A stretch of 51,295 nucleotides of DNA from NCBI GenBank assembly GCA_947623875.1, contig CANQII010000002.1, positions 1 through 51,295 on the forward strand. Reading direction: 5' to 3'. The position numbers and the translations under genes were made by a program. Of this stretch, positions 1-51,295 are shown piece after piece. A model generated the notes under the pieces. That model searched no databases. It had not been told where the DNA came from and worked only from the letters and a program-made list of their open reading frames with translations. This DNA is from an uncultured Oscillospiraceae bacterium (GTDB taxonomy: Bacteria; Bacillota; Clostridia; Oscillospirales; Oscillospiraceae). The first letter of the stretch is position 1; the number at the start of each line of letters is the position of its first letter.

Positions 1-165
1 TTCATCGACTTTTTGGCCAGCTTGCTCCACTATCGTATGATACAGAAATTTACTGAATTGAACATTCTAAAGAATACTTGTCAGTGATGAGTTCCTATTT
101 GGGGCTTTCTAGAAAATGGGCGCACTTTCCCAGACCCACCAGGTTACAGAATTTTCTGGTGGGCT
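1..165 (+). pseudogene. 3' remnant of a transposase (partial at left edge)
   Basis: The first frame reads FIDFLASLLHYRMIQKFTEL and stops at a TGA near base 87. This hydrophobic helix resembles the extreme C-terminus of IS1634/IS4-type transposases. A neighbouring frame continues with VMSSYLGLSRKWAHF up to about base 165, so the tail looks frameshifted. It lies directly beside a different intact transposase gene, as expected where insertion sequences have nested. The assignment rests on a short stretch and is tentative. Confidence 0.35.
135..163. other. Hairpin between transposase remnants
   Basis: A perfect 8-base inverted repeat (CCCACCAG / CTGGTGGG) with a 13-base loop lies downstream of the IS4-type transposase on the minus strand. 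There is no T-run on either side, so it is a weak terminator candidate and could instead be part of an IS end. Confidence 0.35.
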
Positions 166-243
166 AAAAATGTAACAGATATTCGGGGTTTTTGGCACCA
201 GCTGGCGTTTATGTGCCCTGAATGGTGGAGGAGCGCCCAAGCA

Positions 244-1671
244 TCATGGGTGTGCTGAGCGCACTCTGCGAATTAATCGCTTAATGGATCCCCCGGGGTC
301 CTGCTCCAAAAGCGCAAAAAATCGCTTGGCCAGGTACTCCCGCACAGATGGGGCGGAGGCAACCCCCTTTGGCGGATATGTCCTCATGTAGATGCTCTCT
401 CTTGTCTCCTCCACAATGGCCGGATCGGTGGCTATAATCTGCGTAAGGCCCATGGCCATGCAAGAGCACAGAATGAACGTCTCCGTTGCCTTCAAGCAGG
501 ACAGAATCTTCTTGCGCTGCTTCTCCTCTTTAACGAGACTCAGCGGGTCTGGGGCATCGCTCGGTGAAAAGCGGTCAAGCTTCGGGGTTGATTTGGTCCA
601 GAAGCGGTAGCTGAAGCTACCGAAGTCCTGCTTAATGTCACGGAACATGCTCTCGATCTTGAAGCGATGAGCGTAGGCTTCGATCACCTTCTCCGGGGGC
701 ATCGTGAGATCGGTGGTAACAAATATGGCGTTGCCTTTTTCCGGAGTCTTGGTCAGGACAAAGCGAAGCTTCTTGTAAAGGCCTGAGCCCCAGAGCAAGT
801 CCAGGCAGAGGTACTGAACCTCCACTTCTTTGTTGTATTGGATCACAGTGGCCGTGGTGAAGTCATCTTTGCGGCTATCAAAGAGCTCTTCCACATGCAG
901 GGTTTCCCCCTTCTTGCGGGGGGCACCACGCCCCTGTTTCTTGTAGTCGGGGGGAAGCGGTTCGTATGCTACACATCTGTCCTTGGTGCGGGTTACGATA
1001 TGCAGGAGATCTCCGTCAGCATTGAGCCGATCTAGCTCTTCTAACACGCTCTTTTTCATGAAAAGCCTGTCAAGAGCTAGAAGTGATTTGCGTCCAATCA
1101 GTTGTGCCGCATGATAAGCATTTTGGACTGTTTGCACCTCGTGTATCTCGCTTCTGTGGTTGCTTCCCTCCCAAGTCGCAGTGCTTTTGAGACCATCTTG
1201 GATCGTCACGCAGATAGGACAGGATACCAGGTGATTGGTACCGATCACTATTCCCAGACCACCCAACATGTGTCCGAATATGTACTCGCCCTTGGACGAG
1301 TCCTCAGACTCTTGGTGCAGTCTCTTCACGGCCGGCATGAACCGGCCTTCAGCTGATCTCTTAACGCCATCACCGAGTAGGAGCACCCGATCGTTAAACA
1401 CATGGATTGGGGCATAGGCTGAGACGAACTGGATCCACCTATCATTCAGCGTCTGCAGGTCATAGGCATTGGAATGGAAAAATCGGATCAGTTTTTCGTA
1501 GGTAGCGCCTGGCAATGCGAGAGAACGTACAATGGCCGTTACGCCACTGTGGTCATCGTCATTGGTCAGCAGACCAAGCACTGCGGCCTTGAACCAGGTA
1601 TAGGTTTTGTCTCTGGAGAAACAGCCCTCGTACCAGGCGAAGAAGGCCTGAAGCAAGTTGAGGATTTGCAC
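244..1671 (-). CDS. IS4-type DDE transposase
   Basis: A 475-residue protein that probably catalyses cut-and-paste movement of its insertion sequence. Near residue 335 it has the IS4 signature Y-2-R-3-E-6-K, seen as YAHRFKIESMFRDIK, which holds the catalytic Glu. An Asp in LLLGDGVKR (about residue 100) and one in LALDRLF are plausible first and second catalytic Asp residues. The GTG start has GGAGG eight bases upstream. The length is normal for the family and no internal stop is seen, so it looks intact. Two hairpins lie directly upstream. The IS ends were not identified with certainty. Confidence 0.85.
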   Translation of the reverse strand: MQILNLLQAFFAWYEGCFSRDKTYTWFKAAVLGLLTNDDDHSGVTAIVRSLALPGATYEKLIRFFHSNAYDLQTLNDRWIQFVSAYAPIHVFNDRVLLLGDGVKRSAEGRFMPAVKRLHQESEDSSKGEYIFGHMLGGLGIVIGTNHLVSCPICVTIQDGLKSTATWEGSNHRSEIHEVQTVQNAYHAAQLIGRKSLLALDRLFMKKSVLEELDRLNADGDLLHIVTRTKDRCVAYEPLPPDYKKQGRGAPRKKGETLHVEELFDSRKDDFTTATVIQYNKEVEVQYLCLDLLWGSGLYKKLRFVLTKTPEKGNAIFVTTDLTMPPEKVIEAYAHRFKIESMFRDIKQDFGSFSYRFWTKSTPKLDRFSPSDAPDPLSLVKEEKQRKKILSCLKATETFILCSCMAMGLTQIIATDPAIVEETRESIYMRTYPPKGVASAPSVREYLAKRFFALLEQDPGGSIKRLIRRVRSAHP

Positions 1672-1682
1672 GGCGGAAGCCT

Positions 1683-1774
1683 CCTTAGTAGTGAAGTGAA
1701 ATGGACATAACTATTCACCACTAAGGGCGCGGCTTCGCCACTTTATAATATACCTTGTTTGGCGAAGCCGCGCC
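1683..1774. other. Two tandem hairpins upstream of the transposase
   Basis: The first is CCTTAGTAGTGAA / TTCACCACTAAGG (1683-1695 and 1714-1726, one mismatch). The second is a perfect 15-base stem, GGCGCGGCTTCGCCA / TGGCGAAGCCGCGCC (1726-1740 and 1760-1774), with an AT-rich loop containing TATAATATA. They sit just upstream of the transposase start on its coding strand. Possible roles are blocking read-through from outside promoters, or forming a subterminal IS end. The role is inferred. Confidence 0.55.
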
Positions 1775-2486
1775 GCACATTTATGGCCATTTGTCAAGTC
1801 TTTTTTACAAAAAACTTGCACAAACTTTTCGGCTTCGTTTTGTGTATTTTTTACAAATTTCTATTTTTGATTAATTTTTGCCAAATTACCCGGTAGTAAG
1901 GGCATGGCCACCCCGTCAGATCATTGGGCCGTTAAGGATGGACCCACAAGAATGGAGAATTCGTCACTCTCCAGTTACATACGGTTGAGGCCCAAAACAC
2001 ATTCAGGTTTTTCAAGTCCGTTCGTGTCATTTTCATGAGCTTCGCGCAATCTTTGTAAGCAACCAGGCAGACATGCCAGCCTGCAGCCGTGATCAGGCCG
2101 CTCAGTCCATTCCTTTTCCAGCTTTCTTGAAGCGTCAGCCATGAAAAATCCCCGGCTGCAATGATGCAGTCCGGGGCCTTATCATGATCAAGTCACCTGA
2201 TCGCAGGCAGTTGGAGCGAAAACACAGACACAAAACACCCCCTTTGCTAAGAATGCGTGGCCAGCAGACAGCAATGAGCAAGGAAAACCGCTTGATTATT
2301 CGCAACATGTGCTTGCATTTCATCAAGAAAAGGTATATGATTGCAGTTGCAGATGAAGGCTGATCGAGCGTAGCTTTCATATAGGCAATAACATGTCTTC
2401 TCTGATATATAGTCTTCAACAGCGTTTTGTTTCCACTTGAGATGTTTCGCATTTTACCCATTTGTATATGACAGGGGGTGTCTATA
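1775..2486. other. AT-rich intergenic region without a convincing gene
   Basis: No supported coding region was found over about 700 bases; the minus ORF at 2135-2605 runs antisense to the start of the next gene and has no family features. The stretch holds T/A-rich tracts near 1800-1890 and a bulged hairpin at 2153-2177 (CCCCGGCTGCA / TGCAGTCCGGGG) that is followed by TTTTT when read on the minus strand. A promoter for the downstream operon lies at 2313-2341. A small untranslated RNA cannot be excluded. Confidence 0.4.
2313..2341 (+). promoter_or_regulatory. Candidate sigma-A promoter of the AT-rich operon
   Basis: TTGCAT and TATGAT are separated by 17 bases. It points into the three-gene operon and leaves an untranslated leader of roughly 140 bases before the GTG at 2487. 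The surroundings are AT-rich, so chance matches are more likely here than elsewhere in the window. Confidence 0.45.
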
Positions 2487-2975
2487 GTGTTTAATGTTTT
2501 TGTCAAAGGTATAGATGCTCCAAACAATATAATTGATGATGTAAATGTTGCATTCAGTGAGCTCACATTGTGTGGTGATTCTAACGAGGAGACCATTCTT
2601 GACACAATCGATGAAGCTAGTTTTTGTGATAGTATGCATTTTTATGACAGGAACGGCGCTAAAACAGCCATATCCCTCCTAAGCTCCGGGGCAAAGGCAG
2701 CTTTATTGGTCTATCACAATCCAAATAATACAATAAACTGTATTGAAATGGGTCCCAATGCACTTTCTGTGCTGTTCACGGTCACTGATACAGGGAACAT
2801 TGTTATTCATAACAAAAAGTATCTTATATCTGATTTTGGCGCTTTGGATACGGTCATAAATTATCGCGGTTTTTGCTTTTCAAGTGTGAAAGAATTCGGC
2901 GATTATTTGGATGATTTGTGGCCTGAACAACCAACAAAGGCATTGATGGAGGAATACTATGCAGACAATCTTTAA
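2487..2975 (+). CDS. Unknown protein, first gene of AT-rich operon
   Basis: About 162 residues, acidic, with no family I recognise. The ORF track begins at GTG 2478, but AGGGGG at 2473-2478 is correctly spaced only for the GTG at 2487, giving MFNVFVKGID. There is no signal peptide or membrane segment. The sequence alternates beta-like stretches and ends in a helical acidic tail. It overlaps the next gene by 17 bases, so the two are probably translationally coupled. Base composition is far more AT-rich than the chromosomal genes around it, which points to horizontal transfer. Confidence 0.7.
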   Translation: MFNVFVKGIDAPNNIIDDVNVAFSELTLCGDSNEETILDTIDEASFCDSMHFYDRNGAKTAISLLSSGAKAALLVYHNPNNTINCIEMGPNALSVLFTVTDTGNIVIHNKKYLISDFGALDTVINYRGFCFSSVKEFGDYLDDLWPEQPTKALMEEYYADNL

Positions 2976-3339
2976 TGGCCTCCATGTGAGCGTAAACTTG
3001 GAGAAAGGCGTATATGTTTTTTTTCCGTATTCTGGGACGGGTAAGTCATACTTGGCTTCTATATTTACAGAACTATCCGCTAGTTCGAAGCGCGTATCAT
3101 CATATACTTATACCGATTACGTTCGCAACTTGTCAATTGAATCAGTCTTGGACAACTCAAAATACGACATTGTTGTAATTGACCGTTATGACATGTATTA
3201 TGGCATTGGTTTGAAAAGCATACTCCAGTTTGGAGAAAGAGGGACAGTGCTTGTAGATTGTAAACAGACGCCTACGTTCGCCCACGAAATGTGTGCCGTC
3301 ATGTATCATAAGAATACCCTGGAGGTTATTAAATTATGA
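2959..3339 (+). CDS. Small P-loop NTPase-like protein
   Basis: A 126-residue protein with a Walker A-like motif near residue 25 (FPYSGTGKSYLA) and a Walker B-like strand at DIVVIDRYD. The Walker A departs from GxxxxGK[ST] in having Pro where the first Gly is usual. This is far shorter than a full AAA or ABC domain, so it may be a minimal ATPase or a nucleotide-binding subunit acting with its neighbours. Start ATG 2959 has GGAGG six bases upstream. It overlaps gene 1 by 17 bases and gene 3 by 4 (ATGA). No family is assigned. Confidence 0.7.
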   Translation: MQTIFNGLHVSVNLEKGVYVFFPYSGTGKSYLASIFTELSASSKRVSSYTYTDYVRNLSIESVLDNSKYDIVVIDRYDMYYGIGLKSILQFGERGTVLVDCKQTPTFAHEMCAVMYHKNTLEVIKL

Positions 3340-4175
3340 TATATTTATTTGAGGATCAAGCTAATTCGACGATCCCAAGATTTTTTATATCATGTTATAA
3401 TAACGATCCGAGTGTTTGTATAGTCGAAGCGAGAAATGTTGACAATATTAATATCATTGATTGGACATCGCACAGCGTATACATTGTGTTTTCCAACGGC
3501 GACAGAAATCTAAACACCATTACACGCAAATTATTAAAAATCACAAATCACAACATCTGTGTATATTTAGACTTACTGCCAGATAATCAATCCACCTGCG
3601 AGATCTATAATTTCTTCAGTACAGGCCTCAGTTCTTTCAAGGGGCGCATTTTGGTAATGCCAATAGCAAGCATAGAGTATATCTATATTAGTTTTATACA
3701 TGATGCAGGGCTATCCTGTTATGACGATGAAGCGCAGGACATTCTCAGCAAAAAAAGATATGAGAATTCCGCATTTTGCAAGCGAACCAAAATATCACCA
3801 AAAAACTACGAAAGCTATATGAAACAGTTTTGCTCTGTCGGTTTAAAGGAATGCGCCCAAGTAAAGCGAAGTCAAAACTGGAAATCTATTGCGAAACGCG
3901 CAGAATACATGTTCATTTTCACTGACTGTATTTGCAAAAAGCAAATTAAAAATCATATTTGTCATACTTATTCGTTGCTTGATAAGAAGAGAGAATTTCT
4001 CAACAAATTTCCCGGCGTCCCCGCAATTGATTCAGACGGCTTATCAATTAAGCGCACACAAGCTGACTTGTTGAATGTACACACAACTTTAGTTACTCAA
4101 TACAATGATTGGGTTACTTCTTTTTACAGCAATCCTTCCACAAGGAAAAAATACTACATTAATGGTTTTATCTGA
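3336..4175 (+). CDS. Unknown protein, third gene of AT-rich operon
   Basis: 279 residues of unknown family. The N-terminal half has alternating hydrophobic strands and acidic turns (VYIVFSNGDRN, ICVYLDLLPDN, RILVMPIASIEY) that loosely recall a TOPRIM-like alpha/beta fold. The C-terminal half is basic and helical with Cys-rich patches (CICKKQIKNHIC). The TOPRIM idea is an inference from pattern only. Start ATG 3336 overlaps the stop of the P-loop gene, with GGAGG ten bases upstream. As last gene of a coupled trio it is plausibly the effector of a small defence or regulatory system, but nothing here proves that. Confidence 0.65.
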   Translation: MIYLFEDQANSTIPRFFISCYNNDPSVCIVEARNVDNINIIDWTSHSVYIVFSNGDRNLNTITRKLLKITNHNICVYLDLLPDNQSTCEIYNFFSTGLSSFKGRILVMPIASIEYIYISFIHDAGLSCYDDEAQDILSKKRYENSAFCKRTKISPKNYESYMKQFCSVGLKECAQVKRSQNWKSIAKRAEYMFIFTDCICKKQIKNHICHTYSLLDKKREFLNKFPGVPAIDSDGLSIKRTQADLLNVHTTLVTQYNDWVTSFYSNPSTRKKYYINGFI

Positions 4176-4285
4176 CCGATGTAGATGGTATTAACACCCC
4201 TATTCGTTGTTAGCTATTCTTTCGTGTTCGCTGCAGAAAACAAACTAGTCTTGATTTGGAACGCCCGTCACTCTTAAACTTTGTT

Positions 4286-4321
4286 CCAGGACTTGCATCA
4301 TGGCAAGCCTTGGATTTCTTT
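4286..4321 (+). terminator. Candidate terminator of AT-rich operon
   Basis: An 11-base stem, CCAGGACTTGC / GCAAGCCTTGG, with one mismatch and one G-T pair, is followed by ATTTCTTT. It lies about 110 bases after the third gene. The T-tract is imperfect. Confidence 0.45.
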
Positions 4322-4335
4322 AGACATCAGATAAA

Positions 4336-4372
4336 CCGCTGGCAGACCCGGACACTCCGGTTCTGCCAGCGG
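4336..4372 (-). terminator. Terminator of the recA-recX-rimO-pgsA operon
   Basis: A perfect 11-base stem, CCGCTGGCAGA / TCTGCCAGCGG, stands 33 bases past the pgsA stop. On the minus strand it is followed by TTTATCT, a short T-tract. Confidence 0.65.
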
Positions 4373-4404
4373 TCTTGTATTTTCTTGCTCTGCGGTGCCG
4401 CTTG

Positions 4405-4929
4405 TCACTTGGACCAATTCAGCACGTCTCTGTTCTTTACAAAATATTCCACACCGGAATACAGGGTGGTGGCGGCGATCACCACCACGGCGATCCAGTT
4501 CATCACCTCGGGGATGGGCAGGTGCATCAGGCAGAGGCACACCATGGTGGAGGCGGTCTTCACCTTGCCGGACCAGCCGGCGGCCACCACACGGCCGTTG
4601 TCCACCGCCACGAGGCGCAGACCAGACACGGCAAACTCCCGCAGGATCACGATGATCACCGCCCAGTCCGGCATCACGCCCCGGGCGCAGAAGCAGATCA
4701 TGGCGGCCAGCACCAGCACCTTGTCCGCCAGCGGATCCATGAACTTGCCGAAGTCTGTCACCTGATTGTAGTGGCGGGCCACATAGCCGTCTATGAAGTC
4801 CGTGATGCTGGCGATGATAAACACCGCCAAGGCGATGTACTGCTGCCCGGGGATGGGCAGGTACCAGAGCGCCACGTACACGGGGATCAGCGCCACCCGT
4901 ATCATGGTCAGTTTATTTGCGGTATTCAT
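4405..4929 (-). CDS. pgsA: CDP-diacylglycerol-glycerol-3-phosphate 3-phosphatidyltransferase
   Basis: A membrane enzyme making phosphatidylglycerophosphate from CDP-diacylglycerol and glycerol-3-phosphate, the committed step to phosphatidylglycerol and cardiolipin. The CDP-alcohol phosphotransferase motif is complete, DGYVAR...G...D...D, with Asp44, Asp47, Asp65 and Asp69. Several hydrophobic segments follow. The ORF track starts at a TTG, but GGAG six bases before the ATG at 4929 supports MNTANKLTMIRV, the typical PgsA N-terminus, giving 174 residues. It is the last gene after rimO (27 bases apart), a common Gram-positive arrangement. Confidence 0.93.
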   Translation of the reverse strand: MNTANKLTMIRVALIPVYVALWYLPIPGQQYIALAVFIIASITDFIDGYVARHYNQVTDFGKFMDPLADKVLVLAAMICFCARGVMPDWAVIIVILREFAVSGLRLVAVDNGRVVAAGWSGKVKTASTMVCLCLMHLPIPEVMNWIAVVVIAATTLYSGVEYFVKNRDVLNWSK

Positions 4930-4956
4930 TCCATTCTCCAATCCTTTCCAAAGGAA

Positions 4957-6285
4957 TCAGTCTGCGATCTCGCCGGTGAGATCTCCGTCCTCCGTGCCGG
5001 TGATGAGCACCGGCACAAAACTGCCGGCGGGCACCCGGCCGGCAGCGGTAAAGAGCACCCTGCCGTCCACCTCTACGGAGTCCCCGTAGGTGCGGCCCAC
5101 ATAGCGCCCGTCCTCAGCATCGAAGCCCTCGCAGAGCACTTCCATCTCAGAGCCCAGACGCTGCTCGTTGTACGCGTCCATGATCTCCGCCTGCAGGGCC
5201 CGGAGTGCCTCGGTGCGCTGCTCTGCGACCTCCGGGTCCACCTGGTGGTCCATCCTGGCCGCCAGAGTGCCCTCCTCGCAGGAGAACTGGAAGATGCCCG
5301 CCCGCTGGAGCTTTACCTCTTTCAGAAAGTCCCGCAGTTCCAGGAAGTCCTCCTCCGTCTCTCCAGGGAAGCCGCAGATGAGGGAGGTGCGCAGCACGAT
5401 CTCCGGCATCCGCTCCCGGAGCTTGGCAATGAGAGCCCGGATCTCTGCCCCGGTGGTGCGCCGGCGCATATCCTTCAGAATCCGGTCTGAGATGTGCTGG
5501 AAGGGGATGTCCAGGTACTTTACGATCTTCTCCTCACTGGCCACCACATCGATGAGCTCGTCTGTCACGGCCTCGGGATAGAGGTAGTGGAGACGGATCC
5601 AGTGGAAGGGCAGCTTGCAGAGCTCCCGGAGCAGGCCTGCCAGGTTGGTGCCATCTCCCAGGTCCTCCCCGTACCGGGTGATGTCCTGGGCGATCACCAG
5701 TAGCTCCTGCACCCCATTGTCCGCCAGTTCCCTCGCCTCCGCCAGCACATGCTCCATGGTGCGGCTGCGGTACCGGCCCCGGAGTTTGGGGATGATGCAG
5801 AAGGCACAGCCGTTGCTGCAGCCCTCGGCGATCTTGAGATAAGCGGTGTAGGGCGGCGTGGCCCGGATCCGCTCCCCGTCCTCATAGGTGCGGTGGATGT
5901 CTCCGAAGGACTCCGGCTGTTCTCCCGCCAGCAGCGCCTGGATGGCGGGCACCACATCGGTGTAGCTGCCGGTTCCCAGCATGCCGTCCACCTCGGGGAG
6001 CTCCTCCTTGATCTCCTCCCGGTACCGCTGGGAGAGGCATCCGGTTACCAGCAGCTTTCCCAGCTGTCCCTCCGCCTTGAGCTGTCCCAGCTCCAGGATG
6101 TTCTCAATGGCCTCCGATTTGGCCTCATCGATAAAGGCGCAGGTGTTCAACACCGCCACATCGGCGCCTGCCGGGTCTCCCGTCACGCGAAAGCCGGCCT
6201 CCCGGCAGAGGGCCATCATCTGCTCGGTGTTCACCAGGTTTTTGGCGCATCCCAGGGAGATAAACGCCACCGTACAGGGTTTCAC
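4957..6285 (-). CDS. rimO: Ribosomal protein S12 methylthiotransferase
   Basis: A radical-SAM enzyme that adds a methylthio group to the conserved Asp of ribosomal protein S12. The N-terminal UPF0004 domain carries Cys13, Cys49 and Cys83 for one Fe-S cluster. The radical-SAM motif CSNGCAFC (Cys156, Cys160, Cys163) holds the second. A TRAM domain forms the C-terminus. At 442 residues it is full length, and SLGCAKNLVNTE is characteristic of RimO rather than MiaB. Its ATG overlaps the recX stop (ATGA), so translation is coupled. Confidence 0.95.
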   Translation of the reverse strand: MKPCTVAFISLGCAKNLVNTEQMMALCREAGFRVTGDPAGADVAVLNTCAFIDEAKSEAIENILELGQLKAEGQLGKLLVTGCLSQRYREEIKEELPEVDGMLGTGSYTDVVPAIQALLAGEQPESFGDIHRTYEDGERIRATPPYTAYLKIAEGCSNGCAFCIIPKLRGRYRSRTMEHVLAEARELADNGVQELLVIAQDITRYGEDLGDGTNLAGLLRELCKLPFHWIRLHYLYPEAVTDELIDVVASEEKIVKYLDIPFQHISDRILKDMRRRTTGAEIRALIAKLRERMPEIVLRTSLICGFPGETEEDFLELRDFLKEVKLQRAGIFQFSCEEGTLAARMDHQVDPEVAEQRTEALRALQAEIMDAYNEQRLGSEMEVLCEGFDAEDGRYVGRTYGDSVEVDGRVLFTAAGRVPAGSFVPVLITGTEDGDLTGEIAD

Positions 6286-7004
6286 GGATCAAATTCCTCC
6301 TCGTGGGTCCGCAGCCGGTCCAACGCCTCGGAGATCTCCTCCCAGCCGAATCCCCGGCGGAGGAGGAAGTCCGAGACCTTCTTCAGGTTCTCCCGGCTGG
6401 GCTCCTGTCCCCGGAGCTTCTGCCGGGCCAGTTCGAATACTTTGCTCTCCTCGTGCTCCTGTTGCTGTTCCTGTAAGGCCTCGATGGCCTCGTCCCAGTA
6501 CTCCCTGGGCACGCCCCGGCGGTACATCTCATCCCGGATCTTCCGGGGGCCGTACCCCTTGCCGGCGTAGTGCTGGGCCACGGTCACGGCATAGGAGCGG
6601 TCGTTGATGAGACCCAGTTCCTCCAGCCGGTCTGCCACAGATGCAGCGCTCTGGCGGAGGGCCTCTCTCTGCCGCTGGATGGTCTCCGGGTCCGGAGGCG
6701 TCTCCTCCTCCGGCTGGTCCGCCTTCCTCCGATGGGGCTTTCGGGGCAGCTCGGTGAGCTTGTCCAGCAGCTCTTTCCGGGACAGGGGCCGCAGAGCCAG
6801 CAGCTCTGCGGCTTTGTCCATCATGCGGCTGCGCTCACCGGCTGCGATGAGCGCGTCCGCCTCTTCATCGGTGAGTTCCTTGCCGGTGTAAAGCCCCAGG
6901 CCAACCACATCTCCCTCGCCTACCCGCTGGAGAGAGCCGTCCTCAAACCACACCAGCCACCGCCCCTTGTGGTGCTGGGACGGCTCCAGTTTCTCGATTA
7001 CCAT
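6282..7004 (-). CDS. recX: Regulatory protein RecX
   Basis: A RecA modulator that caps or limits RecA filaments. The 240-residue helical protein begins with a small N-terminal extension (MVIEKLEPSQHHKGRWLVWFE), then RecX three-helix repeats (RPLSRKELLDKL, LGLINDRSYAVTVAQHYAGKGYGPRKIRDEM, VSDFLLRRGFGWEEISEAL). A basic, Pro/Glu-rich linker near residues 90-115 interrupts the first repeat. It follows recA by 16 bases, the classical order. No strong ribosome site is seen immediately upstream, so coupling to recA translation is likely. Confidence 0.92.
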   Translation of the reverse strand: MVIEKLEPSQHHKGRWLVWFEDGSLQRVGEGDVVGLGLYTGKELTDEEADALIAAGERSRMMDKAAELLALRPLSRKELLDKLTELPRKPHRRKADQPEEETPPDPETIQRQREALRQSAASVADRLEELGLINDRSYAVTVAQHYAGKGYGPRKIRDEMYRRGVPREYWDEAIEALQEQQQEHEESKVFELARQKLRGQEPSRENLKKVSDFLLRRGFGWEEISEALDRLRTHEEEFDP

Positions 7005-7020
7005 CGGGGCTCAGAAGTGC

Positions 7021-8124
7021 TCAGCCCTCGAAGTCGTCATCGGCGGTGATGTCCACGGAGGGTCCGGCCACCTTGGCCGGGGTGGCAGGCGCCCTGCCCA
7101 TCAAGGTCTGGGCGTTCTCCCGGATAGCTGCCTCCACCTGGTCCGAGATCTCCGGGTTCTCCTGGAAGTACTTCTTCACCGCGTCCTTGCCCTGGCCGAT
7201 GCGGGTCTCCCCCATGGAGAACCAGGAGCCGGACTTCTGGACGATATCCAGCCGCAGGGCCAGATCCACCATCTCTGCGTACTTGGAGATGCCCTCGCCG
7301 TAGATGATGTCGAACTCGGCCTCCCGGAAGGGCGGGGCCACCTTGTTCTTTACCACTTTCACCCGGGTGCGGTTGCCCACGTTGGTGCCGGCCTCCTTCA
7401 GGGCCTCCACCCGGCGGACATCCATGCGGACGGAGGCGTAGAACTTCAGGGCCCGGCCGCCGGTGGTAACCTCCGGGTTGCCGTACATCACGCCCACCTT
7501 CTCGCGCAGCTGGTTGATGAAGATCACCACGCAGTTGGTCTTGGAGATGGAACCGGCCAGCTTCCGGAGGGCCTGGCTCATGAGGCGGGCCAGCAGGCCC
7601 ACATGGGCGTCTCCCATGTCGCCCTCGATCTCCGCCCGAGGGGTCAGGGCGGCCACGGAGTCCACTACCACCACATCGATGGCGCCGGAGCGCACCAGGG
7701 CCTCGCAGATCTCCAGGCCCTGCTCACCGGTGTCCGGCTGGGAGATCAGCATGGAGTCGATGTCTACACCCAGGGCCCGGGCGTACACCGGGTCCAGCGC
7801 GTGCTCGGCGTCGATGAAGGCCGCCTCGCCGCCCCGCTTCTGGGCCTCCGCCACGATGTGCAGGGCCAGGGTGGTCTTGCCGCTGGACTCAGGGCCGTAG
7901 ATCTCGATGATACGGCCCCGGGGCACGCCGCCGATGCCCAGGGCGATGTCCAGGGCCAGGGATCCGGTGGGAATGGCCTCCACCTGGATGTGGGTGTTCT
8001 CGCCCAGGCGCATGATGGAGCCCTTGCCGAACTGCCGCTCGATCTGGGAGATGGCGGTGTCCAGGGCCTTCTTCTTATCTGCTGCGGGAGCCGGGCTCTC
8101 CAAAGGCTTCTTCTTATCTGCCAT
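7021..8124 (-). CDS. recA: Recombinase RecA
   Basis: The ATP-dependent strand-exchange protein of homologous recombination and coprotease for LexA. It has 367 residues, with Walker [10 protein letters not shown] at about 77-85, the [20 protein letters not shown] segment, the DNA-binding L2 region ([21 protein letters not shown]) and an acidic C-terminal tail. AAGGGA precedes the ATG. It heads the minus-strand recA-recX-rimO-pgsA run. The upstream gap carries two palindromes that could be operator sites. Confidence 0.98.
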
Positions 8125-8222
8125 AATACTTCGTTCCCTTCATAGTCGTGTGTTCCTCAGCTTCTTGGCGCCGGGAGAGCGGACCAACGGCTCTGCCTGT
8201 CCTCTCTGGCACTGAGAATATC

Positions 8223-8247
8223 ACATGATGTGTCCCATAAATGGGAC
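8223..8247. promoter_or_regulatory. Paired palindromes upstream of recA
   Basis: CACATGATGTG at 8223-8233 abuts the perfect palindrome GTCCCATAAATGGGAC at 8232-8247, about 110 bases before the recA start. On the minus strand, TTGAAA lies upstream and the second palindrome would cover the -10 region. Neither matches the usual Gram-positive SOS box (GAAC-N4-GTTC). They may bind a different LexA type or another regulator. Confidence 0.4.
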
Positions 8248-8277
8248 TCATCTCGAAAATTTCAAAATTTTTTCGGG

Positions 8278-9021
8278 TCAGCGTGCCGTTTCTTCCAGAA
8301 TATAGGCGACGCCGTACTTCCGGAAGCCGATCTTCTCCGCCAGGGCGATGGAGGCGATATTGTCCGCATTGCACTCCCACTGGGGACAGATCCCCAGTTC
8401 CAAGAGATGGTGTACCGCGAGGCCTGCTGTCCAGGTGCCGTAGCCCATCCGCCGATATGCCGGGAGCGTGGCAATCCCGGTGTGCTGGATCCGGTCTGGG
8501 AGATAGGGCATGTCCGGGGCATCGGCAGCGGATATCAGTCTGCCGTCCAGGAAGGTGCCGGCCAGGATGCCCCTGCCGCTCTTCTCGTCAAAGTACGCCT
8601 GCAGCCAGCCCGTAGGATCTGCCCCGGGGTGGGCCTCCCGGAAGAAAGCCTCGAACTGTGGGTAGTCTGCGGGACACAGGAGACGGGCCGATCCGAAGTC
8701 CGAGAGCCGCTCCCCATGGAAAACCATCAGCTGCTGTCTCGCAATGGGAAAGGTGCTCTCCAGGGCGGCCAGAACCGCCTCTGGAGTCTTCCCTTTTATA
8801 CGCTCCAGGAACGGCGCATACTGGGGCGCACAGGCCACCGCCAGGCTGCCCTTCCTGGCCAGGGCGTAGATCGAGAAGCGGCTGCCATAGCCGGGCAGCA
8901 CCGCATTGCGCTCTTCTGTACAGGCGAAGTGGACGCCGGATTGCACTTCCCGAAGGTCCATACCGCAGAAGCATCCGTAGAACGCCTCTGTGATCGAGAA
9001 ACGCTCCGTCTCAGACAGCAT
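8278..9021 (-). CDS. GNAT family N-acetyltransferase
   Basis: 247 residues. The C-terminal half is a GNAT domain, with the acetyl-CoA loop TGIATLPAYRRMGYGTWTAG around residues 190-210 and ALAEKIGFRKYG near the end. The N-terminal half is an extra domain without a recognisable motif, as in two-domain FR47-like acetyltransferases. The substrate is unknown. It starts five bases after prmC stops, so it is co-transcribed with DUF1385-prmC. An AT-rich inverted repeat at about 8254-8275 lies just after its stop. Confidence 0.85.
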   Translation of the reverse strand: MLSETERFSITEAFYGCFCGMDLREVQSGVHFACTEERNAVLPGYGSRFSIYALARKGSLAVACAPQYAPFLERIKGKTPEAVLAALESTFPIARQQLMVFHGERLSDFGSARLLCPADYPQFEAFFREAHPGADPTGWLQAYFDEKSGRGILAGTFLDGRLISAADAPDMPYLPDRIQHTGIATLPAYRRMGYGTWTAGLAVHHLLELGICPQWECNADNIASIALAEKIGFRKYGVAYILEETAR

Positions 9022-9026
9022 GCCGG

Positions 9027-9926
9027 CTACTGCTCATCCTCCACCACCAGGCCGGCGAAGAGGTCCGGTCTCGGCCGCATGCCCTCTACCACACGCCAGT
9101 TGCCGGCGGGGTCCCGGTACGCCTGCACGTCCTCGTAGCCGTTCATCTCCATGAGCTGGGTCACGGCATCCACCTGGTCGAAGCCGATCTCAAAGAGCAG
9201 CTTGCCGCCGGGCCGCAGGGCGGCCATCCAGTTGGCGGCGATGGAGCGGTAGAAGTCCAGGCCGTCCTCCCCGCCGTCCAGGGCGATGCGGGGTTCCCAC
9301 TCCCGGACGGAGGGGTCCAAGGTCTCCAGGACTGAGGTGGCGATGTAGGGGGGATTGCAGACGATGAGGTCGAAGTCGGAGAAGAGGCGGGGCGGCGGCT
9401 CCAGGGCGTTCACCCGCACCACGTTCACCTGTTTGCTGAGATGGGTGCGGTTCACGTTCCGCCGGCACACTGCCAGCGCCGGCTCAGACCACTCGGCGGC
9501 GATCACCTTCACCTGAGGACAGCTGCTGGCGATGGCCAACCCTACGCAGCCGCTGCCGGCGCAGAGGTCCATCACCCAGCCGGAGCGGAGGTCCCGTGCG
9601 AAGAGGATGCCCCGGTCTGCCAGGGTCTCGGTGTCCGGCCGGGGGATCAGCACGTCCCGGCTGATCTCCAGGTTCAGGCCGTAGAAGTCCCACTCCCCCA
9701 GGATATAGGGCAGGGGCTCCCCTTTCCGCCGGCGGTCCATCAGCGCCCGGAAGCGCTTGGCCACGTTATCGGAGGCATAGAGGGGCAAATCCCGGATCAA
9801 CTGCTCCCGGGTCTTCTCCGCCGCCATGGCCAGCAGTTCCCGGGCCTCCAGCTGCGCCTGCTCTACGCCCATGGCCTTCAGCTCCCGCCGGGCGTCCAGG
9901 TAGAGGTCATTATACGTCTGCGCCAT
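9027..9926 (-). CDS. prmC: Peptide chain release factor N5-glutamine methyltransferase
   Basis: Methylates the Gln of the GGQ motif in release factors RF1 and RF2, which raises termination efficiency. Of 299 residues, the N-terminal helical domain (ARELLAMAAEKTREQLI) binds the release factor. The SAM-binding motif is MDLCAGSGCVGLAIA. The catalytic NPPY motif, in VCNPPYIATS, contacts the target Gln. It lies between the DUF1385 gene and the GNAT gene; DUF1385-prmC adjacency is common in Firmicutes. Confidence 0.95.
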   Translation of the reverse strand: MAQTYNDLYLDARRELKAMGVEQAQLEARELLAMAAEKTREQLIRDLPLYASDNVAKRFRALMDRRRKGEPLPYILGEWDFYGLNLEISRDVLIPRPDTETLADRGILFARDLRSGWVMDLCAGSGCVGLAIASSCPQVKVIAAEWSEPALAVCRRNVNRTHLSKQVNVVRVNALEPPPRLFSDFDLIVCNPPYIATSVLETLDPSVREWEPRIALDGGEDGLDFYRSIAANWMAALRPGGKLLFEIGFDQVDAVTQLMEMNGYEDVQAYRDPAGNWRVVEGMRPRPDLFAGLVVEDEQ

Positions 9927-9998
9927 CCGCTCACACGTCCTTCCGCTATCTATTTTTGTTCAGAGGAAACTGTGCCGATCTGTTTGCTTCTTTGCCCG

Positions 9999-10970
9999 TC
10001 ACCAGGCGTCCTTCCCTGCCTCTTCCGGGATCACCCGCTTCAGAGCCTCGATGCCCACCTCGATCATGGAGTCGTCCGGCTCAAAGGTGGTGAAGTTCTG
10101 CATCCACATGCCCGGGGCCCGGAGGACCCGGCAGACGGCGCCGTCGTGGGCGCCCACAAACCGGTTGAACTCGTAGGTCACCCCCACGATGATGGGCAGG
10201 AGCAGCAGGTGCAGGGCCATTCTTAAGAGGGTGTTCTCGATGTGCAGCGGCGTGAAGATCACGATGGAGAGGAAGATCGACACCGCAATCACCACAAAGA
10301 GAAAGCTGGTGCCGCACCGGGGGTGGTGGCAGGGCTGAGGCCGCACGTTCTCCACGGTGAGTTCCAAACCCTTCTCATAGCAGTAGATGGACTTGTGCTC
10401 CGCCCCGTGGTACTGGAACACCCGGTGGATCTCCGGCATTTTGGACACCAGGAAGAGGTAGCTCATAAAGATGGCCACCTTGATGATGCCCTCCAGCACC
10501 GAGCGGAACCAGAGAGGCATGGTCTTCCACACATAGCCCACAAGGCCCGTGATCGCCGTGGGCAGCAGGATGAAGAGACCGATGGAAAAGGCCACGCCCA
10601 AAACCGCCGCCAGGGTGATGATGATGGCAGAGGCCTGCTCGCTGCTGAAGTGGGACTCAATCCAGCGGTCCAGGGCGTCCTCCGCCTGTCCGTCCTCCTC
10701 CAGGCCCTCCCCGGAGATCTCGGCCGAGCGCATCAGGGCCTTCACGCCGTTCACCATGGAGCCGGCAAAGATGAAGACGCCCCGGATAAAGGGCCACTTG
10801 GCGGGGCCTTTCCGCTGGGGTACGGGGGTGATGTCGATGTCCAGATCCCCGTCGGGTTTGCGCACCACCACCGCCTGCCGCTCCGGGCCGCGCATCATGA
10901 TGCCCTCCATCAAGGCCTGGCCGCCGCAGCTGGTCTTAAAAGGGGTGCTGTCGTTTACTTTTTTAGACAT
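9999..10970 (-). CDS. DUF1385 membrane protein (YqhQ-like)
   Basis: 323 residues. The N-terminus GGQALMEGIMMRGPERQAVVVR is the hallmark of DUF1385. Hydrophobic segments follow near residues 115-150, 165-185, 225-245 and 255-275, so it is an integral membrane protein. HYHGAEHKSIYCYEKG, with conserved His residues between segments, suggests metal binding. The biochemical role is unknown. AAGGAG lies six bases before the ATG. It is first in the run with prmC and the GNAT gene. Confidence 0.9.
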   Translation of the reverse strand: MSKKVNDSTPFKTSCGGQALMEGIMMRGPERQAVVVRKPDGDLDIDITPVPQRKGPAKWPFIRGVFIFAGSMVNGVKALMRSAEISGEGLEEDGQAEDALDRWIESHFSSEQASAIIITLAAVLGVAFSIGLFILLPTAITGLVGYVWKTMPLWFRSVLEGIIKVAIFMSYLFLVSKMPEIHRVFQYHGAEHKSIYCYEKGLELTVENVRPQPCHHPRCGTSFLFVVIAVSIFLSIVIFTPLHIENTLLRMALHLLLLPIIVGVTYEFNRFVGAHDGAVCRVLRAPGMWMQNFTTFEPDDSMIEVGIEALKRVIPEEAGKDAW

Positions 10971-11005
10971 ACCAATCTCCTTGTCTGGGGCTCCAGAACG
11001 GGCGG

Positions 11006-12565
11006 TTACACGCTCTCCTCGTGGAGCGGGAAGCGCATGGCCACGAGGCAGCCGCCGCCCTCGGCATTGGTGATGGTGAGGGTGCCGTTGTGGGCCGTTA
11101 CGATCTCCTCACAGACCGCAAGGCCGATGCCGGACCCCCTCGCCTTGGAGGAGCCCTTGTAGAATTTGTATTTGATGTAGGGCAGCTCGTCCTCGGGCAC
11201 GCCGGGGCCGTGGTCTCGGATGCGGATCACCGCGTCCTCCTGCTCCCGGACCACGGACACCTCGATGAGGCCGCCGCTGCCGCCGTGTTTGTCTGCGTTG
11301 TCCAGAAGGTTGCAGAACACCTGCCGGAGCCGCTCCGGGTCTCCGTTGATGATGGGCAGTTCCTCCGGACAGGGGGTGTACTGGAGCTCCAGCCCTTTCC
11401 GACGGAAGAACTCCCGATAGGTGTACACCGCATCCTCCAGCTCTGCCTGGAGGTCTATGGGCTCCACCGAGAGGTTGAACCGGCCGGTCTCCATCCGGGA
11501 GAACTCCAGCAGTTCCTCCACCATGTTGGTGAGGCGCTGGGCCTCGGATACGATGATGCTCATGCCCTTCTTCACATCGGCTGCATTTTTCACCTCGCCG
11601 TTGTACAGCGTCTCCGCCCACCCGCTGATGGCCGTTAAAGGCGTGCGCAGTTCGTGGGACACGGAGGAGATGAACTCGGACTGGGTCCGCTCCGCCTGGT
11701 CTATCTTGATGGACATGTCGTTGATGGCCTCCACCAGCTCCCCCAGCTCATCGCTGGAGTGGGTCTCCATCTGCACGCCGTAGCTGCCGGCGGCGATGCG
11801 CTTGGCGGTCTCGGTAACCCTTGTCACCGGGTCCAGGACGGACTGGATGAAGTAGTTGGCGATGAGGGCCACCCCCACCAGAATCATCACGGACACCGCG
11901 AGACTCACCACCACGATCTGCAGCATCTGCCGCTCCACCAGCCGGAGGGAGGTGATAAAGCGAACCACGCCCACCACCGAGCCGTTGTAGATTACCGGGG
12001 CGGAGGCGGCCACGATGTCATCTCCCGTGGAGATATCCTGGCCCAGGAAGGGCTCCACCCGCTGCTGACCGATGGCGCTCTTCACGTCCGGGGCGTCTGC
12101 AAAGGCGCCGGAGATGTCCATGTTGGAGGACATGAGCACCCGGCTGGCATTGGTGATAAACTGCACCTCTATGGTGGTCTTGTCCTCAAACTGGTTGATG
12201 AACTGCCGGGCTGCCGCCAGATAGTTGGCCTGGGTGTAGTTGCGGAACATGCCCGCCGCCGTCTGGGCCCGGCTCTCCAGGTTGGCCCGGATGGTACTGG
12301 TATAGTAGGTGTACATGGCCACCGCGAAGGCGCTCACCGCCACCGCCAGCACCAGGAAGGTGGCGGTTAAGGCGTTGAAGAGCCACCGCCTGCGAAGCCG
12401 CTTCCGGCCCCGGGTGCGCCGCACCGGCTGTTTTGGCGCCGATGGGGTGGTCTCTGCAATCAGCGGCTTTTTCGCTCGGTGGATGCGGGCCTTCTTGTGG
12501 GGATCTTCCGCCGCCTGGGTGCTGTCCTCTCTGGGCTCGGCACGCTGCCCGTTGGGCTCCGTCAC
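11006..12565 (-). CDS. Two-component sensor histidine kinase
   Basis: A membrane-bound kinase of the OmpR-partner class. A basic, Pro-rich cytoplasmic N-terminus is followed by a membrane segment (ALTATFLVLAVAVSAFAVAM), an extracytoplasmic sensor domain, a second membrane segment (VVVSLAVSVMILVGVALIA), HAMP, the phosphoacceptor box FISSVSHELRTPLTAISG and a C-terminal ATPase domain with N, G1 and G2 boxes (DNADKHGG, DHGPGVPE, GSGIGLAVCEE). I place the start at GTG 12565, which overlaps the response regulator stop; the track's ATG at 12595 would add ten residues. It is the last gene of a lipoprotein-regulator-kinase operon. Confidence 0.93.
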   Translation of the reverse strand: MTEPNGQRAEPREDSTQAAEDPHKKARIHRAKKPLIAETTPSAPKQPVRRTRGRKRLRRRWLFNALTATFLVLAVAVSAFAVAMYTYYTSTIRANLESRAQTAAGMFRNYTQANYLAAARQFINQFEDKTTIEVQFITNASRVLMSSNMDISGAFADAPDVKSAIGQQRVEPFLGQDISTGDDIVAASAPVIYNGSVVGVVRFITSLRLVERQMLQIVVVSLAVSVMILVGVALIANYFIQSVLDPVTRVTETAKRIAAGSYGVQMETHSSDELGELVEAINDMSIKIDQAERTQSEFISSVSHELRTPLTAISGWAETLYNGEVKNAADVKKGMSIIVSEAQRLTNMVEELLEFSRMETGRFNLSVEPIDLQAELEDAVYTYREFFRRKGLELQYTPCPEELPIINGDPERLRQVFCNLLDNADKHGGSGGLIEVSVVREQEDAVIRIRDHGPGVPEDELPYIKYKFYKGSSKARGSGIGLAVCEEIVTAHNGTLTITNAEGGGCLVAMRFPLHEESV

Positions 12566-13260
12566 TCCACTTCCCACTTGTATCCGAAGCCCCATACGGT
12601 GGTGATATACATCGGGTTCTGGGGGTCATCCTCCAGCTTAATCCGCAGCCGGCGGATGTTCACGTCCACGATCTTCACCTCGCCCATGTAATCCCGGCCC
12701 CACACGGACTCCAGGATCACCTCCCGGGACAGCGCCCGGCCGGGATTGTCCATAAACAGCTTTACAATGGAGTACTCCACCTGGGTGAGCTTCACCCGGC
12801 GGCCGCTTTTCTCCAGGGTGCGGTTGCGCACATTCAGCACGAAGGGCGGCTGGCTGATCTCGTCCGGGTTGTGGACGGACACGGTGCTGCCGCCGATGCG
12901 GCGGTACAATGCATCCACCCGGGCGGTGAGCTCCGCCGGGGAGAAGGGTTTGGTGACATAGTCATCGGCGCCGGTCATGAGGCCGGTGACCTTGTCCATC
13001 TCCTGGGTGCGGGCGGTGAGCATGATGATGCCGATCTGAGAGTTGCCGGCGCGGATCCGGCGGCAGACCTCAAACCCGTCCATCTCCCCCGGCAGCATGA
13101 TGTCCAGAAGGGCCACTTTGATATCCGGATTCTTCTGGATCTGGGCCAGGGCCTCTTCCCCGCTGCCCGCCTCTATGGTATCGTACCCCGCCCGATTCAG
13201 GTTGATCACCACAAAGGAGCGGATGTTGGATTCGTCTTCAAGAACCAATACTTTTCGCAT
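12562..13260 (-). CDS. OmpR/PhoB-family response regulator
   Basis: 232 residues. The N-terminal receiver domain has acidic residues in VLEDESN, the phosphoacceptor Asp in KVALLDIMLPGEMDG, and TKPFSPAEL carrying the conserved Lys. The C-terminal winged helix (LTQVEYSIVKLFMDNPGRALSREVILESVWG) binds DNA. GAGGGA precedes the ATG. It is coupled to the downstream kinase, its obvious partner. The regulon is unknown. Confidence 0.96.
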   Translation of the reverse strand: MRKVLVLEDESNIRSFVVINLNRAGYDTIEAGSGEEALAQIQKNPDIKVALLDIMLPGEMDGFEVCRRIRAGNSQIGIIMLTARTQEMDKVTGLMTGADDYVTKPFSPAELTARVDALYRRIGGSTVSVHNPDEISQPPFVLNVRNRTLEKSGRRVKLTQVEYSIVKLFMDNPGRALSREVILESVWGRDYMGEVKIVDVNIRRLRIKLEDDPQNPMYITTVWGFGYKWEVE

Positions 13261-13293
13261 GCTATCCCTCGATTCTTTTCTTTGTTTCTGGAT

Positions 13294-14655
13294 TTACTGG
13301 CTGGACCACTCTGCGGTGATAAGACGGAAGCTCTGTCCCAGGGTGGTCTGGTCCACACCGCAGTTCCAGACCTCGCTGTTGAGGGACGCGCTGTATATGG
13401 TGGAGGAATCGATGGCCAGGTTAAACCGGCCGGTGAGCCGGGAGCGGGCGCTGCGGTTGCTCCCGGTGAGGCGGTAGATGGTGAGGAAGGGCTCCGGCTC
13501 CTTGCCGCCGATGTAGTAGAAGACCACGGCACGCTCGCCCCGGGCGCTGAGGGAGTCGTCCCGGGCCACGGTGATCTTCCCGTCCCAGGACTCCGGCAGG
13601 ATAAGATACCAGCCGTTCACCCCGGAGTGGTAGGTCACCGAGACCTCCCGGGCACGGCCCTGGCTGTCAAACTGATACCAGTGGAGCAGGCTCTGGTTGG
13701 ACCGGTTCTCCGGGTCCAGAGACGCCAGTTCCGTGGGGATGGGCACCTCCACGATGCCGTCTCCGTTGATGTCCATGTCCGTGACGTCCACATCGGTGCG
13801 CTGGGTCTTGAGACTGATGCCGGTCTCCAGGTCCCTCGTGACGTTTACAAACGCCCCCTCCTTCAAGGTGAGCACATCGGTTACCACGCTGCCCTCCAGC
13901 TCCACCAGCACATAGACGGCCATGCCGCCGCCCCGCAAGGGGGACACCCTGGTGGACACCATATCCAGCATGCCCATGGACAAGGGAGCCGTGCTGAGCA
14001 TGGCCATGGTCTGATCCCGGTAGTCGTAGACCTCCGCCCGGCTGTTGCTCTCGCCGGTGGCATCCCGCTGGAAGATCACGATCTCGCAGTCCCCGTCCTC
14101 GTCCAGGTCTGAGACCAGATAGCCCTCGTTATAGGCGATGCTCATCAGCTCCACGCTGCCGGTGGCACTGATCTGGTAGGCGGAGAGGAGATATACACCG
14201 GCGCTCATCTGCCAGCTCACAATCACCTCGCGGTAGCCGTCCCCGTCCAGATCTTCATACAGCACCGAGTGAATGGCGGTGCCGTCTCCGGTGAGCACCG
14301 TCACCGGCCGATAGGTGTTGTCTGCGCTGCGGCGGTAGAGGTAGATCCGCAGGGGCTTCTCCTCTCCCGAGGCGGGCACCCGCAAAAACACGGCGGCGGT
14401 CTCCTGGACGCTGTTGTTGTCCATGTCCAGAAGCTGGGTGGTGGATGTATTTTGGCCATAGTAGATGGTGGCGTACTCCGCCCCCAGCTCCACCATGGTG
14501 TTGTTGATGTTGGCCTGGAGGTCTGAGTACTCCGCCGGCAAGGCAGGCAGATAGTAGAGCTCATCCACCGGCCGGAAGATACAGCCGCTGCAGCCCAGCG
14601 TCAGGACGGCGGCCAGCAGTCCTGCGGCCAGCGTCCTCAGCCATTTTGCTCCCAT
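13294..14655 (-). CDS. Lipoprotein with Asp-rich FG-GAP-like repeats
   Basis: 453 residues beginning with a lipoprotein signal peptide; cleavage is likely before a Cys in TLGCSGC. The mature part contains three calcium-loop-like repeats (YEDLDGDGYREVIV, SDLDEDGDCEIVIF, TDMDINGDGIVEV), as in FG-GAP/VCBS beta-propellers, so an extracellular propeller is likely. It lies 33 bases upstream of the response regulator on the same strand. A surface protein heading a two-component operon may be a signal input or accessory sensor. That role is inferred. A TACAAT at 14707-14712 could be its -10 box. Confidence 0.8.
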   Translation of the reverse strand: MGAKWLRTLAAGLLAAVLTLGCSGCIFRPVDELYYLPALPAEYSDLQANINNTMVELGAEYATIYYGQNTSTTQLLDMDNNSVQETAAVFLRVPASGEEKPLRIYLYRRSADNTYRPVTVLTGDGTAIHSVLYEDLDGDGYREVIVSWQMSAGVYLLSAYQISATGSVELMSIAYNEGYLVSDLDEDGDCEIVIFQRDATGESNSRAEVYDYRDQTMAMLSTAPLSMGMLDMVSTRVSPLRGGGMAVYVLVELEGSVVTDVLTLKEGAFVNVTRDLETGISLKTQRTDVDVTDMDINGDGIVEVPIPTELASLDPENRSNQSLLHWYQFDSQGRAREVSVTYHSGVNGWYLILPESWDGKITVARDDSLSARGERAVVFYYIGGKEPEPFLTIYRLTGSNRSARSRLTGRFNLAIDSSTIYSASLNSEVWNCGVDQTTLGQSFRLITAEWSSQ

Positions 14656-14817
14656 TCTGGAATCTCTCCCCTCTGCGCCGCCTGGGTATCATGGTTAGTC
14701 TGAGCCATTGTACCACACTTTTCCTTCCCTGCCTATCTCTTTTTTCAAACTTATTCCTTACTTTTTTTAGAAGCTCCCCCGGAATGCAGAAATCCCGTTC
14801 CTTGTCTGATTTTTTCC

Positions 14818-14846
14818 TTGACCCCACAAACTTTTCCCGCTATGAT
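14818..14846 (+). promoter_or_regulatory. Sigma-A promoter of the AlkZ-like/psuKG operon
   Basis: TTGACC and TATGAT with a 17-base spacer, about 30 bases before the start codon. It lies in the divergent gap between the lipoprotein operon and this operon. Confidence 0.8.
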
Positions 14847-14877
14847 ACCATCACGGACGAAAGGAGTGGGTGTTCCC

Positions 14878-15600
14878 TTGGATGAACAAGATGTCTGGAT
14901 CATGCACGGCCTTCCCTGGGACGATCCGCTGCGGATCCGCACCCCGGCGGAGCTCACCCGCTGGATCGATGAGGTGGGCTTTCTCCCCCTCTTCCGCAAC
15001 GCCGCCAAGGGCTTCTCTGTAGAAGAACACGTCTTTGACGGCCTCTGGTGGACCGGCGATCCGGAGGAGGACCCCTGGATGTGGCGGGAGCAGCTGGCCC
15101 GGGAGGGACATCTGGCGTACGGCCGGTTCTTCGGGGGCAAGATGGGCTTTATCTCCCGGGAGTGGTTTCCGCACTTCGCCAACTGGCGCCGGGACGGCTA
15201 TGATTTCGACGCCCGCTGGGAGGACGCCAAGGCCAGCATGCGGGAGAAGAAGATCATGGACCTCTTCCTCCAACAGGAGGAGTGGTACACCTACCAGCTG
15301 AAGCAGGCGGCCGGCTTCGGCAAGGGCGGGGAGAAGAACTTCAGCGGGATCCTCACTAATCTGCAGATGGAGGGCTACCTGGTGGTCCGGGACTTCCGCC
15401 AGCGCACCAACCGCAAAGGCACTCCCTACGGCATGCCCATCTCCGTCTACATTACCCCGGAGACATTGTTCTCGGAAGAGCATGTCCGCTCCGTCTATGA
15501 CACAGACCCCGCCGTCTCCAAGCAGCTCATCTACGAACAGGTCCAGCGCTGCTTCCCGGAGGCAGAGGAGAAGGCCCTCCAGCATGTGCTGGGAAAATAA
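14878..15600 (+). CDS. AlkZ-like (YcaQ-type winged-helix) protein
   Basis: About 240 residues. Segments such as LTRWIDEVGFLPLFRN, WREQLAREGHLAYGRFFGGKMGFIS and KNFSGILTNLQMEGYLVVRDFRQR resemble the winged-helix fold of AlkZ-related proteins, which include DNA glycosylases. The protein is shorter than true AlkZ (about 400), so repair activity is uncertain and a DNA-binding role is possible. The track's ATG lies in the promoter; AGGAG at 14862-14866 supports TTG 14878. It heads an operon with psuK and psuG, hinting at a link to pseudouridine metabolism. Confidence 0.6.
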   Translation: MDEQDVWIMHGLPWDDPLRIRTPAELTRWIDEVGFLPLFRNAAKGFSVEEHVFDGLWWTGDPEEDPWMWREQLAREGHLAYGRFFGGKMGFISREWFPHFANWRRDGYDFDARWEDAKASMREKKIMDLFLQQEEWYTYQLKQAAGFGKGGEKNFSGILTNLQMEGYLVVRDFRQRTNRKGTPYGMPISVYITPETLFSEEHVRSVYDTDPAVSKQLIYEQVQRCFPEAEEKALQHVLGK

Positions 15601-15630
15601 CAGACAACCACCGCAGGGGAAGTGATACCC

Positions 15631-16581
15631 ATGCAGTCCAATCAAAAGCCCTCCTACGCCGTGGTGGTAGGAGGCGCGAACATCGACATCGGCGGCCGGT
15701 CTTATGCGCCGCTGCTGCCCCGGGACTCCAACCCGGGCAGCGTAGAGATCTGCCTTGGGGGCGTGGGCCGGAACATCGCCCACAATCTCGCCTTACTGGG
15801 TGTGGAGACCCACTTCATCACCGCCGTGGGAGCCGATCCCTGGGGAGACACCATCCGTTCCTCTTGCCAAACACTTGGCATCGGCAGTGATGCCATCTGC
15901 ACCATCCCCGGCGGCAGGACCTCCTCCTACCTCTATATCGCAGACCCCCAGGGGGAGATGATCCTGGCCCTCAACGACATGGAGATCTACCAGCACCTCA
16001 CCCCTGCCCTTCTGGAGCCCCATCTTCCCTTGCTCCGAGGCGCCGGCGCGGTGGTACTGGACGCCAACCTCCCGGAGGAGACCATTGTCTGGATCGCTGC
16101 GCATGTGGATGTCCCCCTCTTCGCCGATCCGGTGTCTGCGGTGAAGGCGCCGAGACTGATCCCAGTGCTGTCCAAACTCACAGGCCTCAAGCCCAACCGG
16201 CAGGAGGCAGAGCTTCTGAGCGCTCAGTCCATCCAATCTGATGCGGATGGCATCGCCGCCTGCAACGCCCTTCTCCAAACCGGTGTCCGGCAGGTGTTTC
16301 TCTCCGCTGGCGCCAAGGGGCTGCTGGCCATGTCCCACGAGGCAAAAGTGCAGCTGCCCATTCTCTCCACCCCCATCCGCAGCACCACCGGCTGCGGCGA
16401 TGCCGCCATGGCGGGCATCGTCTGGGCCCATCTTCAAGGTCTGGACCTCCCCGGTGAGGCAGCCGCCGCCATGGCTGCGGCCTCCATCGCGGCGGAATCT
16501 GAGGAGACCGTGAACCCTGCCATGGCGCAGGATCTGCTGCAGGCCCGCATGCAGATGGCCCTGGCAAACCGAACCGCATAG
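15631..16581 (+). CDS. psuK: PfkB-family carbohydrate kinase, probable pseudouridine kinase
   Basis: Phosphorylates pseudouridine to its 5'-phosphate, the first step of pseudouridine catabolism. A ribokinase-fold protein of 316 residues. The N-terminal GGANIDIGG and GGVGRNIAHNLALLG form the sugar site. The C-terminal PfkB signature reads RSTTGCGDAAMAG, with the catalytic Asp; TGCGD replaces the usual GAGD, as in pseudouridine kinases. AGGGGA fits ATG 15631 better than the track's GTG 15622. The psuG gene follows 31 bases downstream, which fixes the pathway. Confidence 0.88.
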   Translation: MQSNQKPSYAVVVGGANIDIGGRSYAPLLPRDSNPGSVEICLGGVGRNIAHNLALLGVETHFITAVGADPWGDTIRSSCQTLGIGSDAICTIPGGRTSSYLYIADPQGEMILALNDMEIYQHLTPALLEPHLPLLRGAGAVVLDANLPEETIVWIAAHVDVPLFADPVSAVKAPRLIPVLSKLTGLKPNRQEAELLSAQSIQSDADGIAACNALLQTGVRQVFLSAGAKGLLAMSHEAKVQLPILSTPIRSTTGCGDAAMAGIVWAHLQGLDLPGEAAAAMAAASIAAESEETVNPAMAQDLLQARMQMALANRTA

Positions 16582-16612
16582 ACCGTACTACTATAATATA
16601 AGGAGCATTTTC

Positions 16613-17533
16613 ATGTCACTGAACAAGTATCTGGACCTCTCCCCCGCCGTAGCGGAAGCCCTGGCAACTGGAAAGCCCGTAGTGGCCCTGGAGTCCACCA
16701 TCATCTCCCACGGCATGCCCTATCCCCAGAACGTGGAGACCGCACTGGCAGTGGAGAAGATCATCCGGGAAAATGGCGCCGTCCCCGCCACCATCGCCGT
16801 GATCGGCGGCCGGCTGAAGGCGGGCTGCACCGAGGAGGAGATCGAATACCTCGGGAAAAAGGGCACTGAGATCACCAAGGCCAGCCGGAGAGATCTCGCC
16901 ATGCTGGTGAGCCGGGGCATGGACGGCGCCACCACGGTTACCACCACCATGATCATCGCCCACATGGCGGGGATTCAGATCTTCGCCACCGGCGGCATCG
17001 GCGGCGTCCACCGGGGCGCGGAGACCACCATGGACATCTCCGCAGACCTGGAGGAGCTGGCCCACACCCCGGTGATGGTGGTGTGCGCCGGCGCCAAGTC
17101 CATCCTGGATCTGGGCCTCACCCTGGAGTACCTGGAGACACACGGCGTTCCCGTGCTGGGCTATGGCACCAAAGAGCTTCCCGCCTTCTACACCCGCCAC
17201 AGCGGCTTCTCCGTGGACTACCAGGTGGACAGCCCCGAAGAACTGGCAGCCGCCTTCAAGGCCAGCCTGGAGATGGGCTTCCCCGGCGGCATGCTTGTGA
17301 CCAACCCCATCCCTGAAGAGTACTCCATGGATCCCGCTGTAATCAACGCCGCCATCGACGAGGCCATCCGCCAGGCGGGAGAGCTTGGCATCCACGGCAA
17401 GGAGACCACGCCGTTCCTTCTGGCCAAGATCAAGGACCTCACCGGCGGAGACAGTCTGGACTCCAATATCCAGCTGGTGTTCAACAACGCACGGCTGGCT
17501 GCCAAGACCGCCGTCTGCCTCACAAAACTCTAA
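16613..17533 (+). CDS. psuG: Pseudouridine-5'-phosphate glycosidase
   Basis: Reversibly splits pseudouridine 5'-phosphate into uracil and ribose 5-phosphate. The 306-residue protein has the family start VALESTIISHGMPYPQN (Glu27) and a conserved Lys162 in VCAGAKSILDLG that would form the Schiff base with ribose. KASRRDLAMLVSRGMDGATTVT and FATGGIGGVHRGAETTMDIS are family blocks. AAGGAG lies before the ATG. It closes the operon and is followed by a strong terminator. It salvages modified nucleosides from RNA turnover. Confidence 0.95.
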   Translation: MSLNKYLDLSPAVAEALATGKPVVALESTIISHGMPYPQNVETALAVEKIIRENGAVPATIAVIGGRLKAGCTEEEIEYLGKKGTEITKASRRDLAMLVSRGMDGATTVTTTMIIAHMAGIQIFATGGIGGVHRGAETTMDISADLEELAHTPVMVVCAGAKSILDLGLTLEYLETHGVPVLGYGTKELPAFYTRHSGFSVDYQVDSPEELAAAFKASLEMGFPGGMLVTNPIPEEYSMDPAVINAAIDEAIRQAGELGIHGKETTPFLLAKIKDLTGGDSLDSNIQLVFNNARLAAKTAVCLTKL

Positions 17534-17550
17534 TCCCCAGAATCACCAAG

Positions 17551-17592
17551 GGGAGACCTGCCCACCGGCAGGTCTCCCGCTTCCCGTTTTTT
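17551..17592 (+). terminator. Terminator of the psuKG operon
   Basis: A perfect 12-base stem, GGGAGACCTGCC / GGCAGGTCTCCC, with a CACC loop, followed after eight bases by six T residues. Confidence 0.88.
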
Positions 17593-17978
17593 GTCCAGAA
17601 AAGGGCATACAGGCAGAAAAGTTCCGCGTTCTCGGTGCAGCATCGAAAACGCGGAACATGCATCTTTCTCGGAAGGACTTTGAACGCAGTGGTGGAGAGG
17701 CAAAAAATGGCCTGGCGCCCCGCCATCAGCAGAGCCCAAGCCCGGGACACTCGTTCGTCGTCCAACACTATTTTACGGTCTGGGGCGGTGAAAGTCAAGT
17801 GCTAAGATGCTCTCCTGCCCTTCTGAATACGCTGTATGCAGCGGGATTCTTCCGCATGCTGTCTTCTGGATCTGCATCAGGTTCTGGAAGTTCACAGCAA
17901 CCTGCAGCTGGAAGTGCACGCCCTGATCAGCACCGTCTGCCTCAGGTAAAACCTGTTCTCATTCTGGAGGTATCCATC
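17593..17978. other. Intergenic region after psuG
   Basis: It holds a perfect 10-base inverted repeat GTTCCGCGTT / AACGCGGAAC (17621-17630, 17648-17657). It also holds a possible 37-codon reading frame at 17836-17949 (MQRDSSACCLLDLHQVLEV) that has no ribosome site and is probably not expressed. Nothing else is seen. The long track ORF starting at 17385 is an out-of-frame extension across psuG. Confidence 0.4.
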
Positions 17979-18446
17979 ATGAGCAAAAAGAAGAAAAAGC
18001 CTTCCTCCGGCAAGGCACCAAACAACACAAACCCGCAGTCCGAACGATGCAAAGCGAAGGCACAGCGGCGGAAAGCCCGTAAGAAAGCGAAGTTGAAGCG
18101 CGAAGAAGAGCTAGCTCCTATTGAGCAGGACGGGACCTTCGCCTTCATCGCGGGCTACACCGACAATGGAGTTCCTTTTGGCACCACCTGGGAGGAACTT
18201 GGCCTGGAACCATTCGCGTCCACGGATGAGCTGCTGGAAGCATACGACAGATACGGTGCCGGCCTCGTTGATGACGACTTTGACTTTGACGGTACTGATG
18301 ATGATCAGCAGGGCTATGACAGCTGGGAAGACCCGGACGGCTATCCTGTCGATCCGGAAAAACATGAGCCTTCCTGGAACGTCGTCCTGGAAGACATCGA
18401 TGATGTAGACATTGATGATGTAGACATTGATGCGCTTCCCTTCTGA
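17979..18446 (+). CDS. Small charged protein of unknown function
   Basis: 155 residues. The N-terminus is strongly basic (MSKKKKKPSSGK, then KAKAQRRKARKKAKLKRE), the middle is a short folded part (FAFIAGYTDNGVPFGTTWEELGL), and the C-terminus is very acidic with repeats of DIDDVDI. CTGGAGG eight bases before ATG 17979 sets the start; the upstream part of the track ORF is spurious. The basic head and acidic tail suggest nucleic-acid or protein binding. No family is recognised and no partner gene is obvious. Confidence 0.7.
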   Translation: MSKKKKKPSSGKAPNNTNPQSERCKAKAQRRKARKKAKLKREEELAPIEQDGTFAFIAGYTDNGVPFGTTWEELGLEPFASTDELLEAYDRYGAGLVDDDFDFDGTDDDQQGYDSWEDPDGYPVDPEKHEPSWNVVLEDIDDVDIDDVDIDALPF

Positions 18447-18670
18447 GCGCCGCCTGCCTCCGGCTCCTGTAGGGCGCATTTAGTGTTCAGGGATCCGGTC
18501 TTGGTGTGATGGCGATATTGGGCTAGGCCGCACCTGTCCGGGCAGGATCATGGTTCGCTCAAATGTCCTTTGGCTGCGGATTTTCAGACTGCGCAGTGTC
18601 CTTATTCTGTACCAGGAGCACAATTTCCAGTCCAGGTTCAGAGCACATCAAATGCGTTTGTGCAAAAGAA

Positions 18671-18702
18671 AGATGCCACGATTTAAATAAATCGTGGCAT
18701 CT
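18671..18702 (-). terminator. Terminator of tRNA-Arg
   Basis: A perfect 14-base stem, AGATGCCACGATTT / AAATCGTGGCATCT, seven bases beyond the tRNA 3' end. On the minus strand it is followed by TTCTTTTG. Confidence 0.82.
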
Positions 18703-18708
18703 CTTTTA

Positions 18709-18782
18709 TACGCCCGAAGGGACTCGAACCCCCAACATTCAGAACCGGAATCTGACGCTCTATCCAATTGAACTACGGGCGC
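18709..18782 (-). tRNA. tRNA-Arg (anticodon CCG)
   Basis: The minus strand folds as a cloverleaf. The acceptor arm is GCGCCCG / CGGGCGT. The anticodon arm is TCAGA-TTCCGGT-TCTGA with anticodon CCG, reading CGG. The T arm contains GGTTCGAGTCC. No CCA is encoded. A terminator follows directly. Confidence 0.93.
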
Positions 18783-18906
18783 ATCTCACATGCACGCTAT
18801 ATTGTAGCAGATCCGGGAGCAGTTGTAAAGGGGGAAAAGAGAAAAATTTCTTTGGAATCTTCTTCCTTTTCTAGCAGAATCACAGGAATTCCCCCACGTC
18901 TGCCGC

Positions 18907-19227
18907 CTATCCTTCTCCCCTTTCCCGCTGCTGCAACAGTGTCTCGAAGACCGCGACCTCTTCCTCCGGCCGATACAGTTCCCGCATGTGGGAGAAGATA
19001 TCGTTGTAGCCGCGGTTCTCAATCTGGTACTTCTGGCAGAGGTCATAAACCATCTTCGGCCGGTTCATGTTCGAGGACAGGAATCCATTGCGCAGCCAGA
19101 ACCGGTCTGATATCTAATCCATCAGTGCCTCCGGGGCCATGTCTGCATGGATCGTTTTCAGATAGTACGAGATGGAGGCCAGAATCGCGCTGTATCCCTT
19201 GACGTTCCTTTCCCAAGTAATTTCCAT
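18907..19227 (-). pseudogene. Partner gene of DinJ-like antitoxin, interrupted by in-frame TAG
   Basis: From ATG 19227 (GGGAGG six bases upstream) the frame reads MEITWERNVKGYSAILASIS to codon 37, meets TAG at 19116-19114, then continues in the same frame for 68 more residues (MNRPKMVYDLCQKYQIENRG...) to a final TAG at 18907. Both halves look protein-like, so the ancestral protein was about 106 residues. The codon before ATA could have been CAG, making this a single C-to-T nonsense change. It lies just downstream of the antitoxin gene, where a toxin would sit, but it matches no toxin I recognise. Confidence 0.6.
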
Positions 19228-19335
19228 ACTGCACCTCCCGTGGTATCTCATGCGCATTGGCAAGGTGAAATCCCGGCGTCCATCCCCGCAGGCAGCTGCC
19301 ATTGGGGATGGACACCGGTTCATGTAGGGGTCAGC

Positions 19336-19677
19336 TCAGCGAGAGAGTCTCTTTTCCGTGTTGGAGGTGTTCTCCAAGTCGAGAGTGTCCTCCAGGTTGC
19401 GAACATTCTCCGGGTCGGAAGCATCCGCCAGGTTGGAAGCGTCCTTCGTGCTGCGGATGTACTCCGGGTTGGAGGCATCCTCCAGACCCAGGAACGCATC
19501 CAGGTCTACGCTTGCCGGCAGCTCGATTTGGAAGGGGATCCCCCGGTGGAGCACCACCTGGGTGAGGAAGATGCTCACAGCCTCGGACACAGACAGGCCC
19601 AGGGCGGCCAGCACCCGGTCTGCGTCTCCCTTTACACTCGGTCTCACTCGTGCTGAAATCACTCCGGTCTTGTTCAT
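19336..19677 (-). CDS. RelB/DinJ-family antitoxin with repeat tail
   Basis: 113 residues. Residues 1-55 (MNKTGVISARVRPSVKGDAD, then LGLSVSEAVSIFLTQVVLHRGIPFQIELP) are a typical DinJ ribbon-helix-helix antitoxin that binds its own operator and neutralises a toxin. Residues 60-113 are an unusual Asp/Asn/Glu-rich tail of degenerate short repeats (DASN, DASD, LEDTLDLEN). GGAGG eight bases before ATG 19677 sets the start; the track's earlier ATG lies in the promoter. The downstream partner gene carries a stop codon. Confidence 0.85.
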   Translation of the reverse strand: MNKTGVISARVRPSVKGDADRVLAALGLSVSEAVSIFLTQVVLHRGIPFQIELPASVDLDAFLGLEDASNPEYIRSTKDASNLADASDPENVRNLEDTLDLENTSNTEKRLSR

Positions 19678-19699
19678 GCAAATCGCCTCCTTGCGCCAG

Positions 19700-19728
19700 A
19701 CTATACGCTGCTCTCCGGGGGATTGCAA
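19700..19728 (-). promoter_or_regulatory. Sigma-A promoter of the dinJ-like gene
   Basis: On the minus strand, TTGCAA and TATAGT are separated by 17 bases, about 22 bases before the start codon. Autoregulation by the antitoxin is expected from the family. Confidence 0.7.
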
Positions 19729-19895
19729 TACACGGACCGGGAGATTTCCTACATTATCATTCTTTTATATCACATTCTCTCACATCTGCAAATCGATTTC
19801 GGTACGAATCCTTGCTTTTCTTGTTCTGTTGGAGTGTGCTGTATTCATATCTTTTCGAATTGTAGGACACTGTCATACAAAGGCGCAGCGGCAGA

Positions 19896-19930
19896 ACACG
19901 GCCCCGGATCCAGGGGATCCGGGGCCGTGT
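19896..19930. terminator. Strong hairpin after the GH35 gene
   Basis: A perfect 16-base stem, ACACGGCCCCGGATCC / GGATCCGGGGCCGTGT, with an AGG loop, 15 bases past the GH35 stop. No clear T-run follows on the minus strand, but position and strength suggest termination. Confidence 0.6.
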
Positions 19931-19945
19931 CAGCGATGTATGCGC

Positions 19946-21691
19946 TTATCCCAGGTCTGGGGTGTCGTGGAGCACGATAGCGTCTCCTAGGACGCCCTCC
20001 GTCTCCAACAGGATGATCTCGTTCTTTCCCTTGTGCAGCCAGGGGGCCGGGAGATACAGCCGCCTCTGGGGGCCGATGTCCCAAAGCCGTCCCAGTGCCC
20101 TGCCGTTTACAAACACCACCACTTTGCCGTATCCCGGGCACTCCAGGAAGGTGTCCGCCGGCTCCTCCGTCTCCAGGCAGAACCGGGAGAAGCTGGGGAG
20201 CCACATTTCCGCAGGAGCGCTCCACTGCAGCCTGCTGAGGTCTGTGAGAGGCAGCGTGTAGCGGTCCCATCCGGTGATGTGCTTCCCGTCCAGAAGCACC
20301 GGCCCCTCCAGGCCCTTTCTCTGCCGCAGCAGCTTGGGTCCGAAGTTCACCCGGCCCAGGTTCTCCACCAGGATCGCGATCTCATCCTCCGGCTCCAGGG
20401 CCTTCGGCAGGGTGTATCCCTGCTCCAATTCCTCCCCGCTGCAGGTGCAGAGGGGCTTATAATTCACGAAGATCTGCACCCGATCCCGGGCCAGGGGCAC
20501 CTGCAGTTTCCAGCCGGCGGCATATTTGCTCAGCACCGTCCTGTACAGGATGAAGCCGGTACTCTGTCCCAGCCGCTCCATGGATGCAGGATCGTCCAAG
20601 CACAGCACCGCTCCGAGCCGGCTGCCGTACACATTGTCGAAGAGATCGGTGCGGCCCAGACACGCCAGGCTCCCATACGCCTTCTTCGGGATGGGCGGCG
20701 GCACCGGCCGGGTGGAGCCGGGGTGCATCCGTTCTAGCATCGCCTGAATGGCGTAGTACGAGGCGGTGGGCGTGCCGTCCTCCGCCAGAGGGGCGGCGTA
20801 GTCGTAGGAGGTGACGTCCGGGGTGAGGTGGTCGTCGTAGTTGGCTCCGTTCATGAAGCCGAAGCTGGTGCCGCCGTGGAACATGTAGAGGTTGGCGCTG
20901 CCCAGGGTGAGGGCGTCCTCCAGTTCTTTGGCCACCTGGTAGGCGTTCTGCCGGGCATGGGGGCCGCCCCAGGCATCGAACCAGCCGTCCCAGAGCTCCA
21001 TCACCATGAGGGGACCGTCCGTCCAGTCCCGGAGGATGGGCAACCGCTCCTTCACATGGGAGCCCGTATTCACCGTGGGATGGACGCCTGGGAGCGTGCC
21101 GCCCTTCAGGCAAAACTCTGTGGGCCCATCGGATGTCACGAAAGGCTGGGTGAGGCCGCCCTTCCGCATGAGATCCGCCAGGGCCTGGAGATACACCTTG
21201 TCCGTGCCGTAGCTGCCGTACTCGTTCTCCACCTGGAAGAGCAGGATGTTGCCGCCGGCAGAGATCTGGTGGGCCGCCAGGATAGGCAGCAGCTTCTCAT
21301 AGTACCGGGCCACCGGGTCCATGAAGGCCGGGTCCGGGGTGCGCAGGGGCACATCGTCCTCCCGGAGAAGCCAGGCGGGAAAGCCCCCGAACTCCCACTC
21401 TGCGCAGATATACGGAGACGGCCGGACAATGGCCCAGAGGCCTATGGATTGGGCCAGTTCCAGGAAGCGGGCGATGTCCAGCTCGCCGTCAAAGGAGAAC
21501 TGGCCCGGTTCCGGCTCGTGGAGGTTCCAGGGCACATAGGTCTCCACCGTATTGGCCCCCATGGCCTTCAGCTTGGTGAGCCGGTCCTCCCAGTACGCCG
21601 GCGGCACCCGGAAGTAGTGGATGGAGCCGGAGATGATCTGAAATGGCTGTCCGTCCAGCAGAAAGTCCTTGCTGATTTCGAATGTGTGCAT
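19946..21691 (-). CDS. Glycoside hydrolase family 35 beta-galactosidase
   Basis: Removes terminal beta-galactose from oligosaccharides. The true start is ATG 21691 (GAGGTG upstream; MHTFEISKDFLLDGQPFQII), giving 581 residues; the rest of the 885-residue track ORF is out-of-frame sequence over the ABC gene. The N-terminal TIM barrel has the acid/base Glu157 in FQVENEYGSYG and the nucleophile Glu232 in VMELWDGWFDAWGG. The C-terminal part holds jelly-roll domains. There is no signal peptide, so it acts in the cytoplasm on imported sugars. It is separated from the ABC operon by a strong terminator. Confidence 0.93.
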   Translation of the reverse strand: MHTFEISKDFLLDGQPFQIISGSIHYFRVPPAYWEDRLTKLKAMGANTVETYVPWNLHEPEPGQFSFDGELDIARFLELAQSIGLWAIVRPSPYICAEWEFGGFPAWLLREDDVPLRTPDPAFMDPVARYYEKLLPILAAHQISAGGNILLFQVENEYGSYGTDKVYLQALADLMRKGGLTQPFVTSDGPTEFCLKGGTLPGVHPTVNTGSHVKERLPILRDWTDGPLMVMELWDGWFDAWGGPHARQNAYQVAKELEDALTLGSANLYMFHGGTSFGFMNGANYDDHLTPDVTSYDYAAPLAEDGTPTASYYAIQAMLERMHPGSTRPVPPPIPKKAYGSLACLGRTDLFDNVYGSRLGAVLCLDDPASMERLGQSTGFILYRTVLSKYAAGWKLQVPLARDRVQIFVNYKPLCTCSGEELEQGYTLPKALEPEDEIAILVENLGRVNFGPKLLRQRKGLEGPVLLDGKHITGWDRYTLPLTDLSRLQWSAPAEMWLPSFSRFCLETEEPADTFLECPGYGKVVVFVNGRALGRLWDIGPQRRLYLPAPWLHKGKNEIILLETEGVLGDAIVLHDTPDLG

Positions 21692-21806
21692 GTGCTTCAC
21701 CTCTTCTCTGGAGAGTACCACAGGCATCGTCTTCCTGCAAGGGAGGATTTTTGGCCTTTTCCAGAGAATTTGTCCTGTCTGCCACTTCCCTGCCGCCCAG
21801 GTAAGG

Positions 21807-21850
21807 AAAAAACCCACGGGGAGCGGGCGCATCGCGCCGCTCCCCGTGGG
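21807..21850 (-). terminator. Terminator of the ABC exporter operon
   Basis: A perfect 14-base stem, CCCACGGGGAGCGG / CCGCTCCCCGTGGG, followed by six T residues on the minus strand, 15 bases after the stop codon. Confidence 0.9.
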
Positions 21851-21864
21851 GATCGTTTGTCTTC

Positions 21865-23778
21865 TCAGCGGAGTGCACCAGCCGCTTTGAGGGCGTGCTG
21901 CTGGGCCTCGAACTGAATGGTGTAGAGCTGATAGTACCTGCCCTTCTTGGCGAGGAGCTCCTGGTGGTTGCCCTGCTCCTGGATTACACCGTGAGACAGC
22001 ACAATGATGTTGTCTGCGTGCTGGATGGTGCTGAGCCGGTGGGCCACGATGAGCATGGTACCGATGTTCTTCATCTTCTCCAGGGAGTCCTGGATCAGCA
22101 GTTCGGTCTCGGTGTCGATGTTGGCGGTGGCCTCGTCCAGGATCATCACGGCGGGCTTGTGGAGGATGGTACGGGCAAAGCTCAAAAGCTGCCGCTGGCC
22201 GGCGGAAAAGTTGTTGCCCCGCTCCCGCACCGGCTCGTCCAGCTTCTGGTCCAGCCGGTTGATGAAGTGGTCTGCGTTCACGTAGCGGCAGGCCTTCCAG
22301 ATCTCCTCGTCTGTGAAGCTCTCCTCCCGCAGTACGATGTTGCTGCGGATGGTGCCGGAGAACAGGAACACGTCCTGGAGCATCTGGCCGAAGTGTTTGC
22401 GAAGGGAGGCGATCTTGATGTGGCGGATGTCGATGCCGTCGATCAGGATCTGGCCCTTCTGGATGTCGTAGTTGCGGCAGATGAGGGAGAGGATAGTGGT
22501 CTTGCCGGAGCCGGTGGCGCCTACAAAGGCCACAGTCTCTTTCGGTTTGATGTGGAAGGACACGCCCTTCAGCACCCACTCGTCCGGCACATACTGGAAC
22601 CACACGTCCTTGAACTCGATCTCGCCTTTGATCTCGTCCAGCTCAATGGCGTCCGGCTCGTCCACCAGCTCCGGCACCATGTCCATCACGGTGAAGATCT
22701 TCTCGGCGGAGGCAAAGGCGGACTGCAGCATGTTAAACTGCTCAGCCAGGGTCTGAATGGGGTTGAAAAACTTGGAGATGTAGAGGTAGAAGGCCACGAG
22801 AACGGAGCTGTCTATCACCTGGCCCATAAAGCGGATGTCCTGGATCACGCCCTTGCCGCAGAGGTACAGCAGGCACATGGTGGAGGAGATGTACAGCATG
22901 TACACCATGGGGCGGAAGATGCCGAACACGAAGATCTGCTGCTGTTTCGCCTTTTTCAGGGTGTTGGACCGGTCCAGGAAGTCCTCCATCTTCTCCTGCT
23001 CCCGGTTGAAGATCTGGGTGATCTTGATGCCGGAGAGATTCTCCGAGAGGTAGGTGTTGATGTCCGTGGTGGCGTCCTTCACCCGGCGGTACACCCGGCG
23101 GGTGAACTTGCGGAAGATCACGGTGAAGAGCACCAGGAACGGGATGAAGCAGAGAATCATCAGGGTGAGCATGTAGTTCAAAATCAGCATGGCGCCCAGT
23201 ACGCCCACCACCAGGAACACGTTGCGGACCATGGTAACCAGGATGTTGGTGAACATCATGGAGATGGCGTTGGTGTCGTTGCACACGCGGGTCACCAGTT
23301 TGCCCACGGGGATCTGGTTCAGCTGATTGTGGCTCAGGCTCTCAATGTGGGTGAACACGTCCTCACGGAGCTTGGACAGGATCTTCTGGCCAGTGCGCTG
23401 GAGGATGATGGCCTGGAAGTAGTTGCAGATAAGGGAGACGATGAGGATGCCGGCGTAGGCGCCCACCATGATGTATAGGTTTTGCAGCGGGAAGTCGTCC
23501 TTCACCATGTCCTCGATCTCGCCGATGATGAGGGGCGAGACGATGTCGTAGGCGATGGAGACCAGCATGATAAACAGCACCAGCGCAAAGGACTTCCAGT
23601 ACGGCTTGGCATAGACGATGAGACGCTGCATGATCTCGCCGTCCGGGACATTGCGGTCGAAGCCGATGGCTTCCTTTTTGTTCTTGATGCTGGCGTAGGC
23701 GATGATGAAGATCACCGCGAAGGCGCCGATGATGGCACCCACAATGATAACAGGCAGCCACTCACGCATTGTGGGCAC
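21865..23778 (-). CDS. ABC exporter half-transporter with canonical catalytic site
   Basis: 637 residues. An N-terminal six-helix exporter domain is followed by an ATPase domain with Walker A VGATGSGKTT, signature FSAGQRQ, Walker B PAVMILDEATA with its catalytic Glu, and H-loop VAHRLST. It overlaps the preceding ABC gene by 17 bases, and the pair form a heterodimeric exporter of the BmrCD/TM287-288 type. An extra N-terminal helix (VIIVGAIIGAFAVIFIIAYA) precedes the core. The substrate is unknown; drugs, lipids or peptides are possible. It is the second gene of a two-gene operon ending in a strong terminator. Confidence 0.95.
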   Translation of the reverse strand: MPTMREWLPVIIVGAIIGAFAVIFIIAYASIKNKKEAIGFDRNVPDGEIMQRLIVYAKPYWKSFALVLFIMLVSIAYDIVSPLIIGEIEDMVKDDFPLQNLYIMVGAYAGILIVSLICNYFQAIILQRTGQKILSKLREDVFTHIESLSHNQLNQIPVGKLVTRVCNDTNAISMMFTNILVTMVRNVFLVVGVLGAMLILNYMLTLMILCFIPFLVLFTVIFRKFTRRVYRRVKDATTDINTYLSENLSGIKITQIFNREQEKMEDFLDRSNTLKKAKQQQIFVFGIFRPMVYMLYISSTMCLLYLCGKGVIQDIRFMGQVIDSSVLVAFYLYISKFFNPIQTLAEQFNMLQSAFASAEKIFTVMDMVPELVDEPDAIELDEIKGEIEFKDVWFQYVPDEWVLKGVSFHIKPKETVAFVGATGSGKTTILSLICRNYDIQKGQILIDGIDIRHIKIASLRKHFGQMLQDVFLFSGTIRSNIVLREESFTDEEIWKACRYVNADHFINRLDQKLDEPVRERGNNFSAGQRQLLSFARTILHKPAVMILDEATANIDTETELLIQDSLEKMKNIGTMLIVAHRLSTIQHADNIIVLSHGVIQEQGNHQELLAKKGRYYQLYTIQFEAQQHALKAAGALR

Positions 23779-25543
23779 CCCCTTCCTCTTCCAGGCGTTG
23801 GAGATCTACCATGTGGTGGTATGCCTCACAGTTTTGATAGAGATCGGCATGGCTGCCCACGGCGATGAGGCGGCCGTCGTCGATGAAGACGATCTTGTCC
23901 ATCTGTTCGATGGTGGAGATCCGGTGGGCGATGAGGATGGTGGTCCGCCCCGCCCGGGTGCGCCGGAGGTTCTCCAGGATGGTCTTCTCGGTGCCGGTGT
24001 CTACCGCAGAGACGGAGTCGTCCAGGATCAGGATGGGTGCCTCTTTCATGAGAGCGCGGGCGATGGAGATGCGCTGCTTCTGGCCGCCGCTCACCGTGAC
24101 ACCTCTCTCACCCAGCACCGTCTCGTAGTTGTCTGCAAAGCCCATGATGTCATCGTTCACATCGGAGAGCACCGCAGATGCCTTCACCGCCGCCAGATCC
24201 GGATTCCGGATGCCGAAGGCGATGTTGTGGGTGATGGTATCGCTGAAGAGGAAGTTGTCCTGGGGCACGTAGGCGCAGGCGGCCCGGACATCCCGGATAG
24301 CCACGGTGTTCACATCATGGCCGTCCACGAAGATGGTGCCGTCCGGCACGTTGTATGTCCGGAGGATCAGGTCCACGAGGGTGGTCTTGCCGGCGCCGGT
24401 CTTACCTACCAGACCCACGCTCTCCCCGGGCTTGATCTCAAAGGTGATGTGGGAGAGGGCGTCGTACTCCCCGCCGGGATAGCGGAAAGTGAGATCCTGG
24501 AAGCGGATGCCGCCCTGGACGTTGTTCAGGTGCTCCACATTGGGGCGGTCTGTAACGTCCTGCTTGGCGTCCAGAAGCTCGCTGATGCGCTTCAGGGAGG
24601 CCTTGCCGCGGCTTGTCATATCAATGAGTTCCGCCACCGCCATGATGGGCCACACCACGGCGTTGAAGTAGCTGATGTACTCCACCAGCTGCCCGGCGTT
24701 AAAGGTGTGCTTCCACACCAAAAAGCCGCCGTAGCCCAGCACGATGCAGATGACGGACTCCACGAAAAGGGTGGTGAGGATCCGGAGCAGCACGGAATAC
24801 CGGGTGTACTCCACGTTGGCAGCCTCGTTCTCCTTGTTCAGCTGCTGGAAGGCCCAGAGCTCTTTGGCCTCCTTCACGAAGGCCTTGATCACGGCGATGC
24901 CGGAGAAGCTCTCCTGGGAGAAGTCAGACAGCTGGGAGAAGGCCTCCTGGCGTCTCTCCCACTTGGCGGACATGAACTTGCCCACCACGGTGCTTGCACC
25001 CAGCAGCAGGAGCATGGGGATCAGGGCCAGGAAGGTGAGAAACAGGTTCATCTTGGCCATCTTCAGGATGGACATGCCGCCCAGGAGAAGGGCGTCGAAG
25101 AACATCAGGAAACCGGAGCCGTAGCAGTCCTGCACGGTCTCCAGGTCGTTGGTGAAGAGACTCATCAGGTTGCCCACTTTGTTCACCTGATAGTACTCCC
25201 GAGAGAGATCCTTGGCGTGGTCGAACATCTGGTTGCGCAGGTCCGTCTCCACCTTGATGGCAGAGCCGAAGATGCAGACACGCCAGGCAAACCGGCCGAT
25301 CACCATGGCCAATATGACACCTACCATGGGCATGCAGATCCGGTCCAGCAGGAAATCCATATCGAAGGTCTCCATGCTGCCGTTGACCAGCACAGCGCCG
25401 TCGTTGATGCCGTTTACCACCATCTGGTACAGTTCGGGCACCACCAACTGCATATAGTCCACAACGATCAGGGCGGCTAATCCCAGCAGCAGCCAACCGC
25501 CGTACTTGATGTAGAAGCGGTTGATGTATTTGCCGAAAATCAT
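23762..25543 (-). CDS. ABC exporter half-transporter with degenerate Walker B
   Basis: 593 residues, with a six-helix membrane domain and a C-terminal ATPase domain. Walker A is GKTGAGKTT, the signature is VSGGQKQR and the H-loop is IAHRIST. Walker B reads ILILDDSVSAVD, with Asp in place of the catalytic Glu, so this half supplies the degenerate ATP site of an asymmetric heterodimer. It is first in the operon, with its own promoter. A fragment matching its N-terminus, including the start, recurs at 30001-30070 in the duplicated accessory region. Confidence 0.95.
   Translation of the reverse strand: MIFGKYINRFYIKYGGWLLLGLAALIVVDYMQLVVPELYQMVVNGINDGAVLVNGSMETFDMDFLLDRICMPMVGVILAMVIGRFAWRVCIFGSAIKVETDLRNQMFDHAKDLSREYYQVNKVGNLMSLFTNDLETVQDCYGSGFLMFFDALLLGGMSILKMAKMNLFLTFLALIPMLLLLGASTVVGKFMSAKWERRQEAFSQLSDFSQESFSGIAVIKAFVKEAKELWAFQQLNKENEAANVEYTRYSVLLRILTTLFVESVICIVLGYGGFLVWKHTFNAGQLVEYISYFNAVVWPIMAVAELIDMTSRGKASLKRISELLDAKQDVTDRPNVEHLNNVQGGIRFQDLTFRYPGGEYDALSHITFEIKPGESVGLVGKTGAGKTTLVDLILRTYNVPDGTIFVDGHDVNTVAIRDVRAACAYVPQDNFLFSDTITHNIAFGIRNPDLAAVKASAVLSDVNDDIMGFADNYETVLGERGVTVSGGQKQRISIARALMKEAPILILDDSVSAVDTGTEKTILENLRRTRAGRTTILIAHRISTIEQMDKIVFIDDGRLIAVGSHADLYQNCEAYHHMVDLQRLEEEGGAHNA
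25471..25543. repeat. ABC gene 5' end, duplicated at 30001-30070
   Basis: The first ~70 bases of the ABC gene recur almost unchanged at 30001-30070, there missing one three-base unit. This marks one boundary of a segmental duplication. Confidence 0.75.
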
Positions 25544-25645
25544 AAGCTCGATGCGCTCCTTTGCGCCGGACAGTCCGGCAGGTTATCCCGCGTGTCGCCG
25601 AAAGCCCATTTCCAACTTTCTTGGGCCTCCAAACACGCGGCAGCC

Positions 25646-25674
25646 ATTATACCATGCAGGAAAATGGGATACAA
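25646..25674 (-). promoter_or_regulatory. Sigma-A promoter of the ABC operon
   Basis: On the minus strand, TTGTAT and a perfect TATAAT are spaced by 17 bases, about 100 bases before the start codon. The matching stretch is absent from the duplicate near 30.07 kb. Confidence 0.8.
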
Positions 25675-25772
25675 GGCCGAAAAACAACGGTTTTTCTCAC
25701 CTTTTTCGGCTCTGTTTATAGTATTTCAGACGTCCCCCGGCAATGCCTAAAAAGCCGTCCAATCCCCCTAAG

Positions 25773-26129
25773 TTACAGACAATTACGGGTGGCAGAGCAG
25801 CCACATCCAGCGCCCAAGAATCCAACACCCAAGAACCGGCAGAGCAGCAAAAAAAAGCGGCCAGAGACAGCTTCCAGACGGAAGCCGCCCTCCAGATAGC
25901 CCACAGGGCAGGTCTCGGTGCCCTCTACATAGTCCCGCCGCAGCTGGCACTGGGCAAACCCCACCGGCTGATTGCCCTCATAGGCGAGAAAGCAGGCGGC
26001 GTTTTCGTTGTTCATCACCAAGTCTGTAAAGGACTCCGCGAACTCCAATACCGTGCTGCCTTCCCACAATTGAACCGCCAGCTCTGCCAGAGCTGCCGTC
26101 TCTGCACTTGTGGCTCGTCTGATCACCAT
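25773..26129 (-). pseudogene. 3'-truncated copy of the AAC(6')-like acetyltransferase
   Basis: From ATG 26129 (AGGAGG upstream) the protein matches the intact copy at 30258-30698 for about 80 residues, up to CPVGYLEG, with one difference (NNENAA for NNDNAA). It then runs into unrelated sequence (GFRLEAVSGRFF...). The acetyl-CoA loop and C-terminal half are missing, so it cannot be active. The break joins the gene directly to sequence that lies downstream of the intact copy, which fits an internal deletion after duplication. Confidence 0.8.
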
Positions 26130-26593
26130 GATTTGTTTCCTCCTGTACTCCACGCATTTACACAGGCAGCGATCTCTCCGTGCAAATCGTAGGTCTCGAT
26201 GCCCGTGCACCGCTGCGCATCGTCAAAATCAAACTCCACGATCCAGGGCATGATCGTCTTGATCCTCTGAAAGTCATCGTACCCAAAGGTTGGGCGAAAA
26301 GAGCGGATCACGGTACACAAAGCCGTCCCATGGCTCCCGATGACGATGTTCTTCCCTGCGTGCCGGTCCAGGAGATACCGGAGGACCACCAGGTTCCTAA
26401 TCTGCACCTCCTGCAGGCTCTCCCCGTCCAGCCGTTTGAAGGTGACGTCCTCCCACAGTCTCCTGGCAAAGGCGTCGAAATCATCGATCCAGCCGCTGTC
26501 CACCTTTCTCTCCCGGAAGGCATCCATGACATGAATCTCATACCCGAAGCGGTCTGCAAAGTCCCGGACAGTGTCCACCGCCCTCTTGTACGG
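25903..26593. repeat. Direct repeat copy 1 (691 bp)
   Basis: It matches 30472-31162 without gaps at a constant offset of 4569 bases. About four differences were seen by eye. It covers the 5' half of the AAC(6')-like gene and most of the histidine phosphatase gene. Such low divergence means a recent duplication. Confidence 0.9.
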
Positions 26594-26606
26594 CAGATCA
26601 TGGGGT
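26123..26606 (-). pseudogene. 5'-truncated copy of the histidine phosphatase
   Basis: It reads DTVRDFADRFGYEIHVMDAF to the end of the protein, matching the intact copy at 30692-31312 apart from one residue. The first ~55 residues, including the catalytic RHAEP motif, are missing because the repeat ends at 26593. It cannot be active. Confidence 0.8.
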
Positions 26607-26654
26607 GATCAGTAGGCGGACCAACCATAGGCTCTGTTCACAGGAGGAATATAC

Positions 26655-27002
26655 GTGAACAGCAGGACAGACTCCAATCAGATCACCCGGGACTATTTCG
26701 ATGCCATGCTCATAGAGGCCTGGTACTGGGATTCCGATATCCCATCCACGGAGATGGAGCTCTTCGATTCCGCCTTCCATACCCCCATCATGACAGCCGC
26801 CCTCTCCCACCTCGACAACATCTGTGAGAACGGCATGGTGGAGTTCGCAAAAGGGGCAGTTGGCGCCGGTGCGGTCCACTGGATGGCCATCATGGCACGC
26901 ACCGGGGCGAAATCCCTGGCTGAGATCGATCCCTCCGTGATCCGGATGCGCATGTTCCTGAGTGAACTTATGCCTGTACTACTTGAAGATGTCTCGGTGT
27001 GA
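26655..27002 (+). pseudogene. Internally deleted alpha-hydroxy-acid oxidase remnant
   Basis: A 115-residue frame with a good ribosome site (AGGAGG, seven bases before GTG 26655). Residues 1-78 (TRDYFDAMLIEAWYWDSD, TPIMTAALSHLDN, GAGAVHWM) resemble the N-terminal part of clostridial FMN-dependent alpha-hydroxy-acid oxidising proteins. Residues 79-100 (AIMARTGAKSLAEIDPSVI) resemble the very C-terminus of the same family. The roughly 200-residue catalytic barrel between is absent. The junction sequence TGGCCATCATGGCACGCACC recurs at 29031, in another remnant of the same family. Confidence 0.6.
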
Positions 27003-27065
27003 TACTTGGCTCTCTTCTTCTGGCTAGAACTTGGCAAAAAAGTATCAATCAGCACCAATTTCCTC

Positions 27066-27094
27066 TTGACTATTGCCTGCTTGGAGACTATAAT
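27066..27094 (+). promoter_or_regulatory. Strong sigma-A promoter of the MqsR/Panacea pair
   Basis: TTGACT and a perfect TATAAT with a 17-base spacer. A 6-base inverted repeat, GCACCA (27052) and TGGTGC (27094), flanks it and might be part of an operator for the HTH antitoxin. Confidence 0.8.
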
Positions 27095-27180
27095 GGTGCC
27101 GAATGATACCTTGATGGAGATGTTCTGCTTTGAATGATCAGAGAATTAGAATCGAGAGTGAGTTGGAAATACAGTCCTAA

Positions 27181-27567
27181 TTGCAAAATCTCAGATACGC
27201 TATAGACCACAAAGCATTGGTTACATTTATGATAGATCGGCGAGTGGACGCACAAAGGAATCCTAGATATACCAATAAGTTCACGATTGTGGATTTGTTT
27301 GGCGAGAAAGATATCGATGTGGTTTTGAAACGAGAATTAAAGAAATTAACCGTTGAAAACTATATACAAACTGTCAAAGATTTCCGATATCCTGAAAGAA
27401 GCGAGATGCGGGAGTATGGTATAGTTTATCAAGGCAAAGGCGATGTCTACTGCAAAATTCGAGTGGAGCTTCTCTCGGTGTATGGAAGCCATAAAGTATT
27501 TGTCATGTCCTTTCACTATGCTGAAACTCCCTTTACATCAGATATTTTTCCTTATAAAAGGCATTGA
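27181..27567 (+). CDS. MqsR-like toxin
   Basis: About 128 residues. The C-terminal half has the MqsR/RelE-like pattern: LTVENYIQTVKDFRYPER, YQGKGDVYCKIRVEL and the closing FVMSFHYAETPFTSDIFPY. Members of this family cleave mRNA. It lies 12 bases before a zinc-finger/HTH/Panacea gene, the toxin-first order of mqsRA. The start is uncertain: TTG 27181 follows a stop codon directly and has no clear ribosome site. ATG 27134 opens another frame (MIRELESRVSWKYSPNC), so a one-base shift near 27180 is possible. It is AT-rich relative to its surroundings. Confidence 0.7.
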   Translation: MQNLRYAIDHKALVTFMIDRRVDAQRNPRYTNKFTIVDLFGEKDIDVVLKRELKKLTVENYIQTVKDFRYPERSEMREYGIVYQGKGDVYCKIRVELLSVYGSHKVFVMSFHYAETPFTSDIFPYKRH

Positions 27568-27579
27568 GGAGGTTGTTTC

Positions 27580-28605
27580 ATGGAAATTTTAAAATCTGAA
27601 AGGATCCTTTGCCCGTGCTGCATGGTAGAACACGATGTAAAGACGGTCCGAATGATGGAGGATAATATTTTTAAAGACAAACCTGTCGAATATATGGTCG
27701 AATATCAGTTTTGCGAACGTACAGGTGATTTCTTTGAAGAGGAAGATCAGCTCACCTCTAATTTTCTAGCCATGAAGAATGCATATCGGGAGAAAGTTGG
27801 ACTTTTAACGACAAAACAGATAGTGGAAATAAGAGGAAAGTATGGCATCACCCAAAGGGACTTGTCTCTTTTGCTTGGGTGGGGAACCAAAACCGTAACG
27901 CGCTATGAGAGATGTCAAGTACAAGATCCAGCGCATGATACTATTCTTCGGAAGTTGGATTCAGATCCAGAATGGTTCCTTCAATTGCTAATGGCAGGAA
28001 AGGATAAGCTTTCTGAAGCAGCATATCAAAAGTATTTAAAAAATGGAACAGCACTGTTCGAAAAAGATCATGATTTGTATTTAGAAAAGGCAATTATGTC
28101 GCAGTATGTCATAATACGAAATGATCCTGATGCAACAGGCAACAAAGTGCTTTCACTGGGCATTGTTGTGGACATGATCAGATATTTTGCGAATTCAGTT
28201 GCGGTAAAATGTTTGTACCGTGTTAAGCTTATGAAGCTTTTGTGGTATTCTGATGCGCTTTCGTATAAACGCAGGGGATATTCCATGTCTGGCCTTGTAT
28301 ATCGGGCTTTGCCAATGGGTGCTGTTCCAGTTGCATATGAATTAATTCTGGATCTGAGCAGAATTAACTGCAAAGAGGTTGAGATTGGTTTTGCGACTGG
28401 CTATCAGTACCTCCCAACTGAGAGCAAAGAATATGCATGCCTGACAGCAGAGGATAAAGAGATCTTAGATACTGTCATCCAGTGCTTCGGTGCATCCTCG
28501 AAAAGAGCCATAGTTGAAGCAATGCATCAAGAGGATGCGTATATCAAAACAGCTCTGAATGATGTCATTAAGTATAGCTTGGTATCAACGTTAAGCATTT
28601 CGTGA
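27580..28605 (+). CDS. MqsA/HTH-Panacea antitoxin
   Basis: 341 residues in three parts. Residues 1-60 have CPCC and a later single Cys (YQFCERTGDF), like a worn YgiT/MqsA zinc finger. Residues 85-120 form an XRE helix-turn-helix (YGITQRDLSLLLGWGTKTVTRYE). Residues 185-330 are a Panacea (DUF4065, SocA-like) domain, seen in VVDMIRYFANS, VKLMKLLWYSDALSYKRRG and YRALPMGAVPVAYE. Panacea is known as an antitoxin domain that pairs with many toxins. AGGAGG precedes ATG 27580. It probably neutralises the upstream MqsR-like toxin and represses the operon. Confidence 0.85.
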   Translation: MEILKSERILCPCCMVEHDVKTVRMMEDNIFKDKPVEYMVEYQFCERTGDFFEEEDQLTSNFLAMKNAYREKVGLLTTKQIVEIRGKYGITQRDLSLLLGWGTKTVTRYERCQVQDPAHDTILRKLDSDPEWFLQLLMAGKDKLSEAAYQKYLKNGTALFEKDHDLYLEKAIMSQYVIIRNDPDATGNKVLSLGIVVDMIRYFANSVAVKCLYRVKLMKLLWYSDALSYKRRGYSMSGLVYRALPMGAVPVAYELILDLSRINCKEVEIGFATGYQYLPTESKEYACLTAEDKEILDTVIQCFGASSKRAIVEAMHQEDAYIKTALNDVIKYSLVSTLSIS

Positions 28606-28704
28606 TTTATGGGGGGAATCGCACATGTTCCCATAAAGATCAATTGTACAAAGAACAAACATATATATATTCTGCATGAGTTGTGAAAAACGATAATATC
28701 TCAG

Positions 28705-29066
28705 ACTGTCCAAGTGCCTCACCTTGTGAAAGGTGTGCACAACGCGAGAGACGCCGAGAAGTGCGCCGCCGGGGTGCAGGGGATCGTTGTGTCCCACCAC
28801 CACGGAATCATGCCCTCTGCCGTGCCGCCTTTGATGGTACTGCCGGAGATCCGGGAAGCAGTAGGAAACGACATGAAGATCTCTGTGGACTGTGGATCGA
28901 GAGCGGGTTAAATGTGTTTAAGTGCCTGGCTGTAGGGGCTGATGCGGTGTACGTGGCTGGGATCTGATGGCTGCCTTGAAAAGCGGTGGCGCTGCTATAA
29001 CGGAGCGGATCCAGGAGATGAACCGGGATCTGATGGCCATCATGGCACGCACCGGGGCGAAATCCA
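28705..29066 (+). pseudogene. C-terminal remnant of an alpha-hydroxy-acid oxidase
   Basis: Three frames in succession give HLVKGVHNARDAEKCAAGVQ and IVVSHHHGIMPSAVPPL, then LNVFKCLAVGADAVY, then MAALKSGGAAITERIQEMNR and MAIMARTGAKS. Together they cover the C-terminal half of an FMN-dependent alpha-hydroxy-acid oxidising enzyme. At least two frameshifts break it. It is the same family as the remnant at 26655, so the region has carried one or more copies of this gene. Confidence 0.75.
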
Positions 29067-29093
29067 CCGGACTACTTTGAGGGGTCTTGTTGT

Positions 29094-29923
29094 GATTCTT
29101 GGACTTGCTTCTTCCCTTGGCCAGCACTCCCCAGAGGAGTGGGCGAAAAAGCACTGAGAACTGGGCTGCCAGGCGGTGGTCTTCCCTGTGGACTGCAATG
29201 CACCGGACGACCTGATCGATGCCTCTCAGAGTGCCGCAGCTCGGGAAGGGCTGATCATCGCTGAGGTGGGGATTTGGAAAAACGTCCTGGTTTCCGATCC
29301 TGCGGATCGGGCTGCGGCCATGGACTACTCCATCCGACAGTTGAAACTGGCAGACCGGGTCGGAACTCGGTGCTGCGTGAACACCGTGGGGACACCATGC
29401 GGGCCGATCTGGGACGGGGCCTATCCGGGGAACTTCAGCCGGGAGACGTGGGATATGGCGGTGACGTCCATTCAGACGATCCTGGATGCGGTATGCCCCA
29501 CCCGGACCAAATTTTCCATTGAGACCATGCCGTGGATGTACCCGTCCAGCCCGGACGAATACCTGGATCTCATTCGGGACGTGGATCGGGAGAGTTTCGG
29601 GGTCCACTTGGATCTCGTGAACATGATCAACTGCCCTCGGCGGTACTTCTTTGCAGACGCATTCATGGAGGAGTGCTTCGCTCGCGAGGACGAATTGTGA
29701 GCTGCCACCTGAAGGACATCCTGCTCCTGCAGCCCTTTACCTTCCAGTTGAAGGAGTGCGACTGCGGGGAGGAAACCCTGAACCTGGAGAAATACGCGGA
29801 GTTTGCCACCCGGGAGGACCCGGAGACGCCTATGATCATCGAGCACCCCATTCGGATGAGGAGTATCTCCAGAGCTTGGCGTATGTGCGGGGGCGACTGG
29901 CGCAGTACATCACTGTGTGAAAC
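29094..29923 (+). pseudogene. Broken sugar phosphate isomerase/epimerase (TIM barrel)
   Basis: Fragments read LASSLGQHSPEEWAKKH, an in-frame TGA at 29157, then ELGCQAVVFPVDCNAPDDLI through VHLDLVNMINCPRRYFFADA, a frameshift near 29690, HLKDILLLQPFTFQLKECDC, another shift near 29860, and DEEYLQSLAYVRGRLAQ. These match xylose-isomerase-like TIM barrel proteins (AP endonuclease 2 family), including metal-site residues in SIETMPWM and CHLKD. One stop and two frameshifts make it non-functional. A terminator-like hairpin follows. Confidence 0.8.
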
Positions 29924-29950
29924 CTGGCCATAGCAACAATAACCCGAGAA

Positions 29951-29989
29951 GGGCAGGAGACTGGACGAACGGCCTCCTGTCCTTCTTTT
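29951..29989 (+). terminator. Terminator after the isomerase pseudogene
   Basis: Stem GGGCAGGAG / CTCCTGTCC with one G-T pair, followed by TTCTTTTG. Confidence 0.6.
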
Positions 29990-30000
29990 GCATGGATCAG

Positions 30001-30070
30001 GGCGGCTAATCCCAGCAGCCAACCGCCGTACTTGAGGTAGAAGCGGTTGATGTATTTGCCGAAAATTATA
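30001..30070. repeat. Duplicate fragment of the ABC gene 5' end
   Basis: The minus strand reads MIFGKYINRFYLKYGGWLLG, the N-terminus of the ABC protein at 25543. Only this fragment is present, and it is followed by unrelated sequence. The homology resumes beyond it at about 30085-30233 (matching 25745-25888), but the ABC promoter region is missing. Confidence 0.8.
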
Positions 30071-30197
30071 AGTATCAGACGTCCTCTTTCGGTGCGTAAA
30101 AAGCCGTCCAATCTCCCTAAGTTACAGACAATTACGGGTCCCAGAGCCCCCGCATCCCGCACCCAAGAATCCAACACCCAAGAACCGGCAGAGCAGC

Positions 30198-30244
30198 AAA
30201 AAGCGGCCAGAGACAGCTTCCGGACGGAAGCCGCCTCTGGCCGC
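30198..30244 (-). terminator. Terminator of the AAC(6')-like gene
   Basis: Stem GCGGCCAGAG / CTCTGGCCGC with an inner GCTTCC / GGAAGC stem, then five T residues on the minus strand. In the duplicate at 25.86 kb the right arm is lost. Confidence 0.8.
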
Positions 30245-30257
30245 GCTCAGACAGGTC

Positions 30258-30698
30258 TCACAGCTGCTTGGTGAAGCAGATGATCCGATTCGCCTCCACA
30301 AAGCCCGTCTTCAGATGGAAGTGCAGGCTGTCCTCGTTGTCCAACTCGCAGTCGCTGGCAAATTCCATACAGCCCTTGGCTTTCGTCCATCTCTGGCACG
30401 CCTCCAGAAGCTGGGATGCCACTCCCTGCCGCCGGAATTCCTCCCGCACAAAGATGCCCTCCAAATACCCTACAGGGCAGGTCTCGGTGCCCTCTACGTA
30501 GTCCCGCCGCAGCTGGCACTGGGCAAACCCCACCGGCTGATTGCCCTCATAGGCGAGAAAGCAGGCGGCGTTATCGTTGTTCATCACCAAGTCTGTGAAG
30601 GACTCCGCGAACTCCAATACCGTGCTGCCTTCCCACAATTGAACCGCCAGCTCTGCCAGAGCTGCCGTCTCTGCACTTGTGGCTCGTCTGATCACCAT
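30258..30698 (-). CDS. AAC(6')-like aminoglycoside N-acetyltransferase (GNAT)
   Basis: 146 residues, a single GNAT domain. LRRDYVEGTETCPVGYLEGI, VREEFRRQGVASQLLEACQ, EFASDCELDNEDSLHFHLK and GFVEANRIICFTKQL follow the aminoglycoside 6'-N-acetyltransferase type closely, which would acetylate the 6'-amine of kanamycin-class drugs. Activity is inferred from motif likeness. ATG 30698 has AGGAGG nine bases upstream; the longer track start overlaps the phosphatase. It overlaps that gene by seven bases and ends at a strong terminator. A truncated near-identical copy lies 4.6 kb away. Confidence 0.82.
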   Translation of the reverse strand: MVIRRATSAETAALAELAVQLWEGSTVLEFAESFTDLVMNNDNAACFLAYEGNQPVGFAQCQLRRDYVEGTETCPVGYLEGIFVREEFRRQGVASQLLEACQRWTKAKGCMEFASDCELDNEDSLHFHLKTGFVEANRIICFTKQL

Positions 30699-31162
30699 GA
30701 TTTGTTTCCTCCTGTACTCCACGCATTTACACAGGCAGCGATCTCTCCGTGCAAATCGTAGGTCTCGATGCCCGTGCACCGCTGCGCATCGTCAAAATCA
30801 AACTCCACGATCCAGGGCATGATCGTCTTGATCCTCTGAAAGTCATCGTACCCAAAGGTTGGGCGAAAAGAGCGGATCACGGTACACAAAGCCGTCCCAT
30901 GGCTCCCGATGACGATGTTCTTCCCTGCGTGCCGGTCCAGGAGATACCGGAGGACCACCAGGTTCCTAATCTGCACCTCCTGCAGGCTCTCCCCGTCCAG
31001 CCGTTTGAAGGTGACGTCCTCCCACAGTCTCCTGGCAAAGGCGTCGAAATCATCGATCCAGCCGCTGTCCACCTTTCTCTCCCGGAAGGCATCCATGACA
31101 CGAATCTCATACCCGAAGCGGTCTGCAAAGTCCCGGACAGTGTCCACCGCCCTCTTGTACGG
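30472..31162. repeat. Direct repeat copy 2 (691 bp)
   Basis: Gap-free partner of 25903-26593. This copy lies within two intact genes, so it is probably the parental one. Confidence 0.9.
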
Positions 31163-31312
31163 GCTGGAATAAACCGCATCAATCTCCTTGTCCTTCAGAA
31201 ATGCGGTCACAAGCGCTCTGTCTTGCATTCCTTGGGGAGACAGCTCCCGCAGGGCGTCATCGTGGTTGCTGTAGTTCGGCTCCGCATGCCGGACAAAATA
31301 GACTCGTGTCAC
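30692..31312 (-). CDS. Histidine phosphatase family protein
   Basis: 206 residues of the phosphoglycerate-mutase-like superfamily. The catalytic YFVRHAEPNYS lies at the N-terminus. YSSPYKRAVDT carries the second Arg, and VIGSHGTALCTVI the second His. The substrate is unknown. The start is GTG 31312 with GGGGGAG upstream; the 24 extra residues in the track come from the upstream gene. It begins 10 bases after the second transposase-like gene stops and overlaps the acetyltransferase, so the genes form one run. Confidence 0.88.
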   Translation of the reverse strand: MTRVYFVRHAEPNYSNHDDALRELSPQGMQDRALVTAFLKDKEIDAVYSSPYKRAVDTVRDFADRFGYEIRVMDAFRERKVDSGWIDDFDAFARRLWEDVTFKRLDGESLQEVQIRNLVVLRYLLDRHAGKNIVIGSHGTALCTVIRSFRPTFGYDDFQRIKTIMPWIVEFDFDDAQRCTGIETYDLHGEIAACVNAWSTGGNKSW

Positions 31313-31322
31313 GGACTCCCCC

Positions 31323-32696
31323 CTACTGGATTCCCAGCGAGGCCAGATCCGTGGGGTCGAAGCCAAACTTCCGGCACATCGCATCCAGGTCCTCCGGGAT
31401 CTGCGGGACCACCCACTTCCCGTTCAGGCACAGGCAGTGGACGCCGCTCAGCCGGCCGTACAGCGCCTGGGGTGTGATGGGCTTTGCACGGCGAACCTTG
31501 CGGATGTGCGCCCATGTATCTGCAATCATCTGGCTGGCCAGATGGTTCAGGAACAGCCAGCTCTTCTCCATGAACTTGTCCTCGAGATAGTCAGTATCCT
31601 GGGGCAGCAGGGTGTCAAAGGGCTGGAAAAGCTGCTCCATCTGCTGGCGAAGCTTGTACAGCTGATATACCTTTTTCTCCGGCAGGTTCAGCCGATAGGT
31701 CTGCAGGGTGATGGTTCCGTGGGCCTTCCTCCCGCCTGCCAGCCGCTCTTCCTCCGAGACCTGCTCCAGGCTGCCCGTTCCATCAGCAGAATAGGTCGGC
31801 AGGAAATGTTCCACTGGCTCACTGGGTATGATGGGATCTTCGCCCAGTGCCCCGATCGTGTCCCGCCTCATACGGAAACAGTCATCACAGGCCCAGACGT
31901 ACATATTCAGATAAGCCGTCCTGCAGATATCCCCTTGGCGCACAGAATGATACGAAACATCCCTCACGCCCCCTTTTGCGCTCTCCGTATACTCCTTGAC
32001 ATGATCCAGCAGCGGTTCCTTTGCCGCATCCGTGCCCCGCCGCAGCCGCACGATGTACGGGATCCCCATCTCCTCCAACTGCGTCCTGAGGGGATCCCCG
32101 GCAGCTTCCCTGCCGCCGATTCCGATCAGCTGCTTCGCCATCCTCATGTTCTCGCACTCTGTCCAAAAGGCAACCCGGCCAAATTCATAGGAGGAATGGT
32201 GGCCAAAGTACATCGGCATCCCCACTGTCCCATCCTCGTTTGCGGTAAAGGCGTACAGCACGTTCAGCTGGTCCAGATGGTACGCTTTACCGGGATGCCC
32301 GGCGTTATCTGGGAGCGGCTCTCGGATGTCCCGCAGCATCCGGTTCCCGTCCAGCATGAGATAGATGGTGCGATCCGTGATGTCCGTAGACATGTACCAG
32401 TAGGCAACATAGTACACCCCCTGACGGAATAGACGCACCATGTTCTGCTTGCTCAGCGAGAGGCTGGGAAAGAGAACCCGCAGGATCGAGCGTTTGTAGC
32501 AGTTCTCCATCTCCGAAAGCGGGCAGTTGTAGATTGCACGCAGCAAGACCATCGCGTAGAATGTGCTCCAGCAATCATGCAAGCCCCTCCGCAGCTTGTC
32601 CCGCATCTCCTTCGTGCGGGAATACAGGTACAGCACAGGCCCTGCGTCCAGGACCTCCCCTACGGCAAATTCCTTCTGTTCCATCTTCTGATTCAT
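31323..32696 (-). CDS. Transposase-like protein B (IS1634/IS4-type, second Asp lost)
   Basis: 457 residues from ATG 32696 (GGAGG six bases upstream). It aligns along its length with the preceding 565-residue protein but lacks that protein's N-terminal domain. The first catalytic Asp is kept (YLMLDGNRML), as is the Glu (YKLRQQMEQLFQPF). The second Asp position is Gly (IGGREAAGD, against IGDKETART in protein A). It should therefore be inactive alone. It sits 28 bases downstream of protein A with its own ribosome site. A dead IS gene or a domesticated DNA-binding protein are the alternatives. Confidence 0.78.
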   Translation of the reverse strand: MNQKMEQKEFAVGEVLDAGPVLYLYSRTKEMRDKLRRGLHDCWSTFYAMVLLRAIYNCPLSEMENCYKRSILRVLFPSLSLSKQNMVRLFRQGVYYVAYWYMSTDITDRTIYLMLDGNRMLRDIREPLPDNAGHPGKAYHLDQLNVLYAFTANEDGTVGMPMYFGHHSSYEFGRVAFWTECENMRMAKQLIGIGGREAAGDPLRTQLEEMGIPYIVRLRRGTDAAKEPLLDHVKEYTESAKGGVRDVSYHSVRQGDICRTAYLNMYVWACDDCFRMRRDTIGALGEDPIIPSEPVEHFLPTYSADGTGSLEQVSEEERLAGGRKAHGTITLQTYRLNLPEKKVYQLYKLRQQMEQLFQPFDTLLPQDTDYLEDKFMEKSWLFLNHLASQMIADTWAHIRKVRRAKPITPQALYGRLSGVHCLCLNGKWVVPQIPEDLDAMCRKFGFDPTDLASLGIQ

Positions 32697-32724
32697 TTCG
32701 CGCCTCCATCTCCATTTCGTGGTC

Positions 32725-34422
32725 CTATCCAACGCCCAGAGAGCCGATATCCGTGGGGTCAAAGCCGAGCTTTCTGCAGATCGCATCCACATCCGCATGG
32801 ACCGGCGGGAACATCCATCTCCCGTCCACACGGCAGCACTGGACGTAGTTCAAGTTCATCAGCCAGGACCGGGGATTCTTCTCCTGCTCCCCCACTGCAC
32901 GGAGCTGGGCCGCAGTCTCTGCGATCATCTGGCCGGCGAGGTAGTTCAGGAAGAGCCATCCCTCAGCGCCGAACCCGTCCTCCAGATCCAGGGCATCCTG
33001 CTGCAGAAGCGCGTCAAAGGGCTGGAAAAGATCCTCCATCTGCTGCCGAAGCTTGTACAGCCGATACCCGTCTTCCGGGGAGAGCGCCTCATCGTCCGTC
33101 CGCAAGGCAAGGGAGCCATACGTCCTCTGCCCGCCGGCTTCTCGCTCTTCCTCCGAAGCCGCACAGAGCAGATATCCATCCTCTCCAAGGGACAGAGAAT
33201 AATTGTGCTCCACAGGCTCTGGACAAACCGTTCCCGTCTCACGGGTCAGGCGTTCCCTTGCCCGTCTCCGGCAGTCTGCATCGTACTCCTCCGCCTGCAG
33301 GTGCAGGTCCAGGTAGGCAAAGAGCCTGTCCTTCTCTCCGTCCAGGGATGTGCAGCCGATCACCCGGTCCCGCTCCAGAATGTACCCGGGATAGGCCTCC
33401 AGCGCACCAAAGGAGACGTCTTTCGTCTCCGGACTGTCCCGCCGCAGCGGGATGAGGTACGGAATCCTGAGGGATTTCAGCAGCTGCAAACACTCCGTCC
33501 TCGCCGTCTCCTTGTCTCCGATGACCGTGAGGCCCTTTGGCATCCCCATCTCTAACCGGGTCATGGCGAGGTTTAATTCATCGATGACATTGCCGTCCAC
33601 CTGCCTGTAGAAGCAGGGCATTCCCACCGTCTTGTCCGCGTTGGCGGCAAAGGCAGCCAGTACGTTGAAGCCATCGTAGTACTCGGCGTCCTCATACGGC
33701 AAAAACAGGTACTCTGCCAGCCCACCGGCTGCCCGCAGAAACCTCTCTCCATTCAGAATCAGGTACAGGGTGCGCTCCTCTGCGTCCATCTGCAGATACT
33801 TGCTGGTATGCCGCCGCGTCAGGCTTCTGCGGAACAAGTCGGACAAGGTCTTCCTGTCCAGGGAGATGTCCGGGTAGAGCTTGCTCAGTAAGGAGCGCTC
33901 CAGATCCAGCTCCATCTCAGACAGCGTACAGGTGTAGATTGCCCGCAGCATGGCCATACAGTAGATCCCGGCCCACTTCCGCGGGAAGACCTTCTGCAGT
34001 TGGGTCCGCATCCTCTCGGTCCGCCCGATGAGGTACACCACGGCCCCTACATTCAGGATCTCCTCCACCTGTCCAGCGGTTCTGGCCTTCGGGGCATGCA
34101 CCTCTTGGCCGTCCGCTGTCCCACAGTCTGAACCCGGCACACTCGTCGAAAGCTGGGTATCCTCAGTGTTCTCCCTTGCCGCTGTTTCCCCGGCAGGCGA
34201 TTTCTCCTCTGCAGCCCCTTTGCGGTGTTTGCTGGGCACCAGTCCCTCCGGCGTAATTCTTCCGATGATGGAACCCGATCGCTTTATTTTCCGCTTCGTT
34301 ACGGGATCCCAGGTGCTCTCTCTGTTGTACAGATACCAATTCCCGGTGATGTACTTAATCTCTGTGTTCTTCGGCTTCTCAAAGTTCTGGACGTAGTCCG
34401 GCCGTTCGGTCTTTCGTTCCAT
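32725..34422 (-). CDS. Transposase-like protein A (IS1634/IS4-type, first Asp lost)
   Basis: 565 residues. The N-terminal NWYLYNRESTWDPVTKRKIK is typical of IS1634-like transposases. A low-complexity linker (about 70-115) precedes the RNase H-like core. The second Asp (GLTVIGDKETA) and the Glu (YKLRQQMEDLFQPF) are present, but the first Asp is Asn (YLILNGERFL). The C-terminal block WMFPPVHADVDAICRKLGFD is shared with protein B. GGGAGG precedes the ATG, 18 bases after the methyltransferase stop. No stop or frameshift is seen, which is unusual for a decaying transposase. Confidence 0.78.
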   Translation of the reverse strand: MERKTERPDYVQNFEKPKNTEIKYITGNWYLYNRESTWDPVTKRKIKRSGSIIGRITPEGLVPSKHRKGAAEEKSPAGETAARENTEDTQLSTSVPGSDCGTADGQEVHAPKARTAGQVEEILNVGAVVYLIGRTERMRTQLQKVFPRKWAGIYCMAMLRAIYTCTLSEMELDLERSLLSKLYPDISLDRKTLSDLFRRSLTRRHTSKYLQMDAEERTLYLILNGERFLRAAGGLAEYLFLPYEDAEYYDGFNVLAAFAANADKTVGMPCFYRQVDGNVIDELNLAMTRLEMGMPKGLTVIGDKETARTECLQLLKSLRIPYLIPLRRDSPETKDVSFGALEAYPGYILERDRVIGCTSLDGEKDRLFAYLDLHLQAEEYDADCRRRARERLTRETGTVCPEPVEHNYSLSLGEDGYLLCAASEEEREAGGQRTYGSLALRTDDEALSPEDGYRLYKLRQQMEDLFQPFDALLQQDALDLEDGFGAEGWLFLNYLAGQMIAETAAQLRAVGEQEKNPRSWLMNLNYVQCCRVDGRWMFPPVHADVDAICRKLGFDPTDIGSLGVG

Positions 34423-34440
34423 CTCGCGCCTCCCGAAATT

Positions 34441-35091
34441 TCAGTGCACCGCCCGCACGCAGCAGGTGTTCTCCCAGCGCTCCAGCACCTCCACCTGGGC
34501 AAACCCGGCCTCCCGGAGAACAGCCATCTCATGCTCCACGGTGAGGGGCGTGTCATAGTGGCAGAGGGTCTCATCCGCAACCCCCTGCTCCTCCTTCAGC
34601 CGCCGGAGCTCCTGGAAGTACTGCCGCTCCTCCGCCTCGCCCTCGGCGAAGTAGTCTGTGAGAAGGAAGAAACCGTCTTTCTTGAGTGCCCGATGCAGCT
34701 TCCGATAGAGTCCCAGCTTCTCCTCCGGGGTGAAGTGGTGGAGGGACTCCACAGACACCGCGGCATCGTAGCGGTTGTCTCCCAGGGGAAGGTCCAGATA
34801 GGACCCGCAGATCAGATGCAGCTTGGGATCCTCCGGCCAGCGGGCCCGGAGCCGGTCCAGCATGGTCTGGGAGAGGTCGATGCCGGTGATCTCCGCCTGG
34901 GGATTTCGGACCCGGTACGGCACCAGCTCCAGACCGGTGCCGCAGCCCAGATCCAGCACTGAGACGGGACCGTCTGGGAGCTGCTCTGCGGTGAAGGGAT
35001 AGAAGACCTTGGCGCCGCCGATCTCCTCCAGCATGTGCTCATCATAGCCATCGATGCGGGCTTTGAAAAAGGCGTCCATGGGTTCCAACAT
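34441..35091 (-). CDS. Class I SAM-dependent methyltransferase
   Basis: 216 residues from ATG 35091 (AGGAGG nine bases upstream). Motif I is VLDLGCGTGLELVPY, motif II is ITGIDLSQTMLDRL, and post-motif YDAAVSVESLHHF is typical of small-molecule methyltransferases. The substrate is not evident. It lies 40 bases after cutC and directly before transposase-like gene A. The 57 N-terminal residues in the track are out-of-frame cutC sequence. Confidence 0.88.
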   Translation of the reverse strand: MLEPMDAFFKARIDGYDEHMLEEIGGAKVFYPFTAEQLPDGPVSVLDLGCGTGLELVPYRVRNPQAEITGIDLSQTMLDRLRARWPEDPKLHLICGSYLDLPLGDNRYDAAVSVESLHHFTPEEKLGLYRKLHRALKKDGFFLLTDYFAEGEAEERQYFQELRRLKEEQGVADETLCHYDTPLTVEHEMAVLREAGFAQVEVLERWENTCCVRAVH

Positions 35092-35131
35092 CGGCGAGGA
35101 CCTCCTTCCGCTTAAAGGAAATAAGGTGTGT

Positions 35132-35890
35132 TCAACCTCTGCTGCGCAGCTGCTGAGCGATCCCCTGCACCGTCTCCCGGTCTGTGAGGGAGTACCGGTC
35201 CTCCGGAGGATAGAGGCAGCCGCCGTAGAAGATGGCCCGGTTGTTCCGGGTGGAGGTATCAAACTGCTCCCGGGAGGCGGCGAGATGCACCTGGGTGGTA
35301 CCGGTCTCCCGGATCACCCGCTCCAGGTTGCGGGCGGTGATGCCGGCGCCGGGGAGGATCTGAATCCGCCCGGCGGCATACTGGATCATCGCCCGCACGG
35401 TGTCCGTGCCCAGGGAGACGTCCGGCTCCTGCCCGCTGGTGAGGATTCGGGTGACGCCGATCTCCGCCAGCTGATCGATGGCCTCCTTCCAGTCCGGCAC
35501 CACATCGATGGCCCGGTGGAAGACGCACTCCTTCCCAGCTGAGAGGGCGATGTCCGCCAGGATGCGGGTGCGCTCCACGTCCACGGTGCCGTTTTCGTGG
35601 AGGAACCCGAACACCAACCCGTCCGACCCGTATTGGAGCAGCAGCTTGGCGTCCTCTATCGCGGTATCGAACTCCGCCTTCGTGTAGCAGAAACCGCCCT
35701 CCCGCGGCCGCACCATGGTCATGATGGGGAAATCAGTCTCCCGCTTTGCCACCAGCAGATTCCCGATAGTGGGGGTGAGCCCGCCGTGGAACATGTCTCC
35801 ATTCAGCTCCACCCGGTCCGCCCCCGCTTTCCAGGCCTCAATGGCATCCCCGGCACTGCCGCAGCAGATCTCCAACAGAATCTTGTCCAT
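35132..35890 (-). CDS. cutC: CutC family protein
   Basis: 252 residues from ATG 35890 (GGGAG upstream). LLEICCGSAGDAIEAWKAGADRVELN, TMVRPREGGFCYTKAEF and FHRAIDVVPDWKEAIDQL are CutC family blocks forming a TIM barrel. The family was named for copper homeostasis, but the biochemical function remains unsettled. It is first in the long minus-strand run and divergent from the fucosidase gene. Confidence 0.92.
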   Translation of the reverse strand: MDKILLEICCGSAGDAIEAWKAGADRVELNGDMFHGGLTPTIGNLLVAKRETDFPIMTMVRPREGGFCYTKAEFDTAIEDAKLLLQYGSDGLVFGFLHENGTVDVERTRILADIALSAGKECVFHRAIDVVPDWKEAIDQLAEIGVTRILTSGQEPDVSLGTDTVRAMIQYAAGRIQILPGAGITARNLERVIRETGTTQVHLAASREQFDTSTRNNRAIFYGGCLYPPEDRYSLTDRETVQGIAQQLRSRG

Positions 35891-35953
35891 TCCTGTATGC
35901 TCCCTTTCCAGCCGTCTCGGTTCCCAAAACAGCCGCTTTTTGATCTCGCTGCT

Positions 35954-35982
35954 ATGATACCACCCATCTGCCCTTCCTGCAA
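35954..35982 (-). promoter_or_regulatory. Sigma-A promoter of the cutC run
   Basis: On the minus strand, TTGCAG and TATCAT with a 17-base spacer, about 60 bases before the cutC start. It is arranged back-to-back with the fucosidase promoter. Confidence 0.75.
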
Positions 35983-36007
35983 GGCGGGAATTTCCCCGTT
36001 CCTGTTC

Positions 36008-36036
36008 TTGAAGCACAGGGACCGTTGTGCTATCAT
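36008..36036 (+). promoter_or_regulatory. Sigma-A promoter of the fucosidase operon
   Basis: TTGAAG and TATCAT with a 17-base spacer, about 64 bases before the start codon. Confidence 0.75.
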
Positions 36037-36099
36037 GTCAGGCGGAATCACACCGGAGGAGGCTATCCGTCTTCTCCCAGCAGAACAAGGGGGAGTACC

Positions 36100-37428
36100 A
36101 TGTCCTGGACTTTCGATGAAGCCGCGTACCGCCGCCGCACCGCCTGGTTTCAAGCGGCCCGCTTCGGCCTCTTTCTCCACTGGGGTCTCTACGCCATTCC
36201 GGCCCGGGGGGAGTGGGTGCGAAACAACGAGCACATCCCCAAAGAGGCCTACGACCCGCTGCTCCGTGAGTTCAACCCCACCGCCTGCGACATGCGTGCC
36301 TGGGCCAGGATGGCGAAGGACGCAGGGATGCAGTACGCCGTGCTCACCGCCAAGCACCACGACGGCTTCTGTCTTTTCGACTCCGCCCTCACAGACTTCA
36401 AGTCCACCAACAGCCTCGCGGGGCGGGACTTTGTCCGGGAGTTTCTGGACGCCTGCCGGGAGGCGGGTCTTCGCACCGGCCTCTACTACTCCCTCATAGA
36501 CTGGCACCACCCGGACTACCCCCACCAGGGAGACCGGACCCACCCCATGTGCGGCAACCCCGACTATCCGGACGATGGCCGGGACTTCAACCGCTATCTC
36601 GAATACCTTCACGGCCAGGTCCGGGAGCTCTGCACCAACTACGGGCAGCTGGACATCCTCTGGTTCGACTTCTCCCATGACCACCTCCGTGGTCCCGCCT
36701 GGAAGGGGGAGGAGCTGATGCAGATGGTCCGCTCTCTCCAGCCCGATGTGGTGACCAACAACCGGCTGGAGGTGAGCGGCGAGGGCTTCGGCTCCATGGC
36801 CACTGGGCATCCCACCCCCTATCACGGGGACTTTATCACCCCGGAGCAGTTTGTGCCCCCGAGAGGGCTCCAGGACATCAGCGGAAAGCCTCTCGTCTGG
36901 GAGGCCTGCATCACCATGAACAACCACTGGGGCTACTGCGCCCGGGACCACTTCTATAAGCCGGCGCCCCTTCTGGTGCGGAAGCTGGTGGAGTGCGTGT
37001 CCAAAGGCGGCAACATGCTGCTGAATGTGGGCCCGGACGCCAGAGGCCGTTTCCCGGAGCAGTCCCAGGCCATTCTCCGAGAGATCGGCCGCTGGATGGA
37101 GAAGAACCGGGATAGCATTCTGGGCTGCGGCCCCGCCCCCTATCCCAAGCCGGAGTACGGCCGGTACACCCAGAGGGGAGACAAGCTCTACGTCCACATC
37201 CTGGAGAACACCCTGGGTCCTGTCCCCCTCACCGGCATCCCCGCAGACAGCATCCAGCGCATCCGCCTTCTCCCGGACGGCAGCGAGGTGCCCCTCTCCC
37301 GGAGCTGGGTGCACGCAGACTGGCCGGATCTGGCCTTTGCAGACCTGGGCGAAAACCCGGTGCTGCCGGACCCGGTGGACACGGTGCTGGAAGTGACCTT
37401 AAAATCCCATTCCGAAGCGATGAAATGA
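36100..37428 (+). CDS. Alpha-L-fucosidase, glycoside hydrolase family 29
   Basis: 442 residues from ATG 36100 (AAGGGGGAG upstream). FGLFLHWGLYAIPARGEW, LTAKHHDGFCLFDS and YYSLIDWHHPDYP are GH29 blocks. The nucleophile is Asp190 in LDILWFDFSHD. NNHWGYCARD and GGNMLLNVGPDARG complete the barrel, and a small beta domain ends the protein. There is no signal peptide, so it acts in the cytoplasm on imported fucosylated glycans. Its stop overlaps the next gene's first ATG. Confidence 0.95.
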   Translation: MSWTFDEAAYRRRTAWFQAARFGLFLHWGLYAIPARGEWVRNNEHIPKEAYDPLLREFNPTACDMRAWARMAKDAGMQYAVLTAKHHDGFCLFDSALTDFKSTNSLAGRDFVREFLDACREAGLRTGLYYSLIDWHHPDYPHQGDRTHPMCGNPDYPDDGRDFNRYLEYLHGQVRELCTNYGQLDILWFDFSHDHLRGPAWKGEELMQMVRSLQPDVVTNNRLEVSGEGFGSMATGHPTPYHGDFITPEQFVPPRGLQDISGKPLVWEACITMNNHWGYCARDHFYKPAPLLVRKLVECVSKGGNMLLNVGPDARGRFPEQSQAILREIGRWMEKNRDSILGCGPAPYPKPEYGRYTQRGDKLYVHILENTLGPVPLTGIPADSIQRIRLLPDGSEVPLSRSWVHADWPDLAFADLGENPVLPDPVDTVLEVTLKSHSEAMK

Positions 37429-40400
37429 GGGATCGCATGATGAACGCAACAGGCAAAGGGTTTTTCTACGCCCTGCAGAAGATGCTGCCGGAGGACTTCC
37501 AGCGGTATCCGGAGTCCAGCTTTGTAGACCTGGCGGAGCACGCCGCCATGCTGCGGGAGACCAAACCGTGGTGCCAGAAATATACCAAGGAGATCTTCCT
37601 CCAGTATGTGGTGAATCCCCGGGTGAACGATGAGAACCTCAGCTTCTGCCACAAAGACTTCTACGACGCCATTCTCCCCCACATCCAGGACCTCTCCACC
37701 AAGGATCTGATCCAGTTTGTGCGGGATGCCGCCCAGAAGGTGAACGTGTGGTGCGCCAGCTATGCCCGCTACGCCCCCACGGATGAGCGCACCGCCTCTC
37801 CCCGCACGGTGTTCCAGAGCGGCTTCGGCCGCTGCGGCGAGCTCTCCACCTTCGTGGTCTCCGCCCTTCGAAGCGTGGGCATCGCGGCCCGCCAGGTGTA
37901 TGTGCCTAAGTGGTCTCATACCGATGACAACCACGCCTGGGTGGAATTTCTCGCCGGCGAGTCCTGGCACTACTTCGGCGCCTGTGAGCCCCGTCCCAGG
38001 ATAGACAACGGCTGGTTCAACGGCATCGCCTCCCAGGCGGTACTGGTGCGCAGCAAGGCCTTCGGCAAGGTCTCCTCTCGTCTCCACGGCGAGCTGCTGT
38101 ACCAGGAGGGGAACATCAGCTACTTCAACCAGATCAGCCGGTACTGCCCCGAGGCAACGGACCGGTCCATTCGGGTGATGCGGGGCAACCGTCCGGTCTC
38201 CGGGGCCAAAGTGCGCCTGCAGGTGCTGAATGAAGGGGCCTTCTGCACCATCGCCACCCTCACCGCAGACGATCTGGGCCGTGTCTCCTTCTGCACCGGC
38301 GCCGGCACCGTGCGCTATACCGCATCGGAGGGCGGCCTGGAGGCCACGGCAGACAGCAAGGGCTCTGAAGATATCCTGCTGCAGCTGCAACCGCCCCTGT
38401 CCCAAAACAGTGAATGGAGCTCCGTCCGGGAGTTCGACCCCGCTCCCATGACCACCGATCCGGAACAATACCGCCTGGATGATGACCTCCGCTGGCTGGC
38501 TGAGACCCGGGAGGAGACTACATTAAATTACAACGTGCGTCTGGCGGAGCTCAAAGACCCCTCCCAGGACGGCGATACGCCTGAGCGTTGCCGGGATCTG
38601 CTGGACGCCGCCATGGGCAACCGCCGGGAGCTCATCACCTTTCTCAGAGGAGACCGCCCGGACCTCCGAGAGCGGCTGCTCCGCACCCTGCCGGAGAAGG
38701 ATCTCCGGGACACCCCCAGCGCCGTCCTGGAATCCCACTTTGCAGCCCTGCCGCCCCAGGGGGACCTGCCGGATGAGATCTACTGGCCCTATCTCGCCTG
38801 TCCCCGGCTGCATCTGGAGAAACTGATCCCCTGGCGGGACCCAGATGAGACAAAAAACGGCATGGCATTTCTCTCCTCCGATGCGCAGGCGGTAGCCCAG
38901 CTCCGGCTCCAGGGCATCCCCGCCCGGCTCCGTCCCCTGGACGGCCTTCTGGAGCGCTGGGAGAACGGTTCCTTCCGGCTGGAGCAGCCGGCGTCCGCAA
39001 GCACCTTGACCCTGGAGGCGAATGCCCCTGTCCCAGACAACCTCTGGTCCATCACCAAGGTGGAGAAAGACGGCAGCTGCAGGCGCCTTGATCTGGCGGA
39101 ATACCCCTGGACAGGCGGGAAGCGCACCCTTCCCCTGCTCACAGGCCGGTATCATCTGGTCTCCGCCGCCCGTACCGGAGACGGCTCTCTGTTCTTCCAG
39201 GAGCGGGAGCTCTTCCTGCCCCCCAATCAGGCCGTCCGCTACTTGCTGATGACGATCAGTCTGGATTCCTGTTTTCTGGTCCGGCATGTGGAAATGCCTG
39301 CCATCTGGGGACAGGAGGAGAGTATCGATGACAAATACTCTCTCTTCGGGGCAAACGAACCCACCCTGCTGCTGTGGTTCCAGCATCGGGATGAGCCGGC
39401 GGTACACATGCTGGAGGATCTGAAGCGCCAGGGCAGGAGCCTGACAGACACCTTCGACACCATCTTTGTCATGCTGGACAAGACGGACCCGGATTACAGC
39501 GTTCTCCGGGGAGAGATCAACGCCGCTCTGCCCACAGCGGCGTTTCTCCAGACCCCTTTTGATTTCTATGGGGAGCAGGTGGCCCGGCTCATGAATCTGG
39601 TCCCCGGCACCTACCCCATGCTGGTGGTGGGCGACGGCTGCGGGAGCGCCCTCTTTGCCCAGGCGGGCTATGCGGTGGGCACTCTGGAGACGATGTTCCC
39701 GCAGGTGCTGGACTACATCCAGCATTTTGGCTGGAATCCGCCGCCCCACCTCAACAAGTACGGCCTTCCCTATGACGTGGGCGAGTCTGAGATGGACATG
39801 ACCTCGAACAATCCCTGGTACAGCCTGGCCGACTCCTACGGCAAGCTGGTGAACTGGCAAGAATTTTTGGGTATCATCGAGGAATATTGGGGCCCCTACC
39901 CCGGCGAGGACGAGGACGACACCCTCCGCCGGTTACTCCGCATCTACAACCAGCGGCATCCGAATCGCGACCTGGATTTCAACGCCCAATGGGAAGAGGT
40001 AAAGGCGGCGTTCGCTTGGGATGGGCACAAGGACGAGGAGGATGAGGATGAGGATGAGGATGTGGAGGATGTGGAAGATGGGGAAGAAGCGGATGAGGAT
40101 GAGGATGCGGATGCGGATGCGGAAGATGAGGAGGACTATGAAGCCCTCCTGAAGGCATTTGAGGACATCTACCGCAGAACCGGTCCAGATGAGAATCCGA
40201 TCATGGGCATGCTCCGCAGCATGGTGGCCATGTCTGACGGTGATGAGGAAGAGGATGCTGACGATGAAATGGCCGAAGAGGAGGACGAGGAGGACGAGGG
40301 CGATGACGAGGGTGGCAATCCCTTACTATACCCGTTCAGCAGCCTGTTCGACAGCCTGTTTGACATACCTGATGACGAAGAGGACCAGGAGGAGAGCGCA

Positions 40401-40481
40401 GATGAGGACAATCTGCCTCCCATCATAGACTTCCGCCGCTACCTGAATCCAGACCCGGAGGACGGCTCGGATGAGCCATGA
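37425..40481 (+). CDS. Large transglutaminase-like protein with acidic tail
   Basis: 1018 residues in the track; ATG 37437 or 37440, which follow GAGGG, may be the true start. Residues 95-200 are a transglutaminase-like fold, with Cys137 in GFGRCGELSTF and His170 in DDNHAWVEF; the third residue may be Glu188 or Asp194. Sandwich-like domains follow (VSGAKVRLQVLN). Residues 860-1000 are extremely acidic Asp/Glu runs broken by LLKAFEDIYRRTG. There is no signal peptide. Coupling to a fucosidase suggests work on glycopeptides, as protease or amidase, but that is inferred. Confidence 0.8.
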   Translation: MRDRMMNATGKGFFYALQKMLPEDFQRYPESSFVDLAEHAAMLRETKPWCQKYTKEIFLQYVVNPRVNDENLSFCHKDFYDAILPHIQDLSTKDLIQFVRDAAQKVNVWCASYARYAPTDERTASPRTVFQSGFGRCGELSTFVVSALRSVGIAARQVYVPKWSHTDDNHAWVEFLAGESWHYFGACEPRPRIDNGWFNGIASQAVLVRSKAFGKVSSRLHGELLYQEGNISYFNQISRYCPEATDRSIRVMRGNRPVSGAKVRLQVLNEGAFCTIATLTADDLGRVSFCTGAGTVRYTASEGGLEATADSKGSEDILLQLQPPLSQNSEWSSVREFDPAPMTTDPEQYRLDDDLRWLAETREETTLNYNVRLAELKDPSQDGDTPERCRDLLDAAMGNRRELITFLRGDRPDLRERLLRTLPEKDLRDTPSAVLESHFAALPPQGDLPDEIYWPYLACPRLHLEKLIPWRDPDETKNGMAFLSSDAQAVAQLRLQGIPARLRPLDGLLERWENGSFRLEQPASASTLTLEANAPVPDNLWSITKVEKDGSCRRLDLAEYPWTGGKRTLPLLTGRYHLVSAARTGDGSLFFQERELFLPPNQAVRYLLMTISLDSCFLVRHVEMPAIWGQEESIDDKYSLFGANEPTLLLWFQHRDEPAVHMLEDLKRQGRSLTDTFDTIFVMLDKTDPDYSVLRGEINAALPTAAFLQTPFDFYGEQVARLMNLVPGTYPMLVVGDGCGSALFAQAGYAVGTLETMFPQVLDYIQHFGWNPPPHLNKYGLPYDVGESEMDMTSNNPWYSLADSYGKLVNWQEFLGIIEEYWGPYPGEDEDDTLRRLLRIYNQRHPNRDLDFNAQWEEVKAAFAWDGHKDEEDEDEDEDVEDVEDGEEADEDEDADADAEDEEDYEALLKAFEDIYRRTGPDENPIMGMLRSMVAMSDGDEEEDADDEMAEEEDEEDEGDDEGGNPLLYPFSSLFDSLFDIPDDEEDQEESADEDNLPPIIDFRRYLNPDPEDGSDEP

Positions 40482-40501
40482 CGGACGAAATACCCCATTC
40501 A

Positions 40502-40537
40502 AAACCAGCCGCTGCCCTGTCGCTGCGGCTGGTTTCT
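40502..40537 (+). terminator. Terminator of the fucosidase/transglutaminase operon
   Basis: A perfect 11-base stem, AAACCAGCCGC / GCGGCTGGTTT, whose 3' arm ends in TTTCT. Confidence 0.65.
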
Positions 40538-40819
40538 AAATGGATTGACAAAATCCCCACTTGATTTCCAAATTGTGGGCGTACCGCTGATTTTTCGCGT
40601 GTCAATCTCACGTATCGTTGTGTACTTTCACGAGAAAACGCCGGATAATTCGGTGGAAACTCTGCTTGACAAACACTTTAGTGTGTTATAAAATGCGCCC
40701 CAGAAGAAAGGGGGACAGCCACTGCTACCGGTTGCTCCTGCACAGTAAAAATCTGTAAAAAGCACCGGAAATATCACGTCTGTCTCATGCCATGTCTTCG
40801 ATCTCTGGGGGAATGTAGT
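40538..40819. other. Leader region of the ISL3-like gene
   Basis: No gene was found. The stretch holds the promoter at 40666-40694 and an untranslated leader of about 115 bases that includes AGAAGAAAGGGGGACAGCCA. I could not fit this to a known riboswitch. Confidence 0.5.
40666..40694 (+). promoter_or_regulatory. Sigma-A promoter with palindrome in the spacer
   Basis: A perfect TTGACA and TAAAAT with a 17-base spacer. The spacer contains ACACTTTAGTGT, whose arms ACACT / AGTGT are perfectly complementary, placing a likely repressor site between -35 and -10. Confidence 0.8.
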
Positions 40820-41323
40820 ATGGAAGACTTTGTGAAACAACTAGACCCAACGCTGGATGTTTTGGGTAGTGAAGACAATGGGGATTGTCTCATGATCTAT
40901 GTTGCATCCAACCGCATGGACTTATATTGTCCAGTCTGCGGACAGCGCTCCAAGAGACAGCACTGCATCCAGGACCGAACTTTGCAGGACATTCCCTTCG
41001 AGGGGAAGAAGACGAGAATCGTCCTGAAAAGCCGCAAAATGGAATGCCTCAACCCGGACTGCGCCTGCAAGTGCTTCTCAGAGGCCTTTGATTTCGTGAC
41101 CCTCAAATCCCGCATGACGCCCCGGCTGATCAATCTGATCCGGGAAAAAGTGCGGGACGTGCCGCCTTACAAAGCCGCCGTGATCCTGCGGAAAGAGACC
41201 GCCGATGTGGGCAAGAGCACACTGTACAACCTGCTGCACCGGGATGAGATCCTGGGCCTGCAGTTGGACGAGGGGCTGCAGTTGGACGAGCGCGTGTTTT
41301 ACCGTCACAATTCCGATATTTAA
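40820..41323 (+). CDS. Stand-alone ISL3-type zinc-finger/HTH protein
   Basis: 167 residues from ATG 40820. YCPVCGQRSKRQHCIQDRTL and ECLNPDCACKCF form the ISL3-transposase zinc finger. MTPRLINLIREKVRD and TADVGKSTLYNLLHRDE resemble its helix-turn-helix region. The catalytic DDE domain is missing: the protein ends at FYRHNSDI, followed by a strong terminator. It has its own strong promoter with a palindrome. It may be a truncated transposase or a domesticated DNA-binding regulator. Confidence 0.78.
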   Translation: MEDFVKQLDPTLDVLGSEDNGDCLMIYVASNRMDLYCPVCGQRSKRQHCIQDRTLQDIPFEGKKTRIVLKSRKMECLNPDCACKCFSEAFDFVTLKSRMTPRLINLIREKVRDVPPYKAAVILRKETADVGKSTLYNLLHRDEILGLQLDEGLQLDERVFYRHNSDI

Positions 41324-41327
41324 CGGG

Positions 41328-41356
41328 AAAAACGGGCCCTTTTCGGGCCCGTTTTT
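41328..41356 (+). terminator. Terminator of the ISL3-like gene
   Basis: A perfect 12-base stem, AAAAACGGGCCC / GGGCCCGTTTTT, five bases past the stop. It can work in either direction. Confidence 0.9.
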
Positions 41357-41395
41357 CTCATTTTAGAGAAAATAGAGCCGCCATTAAAAACCTTC

Positions 41396-41424
41396 TTGAC
41401 AAACCACCCCCACCCCGCTATATT
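41396..41424 (+). promoter_or_regulatory. Sigma-A promoter of T-box-valS
   Basis: A perfect TTGACA and TATATT with a 17-base spacer. Transcription should begin near 41431. Confidence 0.88.
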
Positions 41425-41430
41425 GGGACA

Positions 41431-41667
41431 GGAAAAGGCGTTGAAGGGAAAGAGTATGGATTTGTCTGGGTACAGAGAGGCGCTGGCCGGTGTGAAGCGC
41501 TCCCAAGCGGTCCGGAAAGTGCTCCCCGAGCTTCGTCCCCCAAGCCGAGTAAGGGACGGCGGGTTCTCCCGTTACAGAGACAACAAGTGCCCTGCAGCGT
41601 CAGGGAATTCAGGTGGTACCGCGGTTATGCAATCGCCCTGAGCATTCACATTGCTCGGGGCGTTTTT
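41431..41667 (+). promoter_or_regulatory. T-box riboswitch upstream of valS
   Basis: The leader contains the stem I elements AGAGAGGCGCTGG and GGTGTGAAGC, then the T-box core AGGTGGTACCGCGG at 41611-41624, which pairs with the CCA end of uncharged tRNA. A terminator hairpin follows (CGCCCTGAGCA / TGCTCGGGGCG, 41634-41662, then TTTTT). Uncharged tRNA-Val would favour antitermination and valS expression. Val codons GTC at 41510 and GTG at 41519 are candidate specifiers; I could not decide between them. Confidence 0.92.
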
Positions 41668-41695
41668 ACATGCCCCGGGAGAGGAGTTTTTGCGC

Positions 41696-44338
41696 ATGCA
41701 ACAAGATCTGCCAAAGAAAGAGCTGCCGAAAGTCTACGATCCAAAAGACGTAGAGTCCCGGATCTATCAGCTCTGGGAGGAGAACGGCTGCTTCCGGGGC
41801 CACCGGGATCCGGACAAGAAGCCTTTCACCATCTCCATGCCCCCGCCCAATGTAACAGGACAGCTGCACATGGGCCACGCCATGGACTGCACCCTGCAGG
41901 ACATCCTGATCCGCTTCAAGCGGATGCAGGGCTACGCCGCCCTGTGGGTCCCCGGCACAGACCACGCCGGCATCGCCACCCAGATTAAGGTAGAGGAGGA
42001 GCTCCGGACCAAAGAGGGCCTCACCCGCCATCAGCTGGGCCGGGAGAAGTTCCTGGAGCGGGTCTGGGAGTGGAAGAACCAGTACGGCAACCGGATCGTG
42101 GCCCAACAGAAGAAGATGGGCGCTTCCTGCGACTGGGAGCGCTCCCGCTTCACCATGGACGAGGGCTGCAGCAAGGCCGTCCGGGAGGTGTTCGTCTCCC
42201 TCTATGAGAAGGGCCTGATTTATAAAGGCAGCCGGATCGTGAACTGGTGCCCCCACTGCGTCACCGCCCTCAGCGATGCCGAGGTGGAGTACCAGGACAA
42301 GCCCGGCCACCTCTGGCACATCCGCTATCCCCTGTCCGACGGATCCGGCGACCTGGTGGTAGCCACCACCCGTCCCGAGACCATGCTGGGCGACACCGGC
42401 GTGGCGGTGAACCCGGAGGACGAGCGGTACACCAGCATCGTGGGCAAGACCTGCGTGCTGCCTCTGGTGGGCCGTGAGATGCCCATCGTGGCAGACGACT
42501 ATGTGGAGAAGGACTTCGGCACCGGCTGCGTGAAGATGACCCCCGCCCACGACCCCAACGACTTCGAAGTGGGCCTGCGCCACAACCTGGAGACCATCCG
42601 GGTGCTGGACGACAACGGCGTTGTGGTCCCCGGCTACGGCCGGTACTCCGGCATGGACCGCTACGAGGCCCGCAAGGCCATCGTGGAGGATCTGGAGGCA
42701 CAAGGCTATCTCGTCAAGGTGGAGCCCTATCAGCACAACGTGGGCACCTGCTACCGCTGCCACAACGACGTGGAGCCCATCATCTCCGCCCAGTGGTTCG
42801 TGAAGATGGCGCCTCTGTCGGAAGAGGCGCTGCGGGTGGTGAAGGACGGCGAGGTGAAGTTCGTCCCGGACCGCTTCTCCAAGACCTATATTGGCTGGAT
42901 GGAGAACATTCACGACTGGTGCATCTCCCGCCAGCTCTGGTGGGGCCACCAGATCCCCGTGTGGTACTGCGCGGACTGCGGTCACATGACCGTCACCCGG
43001 GAGGATCCCACCTGCTGCGAGAAGTGCGGCAGCACCAAGATCACCCGGGATCCCGATGTGCTGGACACCTGGTTCTCCTCCGCCCTCTGGCCCTTCAGCA
43101 CTCTGGGCTGGCCGGACAAGACCCCGGATCTGGACTACTTCTACCCCACAGACGTGCTGGTAACCGGCTACGACATCATCTTCTTCTGGGTGGCAAGGAT
43201 GATCTTCTCCGCCTGCGAACACACCGGCAAGCCGCCCTTCCACACCGTGCTGATCCACGGCCTGGTCCGGGACGACAAGGGCCGCAAGATGTCCAAGTCC
43301 CTGGGCAACGGCATAGACCCCCTGCAGATGGCCGAGCAGTACGGCGCCGATGCCCTCCGCTTCAACCTGATCACCGGCAACGCCCCGGGCAACGACATGC
43401 GCTTCTACACCGAGAAGTGTGAGGCCATGCGGAACTTCGCCAACAAGATCTGGAACGCCAGCCGCTTCGTGATGATGAACCTGGCCAGCGAGGAGATCGG
43501 CCTGCCGGACACCCTGGAGCAGGAGGACCGCTGGATCCTCACCCGCCTCAACCGCCTCATCAAAGAGGTTACAGACAACATGGAGACCTATGAGCTGGGG
43601 GTGGCCTCCGCCAAGGTCTACGACTTCATCTGGTCCGATTTTTGCGACTGGTATATCGAGCTCACCAAGGCCCGCCTCCAGGGCGAGGACATGGCAGCCC
43701 GCGCCCAGGCCAGCCGCGTTCTGGTGTATGTGCTCACCGAGACCTTGAAGCTGCTACACCCCTTCATGCCCTTCATCACCGAGGAGATCTGGCAGGCATT
43801 GCCCCACGAGGGAGACTTCCTCATGCTGCAGAACTGGCCGGTACCCAGCAAGGCGCTGGACTTCCCGGAGGCAGAGGCCGCCATGGAGGCGGTGATGGAC
43901 GTGATCAAGGCCGTGCGCACCCGCCGGGCCGAGATGAACGTGCCGCCCTCCCGCAAGGCAGCGGTCACCATCGTGTCCCCCCACGCCGCCGTCTTCACCG
44001 CCGGCGAGGGCTACCTCACCCGTCTCGCCTGGGCGTCCTCCATCACCGTCTCTGAGACGGAGCCGGAGCACACCAAGGGCATGGTGGCAGACGTCACCCA
44101 CAGCGCCAAGGTGTATATGCCTCTGGCCGAGCTGGTGGACATCGAGAAGGAGAAGGCCCGCCTTACCAAGGATCTGGGCAAGAAAGAGGGAGAGCTCAAG
44201 GGTCTGGAATCCAAGCTCGCCAACCCCGGATTCCGCAGCAAGGCACCGGCCCAGGTGGTGGCCGGCGAAGAGGCCCGGGCCGAGAAGCTCCGCGCTCTCA
44301 TCGGCAAGCTGAAGGAGCAGCTGGAAGTTCTGAACTAA
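41696..44338 (+). CDS. valS: Valyl-tRNA synthetase
   Basis: Charges tRNA-Val. 880 residues from ATG 41696 (AGAGGAG nine bases upstream). The class I HIGH motif is seen as PPPNVTGQLHMGHA, and KMSKS as GRKMSKSLGNGIDPL. The CP1 editing domain includes ATTRPETMLGDTGVAVNP. The ADCGHMTV / CCEKCGS Cys pairs form a zinc site. The C-terminal coiled coil (EKEKARLTKDLGKKEGELKG) is diagnostic for ValRS. Expression is controlled by the upstream T-box. The 15 extra track residues lie in the terminator. Confidence 0.98.
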   Translation: MQQDLPKKELPKVYDPKDVESRIYQLWEENGCFRGHRDPDKKPFTISMPPPNVTGQLHMGHAMDCTLQDILIRFKRMQGYAALWVPGTDHAGIATQIKVEEELRTKEGLTRHQLGREKFLERVWEWKNQYGNRIVAQQKKMGASCDWERSRFTMDEGCSKAVREVFVSLYEKGLIYKGSRIVNWCPHCVTALSDAEVEYQDKPGHLWHIRYPLSDGSGDLVVATTRPETMLGDTGVAVNPEDERYTSIVGKTCVLPLVGREMPIVADDYVEKDFGTGCVKMTPAHDPNDFEVGLRHNLETIRVLDDNGVVVPGYGRYSGMDRYEARKAIVEDLEAQGYLVKVEPYQHNVGTCYRCHNDVEPIISAQWFVKMAPLSEEALRVVKDGEVKFVPDRFSKTYIGWMENIHDWCISRQLWWGHQIPVWYCADCGHMTVTREDPTCCEKCGSTKITRDPDVLDTWFSSALWPFSTLGWPDKTPDLDYFYPTDVLVTGYDIIFFWVARMIFSACEHTGKPPFHTVLIHGLVRDDKGRKMSKSLGNGIDPLQMAEQYGADALRFNLITGNAPGNDMRFYTEKCEAMRNFANKIWNASRFVMMNLASEEIGLPDTLEQEDRWILTRLNRLIKEVTDNMETYELGVASAKVYDFIWSDFCDWYIELTKARLQGEDMAARAQASRVLVYVLTETLKLLHPFMPFITEEIWQALPHEGDFLMLQNWPVPSKALDFPEAEAAMEAVMDVIKAVRTRRAEMNVPPSRKAAVTIVSPHAAVFTAGEGYLTRLAWASSITVSETEPEHTKGMVADVTHSAKVYMPLAELVDIEKEKARLTKDLGKKEGELKGLESKLANPGFRSKAPAQVVAGEEARAEKLRALIGKLKEQLEVLN

Positions 44339-44343
44339 TCGCA

Positions 44344-44370
44344 GCGGGGCCGCCTGCCAGGCGGCCCCGC
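44344..44370 (+). terminator. GC hairpin after valS
   Basis: A perfect 12-base stem, GCGGGGCCGCCT / AGGCGGCCCCGC, without a T-run, so it may be leaky into the next gene. Confidence 0.6.
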
Positions 44371-44397
44371 ACTATCAGGGAGAAGGAGTGCGGTATC

Positions 44398-44925
44398 ATG
44401 GGTAGAAGTCCCGGGCGCATCAAGCCGCTGGAAAAGCTGGAGCAGCTCAAACAGTTCCTAAACGGGTATCAGATGGAAGAGCATCACGCCGGGGACCCGG
44501 GTTACGGCAGGCTCAGCGGCTCTGCCGTGTGCCTCACCGTGGTGAACCCCAATCCCAATCCGGACCCGGAACACCTGGCCAGCGGCGATTTATGCATCAC
44601 CCTCTCCAATACCGGCATGGCGATGGTATTTGCAGAGGTGCAGGTCTCTTTCCACAACGTTCGAGACCACTTTGCTTTCCTGGAGGAGCTCTCCATTGGC
44701 ATTCTGGAAGACCGTTTCTGCGCCGCTGTTCTCTACCAGTACGGCGAGGCTGTCTTCCGCCGTCTGGTGCTCTCCGAAAGAGCGTCCGCTGATCCGGTGT
44801 CCGTGTTTGGGGCGGATGAGGCAGCGGCTCTGGCACTGGCGGAGGGACCCTGTGAGGCGGCCTTCACCCATTGGGACCGCAGAGAGACGATTCCCATGGG
44901 ATCCGAGACAACCGCAGAAGCATAA
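44398..44925 (+). CDS. Unknown protein between valS and spoIIA
   Basis: 175 residues from ATG 44398 (AAGGAG nine bases upstream). There is no signal peptide or membrane helix. GSAVCLTVVNPNPNPDPEHL and LSNTGMAMVFAEVQVSFHNV suggest beta structure, followed by a helical C-terminal part. I recognise no family. It lies 59 bases after valS, past a hairpin without a T-run, so read-through from valS is possible. A strong terminator separates it from spoIIAA. Confidence 0.7.
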   Translation: MGRSPGRIKPLEKLEQLKQFLNGYQMEEHHAGDPGYGRLSGSAVCLTVVNPNPNPDPEHLASGDLCITLSNTGMAMVFAEVQVSFHNVRDHFAFLEELSIGILEDRFCAAVLYQYGEAVFRRLVLSERASADPVSVFGADEAAALALAEGPCEAAFTHWDRRETIPMGSETTAEA

Positions 44926-44979
44926 TTTTCACCCTCCCCCTTTCTTTTACAATTTTCTCCAGCAATAACGGATATACTG

Positions 44980-45022
44980 CAGTGCGGTATGGGACAAGCT
45001 CCCATACCGCACTGATTTTTTT
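44980..45022 (+). terminator. Terminator directly upstream of spoIIAA
   Basis: A perfect 14-base stem, CAGTGCGGTATGGG / CCCATACCGCACTG, followed by seven T residues. It ends only 20 bases before the spoIIAA start codon. Confidence 0.88.
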
Positions 45023-45041
45023 GCAAAGAGAGGGTTCCGCC

Positions 45042-45347
45042 ATGTCCGTAACCGTAACCAGCCGGGGCAGCTGCCTCACCGCAGCCCTCTCCGGGGACAT
45101 AGACCACCACGGCGCCCGCACCATGATGCGGGAGTTGGAAGAGATCATCTCAGAGGAGCTCCCCCGCCGGCTGGAGCTGGATCTCAGTGATGTCTCCTTC
45201 ATGGACAGCAGCGGCATCGCCCTGCTGCTGATGGCCAAGCGGCAGATGGAGCACGCCGGCGGCACGCTGCGGGCCACCCACATCCCCGCCCAGGCGAGAA
45301 GAGTGCTGGACGCCGCCGGGGTGGGACGGCTCGTCCCGCTGGAATAG
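45042..45347 (+). CDS. spoIIAA: Anti-sigma F factor antagonist
   Basis: A STAS-domain protein that, when unphosphorylated, binds SpoIIAB and frees sigma F in the forespore. 101 residues from ATG 45042 (AGAGAGGG upstream). The phosphorylated Ser lies in VSFMDSSGIALLLMAKR. The longer track ORF is upstream read-through. It is first in the spoIIAA-spoIIAB-sigF operon, 22 bases before spoIIAB. An intrinsic terminator lies immediately before its ribosome site. Confidence 0.95.
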   Translation: MSVTVTSRGSCLTAALSGDIDHHGARTMMRELEEIISEELPRRLELDLSDVSFMDSSGIALLLMAKRQMEHAGGTLRATHIPAQARRVLDAAGVGRLVPLE

Positions 45348-45369
45348 ATGAAACGAGGAGGTACTACAT

Positions 45370-45813
45370 ATGCAGCACATTGTTTTGGACGAGGCAGAGG
45401 TCTCCTTCCCCTCCCGCTCCGCCAACGAGGGCTTTGCCCGGGCGGCCGCGGCGTGCTTTGCCGCCCGGCTGGATCCCACTTTGGAGGAACTGGCAGACAT
45501 CCGCACCGCCGTCTCCGAGGCGGTTACCAACGCGGTGGTCCACGCATACCCGGACAAGATCGGGAAGATCACCATGCGGCTTCGGCTGCTGGAGGACAGC
45601 GTCCTGGAGATCACGGTCCGGGACAAGGGGGTGGGCATCCCGGACGTGAAGAAGGCCCGGGAGCCCCTTTTCACCACCGGCAGCGAGGAGCGCTCCGGCA
45701 TGGGCTTTACCATCATGGAGAGCTTTATGGACTCCCTGCAGGTGCGCTCCGCCGTGGGGAAGGGCACCACCATTACCATGCGGCGGCGCCTCGCCCGCCG
45801 CACGGCACAATGA
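45370..45813 (+). CDS. spoIIAB: Anti-sigma F factor, serine kinase
   Basis: A GHKL-type kinase that holds sigma F inactive and phosphorylates SpoIIAA. 147 residues; the N box is VSEAVTNAVVHAYPD, the G1 box is VRDKGVGIPD, and ERSGMGFTIMESFMD contains the lid and G2 region. GAGGAGG precedes the ATG. Its TGA overlaps the sigF ATG (ATGA), so the two are made in step. Confidence 0.96.
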   Translation: MQHIVLDEAEVSFPSRSANEGFARAAAACFAARLDPTLEELADIRTAVSEAVTNAVVHAYPDKIGKITMRLRLLEDSVLEITVRDKGVGIPDVKKAREPLFTTGSEERSGMGFTIMESFMDSLQVRSAVGKGTTITMRRRLARRTAQ

Positions 45814-46526
45814 TCCGGGGTCTGGACGCCCCTGCGCTGCTGGCCGCCGCTCGGGAGGGAGACAACGATGCCTGCGAGCGACTGCTGCTGGACAACAGCG
45901 GCCTCATCTGGTCTGTGGCCCGGCGGTTCTGCGGCAGGGGCACCGACCCGGACGACCTCTATCAGCTGGGGTGTCTGGGTTTTCTCAAGGCGGTCCGCGG
46001 CTTCGACCCCGCCTACGGCACCCAGTTCTCCACCTATGCCGTACCCAAGATCGCCGGCGAGATCCGCCGGTTCCTCCGGGATGACGGAGCGGTAAAGGTG
46101 AGCCGGGGGCTGAAAGAGCAGGCGGCGGAGCTCCGGCAGAAGCGGGAGATCCTCACCTACCGCCTGGGCCGGGATCCCACCGTCTCCGAGCTGGCGGCGG
46201 CCTGTGGTCTGGAGCCGGAGGAGGTGGCAGCGGCAGAGGCCGCCGTCTGTACGGTGACATCCCTCCAGGAGGAGATCGGCGAGGACGGGCTGGCCCTGGA
46301 GACCATTCTGGGAGACGATGGCATTGAGGAGGACCTCATTGAGCGGCTCACCCTCCGGGAGGCCATAGACAACCTCCCGGAGCGGGAGCAAAAGGTGATC
46401 AAGCTGCGGTTCTTCCGAAACTTCACCCAGCAGGCGGTGTCCCGGGTGCTAGGGGTGAGCCAGGTACAGGTGTCCCGGATCGAGAAAAAGGCGGTGCAGC
46501 GGCTCCGGGAGGCCCTCACCTTATAA
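45810..46526 (+). CDS. sigF: RNA polymerase sporulation sigma factor F
   Basis: The first forespore-specific sigma factor. 238 residues from ATG 45810, overlapping the spoIIAB stop; the track's longer ORF reads spoIIAB out of frame. Region 2 is DDLYQLGCLGFLKAVRGFDP, with YGTQFSTYAVPKIAGEIRRF. Region 3 spans KVSRGLKEQAAEL to TVSELAAACGLEPEEV. Region 4 is LPEREQKVIKLRF, with VSRVLGVSQVQVSRIEKKA. The three-gene order settles its identity. Confidence 0.96.
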   Translation: MIRGLDAPALLAAAREGDNDACERLLLDNSGLIWSVARRFCGRGTDPDDLYQLGCLGFLKAVRGFDPAYGTQFSTYAVPKIAGEIRRFLRDDGAVKVSRGLKEQAAELRQKREILTYRLGRDPTVSELAAACGLEPEEVAAAEAAVCTVTSLQEEIGEDGLALETILGDDGIEEDLIERLTLREAIDNLPEREQKVIKLRFFRNFTQQAVSRVLGVSQVQVSRIEKKAVQRLREALTL

Positions 46527-46560
46527 AGGGCAGACAGCAAGACAGCTTGAATATTCAGAA

Positions 46561-46603
46561 TACCCGTTGAGGCAGGCGCAGCGCCCCTCACCGGGTACTT
46601 TTT
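46561..46603 (+). terminator. Terminator of the spoIIA operon
   Basis: Stem TACCCGTTGAGG / CCTCACCGGGTA with one mismatch, followed by C and five T residues, about 35 bases after the sigF stop. Confidence 0.8.
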
Positions 46604-46917
46604 CTTCTCCGCAGAATAGGCACTTGTTTCCAGAAATATGAAATCCGTTAGGAGATGGGAAATGCTTCACGCTGTAATGCAAAACTGCTTTCTTGTATGA
46701 TGAATTCACCTTTACACACAGAGTGAAGCATACTATATACTCTCCGCAAGGACACGCAGAAAAGCTGCACTGTGCAATTGAAAAAGGATATGGATAAACG
46801 CCATTTCTCTCTTGACTTTTCCCCCTGTTCCTGCTACTCTCTGAACGTACCAAGAGTGGTTTTTTCTGTTGGGAAATCAGGCCGATTTCCCAACACATGC
46901 AACCAGGAAGGAGAAAC
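46604..46917. other. Intergenic region before the SIR2-like gene
   Basis: No gene was found. A perfect 9-base inverted repeat, ATGCTTCAC / GTGAAGCAT, spans about 70 bases near 46660-46730. A possible promoter lies at 46812-46840 (TTGACT, 17 bases, TACTCT; weak -10). A perfect 10-base hairpin, TTGGGAAATC / GATTTCCCAA, lies at 46869-46893 just before the ribosome site. Confidence 0.45.
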
Positions 46918-48550
46918 GTGATCGCCTACGGATATCCAAACAGCCGTCAACGATTTCGCTCTGCAGTTTCAGACCAACCACGTCATCCTGTATGCGGGCC
47001 GGGGGATCTCCGAGGAGGAGTTGAAAGAGATCGCTTCTCTGCCCTGGAGCGCCGTGATCACAAGCCGCACAGAGGCACACTTTGCCTCTTTCTTTCAGAA
47101 GAGCGGCCGGAGCGTAGTGCAGCAGTATGCGCAGATTGCCGATGGGGAGCTAGATTCCAAGTGCATCCATCTCAGCCGCACCCATCTGCCCATTCTGCAG
47201 CTCTTCGGGTATCCAGCAGGCCTGCAGGAGGACCCGGAGGATGCAGACGAATTATACAACTGGTACTGTGCCTGGAAAGCGCTGGAACAGATCCCAGGGC
47301 TGATGGACAAGACCCACCCTCTGGTGCTGGCGGGGCTGGATTCGGAGATGGATTGGCACTTGATGCGGCGCCTCTCCAGGCTGCTTTGGCGACACGCCCC
47401 CGAGGGATCTGCATCCATCTGGGGTGTGTCCTCTACGGCCTGGACGCAGCACCAAAAGATGTATGCCGCCCTACAGCAGTGCGGCGTCCAATGCTGCGAA
47501 TCTTCCCTGCATGAGATTCTCTGCACTTCTGCCGTACAGGCGTTAACCGCAGCGGCTGGGGAAGACTTGCCGGATGGATGTCTTCACGGGGATCTGTATT
47601 ACCAGGCCCGCCAACCGGTCTTTTTGTCCCAGCGTGACCTGCTCGCTTTCCGGAATGTGGGTTTTCTCCTCACAGAGCGCAGGGTCCACCATCCCCGTCC
47701 TTGGGGAACAGAAGAGCAACAGGGACTGTTCTTGGACTTTCTGCGCCGAAAATGCAGTGCAGGTGATGCGGCATGGTATGGCTATACTCGGAGCGCCGTC
47801 TTTCATGTACAGCGCACGTTTGAAGAGCCGCTCTATCAGCTGATCTGCCGGCAGCTGCACGGTCTAGACTGCAACAGGCTGCCGGAGAGAAGCAGTCTCA
47901 TCGTCCTTTCCGGCCCGCCCTGCAGCAGCAAGAGCATCACCCTTAGCGCAGTCGCATACCGGATTTTCCGCCAGCACCTCTGCCCCATTCTCTTTCTCTC
48001 CGAGACATTCTTCGATTTTCTGGAGGCAGACCTACCCTATTTAGACACCGCCCTGCAGGTTCTGGAGCATTCTACTGCGGCGGACGCCCCTATGCTGCTC
48101 ATCCTGGACTGCTCCATGGACCGCTTCCACACAAAATGGGTCCAACGCCTCTTCGATCATTTGGTCCAGCGAGGAAAGCGGTTTGTGCTGGTCTGCAGCA
48201 GCAGAGAGCCATACGGCGATGTGAACGGCACCTGGTGCCACTATTGCGCAGAGGACAACGCCTTCCTGCCCGCTGTTCTTCAGGACGGCCAGGTACTCTG
48301 CCTGGACGACCGATATGTCATACCCGCCCGGCAGGATTTGGACGAGAGCGAGCAGGCTCAGTTCTGGGCCATCTGCTGCACCTGCTCCGGGCTCTCCGAT
48401 GCCGTTCTCGCCGTGCTGCGGGACAAGCTCCAGCGGGACGGCGTGAAAGAGGTCGACCTCTTCTACCGCAAGCTCCGGGCTCTGCTCCGCACCATGCGCT
48501 GCGAGAATGACCTTTATGGCTCTCTGGACGAGTGCATCGCATCCGCCTGA
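46918..48550 (+). pseudogene. SIR2-like domain/P-loop NTPase protein, frameshifted at its start
   Basis: GTG 46918 has a perfect AAGGAG, but its frame turns into nonsense. One base over, an open frame reads IQTAVNDFALQFQTNHVILY, AGRGISEEELKEIASLPWSA and on to 48550, with no start codon before TTG 47021. Removing one base near 46921 would restore a ~543-residue protein. The N-terminus recalls SIR2-like NAD-binding domains (LYAGRGIS, then LPWSAVITSRTEAHFASFF). A P-loop-like LSGPPCSSKSITL, with Ser for the last Gly, and MLLILDCSMD follow. Such architecture occurs in antiphage proteins; that role is inferred. Confidence 0.55.
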
Positions 48551-48581
48551 CAAGGTAATTGTAAACATTCTGTGATCTCTC

Positions 48582-48610
48582 TTGACATCCAATATTATAC
48601 GGCGTATAGT
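48582..48610 (+). promoter_or_regulatory. Sigma-A promoter of the GT2-GtrA operon
   Basis: A perfect TTGACA and TATAGT with a 17-base spacer, about 28 bases before the start codon. Confidence 0.88.
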
Positions 48611-48637
48611 ATAGCCGGAAGGAGGAAACGCCGGGAC

Positions 48638-49606
48638 ATGCGGCCGAATACACTGTACATAGCTGTTCCCTGCTACAACGAGGAAGAGGTGCTGCCGGAG
48701 ACCTCCCGCAGGCTGGGAGAGAAGATGCGGCAGCTCATCGCCTCCGGGCAGATCAGCGGCAAGAGCCGGGTGCTGTTCGTCAACGACGGCTCCAAGGACA
48801 AGACCTGGGAGGTGATCTCCGCCCTCCACGAGAAGGACCCTCTCTTCAGCGGTCTGAACCTCAGCCGAAACCGGGGCCACCAGAACGCCCTTCTGGCAGG
48901 CCTGCTCACCGCCAAGGACCGGGCGGACATGGTGATCTCCATGGATGCAGACCTGCAGGACGATGTGAATGCGGTGGATGCCATGGTGGAGAAGTACCAC
49001 AACGGGATGGACATCGTATACGGCGTCCGCTCCTCCCGGGCCAAAGACACCTTTTTCAAACGCTTCACCGCCGAGGCCTTCTACCGCCTGATGAACCACA
49101 TGGGTGCGGAGACCGTCTTCAACCACGCAGACTACCGTCTCATGTCCCGCCGGGCGCTGGAGGGGCTCAGCGCGTTCAAGGAGGTAAATCTGTTCCTCCG
49201 GGGCATCGTCCCCATGATCGGGTACCCCACAGACACCGTGGAGTATGAGCGGGGCGTGCGCTTTGCCGGGGAGAGCAAGTATCCCCTGAAAAAGATGCTG
49301 AGCTTCGCCATGGAGGGTATCACCTCCCTCTCCACCAAACCCATCCGCATGATCACAGGCCTCGGCGTGCTGATCTTCATCGTCTCCATCGCCATGCTGA
49401 TCTACTCCGTGGTGCGGTGGGCCATGGGCGCCACCATCCTGGGCTGGGCCAGCGTGATGTGCTCGGTGTGGGCCATCGGCGGTCTGATTCTCCTCTCCCT
49501 TGGGGTAATCGGGGAGTATATCGGCAAGATCTATCTGGAGACAAAAGGCAGACCCCGCTTCCTGATCCGGGACATTCTGGAGGACAGCGATGAAGAAATT
49601 CTTTGA
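48638..49606 (+). CDS. Family 2 glycosyltransferase (GtrB/DPM1-like)
   Basis: 322 residues from ATG 48638. The GT-A domain has the nucleotide-sugar site YIAVPCYNEEEVLPETSRRL, VNDGSKDKTW and the metal-binding VISMDADLQDD. Two C-terminal membrane helices (ITGLGVLIFIVSIAMLIYSV, then SVWAIGGLILLSLGVIGEYI) anchor it. It probably moves a sugar from a nucleotide carrier to undecaprenyl phosphate. It overlaps the GtrA gene by 17 bases, the usual flippase partner. AGGAGG lies 12 bases before the ATG, slightly far. Confidence 0.93.
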   Translation: MRPNTLYIAVPCYNEEEVLPETSRRLGEKMRQLIASGQISGKSRVLFVNDGSKDKTWEVISALHEKDPLFSGLNLSRNRGHQNALLAGLLTAKDRADMVISMDADLQDDVNAVDAMVEKYHNGMDIVYGVRSSRAKDTFFKRFTAEAFYRLMNHMGAETVFNHADYRLMSRRALEGLSAFKEVNLFLRGIVPMIGYPTDTVEYERGVRFAGESKYPLKKMLSFAMEGITSLSTKPIRMITGLGVLIFIVSIAMLIYSVVRWAMGATILGWASVMCSVWAIGGLILLSLGVIGEYIGKIYLETKGRPRFLIRDILEDSDEEIL

Positions 49607-50003
49607 TGTCTCCATGATCAAGTTCCTCCTGGTGGGGGTTGTGAACACGGCGGTGGGCTCCGGCGCCATGTTCCTCCTCTATAATCTGGCCCACTGGAAC
49701 TACTGGATCTGCGTGTGTGCCAACTATCTTCTGGGCGGCATCGTGAGCTATTTTCTGAACAAGTACTTCACCTTCCAGAACAAGGAGCAGTCCTGGGCGC
49801 AGGTGGGCCGGTTCGCCCTCACCGTGATCGTATGCGCCGGCATCGGATACGGGGTGGCCAAGCCTCTGGTCCGCATGGCCCTCTCTAGCTTCTCCCCCAC
49901 GGTCCAGGACAATGGGGCGATGCTGGTAGGCATGGTGCTCTATACCGGCCTCAACTACCTGGGCCAGCGGTTCTTCGCCTTCCGGGAGAAGGACCCCAAA
50001 TAA
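49590..50003 (+). CDS. GtrA family membrane protein
   Basis: 137 residues with four membrane helices. FLLVGVVNTAVGSGAMFLLY, YLLGGIVSYFLNKYFTFQ and VGMVLYTGLNYLGQRFFAFR are GtrA family blocks. Family members are thought to flip polyprenyl-phosphate sugars across the membrane. It is coupled to the GT2 gene, so the pair would supply lipid-linked sugar for decorating a surface polymer, perhaps teichoic acid or a wall polysaccharide. Confidence 0.93.
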   Translation: MKKFFDVSMIKFLLVGVVNTAVGSGAMFLLYNLAHWNYWICVCANYLLGGIVSYFLNKYFTFQNKEQSWAQVGRFALTVIVCAGIGYGVAKPLVRMALSSFSPTVQDNGAMLVGMVLYTGLNYLGQRFFAFREKDPK

Positions 50004-50072
50004 GCAAAGCCCCTCATCCACTCATTAGCACCGGGCGCGTGCCCGAGAAATTGCATATCGGAGGTATAAACC

Positions 50073-50657
50073 ATGGCAATTGATTTTGAAGGCCTGAAAG
50101 ACAGCGTCGTAGCCGGCATCCACCAGGGTGTGGAAAAGGCAAAGGAACTGGCCAACACTGGCGCCGTCAAAGCGAAGGAACTCAGCGAGACTGGCGCGGC
50201 CAAGGCCAAGGAGTTCTCTGAGGTGAACAAGCTGAAGGTGTCCAACTCCGTGGAGCAGGACGCCATCCGCAAGGCGTACACCGAACTGGGCAAGCTCTAC
50301 TTCGCCGAGAACGGCAGCGACCCCGCAGAGCCCTATGCGGATCTCTGCCGCCAGATCACAGACTCTCTGGCCAAGATCGCGTACAACAACGAGCGCATCG
50401 CGGACATCAAGGCCGCCGGCGCCGCTGCCAGCGACACCGCCCCGGAGGAGGCCCCTGTGGAGGAGGCTGCGGCCGAGCCCGCCGCCGAGCCTGAGACCGA
50501 GGAGATCCCCGTAGAGGTGACCACCTCGGAGGACGCCCCGGCTGAGGAAGCCCCCGTGGAGGAGGCACCGGCTGAGGAAGCGCCCGCAGCTGAGGCACCG
50601 GAGGCCCCTGCCGAGGAGTCGGAAGCCCCCGCTGAGGAGCCCAAACCGGAGGAGTAA
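50073..50657 (+). CDS. Unknown protein with Ala/Glu/Pro-rich tail
   Basis: 194 residues from ATG 50073 (GGAGG upstream). The N-terminal 70 residues are helical with short repeats (NTGAVKAKELSETGAAKAKE), then a conserved-looking block RKAYTELGKLYFAENGSDPA with coiled-coil character. From residue 115 on it is a low-complexity tail of APAEEAPVEE-type repeats. There is no signal peptide. The tail is probably unstructured and negatively charged. A terminator follows directly. No function is assigned. Confidence 0.82.
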   Translation: MAIDFEGLKDSVVAGIHQGVEKAKELANTGAVKAKELSETGAAKAKEFSEVNKLKVSNSVEQDAIRKAYTELGKLYFAENGSDPAEPYADLCRQITDSLAKIAYNNERIADIKAAGAAASDTAPEEAPVEEAAAEPAAEPETEEIPVEVTTSEDAPAEEAPVEEAPAEEAPAAEAPEAPAEESEAPAEEPKPEE

Positions 50658-50678
50658 TCCGCTATACCAGCGCGATAT

Positions 50679-50710
50679 GGGGCGCGATGCGGCAAGCATC
50701 GCGCCCCTTT
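50679..50710 (+). terminator. Terminator after the Ala/Glu/Pro-rich gene
   Basis: A perfect 12-base stem, GGGGCGCGATGC / GCATCGCGCCCC, with a short TTT. Confidence 0.75.
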
Positions 50711-50712
50711 GT

Positions 50713-51022
50713 TGATATGCAAACACCGCCGGCTGTGCCGGTGCTCTCAAAAAGCGCTCGCGAGAGATAGTCTGAGATAACACCTGCCGTTAACAGGTAC
50801 GGAGAAGCCAATCACGGGTCTGCCTTGGCTCTCTCTTTCTCCAGCCCGCTCACCATCTCCACCTCCGGGAGATGCTTTAGGAAATGCTCGGCATTCCGGT
50901 ATGCGATCCCATCTTCGGTACCAACCAGCCCATCTTGCCAGAGGGCACCGATGAAGCGGCAGCAAAGCGCCTGGAAAAGGTACATAAGCCAGAGCCGTGT
51001 CCTATCACAGGAGACTGTGAAA
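50713..51022. other. Region with gene fragments only
   Basis: On the minus strand, AEHFLKHLPEVEMVSGLEKE (about 50816-50895) looks like the end of a protein without a beginning. On the plus strand, FGTNQPILPEGTDEAAAKRL (from about 50914) and HKPEPCPITGDCEKA look coding but have no supported start. These may be remnants of one or two lost genes. No family was recognised. Confidence 0.35.
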
Positions 51023-51059
51023 AGGCCCCAGGTTCCATGATGCGCGGAACCTGGGGCCT
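51021..51059 (-). terminator. Terminator downstream of recR
   Basis: A perfect 14-base stem, AGGCCCCAGGTTCC / GGAACCTGGGGCCT, followed by TTTTC on the minus strand. Confidence 0.82.
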
Positions 51060-51122
51060 CTATAGCTGCACAATATACGCGACATGGGCCGTATGATTGG
51101 GCCAGTACTCCCTTTCGATGCT

Positions 51123-51295
51123 TCAGATCTCTCTGCGGCCCTCCATGGCCCGCATCAGGGTGGCATCGTCCGCATACTCCAGATGGCTGCCCACCGGGAT
51201 GCCGTAGGCCAGGCGGGTGGTCTTCACCCCGAAGGGCTTTAAGAGCCGGGAGAGGTACAGGGCGGTGGTCTCCCCTTCCGTGTCCGGATTGGTGG
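51123..51295 (-). CDS. recR: Recombination protein RecR, C-terminal part (cut by window edge)
   Basis: Too short for the ORF track. The minus strand reads [40 protein letters not shown] and [16 protein letters not shown], then TGA at 51125-51123. This is the end of the RecR TOPRIM domain and its C-terminal segment. RecR acts with RecF and RecO in loading RecA at gaps. The N-terminal zinc finger lies outside the window. Confidence 0.93.

Follow-up and report, generated by a model that had tools for sequence, protein, structure and literature searches.

A tandem pair of transposase-like genes with incomplete catalytic triads in an Oscillospiraceae operon, and the recurrence of its N-terminal domain on metabolic enzymes

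Two transposase-like genes within a cutC gene run

The window, by which we mean the whole stretch of 51,295 nucleotides that was analysed, comes from a gut bacterium of the Oscillospiraceae and carries two adjacent genes, A and B, whose products resemble Tn5-fold DDE transposases (Table 1). They belong to a run of genes pointing in one direction, in the order cutC, methyltransferase, A, B, histidine phosphatase and GNAT acetyltransferase, with intergenic gaps of 18 nt between the methyltransferase gene and A, 28 nt between A and B, and about 10 nt between B and the phosphatase gene. B starts at an ATG (position 32696), and strong ribosome sites (GGAGGCGCG) were found upstream of both genes. 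An earlier note on this DNA had described two fully open frames with strong ribosome sites inside a cutC-methyltransferase-phosphatase-acetyltransferase run, and this description holds for both the frames (565 and 458 aa) and the run, which is real and co-directional.

Table 1. Genes, domain and catalytic positions of the A-B locus (window coordinates)
Feature	Position	Strand	Description	Evidence
Gene A	32725..34422	-	565 aa; N-terminal beta domain, low-confidence linker, Tn5-fold catalytic region	Open frame; PF01609, E 1e-7; model match to Tn5
Gene B	31323..32696	-	458 aa; paralogue of A that lacks the N-terminal domain	Open frame; sister of A in the tree, 100/100
Methyltransferase gene	34441..35091	-	Directly upstream of A	Orthologue in the corresponding position of G029, 86% identical
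Histidine-phosphatase-like gene	30692..31312	-	Directly downstream of B	Same neighbour in G029
N-terminal domain of A	34213..34422	-	Residues 1-70	Alignments; four-stranded beta model, pLDDT 83
A Asn224 (AAT)	33751..33753	-	First catalytic Asp position	Alignment; Asp in the G029 orthologue
A Asp303	33514..33516	-	Second catalytic Asp, kept	Alignment
A Glu463	33034..33036	-	Catalytic Glu, kept	Alignment
B Asp116	32349..32351	-	First catalytic Asp, kept	Alignment
B Gly195	32112..32114	-	Second catalytic Asp position	Alignment; same in every B-type gene seen
B Glu354	31635..31637	-	Catalytic Glu, kept	Alignment

The two proteins are 38-39% identical over about 450 aa, which is far beyond chance, and residues about 9-114 of A, including the N-terminal domain, are absent from B. 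The Pfam model DDE_Tnp_1 (PF01609) matched A with an E-value of 1e-7 and B weakly, at 1e-3 and under the cut-off. Among NCBIfam models, IS1634 (NF033559) was the best match for both proteins, at 41.6 bits for A and 17.2 bits for B against a cut-off of 100; the pair shares with this family the Y-x2-R-x3-E segment, and the N-terminal domain of A is homologous to that of the family. An AlphaFold2 model of A (pLDDT 76) had the Tn5 (IS50) transposase as its top match in the PDB (1muh and 3ecp; E 1e-4). To locate the catalytic residues, we used an alignment of 13 sequences, comprising A, B and eleven relatives, in which the three motifs read LYLILNGER, VIGDKET and YKLRQQME in A and LMLDGNR, IGGREAA and YKLRQQME in B. 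This agrees with the residues proposed earlier, namely Asn at the first catalytic Asp of A, Gly at the second of B, and a Glu kept in both. In addition, the second-Asp motif of A (DKET) departs from ADKG(F), the consensus among active relatives.

The locus in a second species and selection on both genes

The search for the A-B pair covered the genus (42 genomes), the family (301) and the order (394), and gave the locus in one other genome only, a rabbit-gut Oscillospiraceae MAG (G029) whose contig matches the public MAG Lapin-023 bin47. The locus is thus known from two genomes, both of them MAGs, that of the window being 75% complete in 392 contigs. The flanking genes have an identical order in G029, and identity between the two species is 73% for A, 86% for the methyltransferase and 94% for cutC. 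In G029, A has Asp at the first catalytic position (LILDGGR) and hence a complete triad, and it is followed by two B-type genes, B1 and B2, both with Gly at the second Asp. B1 is intact (IGGRE), while B2 (IGGGE; L024:8149-9701), the closer orthologue of window B with 77% identity in the C-terminal part, is a pseudogene with a TGA at the position of a Trp of window B, followed by a frameshift. B1 is absent from the window and window B is intact, so that each genome holds one intact B-type gene beside A. Judging from these sequences, only the window lineage has Asn in A, while all three B-type genes have Gly. The earlier note had proposed to look for the tandem pair elsewhere and to see whether the substitutions are conserved; the pair does recur and the substitution in B is kept, whereas that in A is confined to the window lineage. 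The data thus do not support complementary loss as a conserved feature, since only its B half is conserved.

We also looked for an empty site by way of the methyltransferase gene. Among the 42 congeners, this gene was found in the window genome (G000) and G029 only, so no state preceding insertion of the array was recovered. A further gene in G029, termed X (L024:11079-13394; 771 codons), lies between A and B1, scores 112 bits against IS1634 and is flanked by 17-nt inverted repeats. Because of these repeats of its own and its IS1634 score, we rejected it as a member of the array and read it as a probable separate insertion between A and B1.

To estimate selection, as the earlier note had suggested for each gene, we compared the two species codon by codon, and both genes turned out to be under purifying selection. 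For A, dN was 0.169 and dS 0.484, giving a dN/dS of 0.35 (Fisher p 1e-17), a value from two sequences that pools the time before and after the Asp-to-Asn change; as the triad of A is complete in G029, A may have been catalytic until recently. For B, the comparison with the C-terminal part of B2 gave a dN/dS of 0.26 (Fisher p 1e-12), an over-estimate for the functional period since B2 is now a pseudogene, and the comparison with B1 gave 0.42 (Fisher p 5e-13). Given that all B-type genes lack the second Asp, their divergence, and the constraint measured across it, post-date this loss. These ratios of 0.26-0.42 among genes that all lack the residue indicate, at the sequence level, that B was selected as a non-catalytic protein. 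The dS of A and B (0.48-0.53) falls within the range of their neighbours (0.33-0.57; cutC 0.33, methyltransferase 0.40, GNAT 0.57), which fits vertical descent. The dN/dS of the neighbours is lower, at 0.10 for cutC and 0.20 for the methyltransferase; the constraint on A and B is therefore loose, with ratios two to three times that of cutC.

Relationship to insertion sequences and possible roles of the pair

Five related single-gene insertion sequences (L064 and L066-L069) are 26-31% identical to A and have complete triads, and in each the gene lies between terminal inverted repeats (TIRs) of 16-28 nt. Their hosts are a member of the Spirochaetia, Sphaerochaeta, a Lachnospiraceae MAG and a horse-gut Clostridia MAG, the last with two copies. 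The same script that found these repeats detected no TIRs flanking the A-B array, and the inverted repeats inside positions 31100-34700, all of them weak (71-87%), do not flank it. The search for terminal repeats proposed earlier thus sets the array apart from the five related elements. Single-gene homologues with full triads, which the earlier note had named as contrary evidence, do exist and carry TIRs; they are distant, however, and lie outside the Oscillospiraceae clade of A and B. No multi-copy element matching A was found, and each genome has a single copy of the pair, at a site shared by the two species. Overall, the window pair differs from IS1634 in being a two-gene operonic array at one site in two species: it scores below the 100-bit cut-off, its triads are incomplete, no TIR was found and there is no sign of mobility, although A of G029 does have a complete triad.

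In the tree, A and B are sisters (100/100) and form, together with two further proteins of the window genome (C45 and C147) and one of G029 (C22), a single Oscillospiraceae-only clade (99/100), which branches beside the Lachnospiraceae element. The rooting and the deepest joins of this tree are less sure, as the two outgroup rows have long branches. A scan of the genome contigs with A as a single protein gave no match, while a search of the same contigs with an alignment of the N-terminal domain gave 14 loci; no relatives were found in viral contigs or plasmids. C147 is frameshifted. The products of C45 (L021:2988-5240) and C22 (L026:2585-4696) are transposase-like, measure 751 and 704 aa and keep all three acidic residues; ahead of the Glu segment, each contains a long coiled-coil insertion that gives weak SMC-like matches. 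Neither gene has a convincing TIR. Finally, the congener G015 carries an IS1634-scoring transposase (L029:229-1743, minus strand) with Asn aligned at the first catalytic position (LIVNGTL), an alignment that is unsure owing to the long branch of this protein.

The earlier note had judged the pair to be unlike decaying IS copies and possibly domesticated. The synteny in two species, the dN/dS values of 0.35 and 0.26, the lack of TIRs and the retention of an intact B-type gene all bear this out, and two features expected of domesticated transposases are seen, namely an orthologous position in diverged species and, for B, purifying selection after catalytic loss. We therefore favour, with moderate confidence, the interpretation that A and B form an immobile pair of transposase derivatives of the IS1634 group (Tn5 fold), duplicated in tandem and passed on vertically, which works as a putative DNA-binding complex. 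One such transposase would have given rise to A and B by tandem duplication, embedded in the cutC-methyltransferase-phosphatase operon. The B-type genes lack the N-terminal domain and the second Asp, and this state predates the divergence of B1, B2 and window B, while A has kept its N-terminal domain and has the Asn in the window lineage. Such a pair would no longer transpose; A may contact DNA through its N-terminal beta domain, with B as a non-catalytic partner, and the most likely role of the putative complex would be that of a local regulator of its own operon. The presence of A plus one intact B-type gene per genome, a different one in each, is consistent with a requirement for the pair.

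Two alternatives compete most directly with this interpretation, namely slow decay and, for B, a role like that of the Tn5 inhibitor. If the pair were an old IS1634-type tandem that has lost its ends, became immobilised and is drifting, the two substitutions would be early steps of decay, and one would expect features such as the restriction of the change in A to the window lineage, the pseudogenization of B2, a dN/dS of A and B above that of their neighbours and the frameshift in the relative C147. Yet drift sits poorly with two frames that remain open over 565 and 458 codons, with strong ribosome sites and tight operonic spacing, with a dN/dS well below 1 in the B-type genes after catalytic loss, and with an intact B-type gene beside A in both species, and we consider it unlikely. 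The inhibitor role draws on the fold that A shares with Tn5, whose inhibitor is an N-terminally shortened form of the transposase. A would be an active transposase now or until recently, and B, whose lack of the N-terminal domain and of one catalytic Asp would suit an inhibitor, would act in trans as a dominant inhibitor of A or of a related IS; the full triad of A in G029 and the IS1634-type elements with TIRs in that genome (C31 and X) are compatible with this. However, neither TIRs nor a multi-copy element matching A were found, A of the window is catalytically broken, and the second-Asp motif DKET differs from the ADKG(F) of active relatives. Such a trans-acting system appears quite improbable to us. 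In Tn5 itself, both forms of the protein come from one gene between IS ends, whereas A and B are two diverged genes for which no ends were found, and B, unlike the Tn5 inhibitor, lacks the second Asp.

It could also be imagined that A and B complement each other, either by rebuilding one active site or by alternating sites in a hetero-oligomer, given that the losses affect different residues and the genes are adjacent. In the Tn5 fold, all three acidic residues of an active site come from one chain, so that the site of each protein would still lack one metal-binding Asp, and the absence of the A substitution from G029 means that the complementarity is not maintained. Catalytic complementation is thus very hard to credit.

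The N-terminal domain on metabolic enzymes

The model of the N-terminal domain of A consists of four antiparallel strands (pLDDT 83). A fold search against the PDB gave no match below E 0.7 (the best being PC4), and we therefore leave the fold unnamed; a sequence search of solved structures returned chance matches only. Its place in a transposase suggests a putative DNA-binding function. A counterpart of residues 1-66 of A forms the N terminus of unrelated proteins. Both the window genome (C170, L022:2873-5032) and G029 (C3, L025:3217-5376) encode the domain in frame with a flavoenzyme, which is complete (Oxidored_FMN at residues 79-409 plus a pyridine-nucleotide domain) and of the BaiCD/Old-Yellow type, the nearest models being BaiCD and the long-form bilirubin reductase, both under cut-off. 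The two fusions are 91% identical, and an unfused relative (75%) is present in the congener G040. Within the 64 codons of the domain, we counted 2 non-synonymous and 9 synonymous differences (dN/dS 0.05, p 1e-5), a tighter constraint than on the enzyme part (0.13). On this codon-level evidence, the domain is kept by selection in the flavoenzyme fusion.

A second fusion was seen in G029, in which the domain and a linker precede a complete DHDPS-family aldolase (C68, L027:4345-5535). The corresponding aldolase of the window genome (C201, L100 about 2031-2945) is unfused, 88% identical and syntenic on both sides. Upstream, the two loci are 92% identical through the promoter, and homology resumes within the first enzyme codons; from promoter to enzyme, the distance is about 395 bp in G029 compared to 97 bp in the window genome. 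The fused gene lacks the start codon at which the unfused one begins. We rejected mis-called start sites as an explanation of the enzyme fusions, as no in-frame start lies downstream between the domains; the stretch that joins domain and flavoenzyme contains no ATG, GTG or TTG in frame. The flavoenzyme fusion is known from two MAGs and the aldolase fusion from one (G029), and the latter may be a misassembly. In the tree, the domain of the DHDPS fusion groups with the transposase-like C22 and not with A (91/91), which points to two captures from different family members. No more fusions were found with a profile of the N-terminal domain in 401 family and 391 class genomes, sampled as one per species, or by sequence search in the genus.

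Captured separately by two metabolic enzymes, the domain could act as a portable binding module in this lineage. A broader reading, which we put forward only tentatively and hold to be rather unlikely, is that the captures, at least two in number, yield DNA-tethered or gene-regulating enzymes and that the A-B pair, catalytically dead and of the same origin, binds DNA as a complex and regulates its own operon.

For eukaryotes, the exaptation of transposase parts into host proteins has been amply documented; the prokaryotic examples chiefly concern CRISPR and TnpB-derived systems. As in the eukaryotic host-transposase fusions CSB-PiggyBac (PMC2268245) and the Tc1/mariner HTH captured by F-box genes (PMC12062965), a transposon-derived part sits in frame on a host protein and is conserved in the enzyme fusions described here; unlike in those cases, the setting is bacterial and free of splicing, and an N-terminal beta domain has been captured by metabolic enzymes. 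Likewise, the pair resembles the TldR transcription factors (PMC13418256) as well as Cas1 and Cas9 (reviewed in PMC8987985) in that a mobile-element protein is kept for a cellular role, but it is a Tn5-fold DDE transposase duplicated into a pair, and its cellular role is a proposal. In the open-licence literature, we came across no account of a bacterial metabolic enzyme that carries a transposase domain. One bacterial lineage would combine three steps, that is, immobile duplicated genes in an operon, catalytic loss under selection and capture of the N-terminal domain by enzymes. For the aldolase, the unfused syntenic state in the sister species makes the before and after of a capture comparable.

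Small stand-alone proteins of 137-152 aa (L049:4124-4543; L051:4183-4638; L053:3734-4144, minus strand; L054:2651-3082, minus strand) have a distantly similar N-terminal beta domain, together with an RGRP-like basic stretch and a coiled coil.
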